Below are positions 1-43,439 of a stretch of 43,439 nt of DNA, piece by piece. Location: the NCBI GenBank assembly GCA_947631015.1, contig CANRJS010000017.1, positions 1 to 43,439 on the forward strand, read 5' to 3'. Every line of letters starts with the position of its first letter. The first letter of the stretch is position 1. The position numbers were made by a program, and so were the translations under genes. The DNA is from an uncultured Clostridia bacterium (lineage in GTDB: Bacteria > Bacillota > Clostridia > Oscillospirales > JAAYOS01). Below the pieces are notes generated by a model. It was given only the letters and a program-made list of their open reading frames with translations. It searched no databases and was not told where the DNA came from.

Positions 1-7
1 GGTGGTG

Positions 8-246
8 TCTGCATTACGCTTATAGTGTGAGCGTAGGACCGGACTTTTATATCTACTACGCAGGAACTGTTCGATGTTGTCGGATACAGTGGGAAAGTCG
101 GATATGCATCCCCAGAAACTCACACGGTCGGATGATAGCTTTGTTCGATACCGTGTGTCGTCCTGCTATGTGGGTAATGGTGTTGTGTCTGTATTCAGGA
201 GAGGGATTATTAAGGGAGAGGGCGGAGCCCTCTCCCTTAAGCGCGC
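8..246. repeat. Intergenic direct repeat, copy 1
   Basis: This non-coding block matches 1978-2214 in the same orientation, differing by scattered substitutions and an 8-base gap near 110-117. It carries three spaced GTCGGAT motifs (79, 107 and 127) and ends in a perfect hairpin (GGGAGAGGG and its complement, about 212-238) followed by GCGCGCTTTTTG. No open frame in it looks coded. With copy 2 it brackets the aminopeptidase gene. It could be a degenerate mobile element or a structured spacer; nothing shows which. Confidence 0.75.
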
Positions 247-355
247 TTTTTGGCCCGCGAAGGTGTCGGTAGAGCTCTGCTCTACCAAGGACGCGGGGTC
301 TTGCCCCGCGAATGCCCGCGGGACTTCCCCGCTCCTGCGATTTTCCGAGAAATGA

Positions 356-384
356 TTTACAATCCTCCGGTTCTGTGCTATCAT
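356..384 (+). promoter_or_regulatory. Putative sigma-A promoter for the M29 aminopeptidase
   Basis: TTTACA (356-361) and TATCAT (379-384) are separated by 17 bases, about 60 bases before the start codon at 447. This is a reasonable housekeeping promoter and makes the gene an independent transcription unit. Confidence 0.5.
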
Positions 385-446
385 TGAATAAAGTTGCAAA
401 GCATTTCCGGCGCGTCCGCGCGCCGCAGAAACGGGGAGGATTCGAT

Positions 447-1655
447 ATGAATCTCGAAAAAATGAAGCATAAGTATGCGTACACTCTCGCCCGCGTCGGC
501 CTGAACGTCCAGAAGGGACAGACCGTGCTCGTCGAGGCCGCGATAGAGGGCTGGCAGTTCACGAGCATCTTCGCGGAGGAATGCTACAAGCTTGGCGCGG
601 GGAACGTCGTCGTGCATTACCTCGACCTGCCGAACATGAAGGTCGCGGCGCAGTACCGCTCGGACGAGGACGTCCGCCGCGTTGAGGACTGGGAGGTCGC
701 CATGCACCAGGGCTACCTCGATAACGGCGCGTGCTACGTCCGCCTCGAGGGCGTAAACCCGAAGCTCATGGAGGGCGTCTCCGAGAAGAACTCCAGCGCG
801 ATATTTGCACATGTGGACGCCGTCCGGAACATCATGCGCAAGGCGAGCCGCGAGAAGCATTGCCAGTGGCTCATCGCAATGATCCCCACGATAGAGTGGG
901 CGGAGTACATCCTCGGCAAGACCGGCGAGGAGGCGCTTGACGAGCTGTGGGAGACCGTCCTCCGCCTCTGCTACATCACCGAGGACAACGACCCCGTCGC
1001 CGCATGGGAGGAGAAGAGCCGCCGCACGTCCGAGCGCGGCAACGCCGTTGACGAGCTGAAGCTTACGAAGCTGCACTACACCGCATCGAACGGCACCGAC
1101 CTCACCGTCGGCCTCACGCCGTGGTCGCACTTCGGCTTCGGCAAGCGCGAGCGTCCGAAGAACTTCATACCGTTCCACGCGAACATGCCCTCCGAGGAGA
1201 TATGCACGACGCCGAACAAGTTCGAGACGAACGGCGTGGTCTATGCCTCTCGTCCTCTCGTGCTCGGCGGCAAAAAGATAGAGAACTTCGGATTCCGATT
1301 CAAGGACGGCAAGGTCGTCGAAGTCCTCGCGGACGAGGGCAAGGAGATGCTCGAGGACCTGATCCACACCGACGAGAACGCCGGGTACCTCGGCGAGGCG
1401 GCGCTTGTCGAGTACCATTCCCCGATAAGCATGAGCGGTCTCGTGTACTACACCACGCTGATAGACGAGAACGCGAGCTGCCACCTTGCGCTCGGACGCG
1501 GCCTCGGCGCCGGTCCGAAGGGGAGCGAGCACCTGTTCAACGACAGCACGATACACGTCGACTTCATGATAGGCACCCCGGATATGCACATCGTCGGCAC
1601 CACCGAGGACGGCAGGGAAGTGGATATTTTCCGCGACGGAGACTTCGCGATATAA
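447..1655 (+). CDS. Aminopeptidase, M29 family
   Basis: 402-residue cytoplasmic metallo-aminopeptidase of the thermophilic-aminopeptidase/AmpS family (M29), which removes N-terminal residues from peptides using two divalent metal ions. The length and the N-terminal part (MNLEKMKHKYAYTLARVGL, then a QKGQTVLVEA stretch) fit the family. The C-terminal half holds the acidic and histidine positions expected of the metal site (EEICTTPNK, EVLADEGKEMLEDLI, EYHSPIS, HVDFMIG). The frame is open upstream to 312, but the ATG at 447 has GGGGAGGA seven bases before it, so I start there. It stands alone, with its own promoter, between two copies of an intergenic repeat and ahead of a hairpin array. Confidence 0.9.
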   Translation: MNLEKMKHKYAYTLARVGLNVQKGQTVLVEAAIEGWQFTSIFAEECYKLGAGNVVVHYLDLPNMKVAAQYRSDEDVRRVEDWEVAMHQGYLDNGACYVRLEGVNPKLMEGVSEKNSSAIFAHVDAVRNIMRKASREKHCQWLIAMIPTIEWAEYILGKTGEEALDELWETVLRLCYITEDNDPVAAWEEKSRRTSERGNAVDELKLTKLHYTASNGTDLTVGLTPWSHFGFGKRERPKNFIPFHANMPSEEICTTPNKFETNGVVYASRPLVLGGKKIENFGFRFKDGKVVEVLADEGKEMLEDLIHTDENAGYLGEAALVEYHSPISMSGLVYYTTLIDENASCHLALGRGLGAGPKGSEHLFNDSTIHVDFMIGTPDMHIVGTTEDGREVDIFRDGDFAI

Positions 1656-1808
1656 TGCGGGCGCAGCCCGCAGCCATCCAGCGGGGAAGCCCCGCAGGAA
1701 TCTGCGGGGCGAGACCCCGCGTCCCTGAGTGAGGCAGAGCCTCACCGGTACTTTGCGGGGGTTGCACTCCCGCACCCTGCGTTACTTTTTGCTTGCGCAA
1801 AAAGTAAC
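1656..1808. repeat. Array of short perfect hairpins downstream of the aminopeptidase gene
   Basis: Immediately after the stop codon there is a run of separate small palindromes at about 1656-1672, 1681-1695, 1704-1720, 1729-1745, 1755-1773 and 1781-1808. Each has a different stem sequence (for example GTGAGGC/GCCTCAC and GTTACTTTTTGC/GCAAAAAGTAAC) and they are joined by linkers of about 7-11 bases. No coding potential is visible. Related hairpins recur at 253-330 and 2338-2625. Confidence 0.7.
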
Positions 1809-1821
1809 CAAAAAAAGCACA

Positions 1822-1856
1822 CAAAGGGGAGAAAACCCACGGTTTTCTCCCCTTTG
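1822..1856 (+). terminator. Strong hairpin, probable terminator of the aminopeptidase unit
   Basis: A 15-bp perfect stem (CAAAGGGGAGAAAAC and its complement) with a 5-base loop, followed by TATCCCTCTTTCC. The T tract is weak, so termination is likely but not certain. Confidence 0.5.
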
Positions 1857-1977
1857 TATCCCTCTTTCCTTGACCGGAAAGTCTCTGCGACGCGGGACAT
1901 CTGCCCGTAGCTTAGTACAAGCGCCCGCGCTCATACTTTTTGCATAGAACCGAAAGTTCTGTTTTCTCAGTGAAGTA

Positions 1978-2214
1978 TCTGCATTACGCTTATAGTGGGA
2001 GCGTAGGACCGGACTTTTATTTCTACTACGCAGGAATCGTTCGATATTGTCGAATACAGTAGGAAAGTCGGATAGAAACTCACCCGGTCGGATGACAGAT
2101 TTGTTTGATACAGAGTATCGTCCTGTTATGCGGGTTCCGGTTGTGTGTCGTATTCAGGAGAGGAATTATTAAGGGAGAGGGCGAAGCCCTCTCCCTTAAG
2201 CGCGCTTTTTGATT
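1978..2214. repeat. Intergenic direct repeat, copy 2
   Basis: Second copy of the block at 8-246, starting TCTGCATTACGCTTATAGTG and ending with the same GGGAGAGGG hairpin and GCGCGCTTTTTG. In copy 1 the next bases are CCCGCGAAGGTGTCGGTAGAGC. Here that continuation appears only at 2357, so about 140 bases of extra hairpin-rich sequence lie between the two shared modules. Confidence 0.75.
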
Positions 2215-2625
2215 ACTTTTTGCGCGAGCAAAAATGTAACGCGTGCGGGCTCGAACCTTTTCTGCATAGATACATTCTACAGCCCGCACTAGCATTGTCC
2301 GCTTCGCGGACAATGCCCTACACTTTCTTCACGAAACCGTGCGGGGCGGCACAGCCCCGCGAAGGTGTCGGTAGAGCTCTGCTCTACCAAGGACGCGGGG
2401 GTCGCCCCCGCAGATTCCTGCGGGGTCTGCCCCGCGAGAGGACTGGGGATGCAATCCCCGCAAAGTACCCGTGAGGCCCAGCCTCACTTAGGGACGCGGG
2501 GTCGCCCCCGCGGATGCCCGCGGGGCTTCCCAGCTAGATGGGTGTGGGCTTTGCCCGCAGATGGGGTGCGGGGCGGCACAGCCCCGCGAAGGTCCAGGAA
2601 CCGCCAGGTTCCGCATAAAACCTCG
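2215..2625. repeat. Hairpin-rich intergenic array between the repeat and the AraC gene
   Basis: Gene-free stretch made of joined palindromes: TTACTTTTTGC-type (2214-2240), CATTGTCCGC/GCGGACAATG (2294-2315), GGTAGAGC/GCTCTACC (2371-2389), several GCGGGG/CCCCGC hairpins, GTGAGGC/GCCTCAC (2471-2487) and GGGGAT/ATCCCC. The GGTAGAGC hairpin plus linker is nearly identical to 255-300. No coding sequence is visible. Confidence 0.65.
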
Positions 2626-2630
2626 AAGTT

Positions 2631-3521
2631 TTACTTCGCAAAGCTGCGCCGGTACTCCTTCGGCGTCATTCCGTAGCTCCGGCGGAACACCTCCGCGAAG
2701 TAGCTTGCGCTGTTGAAGCCGCATCCGAACGCGGCCTCGGTGACAGCGCAGCCCCTCGCAAGCATCGCGCGCGCCTTTTCAAGCCGGTAGCGCGTGACGT
2801 ACTCGATGGGGGAGCACCCGAGCCTCCGGCGAAAGATGAGACAGCAGCGGCTCCGGCACACGGCTCCGGCGGCGGCGATACGCCCGAGGTCTATCTTCTC
2901 CGGGTAATGCGCCTGTACGAAGCCTATCATAGCCCGAAGCGCTGCCAGCTCCTCGCCGCCGGACGGCGGCTCCCGTCCCGACGCGCTCCCGGACACGAGG
3001 TTCATCAACTCCGCGCACTTTGACAGGATGCCGAAGACGTTTTCCTCCGAGGCAAAGCGGCAGAGCGCGTCAAAGAGCGCCGCGCCCTCGGACACGGCGT
3101 CAAACTTCCAGTAGTCCGCGCTGCCGTCCGCCGTGAGCTCTGCGAGCGCCTTCTCCGCCGGCGGGAGAGACGCGAATATCGAAGGGTGGAACAGGAAAAA
3201 GCGGTAGCGGCAGTCGCGCTTCTCGGCGGAGAAGCCATAGTGCAGGCGGCGCGAGTTTACAAGGACGCATTCGCCCTCCTTCAGATGCACGGTCGCTCCG
3301 CCCGCAAAGCAGTCCAACTCGCCCTCGACCGCGCCGAGGAGCTCAAAGTCGTCATGCCAGTGACAGGCCGCGGCGAAGTCCCGAAATATCGAGAGAAGTC
3401 CGCCGCCCGCCCTCACCGGCATATCCGGCACGGTATACTCAAGCCGCTCGGAGAAGTCGGGGTTGAGGTCGAGCCTGTGCGATTCCCCGGACGGCACAAT
3501 GCGATCAGTCGGGCTGTTCAT
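2631..3521 (-). CDS. AraC-family transcriptional regulator
   Basis: 296 residues. The N-terminal half looks like the AraC sensor cupin (HWHDDFELL at about 54-62, then ECVLVNSRRLHYG), which usually binds a sugar or other small ligand. The last ~95 residues form the double helix-turn-helix DNA-binding domain, ending YFAEVFRRSYGMTPKEYRRSF, the family's C-terminal signature. The ATG at 3521 lies inside the end of the acetyltransferase gene (17-base overlap) and has no good SD, so translation is probably coupled to it. The first ~30 residues look dispensable and a later start is possible. The ligand and targets cannot be read; the adjacent sugar acetyltransferase suggests a carbohydrate signal. 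Confidence 0.88.
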   Translation of the reverse strand: MNSPTDRIVPSGESHRLDLNPDFSERLEYTVPDMPVRAGGGLLSIFRDFAAACHWHDDFELLGAVEGELDCFAGGATVHLKEGECVLVNSRRLHYGFSAEKRDCRYRFFLFHPSIFASLPPAEKALAELTADGSADYWKFDAVSEGAALFDALCRFASEENVFGILSKCAELMNLVSGSASGREPPSGGEELAALRAMIGFVQAHYPEKIDLGRIAAAGAVCRSRCCLIFRRRLGCSPIEYVTRYRLEKARAMLARGCAVTEAAFGCGFNSASYFAEVFRRSYGMTPKEYRRSFAK

Positions 3522-4119
3522 CGAAGCGGCGGTCGCGCCAGTAGTACTCCTTGTCGCGCTCGGTGAGCGTGCGGATGGGCTTGCAGGGGTTGCCGACCGC
3601 CACGGTGTAGTCGGGTATGTCCTTTGTGACGATGCTCCCCGCGCCGATGACGGCGTACTTGCCTATCGTGATGCCGGGCAGGACTATCACGCCCGCGCCG
3701 AGCCACGCCCCGTCTCCTATCACGATGGGGAAGGAGTACATGCTTCCGGTCGCGCGCATCTCCGGGTCCATGGGGTGGCCGGTGGTGCAGAGGGTGACGT
3801 TGGTGCCGAAAAGGCACCCTTTGCCTATCGTTATGTTGTAGTCGTCTATCAGCGTGAGGCCGGAGTTGATATAGCTGCCCTCGCCGATGGTGACGGTGCT
3901 GCCGACGGCGAGCGTGAGCGGCTGGTTTATCCAGACGCCGTCGCCGACGCTCCCGAACATCTGCTTCATGAGCCCGCGGCGCTTCTCCACCTCGCTCGGC
4001 TTCGAGGTGTTGAACTCGTACATAAGGTCCTTCACGCGGGCCTGGTGCGCGAGGTACTCGTCGGTGTCCTGCCAGAGGTATCCTCCGGCTATCCTTTTCT
4101 GCCTTTCCTGCTCGGTCAT
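3505..4119 (-). CDS. Sugar O-acetyltransferase (maltose/galactoside acetyltransferase type)
   Basis: 204-residue cytoplasmic left-handed beta-helix acetyltransferase that would transfer acetyl from acetyl-CoA to a sugar hydroxyl, like Maa or LacA. Residues 1-56 match the N-terminal helical domain of these enzymes (GGYLWQDTDEYL...RVKDLMYEFN). Residues ~65-185 carry the hexapeptide turns (VTIGEGSYINSG, ITIGKGCLFG, VIGDGAWLGAGVIVLPGITIG). His115 in CTTGHPMDP is the expected catalytic base. The ATG at 4119 follows AGGAGG. It is first in a two-gene minus-strand unit with the AraC gene, whose start it overlaps. The natural acceptor sugar is unknown; many relatives are thought to be detoxifying. Confidence 0.9.
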   Translation of the reverse strand: MTEQERQKRIAGGYLWQDTDEYLAHQARVKDLMYEFNTSKPSEVEKRRGLMKQMFGSVGDGVWINQPLTLAVGSTVTIGEGSYINSGLTLIDDYNITIGKGCLFGTNVTLCTTGHPMDPEMRATGSMYSFPIVIGDGAWLGAGVIVLPGITIGKYAVIGAGSIVTKDIPDYTVAVGNPCKPIRTLTERDKEYYWRDRRFDEQPD

Positions 4120-4304
4120 TTTGCGTTCCTCCTTTTTTAGTGATGTCCAAACGGCGAACTATGCGGACCTTTATAATGAGTATAGATGAAAGCGGCGGCG
4201 TCCGCCGTCGGAATTGCCCGCAAAACTGTAAAAATCGTATTTTGCGTGCCGGGGACGCCGGACGCGGAAAAGACGATCGTTATAAAAATAGTATCATATT
4301 TTTA

Positions 4305-4333
4305 TTGCTTGTGCAAGTACAGACGGATATAAT
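4305..4333 (+). promoter_or_regulatory. Putative sigma-A promoter for the MATE exporter
   Basis: TTGCTT (4305-4310), a 17-base spacer and TATAAT (4328-4333), 21 bases before the ATG at 4355. The gap 4120-4304 separates divergent genes, is AT-rich near 4280-4305, and shows nothing else I can name. Confidence 0.7.
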
Positions 4334-4354
4334 GTAAGAAAAGGGGGCGGAGAT

Positions 4355-5734
4355 ATGGACGGCGAAACAGACAAAAAGGTATTTTTTCGTGACTTGAAGA
4401 AGCTGATGCTTCCGATAGTGTTCCAGAACCTCATCAGCGCGGTGGTGAGCACGGCGGACGTGCTGATGCTCTCTGGCGTCAGCCGGGACGCGCTCTCGGC
4501 GTCGTCCCTTGCGGGACAGGTCACGTTCGTGCTGACCCTGTTCTACTTCGGACTTTCGACCGGCGCGTCGGTGCTCGCGGCGCAGTACCGTGGGAAGGAC
4601 GACACCGCCACGATAGTGAAGGTACAGGGACTGGCGCTGAGGTATTCCTGCGTTATCTCGGTAGTGTTCTTCCTCGCGGCGCTCTGCGTCCCTCAGCTAC
4701 TGATGCGGATATTCACCGACGACGCGAGGCTGATAGCTCTCGGCGCGGACTATCTGCGCTGTGTGAGCGTGAGCTACCTGATGATGGGCGTATCGCAGAT
4801 GGTGCTCGCCGTCATGCGGAGCGTCGGCGAGACGAAGCTCTGCGCGCAGATCTCCGCGTCCTGCCTTATCTGCAACGTCGCGCTGAACGCCGCCGCGATA
4901 TATCTTCTGTTCCCCGGAAACGAATCCGCCGCGCTCTCCGGCGTGGCGGGCGCGACGTCTATTTCGCGAATCCTCGAGACGGCGTTCTGCCTTGTCTTCG
5001 CCGCGCGGTGCAGGGGAGCGCGCATAGACCTCCGGGCGTGCGTGTCCACCGAAAAGTGGCTCTCGAAGGACTTCCGCAAGTGTACGCTTCCGGTACAGAT
5101 GAACTACCTTATATGGGGTGGCGCGACGGCCGCGATAGCCGCGATAATGGGTCACATCGGCTCGGACGTCGTCGCGGCGAACTCGCTCGCGAGCACCCTC
5201 CGCAGCCTTGTCATCGTCGGGTGCAGCGGCCTCGGCACGGCGGGGAGCATCATGATAGGCAACGCGCTCGGCAAGAACGACCTCGAGGGAGCGCGGTGGA
5301 TGGGTTCGCGGATTTTCGTGTGGTCGCTGCTGTTTGGGGCGGCAAGCGGGCTTGTCCTGCTCCTGCTCTACCGGCCCTGCCTTGCCGTCGCAAACCCGGA
5401 CGGGGAGGTCGCGCGGCTGTTCGGATGGATGCTCGTCGTGAACGCAGTGTACTGCATAGGAAAGTCGTTCAATTCGAGCATGGTGAGCGGCGTCTTCGCC
5501 GCCGGAGGGGACACGCGGTTCGGGCTTATCTGCGACGCCGCCGCGATGTGGGGAGTGGTGCTGCCGCTCGGCTTCCTCGCCGCGTTCGTGTGGAGGTGGC
5601 CGCCGGTCGCAGTGTACGTCGTGCTGTGCATGGACGAGTTTGTGAAGCTCCCGTTCGTCGCGGCGCGTTTCGGGAAGTATAAGTGGCTGAAAAATCTCAC
5701 AAGAACCGAAAGCGAAATGACGGCGGAGAGCTGA
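4355..5734 (+). CDS. MATE-family multidrug/cation antiporter
   Basis: 459-residue polytopic inner-membrane protein with about 12 hydrophobic segments in two similar halves, the usual length and plan for MATE exporters, which expel cationic drugs or metabolites in exchange for Na+ or H+. Family hallmarks seen include LMLPIVFQNLISAVVSTADVLMLSG at the N terminus, GLSTGASVLAAQYRGK after the second helix, and the second-half repeat GLGTAGSIMIGNALGKNDLEGAR. The start has GGGGGCGGAG before it and a good promoter just upstream. It is transcribed alone and ends before a bidirectional hairpin. The substrate cannot be read from sequence. Confidence 0.92.
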   Translation: MDGETDKKVFFRDLKKLMLPIVFQNLISAVVSTADVLMLSGVSRDALSASSLAGQVTFVLTLFYFGLSTGASVLAAQYRGKDDTATIVKVQGLALRYSCVISVVFFLAALCVPQLLMRIFTDDARLIALGADYLRCVSVSYLMMGVSQMVLAVMRSVGETKLCAQISASCLICNVALNAAAIYLLFPGNESAALSGVAGATSISRILETAFCLVFAARCRGARIDLRACVSTEKWLSKDFRKCTLPVQMNYLIWGGATAAIAAIMGHIGSDVVAANSLASTLRSLVIVGCSGLGTAGSIMIGNALGKNDLEGARWMGSRIFVWSLLFGAASGLVLLLLYRPCLAVANPDGEVARLFGWMLVVNAVYCIGKSFNSSMVSGVFAAGGDTRFGLICDAAAMWGVVLPLGFLAAFVWRWPPVAVYVVLCMDEFVKLPFVAARFGKYKWLKNLTRTESEMTAES

Positions 5735-5775
5735 CGGCGGAGCCGCGTGCGCGACACATCAGCATTTTTGGACAA

Positions 5776-5808
5776 AAAACATCCGCAGGCATTGCCTGCG
5801 GATGTTTT
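5776..5808. terminator. Bidirectional terminator; left arm of a 33-bp inverted repeat
   Basis: AAAACATCCGCAGGCA with its complement closes a perfect stem with an A run on one side and a T run on the other, so it can terminate the MATE gene (plus) and the small gene at 5813 (minus). The 33 bases are the exact reverse complement of 6748-6780. Confidence 0.8.
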
Positions 5809-5812
5809 GCCG

Positions 5813-6016
5813 TCACACATAATACCTGCCACCGGAAATGCGGTGGATGCTGCCGGTCTCGACAAGCCGGTCGGTTATGCGCTTAAAGCCGTCCGGGTTT
5901 ATAACGCCTGCTTCGGCCAGAGACTTTGCATACTCCTCCGATACAGCGCCGCGGGCCCTGAGCTTCTTTATTATCAGATTTTTACGCATCAATGCCATTG
6001 GCATCACAAACGGCAT
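5813..6016 (-). CDS. Small conserved hypothetical protein, winged-helix-like
   Basis: 67 residues. The frame extends upstream to a TTG at 6106 that overlaps the reductase gene, but the ATG at 6016 has AAAGGAGT seven bases before it and removes that overlap, so I start there. The protein begins MPFVMPMALMRKNLIIKKLR, is basic at the N terminus, and continues AGVINPDGFKRITDRLVETGSIHRISGGRYYV. That last part resembles the recognition helix and wing of a small winged-helix fold (TDRLVETGSIHR followed by a beta-hairpin GGRYYV). No function is assigned. It follows the reductase gene by 49 bases and both lie in an AT-richer segment. Confidence 0.7.
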   Translation of the reverse strand: MPFVMPMALMRKNLIIKKLRARGAVSEEYAKSLAEAGVINPDGFKRITDRLVETGSIHRISGGRYYV

Positions 6017-6065
6017 AATATTTACTCCTTTACAAAAAGCGATACCGCGCCTCAACAAACGGACT

Positions 6066-6593
6066 TTATCGAATAAACCCATGTAACGCCACTTTGACCG
6101 GTTCAATATCTGTTACACTGTCTGTCATTGTTTGCCGGTACAAGTGGCGCTCGATCCCAAGAACATGATGCTCGTAAGGTGTTCCCTCAAACCATTTTTC
6201 AAAGCACCTTATGAAATCCGGCGATTCTTTCCTGCTTCCGTAGATGCCGATGATAAACAGCCTCTCTACAAAGGATGTGTATTCGTTTTCGTGGTGCATG
6301 AAAAAGTCCAGACTTCTTTCGTTAAAGCCAAAATACAGGGAGGAAGGATTTCCGCAGTACATCGGAACAAGCAGAATAACTTTTTCGTAGTCGGCAAAGC
6401 TGCTGTAAAGGCGATAAACGTCATCGTCCCGATAGCGGCATTGTGTTTTGAAACACTCATAACCGCAATCGCTGCACCCGCGTGCGTTCAAATCCGCGTA
6501 ATAAATCACTTTATCTTGCGGTGTTTTCAGATAATCAATAATCTGGGCACAATTACCGGTTTTCCTTGCTGAAAAAGAAACAAACAGTTTCAT
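6066..6593 (-). CDS. Flavodoxin-fold NAD(P)H-dependent reductase-like protein
   Basis: 175 residues, cytoplasmic. The N terminus MKLFVSFSARKTGNCAQII has the beta-strand and phosphate-loop plan of the flavodoxin / NADPH-dependent FMN reductase superfamily. Four cysteines follow (40, 43, 47, 52 in RGCSDCGYECFKTQC), as in the iron-sulfur flavoprotein branch, where a CxxCxxxC cluster sits just after the second strand. The second FMN-binding stretch could be VPMYCGNPSS. The substrate is unknown. The ATG at 6593 has GAGG 7 bases upstream. Base composition is clearly AT-richer than the ribosomal genes next to it, hinting at a different origin. Confidence 0.7.
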   Translation of the reverse strand: MKLFVSFSARKTGNCAQIIDYLKTPQDKVIYYADLNARGCSDCGYECFKTQCRYRDDDVYRLYSSFADYEKVILLVPMYCGNPSSLYFGFNERSLDFFMHHENEYTSFVERLFIIGIYGSRKESPDFIRCFEKWFEGTPYEHHVLGIERHLYRQTMTDSVTDIEPVKVALHGFIR

Positions 6594-6747
6594 TTCATAA
6601 CCTCACTGATACTCGATTTGTGCGGCAGACATCCATTCGGTACTACTTATTCTTATCGTCATGGTAAGAATTGCTCTAAGACTATTATACCATCCGAATT
6701 TGAAGAAATCTACCGGAGGTTCGGATGATTTATCAAATCTCGGCGCG

Positions 6748-6780
6748 AAAACATCCGCAGGCAATGCCTGCGGATGTTTT
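6748..6780 (-). terminator. Terminator of the rplJ-rplL operon; right arm of the 33-bp inverted repeat
   Basis: Perfect AAAACATCCGCAGGCA stem-loop with T runs on both strands, 15 bases past the rplL stop. It is the exact reverse complement of 5776-5808 and ends the ribosomal operon here rather than letting it run into rpoB. Confidence 0.8.
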
Positions 6781-6795
6781 ATGATACAATGTAAC

Positions 6796-7173
6796 TTACT
6801 TGAGCTCTACCTTTGCGCCGGCTTCCTCGAGCTTGGCCTTGATGGCCTCGGCGTCTTCCTTGCTCGCGCCTTCCTTGACGGCCTTCGGAGCGTTGTCGAC
6901 GACTTCCTTGGCTTCCTTCAGGCCGAGACCGGTGACCTCGCGGACGACCTTGATGACGGCGATCTTGTTCGCGCCGACCTCGGCGAGAACGACATCAAAC
7001 TCGGTCTTCTCCTCGGCGGCGGGAGCGGCGGCGCCGGCGGCGGGAGCCGCAACGGCAGCGGCAGCGGCGGAAACGCCGAATACCTCTTCGAGCTCGTGGA
7101 CCATATCCGACAGTTCGAGAACGGTCAGATTCTTGATTTCTTCAATGATAGCAGTTACCTTTTCGCTTGCCAT
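6796..7173 (-). CDS. rplL: 50S ribosomal protein L7/L12
   Basis: 125 residues, the standard size. It forms the flexible stalk of the large subunit that recruits and stimulates translational GTPases. The N-terminal dimerisation domain (1-~33), an Ala/Pro/Glu hinge (about 36-55) and the conserved C-terminal domain ([39 protein letters not shown]) are all intact. Its AAGGAGG is well placed. It follows rplJ by 44 bases and the two share a promoter at 7955-7983. Confidence 0.98.
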
Positions 7174-7217
7174 TTTAATTTGCCTCCTTAAAGCAGATTG
7201 TGGTTAAATGGATAGAT

Positions 7218-7805
7218 TTACTCCGCGGGTGCGGCCTCGGGAGCGGATTCCTCCGCAGGCGCGGCCTCGGACGCAGGCTCCTCGGCGGTTGCCGGAGCGC
7301 CGCCCTTCTCGGCAGCCTGAGACAGCACGAACGCGAGGCTGGAGATAGGCGCGAGCAGGGTGCCGAGCACCTGAGCGATGAGCGCCTCCTTGGACGGGAT
7401 AGCGGCTATGGCCTTTATCTCGTCAACGCTCATGATGCGGCCTTCGACGAAGCCGCCCTTGATGGTGACGGGGCAGGTCGGGTTCTTCATGACGAACTGG
7501 TCGACTATGCGGGACGGAGCGATAGAGTCTTCCTGGCTTATCGCGATGGAAGTCGTTCCGTTCAGCAGGGGGTCGAGCTCCTCATATCCGCAGCTGTTTA
7601 TAGCGAAGCGGAGCAGAGTGTTCTTCACGACCGCGTAGTCAACGCCGCTTTCGCGCATCTCCTTGCGCAGCTTTGTGTCCTGCTCGACGGTGATGCCCTT
7701 GTAGTCGACGATGACGGCGCTTGCCGCACCCTTCAGCTTCTCGGTCAGATCCGCGACGAGAGCCTTCTTCTGTTCAAGAACATTTGCGTTTGCCAAAATT
7801 TTCAC
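7218..7805 (-). CDS. rplJ: 50S ribosomal protein L10
   Basis: 195 residues. L10 anchors L7/L12 dimers to the ribosome. The core (KKALVADLTEKLKGAASAVIVDYKGITVEQDTKLRKEMRESGVDYAVVKNTLLR) is typical. The C terminus carries an Ala/Glu/Pro tail beyond ~residue 165 (EEPASEAAPAEESAPEAAPAE), longer than in Bacillus L10 and common in Clostridia. The ATG at 7805 follows GGAGG. Expression is expected to be autoregulated through the leader at 7832-7950. Confidence 0.97.
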   Translation of the reverse strand: MKILANANVLEQKKALVADLTEKLKGAASAVIVDYKGITVEQDTKLRKEMRESGVDYAVVKNTLLRFAINSCGYEELDPLLNGTTSIAISQEDSIAPSRIVDQFVMKNPTCPVTIKGGFVEGRIMSVDEIKAIAAIPSKEALIAQVLGTLLAPISSLAFVLSQAAEKGGAPATAEEPASEAAPAEESAPEAAPAE

Positions 7806-7831
7806 CTCCGTGGATTAGGATACGGGGCAAT

Positions 7832-7950
7832 GAAAACGCCCCCGTGTTCACACACAGGGGCGCAGAAATGCTTTTACATTCAGGCGCTTCCTCGGCGGGA
7901 CGGCCGAACCGTTTGCGACCCGAGGGTCTCCTGCTGTCTGCGGAACACTA
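7832..7950 (-). ncRNA. L10 leader (ribosomal protein autoregulatory 5' UTR) with attenuator hairpin
   Basis: Between the promoter at 7955-7983 and rplJ the transcript holds the recognisable L10-leader landmarks CGCAGACAGCAGGAGAC and CCGCCGAGGAAGCGCC. After them comes a G/C-rich hairpin (CGCCCCTGTGTG / CACGGGGGCG, 7835-7862) running into TTTTCATT, which would act as a transcription attenuator. In this family excess L10(L12)4 complex binds the leader and lowers expression of its own operon. The exact attenuation switch is inferred. Confidence 0.85.
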
Positions 7951-7954
7951 CGTT

Positions 7955-7983
7955 ATTATAGCGCCTCCGGAGACTTATGTCAA
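7955..7983 (-). promoter_or_regulatory. Consensus sigma-A promoter for rplJ-rplL
   Basis: On the minus strand, TTGACA (7983-7978), exactly 17 bases, TATAAT (7960-7955). Both boxes are perfect consensus. Transcription should begin near 7948, giving a leader of about 140 bases, and it makes rplJL independent of the upstream rplKA unit. Confidence 0.9.
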
Positions 7984-8035
7984 GAGGGAAACGCCTTTTT
8001 TCGGGAAAAACTCGGTAAACCGGAGCTTACCCTGC

Positions 8036-8728
8036 TCAGACCATTCTCGAGGAGTTGATCTTTATGCCGGGGCCCATCGTCGAGGTGACGACGCAGGAGC
8101 GGACATACTGACCCTTCGCAGCGGCGGGCTTCGCACGGAGAATGGCGCCCATCAGAGCGTCAAAGTTCTCGGTGAGCTTCTCCGGGCCGAAGGAGACCTT
8201 GCCGATGGGGCAGTGGATGATGTTCGTCCTGTCGAGACGGTACTCTATACGGCCGGCCTTCGCCTCGGTTACGGCCTTGCCGACTTCGTTCGTGACCGTG
8301 CCGGCACGGGGGTTCGGCATGAGGCCCTTCGGGCCGAGGACACGGCCGAGACGGCCGACAAGACCCATCATGTTCTGGGCTGCTATGACGACGTCGAACT
8401 CGAAGAAGTTCTCTTTCTGGATGCGCTCGACGAGATCCTCCGCGCCGACTATCTCCGCTCCGGCGGCGAGAGCCTCATCGGCCTGCTCGCCCTTGGCGAA
8501 GACTGCCACGCGGACGTGGCGGCCGGTGCCGTTGGGAAGGACTATCGAGCCGCGGACCTGCTGATCCGCGTGACGGCTGTCAACGCCGAGGCGGACGTGC
8601 AGCTCGACGGTCTCGTCGAACTTGGCCTTCGCGGTCTTGGTGACGAGGTCGAGAGCCTCCGCGGGCTCGTATGCCGCGTTGCGGTCGTACAGCTTTACGC
8701 TGTCAACGTACTTTTTACCTTTAGACAC
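8036..8728 (-). CDS. rplA: 50S ribosomal protein L1
   Basis: 230 residues, the usual length; L1 forms the mobile stalk at the ribosomal E site and handles deacylated tRNA release. The family signature region is intact ([45 protein letters not shown]). The start is a GTG at 8728 behind AAAGGAGG with 9-base spacing; the protein begins [15 protein letters not shown], so this start is well supported despite the rarer codon. It lies 80 bases after rplK. Confidence 0.97.
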
Positions 8729-8808
8729 TGTAAATATCCTCCTTTAGTGGTTCGGTCGGAAAATATTTCCTCCCACTTATCGCGCGGAACTTTCCGCGCG
8801 CGAAACGC

Positions 8809-9234
8809 TTAGTCGCCTACGAGAACGCCCATGCTGCGGGCGGTGCCGGCGATCATGCTCATTGCCGCCTCGATGGAGCCGGCGTTGAGGTCGGGCATCT
8901 TCATCTCGGCGATCTTGCGGACGTCCTCCTTCGAGATGGTGGCGACCTTCTCCTTGTTGGGGGTGCCGGACGCAGTCTCGATATTGCACGCCTTCTTGAT
9001 AAGCACCGGGGCGGGCGGGGTCTTGGTGACAAAGGTAAACGAGCGGTCGGCATAGACGGTGATGACCACCGGGATGATGAGACCGGCTTCATTCTTGGTG
9101 CGCTCGTTGAAATCCTTGGTGAACGCGACGATGTTGACGCCGTGCTGACCGAGCGCCGGACCTACCGGAGGGGCAGGAGTTGCCTTGCCGGCGGGTATCT
9201 GGAGCTTAATGACGCCTACTACTTTCTGAGCCAT
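8809..9234 (-). CDS. rplK: 50S ribosomal protein L11
   Basis: 141 residues, full length. L11 lies at the GTPase-associated centre and binds 23S rRNA together with L10. The N-terminal [27 protein letters not shown] motif is diagnostic, and the C-terminal rRNA-binding domain is intact through [18 protein letters not shown] precedes the ATG. It follows nusG by 84 bases in the same unit. Confidence 0.98.
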
Positions 9235-9318
9235 TTTATAATGACCTCCTTGGTATGATGTGGTGTATGCGGAGAATTATCTCCTCCCACTAACGGGACC
9301 TGTAAGGGGAATTTGCGA

Positions 9319-9837
9319 TTATATCGGTTCGACCTGGTCGAGCTCGAGCTCGACGGGCGTATCGCGTCCGAACATGCTTATCGTGACGCGAACCTTGTTC
9401 TTCTCCGGTGAGACCTCCTCGACGGTACCGATAAAACCGTCCAGAGAACCGTCGGTGATGCGGACGCTGTCGCCCGTATGGTAATCGACCGTGAGCTGCT
9501 TCTGCTCGACGCCGAGCGTAGCGACCTCCTCATCGGTGAGAGCGACGGGCTTGCCCCCCGGGCCGACAAAGCCGGTGACGCCGCGTATGTTGCGGACGAT
9601 GTGCCAGCTGTCGTCATTCATTACCATCTTGACGAGGACGTAGCCGGGGAACATGTTGTGCTCACGCTCGACCGTCTTTGAGTTCTTTATCTCCTGAACG
9701 GTCTCGGTAGGGATGCTCACTTCCGAGATGTAGTCATGGAGCTTGCGATTCTCAACGGTCTGGAGTATGGTAGCGGCGACCTTGCTCTCGTAACCGGAGT
9801 AGGTGTGCACGACGTACCACTTTACTTCTTCAGCCAT
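9319..9837 (-). CDS. nusG: Transcription elongation/antitermination factor NusG
   Basis: 172 residues. The NGN domain (about 4-115, WYVVHTYSGYESKVAA...FPGYVLVKMVMNDDSWHIVRNIRGVTGFVG) binds RNA polymerase. The KOW domain (about 122-172, GDSVRITDGSLDGFIGTVEEVSPEKNKVRVTISMFGR) binds partners such as ribosomal protein S10. It is in its standard place after secE, 12 bases downstream. Confidence 0.98.
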   Translation of the reverse strand: MAEEVKWYVVHTYSGYESKVAATILQTVENRKLHDYISEVSIPTETVQEIKNSKTVEREHNMFPGYVLVKMVMNDDSWHIVRNIRGVTGFVGPGGKPVALTDEEVATLGVEQKQLTVDYHTGDSVRITDGSLDGFIGTVEEVSPEKNKVRVTISMFGRDTPVELELDQVEPI

Positions 9838-9849
9838 TTTCTTCGCTCC

Positions 9850-10104
9850 TTAAGCGACGCCCGCGCCGGGATTGACGAGGTTTATCAAGAGTGAAACGCC
9901 CTCGGACGCGGCAAGACTGAACAGTGCGATGACGGCTCCGACAAGAATACACACCACGATGACGACGGCGGTATTGTTTACCGTCTGCTTGGGGGTCGGC
10001 CAGACGACCTTCTTCAGCTCGCTCTTCAGCTCGCGGAACCACTTGGCTATCCGCTTGCCGAGGCGGACGAAGAAATTCGGCCTCTTCTCCTTATCCTTAG
10101 CCAT
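9850..10104 (-). CDS. secE: Preprotein translocase subunit SecE
   Basis: 84 residues, the short single-helix Gram-positive form. It clamps SecY in the Sec channel. A basic cytoplasmic N-terminal part contains the amphipathic helix FFVRLGKRIAKWFRELKSELKKVVWPTPKQ, followed by one membrane segment (NNTAVVIVVCILVGAVIALFSL). It starts four bases past the rpmG stop, with the SD in the end of rpmG. Confidence 0.97.
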   Translation of the reverse strand: MAKDKEKRPNFFVRLGKRIAKWFRELKSELKKVVWPTPKQTVNNTAVVIVVCILVGAVIALFSLAASEGVSLLINLVNPGAGVA

Positions 10105-10108
10105 CCGG

Positions 10109-10273
10109 TTACCTCGCTTCCTTGTGGACCGTGTGCTTGCGGCAGAAACGGCAGTACTTCTTCATTTCCAGACGGTCGGGATCGTTCTTCTTGTTCTTCA
10201 TGGTGTTGTAGTTGCGCTGTTTGCACTCGGAACAGGCCAGAGTGATCTTGACGCGGTTAGCAACAGCAGCCAT
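10109..10273 (-). CDS. rpmG: 50S ribosomal protein L33, zinc-binding form
   Basis: 54 residues, read from the sequence: [19 protein letters not shown] through [10 protein letters not shown]. Two CxxC pairs (Cys14/17 and Cys41/44) mark the zinc-type L33; the alternative zinc-free paralogue would be elsewhere. The ATG at 10273 has TAAGGAGG upstream. First gene of the rpmG-secE-nusG-rplK-rplA unit, the usual Bacillota order. Confidence 0.95.
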
Positions 10274-10393
10274 ATTAGCGGCACCTCCTTAAAAAATTTG
10301 CCTCCCTTTGGAGTGGGGGATCTCCGCATGGGAAAAAGCCTGTCGGCAGCTTTTTTTGCACACAAAAAAAGAACCCCACACAAAGGTACGATA

Positions 10394-10423
10394 ATCATAC
10401 CACAGCGCGGGGCTCTTTGTCAA
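10394..10423 (-). promoter_or_regulatory. Sigma-A promoter for rpmG-secE-nusG-rplK-rplA
   Basis: Minus-strand TTGACA (10423-10418), 18 bases, TATGAT (10399-10394), about 120 bases before the rpmG start. The leader includes A-rich tracts (10350-10370) but no RNA motif I can name. The rest of the gap to 10564 holds only GC-rich inverted repeats. Confidence 0.75.
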
Positions 10424-10563
10424 GACAAATACCGAAAAATATTTCGTTTTTTCCGCGCTTTCGGCGCGGGAAGCGCGTCTGCGGCGGGACTTCCGTGCCG
10501 CGCGGACGGCGGCGCGGCGTCCGCCGCCGCGCATAACGATGATACCACCGCCCGCCGCGCCTG

Positions 10564-11478
10564 TCAAGCGCCGACGAGCTCTATGTCGTCCGTCCTGGAT
10601 ATTATCGACGCGACGGCCTTCACAAATTCCTCCTCCGTGAGGCGGTTCGCCGTGACCGACACCTGCGCGCCGCCCAGCTCGAAGTCCGCAAGGTAGACGT
10701 CGTACCACCCGGAGGGCTCGTGCGTATCCGGGTCGTAGGGACCGTAGGAGAGCGAACAGTGACCGAAGACGACATCCGTGCCGAAGACGTCGCTTGTCTC
10801 GGTCGAGTCGGTCATGTAGACGCAGCAGCGGCTGAGACCGAGCCGCGACGCAGCAACCGTAAAGCCGCGCTTTATAGGGTCGGGATAGTCCTCGTCCCGA
10901 TAGACGAGGCAGAGTTCGTCCCACACGACTTCGCCGCTTTCCCGGTTTACGGTCGCCTTCAGGCCGCCGTCCGAGAGGAGCGCGAGGTCGCCCGGCCACC
11001 ACGCGGACGCGAAGCTCCGTCCGAAGTATTCGGATACCGCATCCGCGTCCCAGCGCTCGTCGCGGTAGAGCGCGGGGTCGTAGTAGGGAGCAATGTCGCT
11101 TACGATGCCCTCCTGCTCGTTTATGTGTATCGCGCCCATGTCGAGCAGAAATGGCTCCGACGCGTCCGAGACCGCCGGAGCTTCGGAGGTCTGCGGCGCG
11201 CGGCTCGGGAGCATGTACGGGCTTTCGACGGGACCGGGCTCGCCCGAGCCGAGCAGGACGTCCCCCTCGGACGCGCCGCGCCGCAGCGACGCGAAAAACA
11301 CCGACGCTATGAGCGCGGCGGCAAGGCACGCCGCGACGGCGACGCCGATATGCCGCGGGCGGCGCTCTGTCTCCGCGCCGAACGGTATCCTCCTGCTCTC
11401 CGAACCGACTGACATTGCCTCCGCGACGAACCGTTCGTCTATGCCGCCGAGACTTTTCAGCAGATTTTCTCCGTTCAT
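10564..11478 (-). CDS. Membrane-anchored probable anti-sigma factor
   Basis: 304 residues. A short N-terminal cytoplasmic part (MNGENLLKSLGGIDERFVAEAM) is followed by one membrane helix (about 44-65) and a large external domain that starts with a Ser/Pro/Glu-rich linker. The start overlaps the sigma-factor stop as ATGA, the usual arrangement for an ECF sigma factor and its membrane inhibitor. No zinc-binding anti-sigma motif is visible. The external domain (YDPALYRDERWDADAVSEYFG, CCVYMTDSTETSDVFGTDVVFGHCSLSYG, GWYDVYLADFELGGAQVSVTANRLTEEEF) would be the sensor; its signal is unknown. The call rests on topology and position rather than a clear family match. Confidence 0.65.
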   Translation of the reverse strand: MNGENLLKSLGGIDERFVAEAMSVGSESRRIPFGAETERRPRHIGVAVAACLAAALIASVFFASLRRGASEGDVLLGSGEPGPVESPYMLPSRAPQTSEAPAVSDASEPFLLDMGAIHINEQEGIVSDIAPYYDPALYRDERWDADAVSEYFGRSFASAWWPGDLALLSDGGLKATVNRESGEVVWDELCLVYRDEDYPDPIKRGFTVAASRLGLSRCCVYMTDSTETSDVFGTDVVFGHCSLSYGPYDPDTHEPSGWYDVYLADFELGGAQVSVTANRLTEEEFVKAVASIISRTDDIELVGA

Positions 11479-12029
11479 ACGTTGAATCCCTCGCTTTCAA
11501 GATGCTTTCTGAGACGCTTCCGGAGGCGGAAAAGGGTGGTCTTGACCTTGCTCTCGCCTATACCGAGGCGCTGCGACACCTCGCTTATGCTGTCAGCAAA
11601 CCAGTACCGCCGCAGGAAAATGACGCGCTGCTCCGCCGGAAGATCCGCAAGGAAGCGGTTTATAGATTCTGCGAGCTCGCTTTCGTCCGCCTCGGTTCCA
11701 CTCCGGGGGTCGGGGATGCAGAGTTCCATCTCCGCCGTAAGTTCGACGAGCTCCGCCAAGCGCTTCTGCGCGGAGCGGCGCTCGATGCGCTCGAACGCGG
11801 CGCGGCGGCATATCCCCGCGAGGTAAGCGCCGAGACTTGCGGGGCGCGCGGGCGGAATGGCGTTCCAAGCGCGGAGAAGGGTGTCGTTGAGCGTCTCCTC
11901 CGCGTCCTCGCGCGAGCCGAGGAGCCGCCGCGCGAGGCGCAGCAGTGCCGCGCCGTACTTTTCGCTCGCGGCCGACAGTGCCGCCTCATCCCGCGCGAAG
12001 AACAGACCGGTTATCCTCTCGTCGTCCAA
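11475..12029 (-). CDS. ECF-type RNA polymerase sigma factor
   Basis: 184 residues. Region 2 (LARRLLGSREDAEETLNDTLLRAWNAIP) and region 4 (LPAEQRVIFLRRYWFADSISEVSQRLGIGESKVKTTLFRLRKRLRKHLE) are clear, with the small linker of ECF factors. The frame opens at 12086, but a TTG at 12029 sits seven bases after AAAGGAGG and gives the protein start LDDERITGLFFARDE, so I take TTG as the start. It is translationally coupled to the membrane protein downstream, which probably sequesters it. I could not see a self-promoter in the short upstream gap. Confidence 0.88.
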   Translation of the reverse strand: MDDERITGLFFARDEAALSAASEKYGAALLRLARRLLGSREDAEETLNDTLLRAWNAIPPARPASLGAYLAGICRRAAFERIERRSAQKRLAELVELTAEMELCIPDPRSGTEADESELAESINRFLADLPAEQRVIFLRRYWFADSISEVSQRLGIGESKVKTTLFRLRKRLRKHLESEGFNV

Positions 12030-12106
12030 ATGACCGCCTCCTTTCGTTCTCACCCTGTAAGTGAGGTTTTGAAGCGCCGGGGTCACACCCGGAGCGTAAT
12101 TTTCCG

Positions 12107-12138
12107 AAAAAAGAGCGGAGACCGCGCGGTCTCCGCTC
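12107..12138 (-). terminator. Intrinsic terminator of the S9 peptidase operon
   Basis: On the minus strand, a perfect 12-bp stem (GAGCGGAGACCG and its complement) is followed by six T residues, 17 bases past the stop at 12156. Confidence 0.85.
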
Positions 12139-12155
12139 CGTGTGTATGAACGGAC

Positions 12156-14075
12156 TTATTTCTTGAGGTATCTGTCGAACCACTTCAGCATCTCGTCGAG
12201 GCGGGAAATGCGGTTCTTCGGCTTGCCGGAGCGGCTGAGCTCGTGATTCTCGTCCTTGAAGATGCAGAGCCGCGCGTCCACGCCGTTCTGCCGTATCGCG
12301 TTGTACATCTGTATGCCCTCCGCGAACCAGCAGCGGAAATCGTGGTCGGAGCAGATGAATATAGTCGGGGTGACGCACTTATCCGCGTACTTCAGCGGCG
12401 AGTGATCCCAGAACACATCCGCGCCCTGCCACGGGTCGGTCTCCATCTGAGTGAGGTTGTGGTAGTGGCCGATGTCGGTCGTGAGGCACTTCGTGAAGTA
12501 GTTTGAGATGGAGCGCTGACTTGCGGCGGCGGCGAAGCGGTTCGTGTGGCCGATAATCCAGTTCGTCATGAAGCCGCCGTAGCTCCCGCCGAGGACGCCG
12601 AGCCGCTTTTCGTCAAGCTCGGGCTCGCGGGCGAGGACCTCGTCCGTAAACTCCATCACGTCGCGGTAGTCTATCGTGCCGAGCTTGCCGGTGATGTCGG
12701 CAAACTCGCTTGTCCGTCCGCTCGACCCGCGCGGGTTGCAGAAGAAGACGTAGTACCCCTGCGCCGCGTACGCCTGCATCTCGTGGTTGTAGGCGACGTT
12801 GTATGCGGCCTTCGGACCTCCGTGTATCTCGAGAAGGCCGGGGTACGAGCCGCCCTTCTCCCAACCGGCGGGCTTTATGACAAAGCCCTCTATCTCCACG
12901 CCGTCCGAGTTCATGAAGGTGAAGCGCTCGGCGGGGATTATCTCGTGAGTTTCGACATATCCGTCGTTTATCGCGCTTATCCACTCGACCGCGCCGCCCT
13001 CGACCCTTCCGAACTCCTGCATCCCGTCCGGACGGTCGCCGGTGAGGACTATCTCACCGTCCTTCACGTCAAAGCCGGTGACGCTGCCGGGCGTCGAGAG
13101 CGAGTACACTATCTCGCCCGCGCTGTTCATCGCGCCTATCCGGCTGTGGCTCCACTCGTCGTGGCAGAAGTAGAGGAGGTTCCCGTCCCGCACGGTCTGG
13201 TATATGGCGAGGTCGTGCGGGAACTTCGTCATTTCCCGCGTCGTGAGGTCGTAGCGGTAGAGGTCGGAGGCGGAGTGGCTGTCCTTGCAGGGATTTATGC
13301 CGATAAGAAGCGTGTCGTCGTCCCAGAATGCCGCCTTGTCCACGCAGGAGGTGAGCGGGTCGATGAGCGTCTCGGTCTTTCCGGAGGCTATGTCGCAGAC
13401 GAACAGCCCGCCCTGACGGCGCTTCGCACCGACAAGCTCAGAGCCGGTAAAGGCGATCTTTGTCTTGTCGGGGGAGATGTCCGCGCCGCCGGCCTCAAAG
13501 AGAGGAGAGGTGAAGCGGGTGAGCTTCCCGGACGCGCGGTCGAATATCGAGAGCGCGGGACGCTTCTTGTTCGTGACGCCCATGCCGTTTATCCAGAACG
13601 GTATCTCGTCAAAGACCTGATACCCCTTGCGCTTAGGACGCTCGTCCTCGGGCAGGGCGTGCTCGAAGGAGCGGACGAGGAACAGTCCGTCCTTTATCGG
13701 GGTGAGGGAACCGGCGGTCGGAAGGTCGAAGTAAAACTCCGCCTCGCCTCCGTCCGGGAATATGCGGAAAAGGTGGGTAACGGGGTCCTCCGGCTTCGCA
13801 CCCTCGCGCTTCGGCGCGCCGGGACGGCCGGAGGCAAACACGACAGCGCCGGTCTCCTCCTCCCAGTACGCGAAGCGGTCGGAGCCGGAGCTTGTGAGAC
13901 GCTTCGTCCTGCCCGTTGCCTTCTCGTAGAGCCAGAGGCAGGTCTTGTAGCCGTTCTTCTCCTCGTCCGCGCTGTTCTCGGTGAAGACGGCGTACCTGCC
14001 GTCCGGCGACCACTGCGCACCGGAGACCTGCGAGTATTCGTATATATCGCTGTATGCTACGCTCTTTTTAGTCAT
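12156..14075 (-). CDS. S9-family serine peptidase (acylaminoacyl-peptidase type), second of a tandem pair
   Basis: 639-residue cytoplasmic serine peptidase of the prolyl oligopeptidase family: an N-terminal beta-propeller (about 1-370; VSGAQWSPDGRYAVF, TRLTSSGSDRFAYW, ADISPDKTKIAFTG) that filters short peptides, then an alpha/beta-hydrolase domain. The nucleophile is Ser~498 in LGGSYGGFMTNW, the acid Asp~579 in SDHDFRCW and the base His~611 in ENHELSRSGKP, so it should be active. No signal peptide. Its ATG overlaps the stop of the upstream S9 gene (ATGA), so the two are coupled. The two proteins share long runs, including the GGPKAAYN/GGPRTAFG oxyanion region. Confidence 0.93.
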   Translation of the reverse strand: MTKKSVAYSDIYEYSQVSGAQWSPDGRYAVFTENSADEEKNGYKTCLWLYEKATGRTKRLTSSGSDRFAYWEEETGAVVFASGRPGAPKREGAKPEDPVTHLFRIFPDGGEAEFYFDLPTAGSLTPIKDGLFLVRSFEHALPEDERPKRKGYQVFDEIPFWINGMGVTNKKRPALSIFDRASGKLTRFTSPLFEAGGADISPDKTKIAFTGSELVGAKRRQGGLFVCDIASGKTETLIDPLTSCVDKAAFWDDDTLLIGINPCKDSHSASDLYRYDLTTREMTKFPHDLAIYQTVRDGNLLYFCHDEWSHSRIGAMNSAGEIVYSLSTPGSVTGFDVKDGEIVLTGDRPDGMQEFGRVEGGAVEWISAINDGYVETHEIIPAERFTFMNSDGVEIEGFVIKPAGWEKGGSYPGLLEIHGGPKAAYNVAYNHEMQAYAAQGYYVFFCNPRGSSGRTSEFADITGKLGTIDYRDVMEFTDEVLAREPELDEKRLGVLGGSYGGFMTNWIIGHTNRFAAAASQRSISNYFTKCLTTDIGHYHNLTQMETDPWQGADVFWDHSPLKYADKCVTPTIFICSDHDFRCWFAEGIQMYNAIRQNGVDARLCIFKDENHELSRSGKPKNRISRLDEMLKWFDRYLKK

Positions 14076-16063
14076 TTCTCCTGCGCCTCCTCGGGATGAA
14101 GATACTTTTCAAACCACTCCCGCATCTCCTCGATGCGGCTTACGCGGTTATTCGGCTTGCCGGAGCGGCTGAGCTCGTGGTTCTCCCCCTCAAAGAGGCA
14201 GAGGCGGCTCTCAACGCCGTGGAAGCGGAGCGCCGTGAACATCTGAATGCCCTCGACCATCCAGCAGCGGAAGTCGTTGTCCGAGTGGATGAAAAGCGTC
14301 GGGGTCTTCACCTTATCCGCGTACTTGAGCGGGGAGATGTCCCAGAGATAGTCCCAGTTTTCGTGGGTGGAGGTGCGGTGGTTCATGCGGGTGAAGTTGA
14401 AGCCGATGTCGCTTGTGAACTCGAAGGAGGTCCAGTTCGCGATGGAGCGCTGACTCGCGGCGGCGGCGAAGCGGTCGGTGTGACCGATTATCCAGTTTGT
14501 CATGTAGCCGCCGTAGCTTCCGCCGAGGACGCCGAGCCGCGCCGGATCTATCGACTTCTCGCAGGCGAGGGCGCTGTCGACAAACGCCATGATGTCCTCG
14601 TAGTCTATCGTGCCGTACCTGCCCCAGATGTCCGCGAACGCGTCGCCGCGTCCGTCCGAGCCGCGCGGGTTGCAGAACAGGACGAAGTAACCGGTGTTTG
14701 CGAAGACCTGCATCTCGTGGAAGAACGCCTCGCCGAACGCGGTGCGCGGCCCTCCGTGTATCTCGAGAAGCGCCGGATATTTCTTTCCCGCCTCGAAGCC
14801 CGCAGGGTGGAGCATCCAGCCGTCTATCAGGAGCCCGTCCGCGTTCGTGAAGGGTATGTACTCCGGCGCGACGGTCTCGTACTCGTCGAGCGGCGCGGAG
14901 AAGTCGGTTATCCGCCTGCTGTCTATATACAGCTCGGGTGTGCGGACGGGGGAGAGCTCGATCGCGGCGATGCTGCCGCCGTCGCAGACGTCAAACGAAT
15001 CTATGCCGCAGCGCTCGGAGAGGACGGTCTCGATACCGCCGTCCGAAGTGACTTTCTTTAAGGAGTTCTTGTAGCGGTCGAGGCTCACGAAGTACAGCTC
15101 GTCGCCCACCATTTTGGTCTTCATGCCGCCGCCGAGGCGCGCGTCGCTTCCGACGGCGCCCACCGGCACGACCGCGCCGTCGCCGAGCGGACGGAGCTCT
15201 TTTGTCGCAATGTCGAGAGTGTGGAGCGTGCCGCTCTCGGTGTCGCCGTACTTTGCACCGTCGGTGCAGGTGAGGAGGACGTCGCCGCAGTCGCGAAGCT
15301 CGGCAAAGCCGAGCTTGAGACGTCCTGGCTCGATAAGCGTCTCGGTCGACCCGGAGGCTATGCCATAGAGGTAGAGGCCGGATATCCTCATATCGCGGAC
15401 GCGTCCCTGCGCCGAGCCGGTGTAGACTATCTTTCCGTTCTTCGCGGATGCGGAGCGGACGTCGAAGCCGTCCGGAGTCACCTTGGTTTCCTTGCCGCTC
15501 TCGCGGTCGTAGAGAAAGAGGGCGCTCGTCATACCGGCGGTAAATCCGCTGCCGTTTGACCAGAACGGCGTGTCCTCTATCCCACGGTAAGCGGGGGAGT
15601 TGTACTGTTCGAGCGCCTTGTCGAAGCCATCGCTCCCCGCCTCGGGGTACGCCTCGTCCGTGCGGGCGGTAAAGAGGTAAAGGCTGCCCTCGACGTGGCG
15701 GAGCCCGGATGCCGGATGTTCGAGCGTGAAAGCCTTCACCGCCTCGCCGCCGTCCGGGGATATCTCGTAGTAGGATGTGAACTTCTCGCCCTTGCCCGAG
15801 CGCTTTTTGTCCTCCGGCGTGCGGGAGGCGGGAAAGAGGATCTTCCCCTCCGGCGTCCAGCAGAAGGACCCGCCGTCGCCCATGGCGGTGAGCCTGCGCG
15901 GGGCGGAGCCGTTCTCACTGAGCCAGATGTCGCTCGAATAGCCGGTGCGCTCACCGTTCACGTTCTTCACGACGAACGCGGTATAGCGTCCGTCCGGCGA
16001 GAAGCGCGGCTCGGAGGGAAACTTCAGCTCATAGAGAGTTTCCGCCGTTATCTTTTTCTTCAT
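14072..16063 (-). CDS. S9-family serine peptidase (acylaminoacyl-peptidase type), first of a tandem pair
   Basis: About 663 residues with the same plan as its neighbour: propeller repeats (PRFSPDGRYTAFVVKN, PRRLTAMGDGGSFCWTPEGKILF), then a hydrolase domain with Ser~516 in LGGSYGGYMTNW, Asp~597 in HSDNDFRCW and His~629 in ENHELSRSG. It probably releases N-terminal or acylated residues from oligopeptides in the cytoplasm. Starts at 16075 (GTG), 16072 (ATG) and 16063 (ATG) are in frame. The GAAAGGGTGATG stretch is a proper SD only for the ATG at 16063, so I use it. It follows ruvX by 36 bases and may share its transcript. Confidence 0.92.
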   Translation of the reverse strand: MKKKITAETLYELKFPSEPRFSPDGRYTAFVVKNVNGERTGYSSDIWLSENGSAPRRLTAMGDGGSFCWTPEGKILFPASRTPEDKKRSGKGEKFTSYYEISPDGGEAVKAFTLEHPASGLRHVEGSLYLFTARTDEAYPEAGSDGFDKALEQYNSPAYRGIEDTPFWSNGSGFTAGMTSALFLYDRESGKETKVTPDGFDVRSASAKNGKIVYTGSAQGRVRDMRISGLYLYGIASGSTETLIEPGRLKLGFAELRDCGDVLLTCTDGAKYGDTESGTLHTLDIATKELRPLGDGAVVPVGAVGSDARLGGGMKTKMVGDELYFVSLDRYKNSLKKVTSDGGIETVLSERCGIDSFDVCDGGSIAAIELSPVRTPELYIDSRRITDFSAPLDEYETVAPEYIPFTNADGLLIDGWMLHPAGFEAGKKYPALLEIHGGPRTAFGEAFFHEMQVFANTGYFVLFCNPRGSDGRGDAFADIWGRYGTIDYEDIMAFVDSALACEKSIDPARLGVLGGSYGGYMTNWIIGHTDRFAAAASQRSIANWTSFEFTSDIGFNFTRMNHRTSTHENWDYLWDISPLKYADKVKTPTLFIHSDNDFRCWMVEGIQMFTALRFHGVESRLCLFEGENHELSRSGKPNNRVSRIEEMREWFEKYLHPEEAQEK

Positions 16064-16099
16064 TTTCCGCATCACCCTTTCAAAACGATATTTTATACG

Positions 16100-16522
16100 T
16101 TATACGCGGCCGTTTTTCATTGCCGCGAGATAGCCTTCGAGTATCAGGCTTGCCGCCACGGCGTCGACGGTGTTCTTCCGCTTTGCGCCGTGAAAGCCCG
16201 CCTCGGAGAGAATGCGATGCGCGTCGACGGTGGTGCGCCGCTCGTCCCAGAGGTCGCAACGCACGCCGGTTCGCTCCGCGAGGACGTCCCGCAGCTCGCG
16301 GCTCCGCTCGCTCCGCGCTCCGGCGGTGCCGTCCATGTTCAGAGGGTTGCCTATAACGACGCGGTCGGGACGCTTCTCCCCGATGAGCTCCGCGAGCTTT
16401 GATTCGGCGGCGCGCGGACCGTTTGCGCGTATGACGAGCGTTTCGCCGGTGAGCGTACCGCTCGCGTCGCTTATCGCGACGCCGGAGCGCGCGTCGCCGT
16501 AGTCGATAGCAAGAACACGCAT
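16100..16522 (-). CDS. ruvX: Holliday-junction resolvase-like protein RuvX/YqgF
   Basis: 140 residues with an RNase H-like fold. In E. coli YqgF is implicated in maturing the 5' end of 16S rRNA, and it has also been proposed as a Holliday-junction resolvase. Motifs: MRVLAIDYGDARSGVAISD (first catalytic Asp), RVVIGNPLNMDGTAGARS, DLWDERRTTVDAHRIL and the C-terminal NTVDAVAASLILEGYL. The frame runs open far upstream, but the ATG at 16522 with GAGAGG before it gives the canonical N terminus. In many Bacillota ruvX sits next to the DUF1292 gene, as here, with a small RNA unit between them. Confidence 0.93.
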   Translation of the reverse strand: MRVLAIDYGDARSGVAISDASGTLTGETLVIRANGPRAAESKLAELIGEKRPDRVVIGNPLNMDGTAGARSERSRELRDVLAERTGVRCDLWDERRTTVDAHRILSEAGFHGAKRKNTVDAVAASLILEGYLAAMKNGRV

Positions 16523-16581
16523 AATATACCTCTCAGCCGTCCTGTAGTTTTCCGAAATATGTAAGTCTCTCCAAACAGAAT

Positions 16582-16864
16582 TAAAGCCCCATCCGAATAT
16601 GAGATGGGGCATTTGACGCCGGAGGAACCGCGCGGCGGAGCCTGCGCGGTGCTGTTTCCGTACCCTGTCGTGGGGGTGCTTTAAATCCTGCACAACAAAT
16701 GCAGGTGGGTCCGCTCTCACCGGATTTATCGCTTCCAACTTCCGAGATCCGCCGAAGCGGGTCGGGAGGCCTGCGAACGGCCGGTGAAGGCCGCGGTCCC
16801 GTTTCAAAGAGATGTGGGTTTAAAGAAACCCGCCACGAGCAGGGCAGAAGGGAATATCCCCTCC
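16582..16864 (-). ncRNA. Independent small RNA gene, 6S-like
   Basis: A minus-strand transcription unit with its own promoter (16871-16899) and a strong terminator (16582-16610, GCCCCATC/GATGGGGC then TTTAATT) but no coding frame. The predicted fold is rod-like. A long-range closing stem pairs 16836-16848 (TGCCCTG-C-TCGTGG) with 16661-16675 (CCACGA-CAGGGTA). A central open region has a GGGTTT/AAACCC hairpin on the 5' strand and CCTGCA/TGCAGG on the 3' strand. A terminal arm pairs TCACCGG with CCGGTGA and ends in CCGC-TTCG-GCGG. A closing stem, bubble and 3'-strand hairpin are the architecture of 6S RNA, the RNA polymerase holoenzyme decoy. The primary sequence match is from memory only; another structured RNA is possible. 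Confidence 0.6.
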
Positions 16865-16870
16865 GCCTAT

Positions 16871-16899
16871 ATGATACCACATTCCCTCCGGATTATCAA
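16871..16899 (-). promoter_or_regulatory. Sigma-A promoter of the 6S-like RNA
   Basis: Minus-strand TTGATA (16899-16894), 17 bases, TATCAT (16876-16871). It sits between the DUF1292 stop and the structured RNA, with no start codon or SD following it. Confidence 0.75.
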
Positions 16900-16938
16900 C
16901 AGAAAATTTCTGCTCCGGCGGGCGTCCTCGTCGATGGA

Positions 16939-17229
16939 TTATTCCTCGTCCTCGTCGTCCGGCTGCTGGTCGAGGAAAACCTCGTACACGCGCTCAAGCT
17001 CCTCCTCGTCGTCCACGCCGACGAGCTCCTCGGTGTCGTCCTCGTGAACTTCGACGCGGAGGATGGTCACCTCTATCGCCTCGCTGTCCTCGGGAAGGTC
17101 GGCCTCGCAGAACGCGAGGTAGGTCTTTCCGTCAAGCTCTATCGAGTCGAGCAGTTCAAGCTGGTACTCCTTGCCCTCGTCGTCCACAAGGGTGACGTAG
17201 TCCGGGCCGAAGTTGGTGTTGTCGTCCAT
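16939..17229 (-). CDS. DUF1292 family protein
   Basis: 96 residues, very acidic. The core VTLVDDEGKEYQLELLDSIELDGKTYLAF and the following VTILRVEV strand match DUF1292 (the YrzB family), a small cytoplasmic protein of unknown role usually encoded beside ruvX in Bacillota. A long acidic tail (EDDTEELVGVDDEEELERVYEVFLDQQPDDEDEE) follows the domain. It has its own promoter at 17301-17329. Confidence 0.88.
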   Translation of the reverse strand: MDDNTNFGPDYVTLVDDEGKEYQLELLDSIELDGKTYLAFCEADLPEDSEAIEVTILRVEVHEDDTEELVGVDDEEELERVYEVFLDQQPDDEDEE

Positions 17230-17300
17230 TCTGACCTCCGTGCCGCCTCGCGGGCGGCAATACGCTATGTATTTCCCGGCGATGCCGGGATGACGAAACT

Positions 17301-17329
17301 ATTATATTGCCTCGGAGGCGCGCGGTCAA
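17301..17329 (-). promoter_or_regulatory. Sigma-A promoter for the DUF1292 gene
   Basis: Minus-strand TTGACC (17329-17324), 17 bases, TATAAT (17306-17301). The -35 box overlaps the stop codon of the upstream BofC-like gene. Confidence 0.75.
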
Positions 17330-17715
17330 GAGGAAAAATCCTCGATGAGCCGCCAGAGCGCCTCGTCGTCCGCGGCGTAGATGCCGTCCGCAAGGCGCGC
17401 GGCGTCCTCGCCGCGCAGCTTTGCGGGCAGGATGTCGAGCGGCATGAGCAGTTCGCCGTCGAGATTATAGACGGCGGCGGAGACGCCGTCGCTCCTCACG
17501 ACGTACCCTTCGGACTGCCCGGAAATAAGCCCTTCCGCCTCCGCGCTCGGTTCCGCCGCGGCGAAGCTCTCCGCCGCGGGCGGCTCGGTCGCAATAGCAA
17601 ACGTCACCGTAGCGAGCACCAGCATGGCGCATATCGCAAAGCCGCCTATGACCTTCATTTCCTTTGTCACATCGGTCACCCCCGACAGGTATTTTTGACG
17701 TCTTTTCCGCTTCAT
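17326..17715 (-). CDS. Membrane-anchored protein, BofC C-terminal-like
   Basis: 129 residues. A basic N terminus (MKRKRRQKYLS), one membrane or signal-anchor helix (about 21-42, MKVIGGFAICAMLVLATVTFAIA), an Ala/Glu/Pro linker, then an external domain: EGYVVRSDGVSAAVYNLDGELLMPLDILPAKLRGEDAARLADGIYAADDEALWRLIEDFSS. The LPAKLRGEDAARLADGI...LWRLIEDFSS ending resembles the C-terminal domain of BofC, which regulates the SpoIVB/pro-sigma-K checkpoint in Bacillus; similar one-helix proteins are widespread in Clostridia. SD GGAG precedes the ATG at 17715. The role is inferred from a short resemblance only. Confidence 0.55.
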   Translation of the reverse strand: MKRKRRQKYLSGVTDVTKEMKVIGGFAICAMLVLATVTFAIATEPPAAESFAAAEPSAEAEGLISGQSEGYVVRSDGVSAAVYNLDGELLMPLDILPAKLRGEDAARLADGIYAADDEALWRLIEDFSS

Positions 17716-17759
17716 ATTCGCTCCTGCGGCAAAAATTTCCGCAAAAGAACGGGGCGCTC

Positions 17760-17788
17760 TTGAAAAAACCGCCGTTTTCGGATATAAT
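17760..17788 (+). promoter_or_regulatory. Sigma-A promoter for the ECF S component gene
   Basis: TTGAAA (17760-17765), 17 bases, TATAAT (17783-17788). The ~60-base leader has one hairpin (CGGAGG/CCTCCG, about 17813-17831), too small to call a riboswitch. Confidence 0.75.
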
Positions 17789-17855
17789 CCTCGTATGATA
17801 TACGCAATATTTCGGAGGGTGGGCCCCTCCGCATCCGGCTGAAAAGAGGTCTGAT

Positions 17856-18392
17856 ATGGCTGTACGCAATAGCTTTTCGATAAAGAACATACTTCTCTCG
17901 CTGCTTTTCCTCGTGCTTGCGATATTCCTGCCGGGGCTGGTGGCGCGCGTGCCGGGACTTGCGCCGGTACTGCTCGTGATGCACATACCGATCTATCTCT
18001 GCGGATTTGTCTGCGGCGCGCCGCTCGGGTTTGCGATAGGGATGGTCGCGCCGGTGCTCTCGTCGGTCATACTCGGCTCGCCCGCGCTCTTTCCGGAGGG
18101 CGTTGCGATGATGTTCGAGCTCGCGTTCTACGGACTGCTCGCCGGCGCGCTCTACGACACGTTCCGCCGGTCGATGGGTTCGCATCGGGTGGGCGCAAGC
18201 TACCTCGCTCTGCTTGTCGCGATGCTCGGGGGAAGGATAGCATGGGGAGCGGCGATGCTCGTGATAGCCCTCTGCACGCCGGTTACGTTCTCCTGGAGCG
18301 AATTTATCTACGGAGCGTTCACCGGCGAGGCGGCGGCGATAGTCCTGCACATCCTGATAGTGCCAGGGCTCGTCGCGCAGACGAGAAAGTAA
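17856..18392 (+). CDS. ECF transporter S component (substrate-binding membrane subunit)
   Basis: 178 residues with about five or six membrane helices, the size and look of energy-coupling-factor S components, which capture a vitamin and dock on a shared EcfA/A'/T module. Typical features: a glycine-rich segment IPIYLCGFVCGAPLGFAIGMVAPVLSSVILG and a later helix MMFELAFYGLLAGALYDTFRR. The vitamin cannot be told from sequence. EcfA and EcfT are not in the window, so it must share a module encoded elsewhere. SD AAGAGG precedes the ATG. A structured repeat (18394) begins one base after the stop codon. Confidence 0.75.
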   Translation: MAVRNSFSIKNILLSLLFLVLAIFLPGLVARVPGLAPVLLVMHIPIYLCGFVCGAPLGFAIGMVAPVLSSVILGSPALFPEGVAMMFELAFYGLLAGALYDTFRRSMGSHRVGASYLALLVAMLGGRIAWGAAMLVIALCTPVTFSWSEFIYGAFTGEAAAIVLHILIVPGLVAQTRK

Positions 18393-18393
18393 G

Positions 18394-18658
18394 TCGCGGG
18401 AAATCGCAGGAGCGGGCTTTTAAGCCCGCTCCTTTACCAATTTCCCGCGAGACCGCCAGACAGAGCAAAGCTCTGCCGGCGGCAAACGCTACGCTCTGCT
18501 CCTCGCACCTGCGGCGCTTCGAAGCGCGCTCCGCGCAAGGTATTTTCGGCGACGTACACGCCGCCGAAAATGATTTAACTCTATTTCGCCGCTTATGCGG
18601 CGAAACTCTGCGAGGCTTTCAGTCAGTACGTCGGCGCTCCGCGCCGACGTACTGACTG
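18394..18658 (+). repeat. 3'-end structured element, copy A
   Basis: The outer stem TCGCGGGAAAT (18394-18404) pairs with ATTTCCCGCGA (18440-18450). Inside is hairpin 18409-18432 and the shared TACCAATTT. Hairpin 2 covers about 18453-18482. A variable part with further hairpins follows (TTTTCGGCG-type at about 18540-18572; TTTCGCCGC/GCGGCGAAA). The tag ACTCTGCGAGGCT is at 18605-18617. An 18-bp perfect stem-loop (18620-18658) closes the block. It starts one base past the stop of the S component gene, on its strand. 18659-18804 is gene-free and holds more inverted repeats. Confidence 0.75.
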
Positions 18659-18804
18659 TCAACGTAACCTGCGGCTGCGCCGCGCCATAACGTGCTCAAA
18701 GTCGGGCAATATTCACGGAGCGAATATTGCTAGCGAGGGCTGTAAAATGTCGGATGCAGAATTGGTTCGAGCCCTCGCAGTTCGCGCGAAGTTTGCGGGT
18801 AAGA

Positions 18805-19023
18805 AGCCTCGCAGAGTTCGCGCGAAGCGCGAATAGATTTCAATATGTTTTTTCCGACGGCGTGTACGTCGGAAAAAGCTCTTTACGCGGAGCGTGCGTC
18901 GATTTTCCGCCGAAGGCGGAAAACTCGGCGCGAAGCGGAGCGAGGCCGTCGGCAGGGCTATGCCCTATCCGACGGCTTCGCGGCAAATTGGTAAGCGAGC
19001 GCAGCGCCCGCCATTTGCCGCGA
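18805..19023 (-). repeat. 3'-end structured element, copy B
   Basis: Read on the minus strand: outer stem TCGCGGCAAAT (19023-19013) with ATTTGCCGCGA (18988-18978), inner hairpin, TTACCAATTT, hairpin 2 at 18976-18945 (GCCGTCGG...CCGACGGC), hairpin-rich middle (TTTTCCGCC/GGCGGAAAA, TTTTTCCGACG-type), and the tag ACTCTGCGAGGCT at 18817-18805. It begins five bases after the stop of the DMT transporter gene and shares its orientation, so copies A and B point at each other. Confidence 0.75.
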
Positions 19024-19028
19024 AAACA

Positions 19029-19469
19029 CTATTTCCACTTGAACAGCAGTACGCCGCCGACCATCATCGCCGTGGCGAGGTACTTCGTCCAGCCGAAGGG
19101 CGTCTGCTCCTGCCCGAACCACCCGAACGCGTCTATCGCCGCCGCGACGAGCAGCTGCGAGATAAGAATGACCGAGATGGCGACGGTGGGGGAGAGCTCC
19201 TTTATCCCGAGCATCACCGTCACGGTGATGACTATGCCGAGCACGCCGCCGAGGCGGCTCACAAGCGTCGCCTCGCCGAAGCCGCTCCAGCCCGCGCCGC
19301 CCGAGGCGTTTCCCGCGACGAGCAGGGCGATAAGCGACAGCACGAACGCCGTTCCCTGCACAAACACGTTTGACTCGAAAAGACCTATCTTCTCAGAGAG
19401 GCGGGTGTTGAACACCCCCTGAAAGCTCATCGCCGCGCCGGCGATGATGCTGAATATTATCCCCGCCAT
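19029..19469 (-). CDS. DMT-superfamily transporter, YdcZ/DUF606 type
   Basis: 146 residues and about five membrane helices: the half-size, single-domain form of the drug/metabolite transporter superfamily (DUF606). The start GIIFSIIAGAAMSFQGVFNTRLSEKIG and the end QTPFGWTKYLATAMMVGGVLLFKWK are typical; these proteins probably pair to form a full exporter. The substrate is unknown. GGGAGG lies nine bases before the ATG. It stands alone between the element pair and a divergent membrane-protein gene. Confidence 0.82.
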   Translation of the reverse strand: MAGIIFSIIAGAAMSFQGVFNTRLSEKIGLFESNVFVQGTAFVLSLIALLVAGNASGGAGWSGFGEATLVSRLGGVLGIVITVTVMLGIKELSPTVAISVILISQLLVAAAIDAFGWFGQEQTPFGWTKYLATAMMVGGVLLFKWK

Positions 19470-19573
19470 TCGTCTGTCCCTCCCATGGCTTTATGGCGCT
19501 ATTTTCCCCCGGAAATCTGTGGTGTATACTCCGGAGATTCGGGGCAGACTAGCGAAAAAACCGGGGTGAGGAT

Positions 19574-19969
19574 ATGAGAGGAAAGCGGATACTCTGCGAA
19601 AGCGCCGTGGGAGGCGTGCTGTACTTCTGCATCGAGCTTGTGTGGCGGGGAAGGTCGCATCCGGTGATGATAGTCGTCGGCTCGGCGTGCTGCTCCGCAA
19701 TAGCGCTGATAAACGGCACGTTCCGGCGCGCGGGACTGCGCTTCGGACTGCGTACCCTCGCGTCGGTCGGGGCGATACTCGCGGTGGAGCTTGTGAGCGG
19801 GCTCATTATAAACGTCGCGCTCGATATGCACGTCTGGGACTACTCGCGCCAGCCCTTCAACGTCTGCGGGCAGATCTGCCCGCTCTTCGCGCTGCTCTGG
19901 ACGCCGCTTGCGGCCTGCGCCCTCTGCGCGGACGACTTTGTCTGCGGCAGGAAGCCCTTCGCGCGCTGA
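19574..19969 (+). CDS. CmpB-type putative ABC-transporter membrane protein
   Basis: 131 residues with about four membrane helices. The segment HVWDYSRQPFNVCGQICPLFALLWTPLA carries the W-DYS--P-N--GQICp-F---W pattern of the PF06541 family (putative ABC-transporter type IV), a membrane family common in Clostridia with no proven substrate. GGGGTGAGG precedes the ATG. A possible TATACT -10 lies near 19526. No ABC ATPase is adjacent, so the transporter name is only the family's label. Confidence 0.65.
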   Translation: MRGKRILCESAVGGVLYFCIELVWRGRSHPVMIVVGSACCSAIALINGTFRRAGLRFGLRTLASVGAILAVELVSGLIINVALDMHVWDYSRQPFNVCGQICPLFALLWTPLAACALCADDFVCGRKPFAR

Positions 19970-20002
19970 CCGCGCTCCGTCCGCCTTTGTATACGATGGG
20001 AC

Positions 20003-20031
20003 TTTACAAGCGGGAAAAATGTGTATATAAT
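20003..20031 (+). promoter_or_regulatory. Sigma-A promoter for asnS
   Basis: TTTACA (20003-20008), 17 bases, TATAAT (20026-20031), about 75 bases before the start. The leader is too short for a T-box and I see none. Confidence 0.8.
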
Positions 20032-20105
20032 TGTTGTAACCAAACTGTGCCGCACGGCCTCCCGCCGCGCGCCGCAGCGTGTAATCTGCAAGGGAGTCGT
20101 AAACA

Positions 20106-21497
20106 ATGACGGTAACTCGCATAAAGGACATATTCCTCGCGCCGGAGAAGTTCGGCGGAGAGACGGTGCGCCTCGCGGGATGGGTGCGTACCGTGCGCGA
20201 CAGCAAGGCGTTTGCCTTCGTCGAGCTCAACGACGGCTCGACGGTGAAATCGATACAGCTCGTTCTCGACGAAAATACCGAAAACTTCGAGATGGGACGG
20301 AGGCTCGGCGTCGGCTCGGCAATATACGCCGAGGGGACGCTCGTCCTCACCCCCGAGGCAAAGCAGCCCTTTGAGCTGAAGGCTTCCTCGGTGGAGCTCG
20401 AGGGCGCGTCCACGCCGGACTATCCGCTCCAGAAGAAGCGCCACAGCCTCGAGTACCTCCGCACGATAGCGCATCTGCGCCCGCGCTCGAACACCTTCAA
20501 CGCGGTGTTCCGCGTCCGCTCGGAGGCGGCGTGGGCGATACACGAATACTTCCATCAGATGGGCTTTGTCTACGCCCACACCCCGATAATCACCGGGTCG
20601 GACGCCGAGGGTGCGGGCGAGATGTTCCGCATCACGACGCTCGACGTAAATGATCCCCCGCGCCGTGAGGACGGCAGCGTGGACGACTCGAAGGACTTCT
20701 TCGGCAAGGCCACGAACCTAACCGTCTCCGGTCAGCTCGAGGCGGAGACCTTCGCCCTCGCTTTCGGACGCACATACACCTTCGGCCCCACCTTCCGCGC
20801 CGAGAATTCGAATACCCCGCGCCACGCGGCGGAGTTCTGGATGATTGAGCCGGAGATAGCGTTTGCCGATTTGTGGGACGATATGGTGCTTGCGGAGGGA
20901 CTTGTAAAGCACGTTATCGCGCACGTCCTTGAGAGCTGCCCGCACGAGATGGAGTTCTTCAACAGCTTCATAGACAAGGGGATAATCGAGCGCCTCGAGA
21001 AGGTGCGCGACGCGGACTTCGCCCGCATGAGTTACACAGACGCCATAGCCGCGCTCGAGAAGGTCAACGATACCTTCGAGTATCCCGTCCACTGGGGGAG
21101 CGACATCCAGACCGAGCACGAGCGCTACCTCACCGAGAAGGTCGTGGGCGGTCCGGTGTTCGTGTACGACTATCCCAAGGAGATAAAGGCTTTCTACATG
21201 AGAATGAACGACGACGGGAAGACCGTCGCCGCCACCGACATGCTCGTGCCCGGCATCGGCGAGCTGATAGGCGGAAGCCAGCGCGAGGAGCGGCTTGACA
21301 TGCTCGAGAAGCGCATAGACGAGCTCGGACTGAAGCGCGAGGACTACTGGTGGTATCTCGACCTCAGGCGCTTCGGCGGCACGAAGCACGCCGGCTTCGG
21401 CATAGGCTTCGAGCGGCTGATAATGTACCTCACGGGCATGGCGAATATCCGCGACGTTCTGCCCTTCCCGCGCACCACCGGCACGGCGGAGTTCTGA
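20106..21497 (+). CDS. asnS: Asparaginyl-tRNA synthetase
   Basis: 463 residues, the normal bacterial size; class IIb synthetase that charges tRNA-Asn. An N-terminal OB-fold (about 1-110, [25 protein letters not shown]) binds the anticodon. The class II core follows: motif 1 around [29 protein letters not shown], motif 2 [26 protein letters not shown] and motif 3 [35 protein letters not shown] lies upstream of the ATG. Its presence indicates that Asn-tRNA can be made directly rather than only through GatCAB. Confidence 0.97.
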
Positions 21498-21562
21498 AAG
21501 CGTTTCCCGCGCGGGCGCGGAAGCGCGCCCGCGCGAAGTTTCCCGTAAAAGCAGGTGTATCC

Positions 21563-22195
21563 ATGAATTCCGGAAGATACAGAGGGAACGACCTCGCAAA
21601 AGTCAGGCGCATGACCGGCACGGCGATACTCGCCACCGTCGTGATAGTGGTGCAGATAGTCTGCACGTTCATCAAGTTCGGGCCGTTTTCGATAACGCTT
21701 GCGCTCACGCCGATAGTGGCGGGCGCGGCGGTGTACGGCTTCGGAGCGGGAGCGCTGCTCGGCGCGGTGCTCGGGCTCGTCGTGCTCATCACCGGTATAC
21801 TCGGGCTGGACGGGGGAACGGTGCTCTTCCTCATGAGCCTCAACCCGGCGGCGACGGCGGCGATATGCGTTCTCAAGACGCTTATCGCGGGCGCGGCGTC
21901 CGCCGCGGTGTACAGGCGTATCGCCGGAAAGAGCGAGACCTTTGCGGTGCTCGCCGCCGGAGTAGTCTGCCCGGTGGTAAATACGGGGCTTTTCATCCTC
22001 GGGATGCTCGCGTTCTTCCGGGACACACTGCTTGCCTGGGGTGGCGCGTGGGCCGCGGGCGAGGGAATTGCCGAGTTCAGCCTCATAAGCTACATATTCC
22101 TCGGCCTTGTGGGGACGCAGTTCCTTGTGGAGCTCGTCTCGAACATCGTCCTTTCCGGCGCGGTGACGCGCATAATACGCGCGGCGAAGCGGTGA
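21563..22195 (+). CDS. ECF transporter S component
   Basis: 210 residues, about six membrane helices. The segment FIKFGPFSITLALTPIVAGAAVYGFGAGALLGAVLGLVVLITGI is typical of ECF S components (vitamin-specific, membrane-embedded). The frame is open upstream in the asnS region, but the ATG at 21563 begins the natural N terminus MNSGRYRGNDLAKVRRMTG. SD is weak (GCAGGTG). It lies 65 bases after asnS across a 12-bp GC hairpin (about 21510-21537), so it may be read through from asnS. The substrate is unknown and no EcfAT is nearby. Confidence 0.78.
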   Translation: MNSGRYRGNDLAKVRRMTGTAILATVVIVVQIVCTFIKFGPFSITLALTPIVAGAAVYGFGAGALLGAVLGLVVLITGILGLDGGTVLFLMSLNPAATAAICVLKTLIAGAASAAVYRRIAGKSETFAVLAAGVVCPVVNTGLFILGMLAFFRDTLLAWGGAWAAGEGIAEFSLISYIFLGLVGTQFLVELVSNIVLSGAVTRIIRAAKR

Positions 22196-22252
22196 ATTTC
22201 GCCGCGCGGACATCTCCCGGAAGGAAAAATTTTCTCACGGCGAAAAAAAGTC

Positions 22253-22281
22253 TTGACAACCGGGGGAAGTTTCGGTATAAT
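22253..22281 (+). promoter_or_regulatory. Consensus sigma-A promoter for the tRNA cluster
   Basis: TTGACA (22253-22258), 17 bases, TATAAT (22276-22281), 14 bases before the first mature tRNA base. Perfect consensus, as expected of a stable-RNA promoter. Confidence 0.92.
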
Positions 22282-22295
22282 AAATTTCGCTGCTC

Positions 22296-22371
22296 GGGAG
22301 CATAGCTCAGCTGGGAGAGCACATGCCTTACAAGCATGGGGTCACAGGTTCGAGCCCTGTTGTTCCCACCA
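22296..22371 (+). tRNA. tRNA-Val (TAC)
   Basis: 76 bases including an encoded CCA. The acceptor GGGAGCA pairs with TGTTCCC; the anticodon loop is CTTACAA with anticodon TAC; the T loop is GGTTCGAGCC. It reads GUA/GUN valine codons. Confidence 0.95.
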
Positions 22372-22375
22372 TTGT

Positions 22376-22452
22376 GGCCCGGTAGAACAGTTGGTTAGTT
22401 CGCCAGCCTGTCACGCTGGAGGTCGTGGGTTCGAGTCCCATCCGGGTCGCCA
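22376..22452 (+). tRNA. tRNA-Asp (GTC)
   Basis: 77 bases with an encoded CCA. The acceptor GGCCCGG pairs with CCGGGTC; the anticodon stem-loop is CCAGC-CTGTCAC-GCTGG with anticodon GTC; the discriminator is G, as expected for Asp. Confidence 0.95.
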
Positions 22453-22456
22453 ATTT

Positions 22457-22532
22457 GCCTCTGTAGCTCAGCTGGTAGAGCAGAGGACTGAAAATCCTCG
22501 TGTCGGTGGTTCGACTCCGCCCGGAGGCACCA
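22457..22532 (+). tRNA. tRNA-Phe (GAA)
   Basis: 76 bases with an encoded CCA. The acceptor GCCTCTG pairs with CGGAGGC; the anticodon loop is CTGAAAA with anticodon GAA; the discriminator is A. Confidence 0.95.
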
Positions 22533-22559
22533 ATGGGGCGGGCGCACAGCCCGCCCCAT
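22533..22559 (+). terminator. Hairpin between tRNA-Phe and tRNA-Cys
   Basis: Perfect 11-bp stem (ATGGGGCGGGC and its complement) followed by ACCTGTCTTTTT. It could partly terminate the transcript or serve as a processing site before the last tRNA. Confidence 0.5.
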
Positions 22560-22572
22560 ACCTGTCTTTTTC

Positions 22573-22646
22573 GGCGCCATAGCCAAGTGGTAAGGCAGAG
22601 GCCTGCAAAGCCTTTACCCCCAGTTCGAGTCTGGGTGGCGCCTCCA
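22573..22646 (+). tRNA. tRNA-Cys (GCA)
   Basis: 74 bases with an encoded CCA. The acceptor GGCGCCA pairs with TGGCGCC; the anticodon loop is CTGCAAA with anticodon GCA; the discriminator is T (U73), the identity base for Cys. Confidence 0.95.
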
Positions 22647-22652
22647 TAACAG

Positions 22653-22683
22653 AAAAAAGCCGCGACACTGTCGCGGCTTTTTT
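22653..22683 (+). terminator. Terminator of the tRNA cluster
   Basis: AAAAAAGCCGCGACA stem with its complement (GTCGCGGC) running into TTTTTT: a textbook intrinsic terminator seven bases after tRNA-Cys. Confidence 0.93.
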
Positions 22684-22723
22684 CAAACCGTCAAATCCAA
22701 AACGACCGCGAGAGGTGAATACG

Positions 22724-25138
22724 ATGGACAACAAAATGACCGCAAGAGAGATAGCCGAGGGCTCGATAGTCCTTCTGAAAAACGAGGGCGGCGTCCTGCC
22801 GCTCGCTAAAGGGACGAAGGCCGCGTTCTTCGGCAGAACGCAGACAGAGTCGATACTTTCCGGCAACGGCTCCGGCGCGGCAAACGTCGAAAAACCGCAG
22901 GAGATAGTCACCGAGTGCCGCAGACGCGGCATAGAGCCGGTGGAGGAGCTTGAGAGCTTCTATCGGACGAAGCTCGCCGCGAAGGCGGCGGCGCAGCCCG
23001 CCTTTGACCTCGCGCAGCTAAAGCACATGGTCAACAGCGGCCTCATGTACGAATTTTTCGGCAGGTACACGCCCCCGGCGGAGGAGCTTGCCGTGCCGGA
23101 GGAGCTCACGGCCCGCGCGTCCGCCGAGACCGACACGGCCGTGCTGATAATAGGCCGCAGCTCCGGCGGCGAGGAGTGCGACCGCCATCTCATGGACGAC
23201 TACTACCTCACCGACGAGGAAAAGACGCTTGCGGCACAGGTCGCGGCGGCGTTTCGGAAGGTCGTTCTCGTTCTCAACGTGAACGGACTTATCGACCTCT
23301 CGTGGACCGAGGAATATCCCTCGATAAAGAGCATCGTTTTCATCGGCATCCCGGGCGAGGAGGGACCGGCGGCGCTCGCGGAGATACTTTCCGGCGGCGT
23401 GACGCCGTCCGGAAAGCTCGCGATGTCGATAGCGCGGGACTACTCCGACTACCCTGCCGACTTCTCGTGGGACAAGGAGCACCCGGCAAAGATCCTCACC
23501 TACGCCGACTACGGCCTCGACGCCGAGGCGAACGGCAGCGTCAGCTATGAGAAAAGTCCCGTGACGGTGTACCGTGAGGACATCTACCTCGGCTACCGCT
23601 ACTTTGACACCTTCGGCAGGAAGCCGCTCTATCCGTTCGGCTTCGGCATGAGCTATACGTCCTTCGAGACCGCCGTCTGCGGCGTGAGGAAGGAGCGGGA
23701 CGGCTTCCGCATCGCCGCCTCGGTGAAGAACACCGGCGGCGTGGACGGGCGCGAGGTCGTGCAGGTCTACGTCTCGGCCGAGGGGACCGAGAGCCCGCGC
23801 GCGTATCAGGAGCTTAAGGGCTTTGCAAAGACGCGGACGCTCGCGCCGGGAGAGAGCGAAACGGTGGAGGTTTTCGTGCCGTGGCGCGAGCTTGCCTGCT
23901 ACCGCGAGGACGCGGCGGCATACGTGATAGAGCGCGGAAGGTACGTCCTGCGCGTCGGGACGTCCTCCGCCACGACAAGCCCTGCGGGGTGCGTGACGGT
24001 CGAAAGCGACATCACGGTTGAGCGGTGCGAAAACCGCCTCTGCCTCGCGGACTGCAACAAGGGAAAAATTGACTTCCTGCGCCCAGAGAAGTCGGCGCAT
24101 GAGACCGAGGACTGCGAAGTGCTCTTCGAACTTTCGGTGGAGGACGTCGCGGAGCGCGCGGCGGCACCGCGCGGGACCGTCCCCGGACTTGAGCGCTTCT
24201 CGGACGAGGAGCTTGCGGCGCTCTGCGTCGGATACGGCCCCGGAACTCCCTTCGCGGCGTTCAAGGACACCGCCGACCCAAACACGATATTCGACGAGAA
24301 TGGGAATCCTCTCACGACGAACAGCCATCCCACCGGCTTCAACGGCTACGTCTCGCCCGCAATAGAGGGCAAGGGCGTCCGCTCGGTGTTCTACAAGGAC
24401 GGGCCTGCCGGCGTCGGCGCGGTCGCGTGGCCGAGCGAGATGCTGATAGCGTGCAGCTTTGACACCGAGCTCTGCCGTCGCTTCGGCGACGCCGTCGGAG
24501 CGGAGTGCGAGGCGATGCAGGTCGACGTCTGGCTCGCGCCCGCCGTCAACCTCCAGCGCCACCCGCTCGGCGGACGGAACTTCGAGTACTTCTCGGAGGA
24601 TCCGTTCCTCGCGGGGAAGTGCGCCGCCGCCGTCGCGCGCGGCGTGCAGGAGAACCATCCGGTGCTCGTCTGCGCCAAGCACTTTGCCGTAAACGAGCAG
24701 GAGACCTACCGGCGCGGAAGCGCGCGCCTCCACTATGATGCGGTGAACTCGATACTCACCGAGCGCGCCGCGCGCGAGCTCTACCTGCGTCCGTTCGAAA
24801 TGCTAGTGCGCGAGGCGGGACTCATGTGCGTCATGACCTCGTTCAACAGGATAAACGGCGTGTTCGCCGGCGGGAACGCAGACCTCTGCCGCGGGATACT
24901 CCGCGACGAGTGGGACTTCCGGGGCGCGGTCGTCACCGACTGGGGCGACATGGACGTCGTCGTGGACGGCGCGGACGCCGTCGCCGCCGGGAACGACATC
25001 GTCATGCCCGGCGGACCTCCCGTCATAAGTCAGATACTCAAGGGACTTGAGGAGGGGAGAGTGACCCGCACCGAGCTGTGCGAGGCCGTGTCGCACCTCA
25101 CAAACCTCCTTAAGTGCTTCGGGCGGTACGACGGCTGA
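22724..25138 (+). CDS. Glycoside hydrolase family 3 beta-glucosidase, permuted domain order
   Basis: 804 residues, no signal peptide. GH3 enzymes release terminal beta-linked glucose (or xylose) with retention of configuration. The domain order is swapped. The alpha/beta sandwich domain comes first (about 5-260, REIAEGSIVLLKNEGGVLPLAKG...AEILSGGVTPSGKLAMSIARDYSDYP), then a fibronectin-III-like domain (about 285-420, YLGYRYFDTFGRKPLYPFGFGMSYTSF), then the catalytic barrel (about 480-804) with KHFAVNEQE at ~652 and the nucleophile Asp~739 in VVTDWGDMD. The same order is known from Ruminococcus albus and Butyrivibrio beta-glucosidases. The ATG at 22724 is chosen because AGAGGTG fits it; a GTG at 22715 is in frame. 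Confidence 0.93.
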   Translation: MDNKMTAREIAEGSIVLLKNEGGVLPLAKGTKAAFFGRTQTESILSGNGSGAANVEKPQEIVTECRRRGIEPVEELESFYRTKLAAKAAAQPAFDLAQLKHMVNSGLMYEFFGRYTPPAEELAVPEELTARASAETDTAVLIIGRSSGGEECDRHLMDDYYLTDEEKTLAAQVAAAFRKVVLVLNVNGLIDLSWTEEYPSIKSIVFIGIPGEEGPAALAEILSGGVTPSGKLAMSIARDYSDYPADFSWDKEHPAKILTYADYGLDAEANGSVSYEKSPVTVYREDIYLGYRYFDTFGRKPLYPFGFGMSYTSFETAVCGVRKERDGFRIAASVKNTGGVDGREVVQVYVSAEGTESPRAYQELKGFAKTRTLAPGESETVEVFVPWRELACYREDAAAYVIERGRYVLRVGTSSATTSPAGCVTVESDITVERCENRLCLADCNKGKIDFLRPEKSAHETEDCEVLFELSVEDVAERAAAPRGTVPGLERFSDEELAALCVGYGPGTPFAAFKDTADPNTIFDENGNPLTTNSHPTGFNGYVSPAIEGKGVRSVFYKDGPAGVGAVAWPSEMLIACSFDTELCRRFGDAVGAECEAMQVDVWLAPAVNLQRHPLGGRNFEYFSEDPFLAGKCAAAVARGVQENHPVLVCAKHFAVNEQETYRRGSARLHYDAVNSILTERAARELYLRPFEMLVREAGLMCVMTSFNRINGVFAGGNADLCRGILRDEWDFRGAVVTDWGDMDVVVDGADAVAAGNDIVMPGGPPVISQILKGLEEGRVTRTELCEAVSHLTNLLKCFGRYDG

Positions 25139-25173
25139 CGCGCCGTCCCACCGGGAAAATCGGACAAAACTAT

Positions 25174-25207
25174 GATATGCCGGTACGGGGGACCGTACCG
25201 GCATATC
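25174..25207. other. Large perfect hairpin between two genes
   Basis: A stem of about 15 bp, GATATGCCGGTACGG and its complement, lies between the GH3 stop and the next small gene. There is no T tract on the plus side, so it is either a weak terminator or an RNA-stabilising hairpin. Confidence 0.5.
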
Positions 25208-25223
25208 CGAAAGGATGAAGAAG

Positions 25224-25550
25224 ATGAAGACGGTATTTCAGATAATCGTTTGTGTTGTGAGCATACTCTTCGCCGCGCTGTCGCTCGTCGCGGCGCTCAG
25301 TCAGCTGAAGAGCAAAAAGGGCACGTCGTCCGCCGTGCTGATGGCCGTCGGTTCGCTGCTGCTTATAGTCGGAGCGGCATACTGCTTTGCGGGACTGTGG
25401 TTTGATTATATCCCGGCGGCCGTCGGGTGCGTCGGCATCTGCGCCGCCGCGATATGCAACGGTTTGAAAAGCGAGCAGTTCCATATCCGGCACCACGTCA
25501 TACGCATCGCGCTTTCCGCCGCGCTCGTGACGGGATTGGTACTTCTCTAA
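25224..25550 (+). CDS. Small membrane protein of unknown function
   Basis: 108 residues with about four hydrophobic segments: MKTVFQIIVCVVSILFAALSLVAALSQL at the N terminus, then SSAVLMAVGSLLLIVGAAYCFAGLWF, IPAAVGCVGICAAAICNGL and HVIRIALSAALVTGLVLL. No family recognised. An ATG at 25215 is in frame but touches the GAAAGG SD, so the ATG at 25224 is preferred. It may be co-transcribed with the TraX-family gene 43 bases downstream. Confidence 0.65.
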   Translation: MKTVFQIIVCVVSILFAALSLVAALSQLKSKKGTSSAVLMAVGSLLLIVGAAYCFAGLWFDYIPAAVGCVGICAAAICNGLKSEQFHIRHHVIRIALSAALVTGLVLL

Positions 25551-25593
25551 GAGCACATCGGAACGGTAAATTTATCATCGGAGGAAGTACATA

Positions 25594-26394
25594 ATGACTT
25601 CGTTTCGCTTAAAAATCATTGCGATAATTTCGATGACACTTGACCACGCGGCAAAGATAATCGGTCAGGCGGGACTGCTGGCGATATTCCCGAATGCGGT
25701 GAGCGTGACTTATGACATAATCAAAATAATGGAAGGATTAGGGCGGCTGGCGTTCCCTCTGTTTGCGTTCATGATAGCCGAGGGATGTCGGAAAACGCAC
25801 AGCATGCCGAGGTATATCGGACGGCTGTCGCTCTTCGCGCTTATTTCGGAGCCGTTCTATTATTTTGCATTTCGCATGAATATGCCAAATTTCGGACTTG
25901 ACAATTTTCTGAACCTCCTCATACACCTGAATCTGACAAACGTGTTTTTCACTCTGGCGCTTGGCGCTGCCGCAATTTACATATATCAACTGCTTGAGCG
26001 CAAAAACTCCAAAAAGCTCCTGCTGCTGTTCATTCCCGCCTTTCTGGTGATACTCTACTTAGCGGGACGGACACACTGCGACTACGGAATAGCCGGAGTT
26101 CTGCTTATAGTAGCGCTCTACTTTGCCCGGACGAAGAAGATGCGGGCCGTCGTCGTCGCTCTTTGGTCTGTCGGTCTGTACATACTCTATCAGGCGGATT
26201 TCGGCTTCAACGTGTCGCAGGTCTGGACGTGGCCGATAGTAAACTGCATATGCGCGGCTCTGGCGGGCGCTCTTATTTGGTTCTACAACGGCGAACGCGG
26301 CCGGCCGATGAAGTGGTGCTTCTACATATACTATCCGGCGCACCTGCTCCTTCTTTCACTGATAAGCGTGGGACTGAGCCGCATAAACCCGTAA
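25594..26394 (+). CDS. TraX-family membrane protein
   Basis: 266 residues with about eight membrane helices. The N terminus LKIIAIISMTLDHAAKII, the motif EGLGRLAFPLFAFMIAEGCRKTHSMPRYIGRLSLFALISEPFYYFAF, and the ending MKWCFYIYYPAHLLLLSLI are the hallmarks of the TraX family (PF05857), which includes F-pilin acetylase TraX and many chromosomal relatives resembling membrane acyltransferases. Here it is chromosomal with no conjugation genes, so it more likely acylates an envelope component; that is inference. GGAGGAAG precedes the ATG. It is visibly AT-richer than its neighbours. Confidence 0.85.
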   Translation: MTSFRLKIIAIISMTLDHAAKIIGQAGLLAIFPNAVSVTYDIIKIMEGLGRLAFPLFAFMIAEGCRKTHSMPRYIGRLSLFALISEPFYYFAFRMNMPNFGLDNFLNLLIHLNLTNVFFTLALGAAAIYIYQLLERKNSKKLLLLFIPAFLVILYLAGRTHCDYGIAGVLLIVALYFARTKKMRAVVVALWSVGLYILYQADFGFNVSQVWTWPIVNCICAALAGALIWFYNGERGRPMKWCFYIYYPAHLLLLSLISVGLSRINP

Positions 26395-26698
26395 CTTGCG
26401 CGCATTCCTTTGGCCCGTGCTCCCTTGATCAGGTATCGGGGACGCACGGGTCGATTTGCATTTTTTGGACGGTTTTCCGAAAACAGGTGTATTTTCGGGA
26501 CGCAAACGTGGAAATATCTTTTCGGGAACAAAACGCCGAAATGTCGCAAATAAACGCTGAAATTCATCCGTAAGAAAAAATCCGGCCCATTTTCGGCGGT
26601 ATCTGTATCCGATTTTTCTTTCGGGCGTGGGAAACATAGATTTGCGCGCGCAGCCGCCTCGCGGCGGCGGGAACGCGCGTGCGATTTTTCGGAAAGGG
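26395..26698. other. Intergenic stretch before spoIVB
   Basis: About 300 AT-richer bases with no gene I can support. A CCCGTGC/GCACGGG hairpin at about 26419-26451 followed by TTGCATTTTTT could end the TraX transcript. No clear sigma-A promoter is visible, and sigma-G/F boxes for spoIVB could not be assigned with confidence. Confidence 0.45.
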
Positions 26699-27778
26699 GT
26701 GACATTTATCGGACGAAAATGGCTGAAACAGGCGCTGACGGCGTTTGTTCTCGTGCTTTTGCTGAGCGCGGCCGAGGTGCTTCCGGCGGCGTCCGCCGCG
26801 TACTTCCCGCGCGAAGCGACGGCGGCGGCCGCGACCGGGACGCGGTACCTCGTGCCGGTCGGGCGCGCCGTGGGGATGAAGATAGTGTCCGACGGTATCC
26901 TCGTCGTGGGCATGACCGACGTGACCTGCGCCGGAGCGACCACCTCGCCTGCGCGCTCCGCCGGGCTGAAGGAGGGCGACCTGATAATCTCGGTCGACTC
27001 ACGCAAGGTCGGCAGCACTCAGGAACTCAAGGAGGCGCTGAACGACGCGCTCGTGGGCAGCGGCGAGGTAGAGATAACCTACGAGCGGGACGGCAGCGAG
27101 CATATCGCGGTCCTGAAGCCGGTCCTCAGCGATGAGGACGGCACCTACAAGATAGGCGCGTGGGTGCGCGACAGCATGGCGGGCATCGGCACGCTGACCT
27201 TCTACGACCCGTCGAGCGGGGTCTTCGGCGCGCTCGGACACGGGATAAACGACGTGACGACCTCCGAGCTCATGCCTGTCGCGAGCGGAACGCTCATCCG
27301 CTCGACAATATCCTCCGTGAGAAAGGGCGAGAGCGGCGCACCGGGCGAGCTCTCCGGCAGCTTTGACCTCTCGGACGAGTTCGGCGAGCTCTACGCGAAC
27401 ACTGACCGGGGCGTATTCGGCCGGGCGAACGCCGAGGTGCTCAGCGTGGACGTCTCTGCGGCTCTGCCGGCGGCGCGCGCGGACGAGGTGAAGGAGGGTC
27501 CGGCCGTGATACTCTCGAACGTCTCCGGCGACAAAGTGGACGAGTACGAAATAGAGATAAAGCAGGTCTCGCGTAACAGCGCGCAATCGCCGCGCGATTT
27601 GGTGATCGAGGTGACCGACGAGGAACTGTTGGCCGCGACCGGCGGCATAGTTCAGGGAATGAGCGGAAGCCCGATAATCCAGAACGGCAAGCTCGTCGGC
27701 GCGGTGACGCACGTCCTCGTCGGCGACCCTAAGAGAGGATACGGCATACTGATAGAGAATATGCTGGACGCGCAATAG
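26699..27778 (+). CDS. spoIVB: SpoIVB-type serine peptidase (sporulation)
   Basis: About 359 residues. In sporulating Bacillota SpoIVB is secreted from the forespore and cleaves SpoIVFA to start pro-sigma-K processing. Seen: a signal or anchor sequence (KWLKQALTAFVLVLLLSAAEVLPAASA), the start VPVGRAVGMKIVSDGILVVG, a PDZ domain (about 60-140; SAGLKEGDLIISVDSRKVGST) and the SpoIVB peptidase domain with His~181 in GALGHGINDV and Ser~324 in GIVQGMSGSPIIQNGKLVGAVTHV. The start is uncertain: GTG at 26699 abuts the SD GGAAAGGGG, and a GTG at 26627 is also in frame. The usual neighbour spo0A is absent downstream; the structured element C follows instead. Confidence 0.88.
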   Translation: MTFIGRKWLKQALTAFVLVLLLSAAEVLPAASAAYFPREATAAAATGTRYLVPVGRAVGMKIVSDGILVVGMTDVTCAGATTSPARSAGLKEGDLIISVDSRKVGSTQELKEALNDALVGSGEVEITYERDGSEHIAVLKPVLSDEDGTYKIGAWVRDSMAGIGTLTFYDPSSGVFGALGHGINDVTTSELMPVASGTLIRSTISSVRKGESGAPGELSGSFDLSDEFGELYANTDRGVFGRANAEVLSVDVSAALPAARADEVKEGPAVILSNVSGDKVDEYEIEIKQVSRNSAQSPRDLVIEVTDEELLAATGGIVQGMSGSPIIQNGKLVGAVTHVLVGDPKRGYGILIENMLDAQ

Positions 27779-27782
27779 ACTT

Positions 27783-27961
27783 TCGCTGCAAATCGCGGGC
27801 GCGGATTTCATCCGCGCCCTTACCAATTTGCAGCGAAGCCGTCGGATAGGGCATAGCCCTACCGACGGCAACGCTCCGCTACGCAAGTCCCGCGCGGTCA
27901 GCGACCGCGTGGGATTCGGCGAAACTCTGCGAGGCTGCAAAAGGCAAAACTCTGCGAGGCT
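27783..27961 (+). repeat. 3'-end structured element, copy C
   Basis: The outer stem TCGCTGCAAAT (27783-27793) pairs with ATTTGCAGCGA (27826-27836). The inner hairpin is 27797-27819. TTACCAATTT is present. Hairpin 2 is 27838-27869. Then AACGCTCCGCT, a short variable part, and the tag ACTCTGCGAGGCT twice (27924-27936, 27949-27961). It starts five bases after the spoIVB stop, on the same strand. Two outer-stem positions differ from copies A and D, and both partners have changed with them. Confidence 0.78.
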
Positions 27962-27966
27962 AGCAT

Positions 27967-27998
27967 AAGCCCCGCCGGGAAAACTCCCGGCGGGGCTT
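27967..27998 (+). terminator. Hairpin terminator after element C
   Basis: AAGCCCCGCCGGGA stem with its complement followed by GACTTTCTT, five bases past the element's end tag. It probably closes the spoIVB transcript. Confidence 0.65.
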
Positions 27999-28025
27999 GA
28001 CTTTCTTGTGAAACTGTAGTAAAAT
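27997..28025 (+). promoter_or_regulatory. Sigma-A promoter for the DUF6054 gene
   Basis: TTGACT (27997-28002), 17 bases, TAAAAT (28020-28025). The -35 box overlaps the terminator tail. Confidence 0.65.
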
Positions 28026-28073
28026 TAAATTACCGACAAGGGTGAAAATTTTTCGTTAAAGGAGATGCGTTTT

Positions 28074-28424
28074 ATGTCAATGCTCGTTCGCGATATCCGC
28101 CCGGCAAGCGGGAATTTCGAAACGGTCCTGCATCAGATAGAGGGCGGTATCCTCGAGGGAAGTATATCCGCAACGCTGGAAGCCTCGCAGGACTTCGGGG
28201 AGGCCGGTTCGCGGTGCTCGGTGCGCGTCTTCGAGCGGTACAGCTATCTCGGCGGCAACCGCCTCAGCATGAGCGTGACGCTCTTCCAGGAGGGAAACGG
28301 GCCGCTGCACCTCTGCGCCGTCACGAGCGGGGGAAGTCAGGCGGTGTTTTTTAAGATAAACCGCTTCGGTGAGGACGCGTTCCTCGAAAAGTTGGAGGAA
28401 CTTTTGCCCGCGCTCGGCGTGTGA
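28074..28424 (+). CDS. DUF6054 family protein
   Basis: 116 residues, soluble, no signal peptide. The conserved face reads LEASQDFGEAGSRCSVRVFERYSYLGGNRLSMSVTLFQ and LHLCAVTSGGSQAVFFKINRFGEDAFLEKL, a pattern I recall from small Clostridia proteins grouped as DUF6054; the function is unknown. AAAGGAG fits the ATG at 28074 better than the ATG at 28065, which touches it. It is monocistronic between element C and the beta-galactosidase promoter. Confidence 0.7.
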   Translation: MSMLVRDIRPASGNFETVLHQIEGGILEGSISATLEASQDFGEAGSRCSVRVFERYSYLGGNRLSMSVTLFQEGNGPLHLCAVTSGGSQAVFFKINRFGEDAFLEKLEELLPALGV

Positions 28425-28475
28425 CGCAAAAATGCCTCGCCCACGGGTAAAACAGGACAAAAATCCCGCCTGGCA

Positions 28476-28504
28476 TTGACAGCTTTTCAGGCACAAGGTA
28501 TAAT
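28476..28504 (+). promoter_or_regulatory. Consensus sigma-A promoter for the beta-galactosidase gene
   Basis: TTGACA (28476-28481), 17 bases, TATAAT (28499-28504), followed 41 bases later by the ATG. No operator palindrome is obvious next to it. Confidence 0.88.
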
Positions 28505-28545
28505 TTATACGGCACATATACAGAAAAACAGGGAGGCAGAAAATT

Positions 28546-31500
28546 ATGCAGGCAAACCTTGAATGGCTGCGCGACGTCGGCGTGTACGAGGTCGGGCGGC
28601 TTCCCGCACACTCAGACCACATCGCGCAGGCGCCGGACGACAAGCCCGGCTTTTCCTCGCTCCGCCAGAGCCTCAACGGCTCGTGGCGCTTCAGGTATTC
28701 CGAACGGCCGGAGGAGCGTCCCATGGACTTCTACGAGGAGGACTACGACAGCTCGGACTGGGACAGCATCACCGTCCCGGGACACATCCAGATGCAGGGT
28801 TACGGCGAGCCGCAGTACGTCAACACCACCTATCCGTGGGACGGACACGAGAAGCTGTTCCCGCCGGAGGTTCCGGAGCACAACCCGGTCGGCAGCTACA
28901 TACTCAAATTTACCCCCACGCGGCGCGGGATGCGCGCCCGCGTGAGCTTCCAGGGTGTGGACAACGCGTTCTTCGTATGGCTGAACGGCGAGCTCCTCGG
29001 TTACAGCGAGGACAGCTGCACCCCCGCCGAGTTTGACGTCACCGGTCTCCTCCGCGACGGAGAGAACACCCTCGCCGTCGAGGTGTACCGCTTCTCGACG
29101 GCGAGCTGGCTCGAGGACCAGGACTTCTTCCGTTTCAGCGGGATATTCCGCGACGTGTACCTCGAATTTTTGCCCGAGCTGCACGTCGAGGACATACATG
29201 TCATCACCGACGTGGACGACGGCTTCGAGAGTGCCGTCCTGCGCGCGAAGCTCCGCATGTCCGGCGCGGCGGAGGGCGGCAGGGTCTATGCCGCGCTCGC
29301 GGCCTCCTGCGGACGTCCCGCGGGAGAGGCGGAAGCGGAGGTCGAGGACGGCGAGTGCCGCTTCGAGATACCGGTCGAGAACGTCGAGCTGTGGAGCGCG
29401 GAGGATCCAAACCTCTATATGCTTACACTCATAGTGTCGGACGCGAACGGAGTCACCGAGAAGGTGCGCCAGCCGGTGGGCTTCCGCCGCTTCGAGATAG
29501 TGGACAGGATAATGACCCTCAACGGGAAACGCATAGTCTTCAACGGCACGAACCGCCACGACTTTGACGCGAGCTGCGGCCGCGCTGCGACCGACGAGCA
29601 CCGCCGCCGCGACCTCGTCACGATGAAGCGGAACAACATCAACGCCGTGCGCACCTCGCACTATCCGAACGGCTCCGGCCTCTACCGCATGACCGACGAG
29701 CTCGGCCTCTACGTCATCGACGAGACGAACCTTGAGACCCACGGCACCTGGGGCTACCCAGTCGGCACGCAGGAGGAGCGGGCGGCGAGCCTCGTGCCCG
29801 GTTCGAAGCTCGAGTGGCTGCCGGCCTGCCTTGACCGTGCGCGCTCGATGTTCGAGCGGGACAAGAACCATCCGTCGGTGCTGATATGGAGCTGCGGCAA
29901 TGAGAGCTTCGGCGGCGAGGTCATATATCAGATGAGCGAATACTTCCGCTCGGTAGACGCGACGCGCCTCGTCCACTACGAGGGAGTCGTCCACGACCCG
30001 GAGTGGCTCAAGACCACCGACATCTACTCGCAGATGTACGCCCACCCGGACACCGTCGTGAAGTACCTCGAGAGCGACCCGGAGCGGCCGTACATCCTCT
30101 GCGAGTACATGCACTCGATGGGCAACTCCACCGGCGGCATGAAGCACTACACCGAGCTTGCCGAGAAGTATCCGATGTATCAGGGCGGATTTATCTGGGA
30201 CTTCATAGATCAGGCTGTCATCACCGAGAGCGAGAGCGGACGCGTCCGCCTCGGCTACGGCGGGGACAACGGCGAGAGGCCGCACGACGGGACGTTCTCC
30301 GGCAACGGTATAGTCTTTGCGGACGGCACCGAGACCCCGAAGCTCCAGGAGGTAAAGAACCTCTACTCGGGCGTGAAGATAACCCCGGACGAGAAGGGCG
30401 TCACGATAAAGAACAAGAATCTGTTCATCAATACCGACCGCTACGCCGCGAAGTGGACGCTGAAGCGAAACGGCGTCGAGGAGGCGTTCGGGTCGTTTGA
30501 CCAGAGCGTCGCGCCGGGCGGGGAGGAGTACTACCTCCTGCCGGTCACGGCGGAGGGCGAGGGAGAGTTCACCCTTGACGTGTCGCTCACGCTCCGCGCT
30601 GCCACCGCGTGGGCGGAGGCCGGCTACGAGATTGCCCACGGCGAGCACGTCTGGGGCAGCTACGTCCCGGAGGAGTGCCCCGGTGAGGCGAAGGCCGTGC
30701 TAGGGCGCGAGTGGATGGGCGTGGACGTCGGCGAGGCGCACGCCATGTTCTCGATAAACGGCGGCCTCGAGGGCTTCCGCGCGAACGGACACGAGTATTT
30801 GAAGGACAAGGTGCGCCCGACCTTCTGGCGCGCCATGCTCGACAACGACCTCGGCGCGAAGAATCAGATGACGCAGGCGTTCTGGCAGACGGCTACGCAG
30901 AACGGCGGCATTTTCACCTTCTTCGGAAGGGGAGACGCGCCTGCGTTCGACGAAAAGAACGCGGCTGTGAGCTACGGCTATACGCTTTCGATGCCGCTTC
31001 GCGCCCTCGGTGCCAAGACCCCCGAGGAGAAGATGAAGATATTGATGGAGGAGCGGATAACCGCCCGCATCGAGTACCGCGCGGAGGGCGGAAAGCTCCA
31101 CTGTGCGCTGATATGGGACGGCAGGGAGGGTCTTCCCGAGATACCGAACTTCGCCCTCCGCTTCAAGCTGCCGTGTACGCTCGACCGCGTGAGGTTCTAC
31201 GGCATGGGCCCGGAGGAGAACTACATCGACCGCGCGGAGGGCGCGCGCCTCGGCAGATACGAGTACGACGTGTGCGACAACCTCACCCCGTACCTGCACC
31301 CGCAGGAATGCGGCAACCGCATCGGCGTCCGCTGGGCGGAGGTCACCGACGAATCTGGCCACGGCCTGCGCTTCGAGATGGAGGACGCGCCGTTCGAGTT
31401 CGGCGCGCTGCACTACTCGAGCGAGCAGCTCGAGGCGGCGGACCACATCGACGAGCTGCCCGAGCCGGAGTACACGTTCGTGACCGTCTCCGCGCGTCAG

Positions 31501-31605
31501 CAGGGCGTCGGCGGACAGGACAGCTGGATGAGCCGCCCGTTTGCGCCGTACCTCACTCCGTCGGACAAGCCGATGACGCTGAGGTTCACGGTAGAAGCAA
31601 TATAA
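28546..31605 (+). CDS. lacZ: Glycoside hydrolase family 2 beta-galactosidase (LacZ type)
   Basis: 1019 residues, cytoplasmic, the full five-domain LacZ plan: jelly-roll sugar-binding domain (about 30-210; [27 protein letters not shown]), two immunoglobulin-like domains flanking the catalytic barrel, and the C-terminal beta-sandwich (about 730-1019; [34 protein letters not shown]). The acid/base is Glu453 in WSCGNES and the nucleophile Glu520 in [11 protein letters not shown], both intact. It hydrolyses lactose or other terminal beta-galactosides. AGGGAGG precedes the ATG. There is no adjacent permease or LacI-type regulator. Structured element D begins five bases after its stop codon. Confidence 0.95.
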   Translation: [1019 protein letters not shown]

Positions 31606-31609
31606 AATT

Positions 31610-31951
31610 TCGCGGGAAATCGCGCGGGCTTTGCCCGCTTACCAATTTCCCGCGAAGCCGCCGGACAGAGCGGAGCTCTGCCGGCGGCAACGCTCCGCTT
31701 CGCAATTCCCAAACGCTCCTTTGGAGCGTTTGGGAGCCCTTCTGATTGAAATGCTCGGGGCAAATGAATTGCCCCTGCGCGAAGTTGGCGGCTTTGCCGC
31801 CAACTTCAACCGCACGAACCGGCGCGGGAGCGCCTGCGGCGCCCTCCGGCTCGTGCAATGTAGGGCATTCGGCGCTGTGCGCCGAATGCTGATGCGCCCG
31901 GTAGAAAGTGCCGGTGCGTAACGAGTTGAGGGGCACATTCTCTGCGAGGCT
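31610..31951 (+). repeat. 3'-end structured element, copy D
   Basis: The outer stem TCGCGGGAAAT (31610-31620) pairs with ATTTCCCGCGA (31645-31655). The inner hairpin is 31624-31638. TTACCAATTT is present. Hairpin 2 is 31657-31688, then AACGCTCCGCT. The variable part is the longest of the four and contains at least four more perfect hairpins: CCCAAACGCTCC/GGAGCGTTTGGG (~31709-31735), GGGGCAA/TTGCCCC (~31756-31774), GTTGGCGGC/GCCGCCAAC (~31784-31804) and GCATTCGGCGC/GCGCCGAATGC (~31865-31889). The end tag CTCTGCGAGGCT is at 31940-31951. Confidence 0.78.
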
Positions 31952-31962
31952 TTTGCAAAATC

Positions 31963-31997
31963 AAAGACGGTCTCCGCCACCGGCGGAGACCGTCTTT
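31963..31997 (-). terminator. Bidirectional terminator between convergent transcripts
   Basis: A 16-bp perfect stem (AAAGACGGTCTCCGCC and its complement) with a 3-base loop, A/T flanked. It can end the O-antigen-ligase-family gene (minus) and read-through from element D (plus). Confidence 0.8.
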
Positions 31998-32023
31998 ACA
32001 CATCTGCGCGATTTGGCGCGGAG

Positions 32024-33655
32024 CTATTTGGCCCTTCTCTTTCTCTTGCGCTGCGAACTGTTCGGGTTGAACACTCCGGGCTTGGATGAGGTTGCGGGCT
32101 TTCTCAGGAACCCGAGCCATACGAGCACCGCCGCCATTCCCCAGAAGTAGGCGTTCATGTACGGCACCTCGAAGATATTCTCGGTAAAGCAGTGGGTGAG
32201 AACGCCGGCCATGCCCGCGAGGAGCGCGCAGGTGACGGCGCTCCACTGCGTTCCCTTCGTGCGGTAGACCGCGCGGAGGCCGGTGAATATCGTTGCCGCA
32301 AGCAGCACGACATAGCCCGCGAGCCCGATATATCCCATCTCCACAAGCGTCTTGAGATAGTAGTTGTCCATGTAGAAGTACGTGATATCGGGGTTTGTCT
32401 GATTCTGCATCGCGACCGCGCCGCCGAAGCGTCCGAGTCCGTAGCCGAGCATCTCGTTTGCGCTCCGGAGCAGACGCAGACCGTCCCTCGCGCGTCCGGC
32501 GCGCCCGCCGAACTTTGACGCGTAGGCGAAGTCCTCGGTAAACAGGAAGGTTATGCGGTTGACAACATCCGGGATCATCACGGCAAAGCCGAGCGCGAGC
32601 GCGATGAGCGCAAACAGGCGCTTGTCACGGAGCCACGCGAACGCCGCGACCATCACGGCAAAGCCCATCCACGCTCCGCGAGAGAAGGTGAGAAGGCACG
32701 CAAGGCCGATGGCTCCGACCGCGCACCACGCCGTTGCCCGTCCAGCAAGCGTCTTTGCGCGATAGGCATAGCTTGCCGCGAGCGGCGCTGTCATCACCAT
32801 GAACGAGCCCATGATGTTCGGGCTGCCGATTATCGAGAACACGCGGGTGCGCACGCCGACTTCGGTGTGCGTCGTCCAGCTCTCGGGTATCTCTACGCCC
32901 ACGATATACTGGAATATCCCGTGAAGCGCGGTGACGACGCCTATCGCGGTCATGACGAGCACAAAGGCGTCAACATCGCCGTCCTCACGAATTATCCGCG
33001 TGAGCACGAAGAACCACAGCATATACTGCACGACCGCGCGGTAGCCCGCGACGGCTATCGACATACTCTCCGCCGTCAGCACCATGAGGAGCAGACCGAG
33101 CCCGCAGAACGCGAGTATCGGCGTATCGAGCGGGGTGACGCGCGGCTTTTCGCTCTCCGGCGCACACATCCGCTGAAAGACGGCGTAGGCAAGGCCGAAG
33201 GCAAGGAACGCCTCGTCCCACACGGATGCGGCGGCGGCTATCGGAAGCAGGTCGCGGAGCATCCAGTCTATCGGCAGATAGAGCGCAAAGGCTGCGACGA
33301 TGAAGCGGCGCATCGTGTGCCCGAAGAGGAAGCGCCATATGACTCCGCTTTGCAGCCACGGGGCGTTCCACAGCCTGCCGAGGAGGCTCGCGCGCGCCGC
33401 ATGGGAGAGCGCCGCGCCGAGACGGCTCAGCGCCCGCGCCGCGGCGAAGTATGCGCGGTGATATATCGAGCTTTCGCTTGCCGTCATGTCCGCCCCGAGC
33501 GCGCGGTGCGTTATGACGCGGGTGCGGGAAGACTCCCACGCCCGCCTCCACGCGGCAAAGAACCGCCCGAGTAGACTGTGCCGCCAGTACGTGCCAAACG
33601 AGCTTATGAAGCCCCACAGCGCGCTAGAGCGGAGCACGGATAGTTTATCCGCCAT
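32024..33655 (-). CDS. O-antigen ligase / polymerase family membrane protein
   Basis: 543 residues, about 12 membrane helices after a ~150-residue cytoplasmic N-terminal part. The hallmark is the LFSIIGSPNIMGSFMVMTAPLAASYAYR segment followed by LTFSRGAWMGFAVMVAAFAWL, then a large external loop (AYASKFGGRAGRARDGLRLLRSANEMLGYGLGRFGGAVAM) and closing helices: the Wzy/WaaL-like plan (O-antigen ligase domain). In a Gram-positive this class polymerises or transfers an envelope polysaccharide. The C terminus is basic (SSQRKRKRRAK). It starts five bases after the DUF4330 stop and is therefore in the same unit; both face the CsaB gene. Confidence 0.85.
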   Translation of the reverse strand: MADKLSVLRSSALWGFISSFGTYWRHSLLGRFFAAWRRAWESSRTRVITHRALGADMTASESSIYHRAYFAAARALSRLGAALSHAARASLLGRLWNAPWLQSGVIWRFLFGHTMRRFIVAAFALYLPIDWMLRDLLPIAAAASVWDEAFLAFGLAYAVFQRMCAPESEKPRVTPLDTPILAFCGLGLLLMVLTAESMSIAVAGYRAVVQYMLWFFVLTRIIREDGDVDAFVLVMTAIGVVTALHGIFQYIVGVEIPESWTTHTEVGVRTRVFSIIGSPNIMGSFMVMTAPLAASYAYRAKTLAGRATAWCAVGAIGLACLLTFSRGAWMGFAVMVAAFAWLRDKRLFALIALALGFAVMIPDVVNRITFLFTEDFAYASKFGGRAGRARDGLRLLRSANEMLGYGLGRFGGAVAMQNQTNPDITYFYMDNYYLKTLVEMGYIGLAGYVVLLAATIFTGLRAVYRTKGTQWSAVTCALLAGMAGVLTHCFTENIFEVPYMNAYFWGMAAVLVWLGFLRKPATSSKPGVFNPNSSQRKRKRRAK

Positions 33656-33660
33656 AGCGC

Positions 33661-34257
33661 TTACTTATCGAGGTCGCCGGGATAGACCGGCTCCTCAAGA
33701 CCTGCCTCGACAAACGGAGCGGGGTCGCAGTCCATTGTTTCGACGATGCCCGTGACCTCCCAGAACTGGGTCTTCACCGTGTAAGTCTTGCCCACGCGCA
33801 CCTCCTGCGAGCCGACGGTGATGAAAGCATCCGGCGGAACGAGCGCTTCGATAGTTGCCACTATATCGATGCGGCTGCCGTATGTGCTCTCGACGCCGAC
33901 GCCCTCACTGTCCGCAAAGATGCCCGTCGCCGGTTCGGAATAGGCGGCGGTGACGAAAGCGCCGTCTATGACTCCCTCGTTGACGGCGAGCTGCTGAGGA
34001 TACCCGAATTTTTCGAGCTCCTCGAAGGCCGACTCGCGCTGGTTGGTACAGCGGACGGTGTAGGTCACTTTTACGCGGTTTGCGAGCGCCTGCTCGCGCT
34101 CGGCGGCCTCGCGGTTCTTTTCGGCGGTTTCGGCTATGCTATCGCCGAAGAGCTTCCATGCGACGACTGCGGCCACAAACAGGACAAGCAGCAGCGCAAG
34201 CAGGTCGACTATGTTGATGATACCGAAGAGCTTGCCTTTTTCGTTGATGACCTTCAT
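33661..34257 (-). CDS. DUF4330 family membrane-anchored protein
   Basis: 198 residues. The start MKVINEKGKLFGIINIVDLLALLLVLFVAAVVAWKLFG is the characteristic N terminus of DUF4330: a short cytoplasmic piece, one membrane helix, and an external domain with two beta-rich halves (VKVTYTVRCTNQ..., RIDIVATIEALVPPDAFITVGSQEVRVGKTYTVKTQFWEVTGIVETM). The function is unproven; in Clostridia it keeps company with csaB and O-antigen-ligase-like genes, as here, which suggests a role in secondary wall polymer assembly. AAGGAGG precedes the ATG. Confidence 0.85.
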   Translation of the reverse strand: MKVINEKGKLFGIINIVDLLALLLVLFVAAVVAWKLFGDSIAETAEKNREAAEREQALANRVKVTYTVRCTNQRESAFEELEKFGYPQQLAVNEGVIDGAFVTAAYSEPATGIFADSEGVGVESTYGSRIDIVATIEALVPPDAFITVGSQEVRVGKTYTVKTQFWEVTGIVETMDCDPAPFVEAGLEEPVYPGDLDK

Positions 34258-34310
34258 CTATGTTCCTCCTTGACCGATACAGCCGGCGGCTGTATAATAA
34301 CAGTATCTCT

Positions 34311-34339
34311 ATTTTATAGCAAATCACACGTTTAGACAA
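34311..34339 (-). promoter_or_regulatory. Probable sigma-A promoter for the DUF4330/ligase unit
   Basis: Minus-strand TTGTCT (34339-34334), 17 bases, TAAAAT (34316-34311), about 55 bases before the start. The matching plus-strand promoter for the csaB fusion could not be assigned in this short divergent gap. Confidence 0.6.
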
Positions 34340-34438
34340 GCTTTTTTTGCGGCCGCGCGGAAAGTCATGCCCTCGGCGGAACAGCCTCTGTGCCGCCGGG
34401 CAGCGGACGCCGCGCGCGTGAAAGGAAGGAACGACCGA

Positions 34439-36661
34439 ATGAGAGTGCTGCATCTTATAGGCGGAGGAGACGTGGGCGGAGCAAAGACCCACGTTCTCAG
34501 CCTGCTCGCCGGACTGAAGGGACACGCGGAGGCGACGCTTGTGAGCTTCCGCGCGGGCCCGTTTGCCGACGAGGCGGCGGAGAAGGGGATTGACACCGTC
34601 GTCATCGAGGGCGGGATACGCCCGTCGCTTGCGGAGCTGCGCAGGCTCTACCGCGAGGGAAAGTACGACCTTGTACACTGTCACGGCGCGCGCGGGAACA
34701 TGATGGGCATGCTGCTCCGCCGCTTCGAGAAGGCGACGGTGCTGACGACCGTACACTCCGACCCCAAGCTCGACTACCTCGGCCGCCCCGCGGCGGCGCT
34801 CACCTTCGGGCTGATAAACCGCTTTGCGCTGAGGAGGATAGAGTACCACGTCGCGGTGAGCGACCCGGTGGCGGATATGCTGATAGAGCGCGGATTCTCG
34901 CCCTACGGCGTGTTCCCGATATACAACGGCGTCGACTTCGGCGGCCCCGAGCCCGAGAGCTTTGACCGCGCGGCGGCGCTCGCTCGCTTCGGCGTCACGG
35001 CGGGGGAAGGGGACGTGATATGCGGCATAGCCGCGCGCCTCTCGCCCGTAAAGGATATACCGACGCTGCTGCGCGCTTTTGCAAAGGCTCCGGAAAATAT
35101 GAAGCTCATCCTCGCCGGAGACGGAGAGGACACCGAGGCGCTGAAGGCGCTCTCACGCGAGCTCGGCATAGACGGCCGCGTGACCTTCGCCGGGTGGGTG
35201 GACGATATGGACAGCTTCTACCGAACGCTTGACATCAACCTTCTCACCTCGCTCTCGGAGACCTTCCCCTACGCCATAACCGAGGGTGCGCGGCGTCACT
35301 GCGCGACGATATCGAGCCGCGTCGGCGGCGTGCCGATGCTGATAGACCACGGTGTGAACGGACTGCTGTTCGAGCCGGGAAATGTCGACGCGCTCGCGGA
35401 GCACCTCACGACCCTCGCGCGCGACGGAGAGAAGCGCCGCCGCTTTGCGGAGGCGCTCTACCTCAAGGCGAAGAAGTACTTCTCGCTTGAGGCGACCATC
35501 TCCCGGCAGATGGAGATATACCGCGCGGTGCTGAGACGGAACGGATTTACCCGCGGCGACCGCGCGGAGGTGACCGTCTGCGGAGCTTACGGACGCGGCA
35601 ACGCGGGCGACGAGGCGATACTCGAGGCGATAGTGTCCGAGCTTCGCGCCATAGACCCCGACCTGCGCCTGCACGTTCTCTCGCGCGACCCGAAGGCGAC
35701 GCGCCTCCGCTACCGCGTAGATTCGTCCTACACCTTCAATCTTCACGCCATGCGGCGCGAGATGAAGCGTTCGCGGCTTTTTATAAACGGGGGAGGCAGC
35801 CTCATGCAGGACGTTACATCCACCCGCTCGCTCATATTCTATCTGCATACGCTCCGCACCGCACACCGCGCCGGAGCGAAGGTTCTGATGTACGGCTGCG
35901 GCATCGGCCCGATAACGCGGGAGCGCAACCGCCGCCGCGCCGGAAGGTATATCGAGAACTATGTGGACGCGATAACCCTCCGCGAGGATATGTCCCTCGA
36001 GGAGCTGAAGCGGCTCGGCGTCTCGAAGCCGGAGATCGTCCCTGCCGCCGACCCGGCGCTCACTCTGAGCCCCGCCGACCCGGCGCTCGTCGAGAGCGCG
36101 CTGCTCTCGGCGGGAGCCTCGCCGGAGGGGAAGTATCTCTGCCTCGCGCTCCGGAAGTGGAAGGGCTGGGAGGCAAAGCGTGCGGACATCGCCGCCGCCG
36201 CGGACTCCGTCTGTGAAAAGTATGGGCTCGAGGCGGTCTTCCTGCCGATAGAGGGAAAGGACGCGGAGGCGGCGCGCGAGGTCGCGCAGCTGATGCGGAC
36301 GCAATCTTACGAGATAAGCGCGCAGGAGGACGCGCGCGTGGTCATAGGAGTCCTCGGCAGGATGCGGCTCGTCGTCTCGATGCGCCTGCACGGACTTATT
36401 TTCGCCGCGGGACAGGGGGTGCCGGTCGTCGGAGTGTCCTACGACCCGAAGGTGAGCTCGTTTATGAGCTACCTCGGCGCCGACCTGTGCGCCGGTATCG
36501 AGAGCCTCACGGCGGAGAAGCTCGAGGCGCTGATGGACAGGGCAATGCTCGAGGGAGAGACCTTCCGTGAGCGGACGGCGGAGCTGAGAGCGCTCGAGGC
36601 GAGAAACGTCTCGACCGCGCGGAAGCTCCTCGGGGAGCTGCCTGGCGGAGCGGCGAGGTAA
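34439..36661 (+). CDS. csaB: Fused GT4 glycosyltransferase and polysaccharide pyruvyl transferase CsaB
   Basis: 740 residues, two enzymes in one chain. Residues 1-~370 are a GT4 (GT-B fold) glycosyltransferase: MRVLHLIGGGDVGGAKTHVLSLLAGL, the sugar-nucleotide region GIAARLSPVKDIPTLLRAFAKAPENMKLILAGDGED and ETFPYAITEGARRHCATISSRVGGVPMLIDHGVNGLLFEPG. Residues ~377-740 are CsaB: VTVCGAYGRGNAGDEAILEAIV, FINGGGSLMQDVTSTRSLIFYL, YGCGIGPI and MRLHGLIFAAGQGVPVVGVSYDPKV. CsaB adds a pyruvyl ketal from PEP to a wall polysaccharide; this group is what SLH-domain surface proteins hold on to. The start at 34439 has AAAGGAAGGA. The fusion predicts that glycosyl addition and pyruvylation act on the same precursor. 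Confidence 0.92.
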   Translation: MRVLHLIGGGDVGGAKTHVLSLLAGLKGHAEATLVSFRAGPFADEAAEKGIDTVVIEGGIRPSLAELRRLYREGKYDLVHCHGARGNMMGMLLRRFEKATVLTTVHSDPKLDYLGRPAAALTFGLINRFALRRIEYHVAVSDPVADMLIERGFSPYGVFPIYNGVDFGGPEPESFDRAAALARFGVTAGEGDVICGIAARLSPVKDIPTLLRAFAKAPENMKLILAGDGEDTEALKALSRELGIDGRVTFAGWVDDMDSFYRTLDINLLTSLSETFPYAITEGARRHCATISSRVGGVPMLIDHGVNGLLFEPGNVDALAEHLTTLARDGEKRRRFAEALYLKAKKYFSLEATISRQMEIYRAVLRRNGFTRGDRAEVTVCGAYGRGNAGDEAILEAIVSELRAIDPDLRLHVLSRDPKATRLRYRVDSSYTFNLHAMRREMKRSRLFINGGGSLMQDVTSTRSLIFYLHTLRTAHRAGAKVLMYGCGIGPITRERNRRRAGRYIENYVDAITLREDMSLEELKRLGVSKPEIVPAADPALTLSPADPALVESALLSAGASPEGKYLCLALRKWKGWEAKRADIAAAADSVCEKYGLEAVFLPIEGKDAEAAREVAQLMRTQSYEISAQEDARVVIGVLGRMRLVVSMRLHGLIFAAGQGVPVVGVSYDPKVSSFMSYLGADLCAGIESLTAEKLEALMDRAMLEGETFRERTAELRALEARNVSTARKLLGELPGGAAR

Positions 36662-36699
36662 GCGGCCCGCTCAAAACAGCCGATATTCGCCGCAAAATG

Positions 36700-36728
36700 T
36701 TGAAATGACACGCGGCGTGTGTTAAAAT
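36700..36728 (+). promoter_or_regulatory. Sigma-A promoter for the pur cluster with a palindrome in its spacer
   Basis: TTGAAA (36700-36705), 17 bases, TAAAAT (36723-36728). The spacer contains ACACGC-G-GCGTGT (36708-36720), a 6-bp inverted repeat around one base, which would place a bound repressor between -35 and -10. Confidence 0.7.
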
Positions 36729-36756
36729 TAGGAGAACTATGTATACGGAGGACGAT

Positions 36757-37239
36757 ATGAAAAGAGTTCTTGTAGTTATGGGGAGCGCTTCCGACGCGGA
36801 GGCGCTGAAGCCCTGCGCGCGTCAGCTTGAGCAGTTCAGGATACCCTACGAGGTGCGCGTCGCCTCGGCGCACCGCACGCCGGAGACGGCGGCGCGGCTC
36901 GCGGAGGAGGCCCGCGCGGACGGCGTAGGCGTGATTATCGCCGCCGCCGGCAAGGCGGCGCACCTCGCGGGAGTTATCGCGGGACACACGACGCTGCCGG
37001 TGATAGGCATACCGATGAAAAGTTCCACGCTCGACGGGCTTGACAGCCTGCTCTCGACGGTGCAGATGCCGTCCGGCGTGCCGGTGGCGACCGTCGCGAT
37101 AGACGGCGCGCAGAACGCCGCGATACTCGCCGCGCAGATACTGTCCCTCGGGGATGCGGAGCTCGAAGCGAAGCTCGACGCGTTCAAGAAGTCGCTCGCG
37201 GCGAAGACCGCTGAGGCGGACGCGAAGATAGAGCTGTAA
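36757..37239 (+). CDS. purE: N5-carboxyaminoimidazole ribonucleotide mutase
   Basis: 160 residues, class I PurE. It moves the carboxyl of N5-CAIR to carbon 4 of the imidazole in purine synthesis (and implies PurK elsewhere). Motifs: [26 protein letters not shown] (catalytic His), [32 protein letters not shown] and [35 protein letters not shown]. The frame begins at 36739, but the ATG at 36757 is five bases after GGAGG. First gene of the pur cluster. Confidence 0.96.
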
Positions 37240-37313
37240 GAGAGAAACTCTTGCGGCAGGAAACGGAAAATTACCGTCCGGGACGGAGAGAAAACAGATT
37301 AGGAGAGTTTACA

Positions 37314-38342
37314 ATGGTTCATGACAGCAGAAGCGAAGCATACGCCGCCGCCGGAGTGGACGTCACTGCGGGCTACGAGAGCGTCCGGCTGATACGCGAC
37401 CACGTTGAGAGCACCCGTATCCCGGGAGTTATCGGCGGGCTCGGCGGCTTCGGAGGGCTTTTCCGGCCCGACCTTAGCGGTATGGAGAGCCCGGTGTTCG
37501 TCAGCGGCACCGACGGCGTGGGAACGAAGCTCAAGATAGCCTTCGAGCTCGACCGACACGACACGGTCGGAATAGACTGCGTGGCGATGTGCGTCAACGA
37601 CATTATCTGCGCCGGCGCGAAGCCGCTCTTTTTCCTCGACTATATAGCGCAGGGGAAGCTCTTTCCCGACCGCGTCGAGCGGATAGTCGCAGGCATAGCC
37701 GAGGGGTGCCGCCAGTCCGGATGCGCGCTCGTCGGCGGCGAGACCGCCGAGATGCCCGGCTTCTATCCGATAGAGGAGTACGACCTTGCGGGCTTTGCCG
37801 TAGGCGTCGTGGACGAGAAGAAGATGCTCGACCCCGCGAACGTGAAGCCGGGGGACGCCGTCATAGCGCTGCGGAGCGCCGGCGTACACTCTAACGGCTT
37901 CTCGCTCGTGCGGAAGATATTCGACGGGCGGCTCCGCGAGTATTCGGCGGAGCTCGGCGGCACGATAGGCGAAACGCTCCTCACCCCGACAAAGATCTAC
38001 GTCCCGGTGCTGTCGGTGCCGGAGGTCGCGGAATACACGAAGTCGATATGCCACATCACCGGCGGCGGCTGGTACGAGAACATGCCGCGCATGCTGCCGG
38101 AGGGCGTCGGCCTCGTGCTCGACCCGAAGAAGACAGAGCGTCCCGCAATATTCGACCTCATAGAGCGCGAGGGAAAGGTGAACCGCCGCGATATGTACAA
38201 CACCTTCAATATGGGCGTCGGCCTTGCGATGACCGTTTCCCCCGAGCACGCGGACGAGGTGAAGCGCGCGCTTGCGCCGTGGGGTGCGGAGATAATAGGC
38301 GAGTGCGCGGCAAACGGCGGCTCGATAGATATAGCGCTATGA
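37314..38342 (+). CDS. purM: Phosphoribosylformylglycinamidine cyclo-ligase (AIR synthetase)
   Basis: 342 residues, full length. It closes FGAM to AIR using ATP. Motifs: SEAYAAAGVDVTAGYESV, SGTDGVGTKLKIAFELDRHDTVGIDCVAMCVNDIICAGAKPLFFLDYIA, LVGGETAEMPGFY and GVHSNGFSLVRKIF. The ATG at 37314 has AGGAGAG six bases upstream; the frame is open back to 37251 without an SD. It lies 74 bases after purE and overlaps purN by ATGA. Confidence 0.96.
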   Translation: MVHDSRSEAYAAAGVDVTAGYESVRLIRDHVESTRIPGVIGGLGGFGGLFRPDLSGMESPVFVSGTDGVGTKLKIAFELDRHDTVGIDCVAMCVNDIICAGAKPLFFLDYIAQGKLFPDRVERIVAGIAEGCRQSGCALVGGETAEMPGFYPIEEYDLAGFAVGVVDEKKMLDPANVKPGDAVIALRSAGVHSNGFSLVRKIFDGRLREYSAELGGTIGETLLTPTKIYVPVLSVPEVAEYTKSICHITGGGWYENMPRMLPEGVGLVLDPKKTERPAIFDLIEREGKVNRRDMYNTFNMGVGLAMTVSPEHADEVKRALAPWGAEIIGECAANGGSIDIAL

Positions 38343-38974
38343 GCAGGGTGAAGATAGCCGTCCTCGCGAGCGGGGGCGGGACGAACCTCCAGGCGCTTAT
38401 CGACGCGCGGGACGCGGGGACGCTCCGCTCGGGCGAGCTCGCGCTCGTCGTGGCGTCGAAGTCCTCCGCGTATGCGCTCGAGCGCGCGCGGAGCGCCGGG
38501 ATAGAGACGGTCGTGGTTCCGAGAAAGAAGTTTGATTCGCGTGAGGAGTTCACGCACGGGATAGTGCGCGTCCTCTCCGAGCACGGTATAGGGCTCGTGA
38601 TACTCGCGGGGTTTCTCTACATACTCTCGCCCGAGTTCGTTGAGAGTTACAGGAACCGCGTGATAAACGTGCATCCGGCGCTGATACCTGCCTTCTCCGG
38701 CGAGGGCTGCTACGGACTGCACGTCCACGAAATGGCGCTCGCGCGCGGGGTGAAGGTCACGGGGGCGACGGTCCACTTTGTCAACGAGGAGACCGACGGA
38801 GGGCCGATAATCCTCCAGAAGGCGGTCGCGGTCGAGGACGGCGACACGCCGGAGACGCTCCAGCTCCGCGTCATGCAGCAGGCGGAGTGGAAGCTGCTCC
38901 CCGAGGCGGCGGAGCTCTTCTGCGCGGGACGGCTGAGGATAGAGGACGGCAGGGTGCGCATCCTGCCGGAGTGA
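38339..38974 (+). CDS. purN: Phosphoribosylglycinamide formyltransferase
   Basis: 211 residues. It transfers a formyl group from 10-formyl-THF to GAR. Motifs: VKIAVLASGGGTNLQALIDA at the N terminus, VILAGFLYILSPEFVESYRNRVINVHPALIPAFSGEGCYGLHVHEMAL (substrate and catalytic His region) and GATVHFVNEETDGGPIILQKAVAV (catalytic Asp). The ATG overlaps the purM stop (ATGA), so the pair is translationally coupled. Confidence 0.96.
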   Translation: MSRVKIAVLASGGGTNLQALIDARDAGTLRSGELALVVASKSSAYALERARSAGIETVVVPRKKFDSREEFTHGIVRVLSEHGIGLVILAGFLYILSPEFVESYRNRVINVHPALIPAFSGEGCYGLHVHEMALARGVKVTGATVHFVNEETDGGPIILQKAVAVEDGDTPETLQLRVMQQAEWKLLPEAAELFCAGRLRIEDGRVRILPE

Positions 38975-38980
38975 GATAAG

Positions 38981-39004
38981 CCGCGGGCGGAGTTCCGCCC
39001 GCGG
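38981..39004 (+). other. Intercistronic hairpin between purN and purD
   Basis: An 11-bp perfect stem (CCGCGGGCGGA and its complement) with a 2-base loop and no T tract. It more likely adjusts mRNA stability or read-through than terminates. Confidence 0.5.
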
Positions 39005-39031
39005 CGGGAATAACCGAAAGTGAGTGTTGTT

Positions 39032-40288
39032 ATGAAGGTTTTGGTGATAGGCGGCGGCGGACGCGAACACGCCATCGTCCGCAAGCTTGCGGAGAGCGCG
39101 CGCGTCGACGAACTGCTCTGCGCGCCGGGAAACGGCGGCATCGCGGCGGACGCTAAGTGCTTTCCCGAGGTGAAGGCGACCGATCTCGACGCGGTGTGCG
39201 CCCTTGTGAAGTCCGAAAAGCCGGACTTCGTGGTGGTGGCGCCGGACGATCCCCTCGCGATGGGGCTTGTCGACCGGCTCGGGGAGATGGGCGTCCGCGC
39301 GTTCGGACCTCACGCCCGCGCGGCGGAGATAGAGGCGAGCAAGGCGTTTGCGAAGGACTTCATGCGCCGCCACAACATCCCCACGGCGGAGTACGAGACC
39401 TTCGGCGAGCTCGAGCCGGCGCTTGAGTACATCCGCAGGAAGGGCGCGCCTATCGTCATCAAGGCGGACGGCCTCGCGCTCGGTAAGGGCGTCGTCGTGG
39501 CGGAGAGCGTAGAGGACGCGGAGAAAGCCGCGCGCGACATGCTCGAGGGCGGCGCTTTCGGCGCGGCCGGAAGGCGCATAGTCGTGGAGGAATGCCTTAC
39601 GGGCCCCGAGGTGACGGCGCTCTGCTTTGTGGACGGCAGGACAGTCCGTCCCATGCCCGCCTCGCGCGACCATAAGCGCGCATACGACAACGATGAAGGG
39701 CCGAACACCGGCGGAATGGGCGTCGTTCTGCCGGCCTCCGGCTACACTAAGGAAGTAGAGCAGTGGTGCATAGAGCACATCTTCCGCCCGACGCTCGACG
39801 GCCTCCGCGAGGAGGGGCGCGAGTTCAGGGGCGTCCTCTACGGCGGCCTGATGCTCACGCCGGACGGCCCGAAGGTAATAGAGTTCAACGCGCGCTTCGG
39901 CGACCCGGAGTGTGAGACGGTGCTTCCGCTGCTCGAGACCGACATCATGGACGTATTCGACGCCTGTGTGGACGGAACGCTCGGGGCGCTCGACATAAAG
40001 TGGCGGGACGAGGCGAGCTGCTGCGTCATACTCGCGAGCGGCGGCTACCCCGTAAGCTATAAGAAGGGCTTTGAGATAACCGGAATCGGGGACGTCTCGG
40101 GCGCGGAGGTGTATCACTGCGGCACGGCGGTCTCGGACGGAAAGCTTGTCACGAACGGCGGCCGCGTGCTCGCCGTCGTCGCGACGGCGCCGACGCTGCC
40201 GGAGGCGATAGAAAAGAGCTACGCGGAGGCAAAAAAGATACATTTTGAGGGCGTCCACATGCGCGGCGACATCGGAGGGAGACGGTAA
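39032..40288 (+). CDS. purD: Phosphoribosylamine-glycine ligase (GAR synthetase)
   Basis: 418 residues, ATP-grasp ligase joining glycine to phosphoribosylamine. Motifs: MKVLVIGGGGREHAIVRKLAES, FVVVAPDDPLAMGLVDRL, ASKAFAKDFMRRHNIPTAEYETF, PIVIKADGLALGKGVVVAES, ALCFVDGRTVRPMPASRDHKRAYDNDEGPNTGGMG and IEFNARFGDPECETVLPLLETD. Starts at 39020 (GTG) and 39032 (ATG) are both in frame; the ATG gives the canonical N terminus. Typical clusters have purH between purN and purD; it is missing here. Confidence 0.96.
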   Translation: MKVLVIGGGGREHAIVRKLAESARVDELLCAPGNGGIAADAKCFPEVKATDLDAVCALVKSEKPDFVVVAPDDPLAMGLVDRLGEMGVRAFGPHARAAEIEASKAFAKDFMRRHNIPTAEYETFGELEPALEYIRRKGAPIVIKADGLALGKGVVVAESVEDAEKAARDMLEGGAFGAAGRRIVVEECLTGPEVTALCFVDGRTVRPMPASRDHKRAYDNDEGPNTGGMGVVLPASGYTKEVEQWCIEHIFRPTLDGLREEGREFRGVLYGGLMLTPDGPKVIEFNARFGDPECETVLPLLETDIMDVFDACVDGTLGALDIKWRDEASCCVILASGGYPVSYKKGFEITGIGDVSGAEVYHCGTAVSDGKLVTNGGRVLAVVATAPTLPEAIEKSYAEAKKIHFEGVHMRGDIGGRR

Positions 40289-40289
40289 A

Positions 40290-41132
40290 ATGACGGTAGG
40301 AGCGGCTTCCATAGCGGGGATGTGGATATACATCGGCGCGGTGCTCGCGGCGATAGTCGCGGTGTTCTGGATATTCGGCCACCGCGTTGAGATGAACCTC
40401 TCCACGATGATACTCGGCGCGATAGCCTACTTCGTATTTGACACGATACTGCTGACGATGGTGTTTGACAACATCGTCGTCGGCACCTTCTCGCGCGGAC
40501 TGTATGACACCATAACGACAAACCCGATGGTGTTCGTGCCTTACTACGCGATAACGCGCGGGATCTTCTACATGCTCGGGATGTACATCGCCACCCGAAT
40601 GAGCATGCGTTCGGACACGCCCGGCGGCGGAGTCGCCATAGCGATAGGCTTCACGGCGGGCTTCGGCATAATGAACCGCAACCACGGCGTCTGGACGGTG
40701 TTCCAGGCGTGGAGGACGGCGCACGCCGTAAACGCACAGGGCGGCGTGGACGCGTATCTCGCCCTGATGCGTGCGGAGGAGGCCGAGGCGGAGGAGATAG
40801 AGTCGATGCGCGTCTCGCTTGACGCGCTCTGCGATACGACGATTGGCTACTATATCGTAAACGTCGTCGAAGTTCTGCTCATCATGGGCGCGCTGTTTGC
40901 GATGGCGGTGATGATCCACCTCGCCGTGACGCGCCGCGCCCCGTACCGCTATCTCGGGCTGAGCGTGCCGCTGTACATGGTGGTGATGCTGCCGACGGCG
41001 GTGATGCTCGCGGGTCTCATGCCGGGCGGGCGCGTGGTGTACGACGTTCTGCTCGCGGCTGTCTGCGGCGGAACGATAGCGCTTGCCGCCGTACTTGCAA
41101 AGAAATACATGAAAAACCCGATGAAGTGGTGA
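40290..41132 (+). CDS. Multi-pass membrane protein, possibly YhfC-like
   Basis: 280 residues, about eight membrane helices. The layout (helix pair, then YYAITRGIFYMLGMYIATRM, then a glycine-rich GFTAGFGIMN segment) recalls YhfC (PF10086), a family of putative glutamic-type intramembrane peptidases. However, the FEE motif is FYM here and the usual G-GHG-E segment is absent. If related, it is probably not an active peptidase. A charged loop (MRAEEAEAEEIESMRV) separates the halves. GGAGGG lies inside the purD end and only one base separates the genes, so it is co-translated with purD. Function unknown. Confidence 0.5.
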   Translation: MTVGAASIAGMWIYIGAVLAAIVAVFWIFGHRVEMNLSTMILGAIAYFVFDTILLTMVFDNIVVGTFSRGLYDTITTNPMVFVPYYAITRGIFYMLGMYIATRMSMRSDTPGGGVAIAIGFTAGFGIMNRNHGVWTVFQAWRTAHAVNAQGGVDAYLALMRAEEAEAEEIESMRVSLDALCDTTIGYYIVNVVEVLLIMGALFAMAVMIHLAVTRRAPYRYLGLSVPLYMVVMLPTAVMLAGLMPGGRVVYDVLLAAVCGGTIALAAVLAKKYMKNPMKW

Positions 41133-41192
41133 CGCGGAAGTCCCGCGCCGCCGCAGGCCAGGCATGAGCAAAATAATAACTTTCGGAGGCAC

Positions 41193-41222
41193 AGCCGCCC
41201 CGCAGATATCTGCGGGGCGGCT
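41193..41222 (+). terminator. Terminator of the pur unit
   Basis: A 14-bp perfect stem AGCCGCCCCGCAGA with its complement, then TATTGTGT, 60 bases past the last stop. The remaining gap to 41362 contains a second palindrome (GGGGGAAT/ATTCCCCC, about 41318-41336) just upstream of the next gene's SD. Confidence 0.7.
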
Positions 41223-41362
41223 TATTGTGTAATATTCGGGACACATCCGCAGTTCCGCGGAACGGACGGGCCGGCGCGCCATGCCGGACGGCACGGCTTC
41301 CGCATATTCTGACATCGGGGGAATGTATTCCCCCCGCATTACTCAGGAAAGGAGACTGTGTG

Positions 41363-43439
41363 ATGAGAATAAAAACAGGCGTAAAGGCGCTGCTTCTGGC
41401 GGCGTTCTGCCTGAATATGACGATGTTCGATTGCGGTGAGACGCCCGTGGGCGTACCGACGTCCGAAGCAGACAGTCTCACCGAAGAAAACCCTCCGCCG
41501 GAGGAGGACGGATACCTGTTTCGCGCCGCAGGGCAGAGGTACACGGTGCCGCCCGAGGGGGAATTTGCGCTCGCGAGCTATGAGCTTGTTCCGCCCGCCG
41601 GGCAGGAGGGAGAAGTATACTACGACCTGCTCACCGTCGAGATCCCGACGCCGTATGATGCGCTCGACGGGGAGTATGCCGAATACTCGCGCCACGAGCA
41701 GTCGGGAACGGACGTCCCGCCGGATGCGGTGTTTGTCTATGAAAAGGAGAAAACGGTCTACTTCATCTGGAGCGGGCTCACAATACCGGAGGGCGGCGTG
41801 CTGACGATAACGCCGTACTTCGTGTGGGAGAGCCGGCGCACGGCGGACGAGACGACCGGAGGAAGGGAACAGGTTCGGCTTGCAAAGCCGCCGTCCGCCG
41901 TGGCGGAGATCGCAGGGGCGGGAACGGTGACGTTCGCGGCCGTGCGAGGCGCGGAGAGGACCGCGTTCGACTTCCCGCGGCCGCGCCTCCGCGTTCTGCC
42001 AGTGGAGGGGGACAGCGTCTTTCGCGGCAGCCGAAGCATAACCGCCGGAGAGAGCGCGTACTTCGACGCCTATATCGAGGCGGAGGACGCGGCGGGTACC
42101 GTGCCGGATACGGCGATATACCTCTGCCTGCCGGATACGGTGACGCCGGAGGATATCGTGATAAGCGAACGGCTCACCGGCGCGGACGGCGCTTCCGAGG
42201 AGCGGGAGCTGTCGGAGGAGGACTTCACCGTCGGGTGCGAAGTGGGAGATGGATACCGGGTGTATAAAGCGGAGTTTTCCGGACTGCACGGCCTCGTCGG
42301 CGACCGAGGCGGGAAAAGACGCGCGCTCAGGCTCTCCTTCCGGCTCGTGACCTCGCCGGATATGCCGGCCGCTCTGCTCTGCGCGCACGACTTCCTGCTC
42401 GTGGACGGAGGAGCCGCGCCGGATACCGAGCCGGACGAATACGGAACGACGGACGTTCGCGACGTGAACCGTGACGGCGTCGCCGGACACCTTTTCACCG
42501 CCGCCGATACGGAGAAAAATCGGCTGAATATCCGCGAAGCTCTCCGCCTGCCGGAGGCGGAGCTGCGCGCAAGAACGGGCAAAGACGCGGCGAACGACCC
42601 GAAAGCGCCGTACTACGACTTCGCGCTTCCCGAGGGCGCGGACGGCGGTCTTGCTGCGGACGGAAGGACTATGTATCTCGACGCGGACGGAGAAACGGTG
42701 GAGCTGCTCCTTTCCGCGGAGAACGACGCCGCCGGGACGCTAGTTTTCGGAAAGGACAACGTCTGCTGCTATTATATTCCGATACCCGGAGAGTGGGACT
42801 GTCCCACGGAGGATCTCGGCGTAATTCGGAACGAACTCTCCTTCGAGCTCTCGCGGGCGGTGAGCATCTCCTGCGAGGGAGCGTCCGCAAGAACTGCGGA
42901 GACGCCCTTTGAGGCGCTCTACGGCGTCCCGAAGGAGCGGAACGGTGTTGAGAAGCTGAGTTTTCTCGCGGAGGACGAACTGACGCCGGAGACGCTGCAG
43001 GACGTTCGCGCGGTGCTGCTTCGGGCGAGACCCGGAACAGAGATGCCTCCGGGCGCGCGGATAACGGCGAAGGTGGGACTGTCGCTGAGACTTTCGAAGG
43101 AGAACAGAGCGGGGGACGTCTCCGAGTGGTATGTCTGCGGCAGAGTGTTGTCGCGGTCGGGAGAGAGCCTGGTGCTTTTCACCCAGACCGTGCGCGCCGA
43201 GCTGACAGTGCCTCCGGTCGAACCGAGCGCGGAGCCGTCAACCGAGCCGAGCACGGAGCCGTCAACCGAACCGAGCACGGAGCCGTCAACCGAACCGAGC
43301 ACGGAGCCGTCAGCCGAGCCGAGCACGGAGCCGTCGGCCGAACCGAGCACGGAGCCGTCCGCCGAGCCGAGCACGGAGCCGTCAACCGAACCGAGCACGG
43401 AGCCGTCAACCGAGCCGAGCACGGAACCATCGGCCGAAC
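41363..43439 (+). CDS. Secreted repeat-tailed protein, 3' end beyond the window
   Basis: An open frame of 692 codons with no stop before the window ends. It begins [19 protein letters not shown], a lipoprotein- or Sec-type signal (cysteines at 16 and 24 could be lipidated, but neither has a clean lipobox). The mature part is beta-rich and acidic ([76 protein letters not shown]), suggesting immunoglobulin-like extracellular modules. It ends in a Pro-Ser-Thr/Ala-Glu repeat tail from ~residue 620 to the edge, which would act as a wall-spanning spacer before an anchor not seen here. AAAGGAG precedes the ATG. No family recognised; a surface adhesin or similar is a guess. Confidence 0.8.
43217..43439 (+). 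repeat. 24-bp in-frame tandem repeat coding PSTEPSTE
   Basis: About nine units of a 24-base repeat (each coding EPSTEPSx; itself two 12-base halves) run to the window edge. Units differ only at GAG/GAA and ACC/GCC codons, so several encode Ala for Thr. It codes the spacer tail of the secreted protein and is prone to copy-number change. More units may lie beyond the edge. Confidence 0.93.

Follow-up and report, generated by a model that had tools for sequence, protein, structure and literature searches.

Repeat Copies and Genes in the Window

The window (the whole stretch of 43,439 nt analyzed here) holds four copies of a head hairpin, A (18394–18450, plus strand), B (18977–19024, minus strand), C (27782–27837, plus strand), and D (31609–31656, plus strand), and the genes upstream of them encode an ECF-type transporter component, a YdcZ-like exporter, SpoIVB, and a beta-galactosidase. 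The head of copy A (M1), with the outer stem TCGCGGGAAAT/ATTTCCCGCGA and the inner cassette AGGAGCGGGC, starts one base past the TAA stop of the gene at 17856–18392 and is followed on the same strand by hairpin 2 (M2; 18451–18483) and by the remaining modules (18484–18616), namely, M3, M4 (loop CGTACACGCCG), and the last hairpin, ending in the motif CTCTGCGAGGC (18606–18616); the region 18389–18661 has a fold z of −10.4. Copy B is convergent to copy A: its head lies four bases past the stop codon of the YdcZ-like gene on the minus strand (19029–19469), and hairpin 2 (GCCGTCGG...CCGACGGC; 18945–18976) and the remaining modules (18806–18944) continue on the minus strand through to the end motif at 18806–18816.

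Copy C is the element described in an earlier, sequence-only reading of this DNA. Its head (outer stem TTCGCTGCAAAT/ATTTGCAGCGAA, inner part GGGCGCGGAT) is found three bases past the stop of the SpoIVB gene (ORF 26627–27778); hairpin 2 (GCCGTCGGATAGGGC...GCCCTACCGACGGC; 27838–27869) and a shortened tail (27870–27960) with one hairpin and two end motifs (27925–27935 and 27950–27960) follow on the plus strand, and a separate G+C-rich hairpin lies downstream of the tail, at approximately 27968–27997. The head of copy D, also on the plus strand, begins three bases past the beta-galactosidase stop (ORF 28546–31605) and is followed by hairpin 2 (GCCGCCGG...CCGGCGGC; 31657–31688) and a tail (31689–31950) with nested gamma (from 31737) and beta (from 31890) repeats and the end motif at 31940–31950. 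The composites are larger than the stretch first taken for the whole element, as they extend to CTCTGCGAGGC, which closes them at 18616, 18806, 27935/27960, and 31950.

Other features of the window are listed here for completeness. Two arrays of other hairpin-rich repeats (5–322 and 1975–2424), about 2 kb apart, are 82–97% alike, and one of them contains the long palindrome TTAAGGGAGAGGGCGGAGCCCTCTCCCTTAA; an array of 24-base tandem repeats occupies the contig end (43157–43437). Two adjacent related open frames on the minus strand (12156–14075 and 14072–16075; 639 and 667 aa) look like a tandem gene duplication. The RNA genes, four tRNAs (22296–22643), 6S RNA (16651–16853), and the L10 leader (7822–7961), are ordinary.

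Architecture and Folding

In a full composite, hairpins follow one another in the order head, hairpin 2, M3, M4, and last hairpin, and the end motif closes the series. The head spans 48–60 nt, contains an asymmetric internal loop CGC/TTACCA, and is preceded by variable bases (ACT, AAT, AAA, GAT, GCT, and others). The window heads fold into the predicted shapes (z from −5 to −8), and their outer stems, TCGCGGG (18394 and 31609), TCGCGGC (18977), and TCGCTGC (27782), have matching partner bases throughout, as the sequence-only reading had reported. Its description of the inner hairpins as perfect or near perfect fits all four window copies but does not extend to the commonest inner cassette, GCGCTCGCTTCGCTCGC, which folds poorly. 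Similarly, the replacement of GCCGCCGG by GCCGTCGG in hairpin 2 was seen as described, whereas hairpin 2 of copy A turned out to carry two A–C mismatches (ACCGCCAG/CCGGCGGC). The run ACCAATTT, previously considered unpaired and invariant, is neither: its ATTT pairs with AAAT of the left arm, so that the free part is TTACCA only, and in the wider family, ATTC/GAAT is found in 18 copies out of 111.

Other repeats, named beta, gamma, delta, and head 2, are nested within the modules or stand in for them. The beta repeat (...GGGACGTCGGCGC...TGATGCGCCCGGTAGA...GGGCGCATT), when found inside another hairpin, takes the place of one arm of the host hairpin rather than merely splitting it (L131 vs. L072, L064 vs. 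L024, L151 vs. L021, and window positions 31890–31939). In the gamma repeat (window positions 31737–31840 compared to the L122 ortholog), the entire stem of a small hairpin differs, GGGGCAAATGAATTGCCCC vs. GGCGGAAATGAATTCCGCC, while its core AATGAATT is constant and the surrounding layout is the same in both orthologs.

Copy Number and Distribution

The head pattern TTACCAATTTNNNGCGA, with at most one mismatch allowed, has 39 matches in the 1.89 Mb genome (43 contigs) and none in the reversed control. Three congeneric genomes (G001, G002, and G004) yield 40–50 matches each to a similar pattern; no matches were found in the fourth congener, G003, or in 54 other genomes, except one isolated match in a genome from another family. 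The repeat is genus-specific and present in four out of five congeners. Named records containing it are Clostridia MAGs from rabbit gut (Lapin bins). Across 263 kb of this genome, we counted 29 clusters of repeats that are 60 bp or longer, with a combined length of approximately 9 kb. A search of IMG/VR with one long exact pattern gave no match, and hence no phage carrier was found.

Placement Behind Stop Codons

The repeat occupies intergenic space on the 3′ side of genes, usually in the sense orientation and close to the stop. In 55% of 107 copies, the head starts 0–12 nt past an in-frame sense stop codon, compared to 1.7% of random positions (stops were counted if the frame they ended was open over 120 codons or more), and the most common distance is 3 nt. 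Antisense stops near the other side of the head are rare (nine out of 109), and the remaining copies come after terminator-like hairpins or other modules. REPs of Escherichia coli located at most 15 nt from stop codons have been reported to stall ribosomes (PMC12306157), and thus the stop-proximal placement alone is not new.

Covariation in the Stems

The outer stems form 38 distinct rows, and 98.3% of the cells in them are paired, compared to 24–51% when the partners are slid and at most 90.7% when they are shuffled. We applied our own R-scape-like test to 56 distinct rows of the head and hairpin 2, with a tree from FastTree and a Fitch-based null. Two out of 26 stem pairs, 6–25 and 8–23, covary significantly, compared to none of the non-pairs, on a tree that is imperfect owing to recombination, and stem pairs take all of the top eight ranks among the 1770 column pairs. 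The covariation is real and exceeds the phylogenetic null; the check proposed in the sequence-only reading, significant covariation with phylogeny and more copies included, came out positive.

In 111 copies, the pair at position 8 is C:G in 59 and G:C in 44, with no G–G or C–C intermediate. A structural RNA evolving by compensation is expected to tolerate G–U on the transcribed strand. The outer stem has four G–U and four A–C cells out of 1221, and hairpin 2 has 16 G–U vs. 24 A–C, or 13 vs. 11 when its first pair, which is often broken, is omitted. As G–U pairs are rare and no more common than A–C, there is no sign of selection at the RNA level. For comparison, tRNAs on the same contigs have 28 G–U out of 344 pairs (8%), and the repeat stems, 0.3–0.9%.

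Exchange of Hairpins at Orthologous Sites

All four close species have the element at the same places as the window copies, with its modules swapped; in G004, the element of the SpoIVB site is visible only on a contig end. Opposite nearly every head, close relatives have another head or another hairpin. We matched 41 pairs of orthologous heads via unique upstream flanks (84–98% identity). Both the stem and the cassette differ in 18 of these pairs and both agree in 17, with only the stem differing in four and only the cassette in two (Fisher's test, 6e-6). Counted by site, the stem changed on both sides at 12 sites, and the inner cassette was also replaced at all 12; it changed on one side only at four sites, and the cassette was kept at all four (Fisher's test, p = 5.5e-4; sites counted by hand). 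No two-sided change within an otherwise unchanged head was seen in the 41 orthologous pairs. Since two-sided changes always come with cassette replacement, the paired changes track the exchange of whole pre-formed hairpins. Hence the paired changes noticed in the sequence-only reading are real, but the inference drawn from them fails. That structure is conserved more than sequence, which had been regarded as the mark of a functional RNA or a hairpin DNA substrate, fits a hairpin DNA element, but does not amount here to evidence of a functional RNA.

For about half of the replaced heads, the bases separating the head from the stop codon are different too, and these junction differences hint at replaced tracts that can extend beyond the repeat. 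Clean empty sites are hardly found among close relatives. G003 has no element at the two sites where both its flanks were comparable, and it is too distant for analysis of junctions (approximately 70–81% identity in matched flanks).

One orthologous pair (L002 vs. L180) records a different kind of change. The site reads AAAT-TGGTAA-AGGAGCGGGC-AAA-GCCCGCTCCT-TTACCA-ATTT in G000 and AAAT-CGC-AGGAGCGGGC-TTT-GCCCGCTCCT-TTACCA-ATTT in G002, and the changed stretch, CGC-AGGAGCGGGC-TTT to TGGTAA-AGGAGCGGGC-AAA, is the exact reverse complement of the opposite arm and loop. The opposite arm was copied and the loop inverted, which is a template-switch footprint; it is the single case with a clear ortholog. 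Other copies are palindromized likewise, and the same stem frequently occurs with either loop of a pair, e.g., TTC/GAA. As described for RNA hairpins (PMC8794818), a single template-switching event changes several base pairs at once and inverts the loop.

Possible Explanations

Taking all this into account, we regard the element as probably a genus-specific mosaic palindromic repeat of the BIME/BOX-like type, whose pairing changes are mostly a by-product of copying at the DNA level. Its sites are shared between species, hairpins at them are swapped entire, and heads follow sense stops; an arm re-templated from its partner was caught once. Pairing would persist because new variants are taken over as entire hairpins from other copies; template switching during replication would re-template one arm from the other, keeping the arms matched. 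The stop-proximal hairpin, if transcribed, might perhaps affect translation termination or mRNA decay, by analogy with what has been reported for the E. coli REPs; alternatively, the space behind a stop codon may simply be where insertions do least harm. Several observations sit uneasily with this explanation. Neither an enzyme nor a donor copy has been identified for the exchange step, and homologous gene conversion does not usually leave exchange tracts that are short and end cleanly at hairpin boundaries. Roughly half of the replaced heads also have different stop-to-head bases; conversion within the repeat leaves this unexplained, and re-insertion might explain it. Finally, thermodynamics alone could leave very strong stems without G–U pairs.

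A functional cis-acting RNA of the 3′ UTR, that is, a termination, mRNA-stability, or protein-binding hairpin with pairing selected via compensatory mutation, seems unlikely to us. It would account for the strong sense-strand placement near stops, the very stable folds, the two significantly covarying pairs, and the constancy of TTACCA and of the CGTACACGCCG loop, and it could draw on the ribosome stalling reported for E. coli REPs that lie no more than 15 nt from a stop (PMC12306157). However, G–U pairs are not in excess over A–C, every two-sided change came with a replaced cassette, the common cassette GCTCGCTTCGCTCGC folds poorly, and the congener G003 lacks the element although orthologous genes were found. 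Separate compensatory events within a kept structure, with wobble tolerated, are what a structured RNA should leave, and this is not the pattern observed. No Rfam family matched at the gathering threshold, with only weak, chance-level matches present, and a known Rfam RNA over the element was rejected on this ground. An intrinsic terminator was rejected too, as hairpin 2 directly follows the head and there is no T run.

We are similarly doubtful that a site-specific transposase uses the element as a hairpin DNA substrate and inserts it just behind stop codons, with differing heads representing independent insertions. The junction differences next to stop codons (roughly half of the replaced heads) and the nesting of the beta and gamma repeats inside hairpins agree with insertion, and the same compensatory pattern is seen in REPINs (PMC3116915). 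Yet the Y1/RAYT transposase (PF01797) is absent from G000–G004, while it is present in five out of 14 control genomes, and searches for reverse transcriptases (group II intron, DGR), IS110, and TnpB gave no match above the cut-off in the five congeneric genomes; these candidate drivers were rejected, as they were not found in the genus. Nor did the pattern searched in IMG/VR reveal a phage carrier, and, with hardly any empty site in close relatives, no insertion or target duplication was caught. Dispersed single sites speak against an integron attC site.

The lack of matches above the cut-off to Y1, reverse transcriptase, IS110, and TnpB in G000–G004 is in itself unusual beside so many interspersed repeats. 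It is conceivable, if improbable, that the repeat belongs to a hairpin-exchange system not yet described, in which the stems of dispersed repeats fixed behind stop codons are swapped whole, time and again, for those of other copies by an enzyme or a replication process outside the known hairpin-acting transposases. Chance or shared ancestry, i.e., an accidental match among four related copies, is scarcely credible: the copies are not independent, since a small number of stem alleles recur many times, but the 98.3% pairing exceeds that of slid or shuffled partners and the phylogeny-aware null is exceeded as well.

The repeat is a counter-example to the notion that base changes occurring in pairs are proof of a functional RNA, as here significant covariation arose largely from hairpin swaps and arm-templated copying. 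Repeat-derived RNA candidates in bacteria should be compared at orthologous sites and checked for the balance of G–U and A–C before they are called structural RNAs.

Comparison With Known Repeats

The REP and BIME elements of E. coli, Pseudomonas, and Stenotrophomonas are interspersed extragenic palindromes forming mosaics, genus- or species-specific and often located near stop codons (PMC3733652, PMC2817692, PMC12306157). Alternative complementary stem residues are on record for REP subfamilies, and the GTAG/CGTC REP families are listed in phyla other than that of Clostridia (PMC3733652). The present repeat differs from REPs in having no GTAG/CGTC tag, no RAYT in the genus, and an asymmetric internal loop in the head; moreover, G–U pairs, often found in REPs (PMC3733652), are rare in it. 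Compensatory stem changes have been reported to be common in REPINs (PMC3116915), which share with our repeat the hairpin with such changes; unlike REPINs, it is not composed of two inverted REPs and has no RAYT. The template-switch compensatory mutation (PMC8794818) leaves the same footprint as observed here, but there it is a mutational process described for rRNA genes, not an element.

We searched the literature for similar mosaic palindromes in Clostridia and retrieved nothing specific. The repeat adds such a family, with rapid turnover of hairpins at fixed stop-proximal sites and none of the expected transposases found. No sequence relation to the E. coli BIME units was seen; in the broad sense, like BIMEs, it consists of interspersed extragenic mosaics of palindromic units. 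The streptococcal BOX, RUP, and SPRITE repeats are modular composites with a varying number of modules in Gram-positive bacteria, and some of them provide the stop codon of the preceding gene (PMC3049150). Compared by the features given there, our repeat has another sequence and another module plan, all its modules are hairpins, and its stems are exchanged; like BOX, it has ordered modules whose combination and number change at orthologous sites. Thus, since it lacks both the GTAG/CGTC tag and RAYT and behaves as a BIME/BOX mosaic, it is best filed not as a REP but as a new BIME/BOX-like family of mosaic palindromic repeats in Clostridia.
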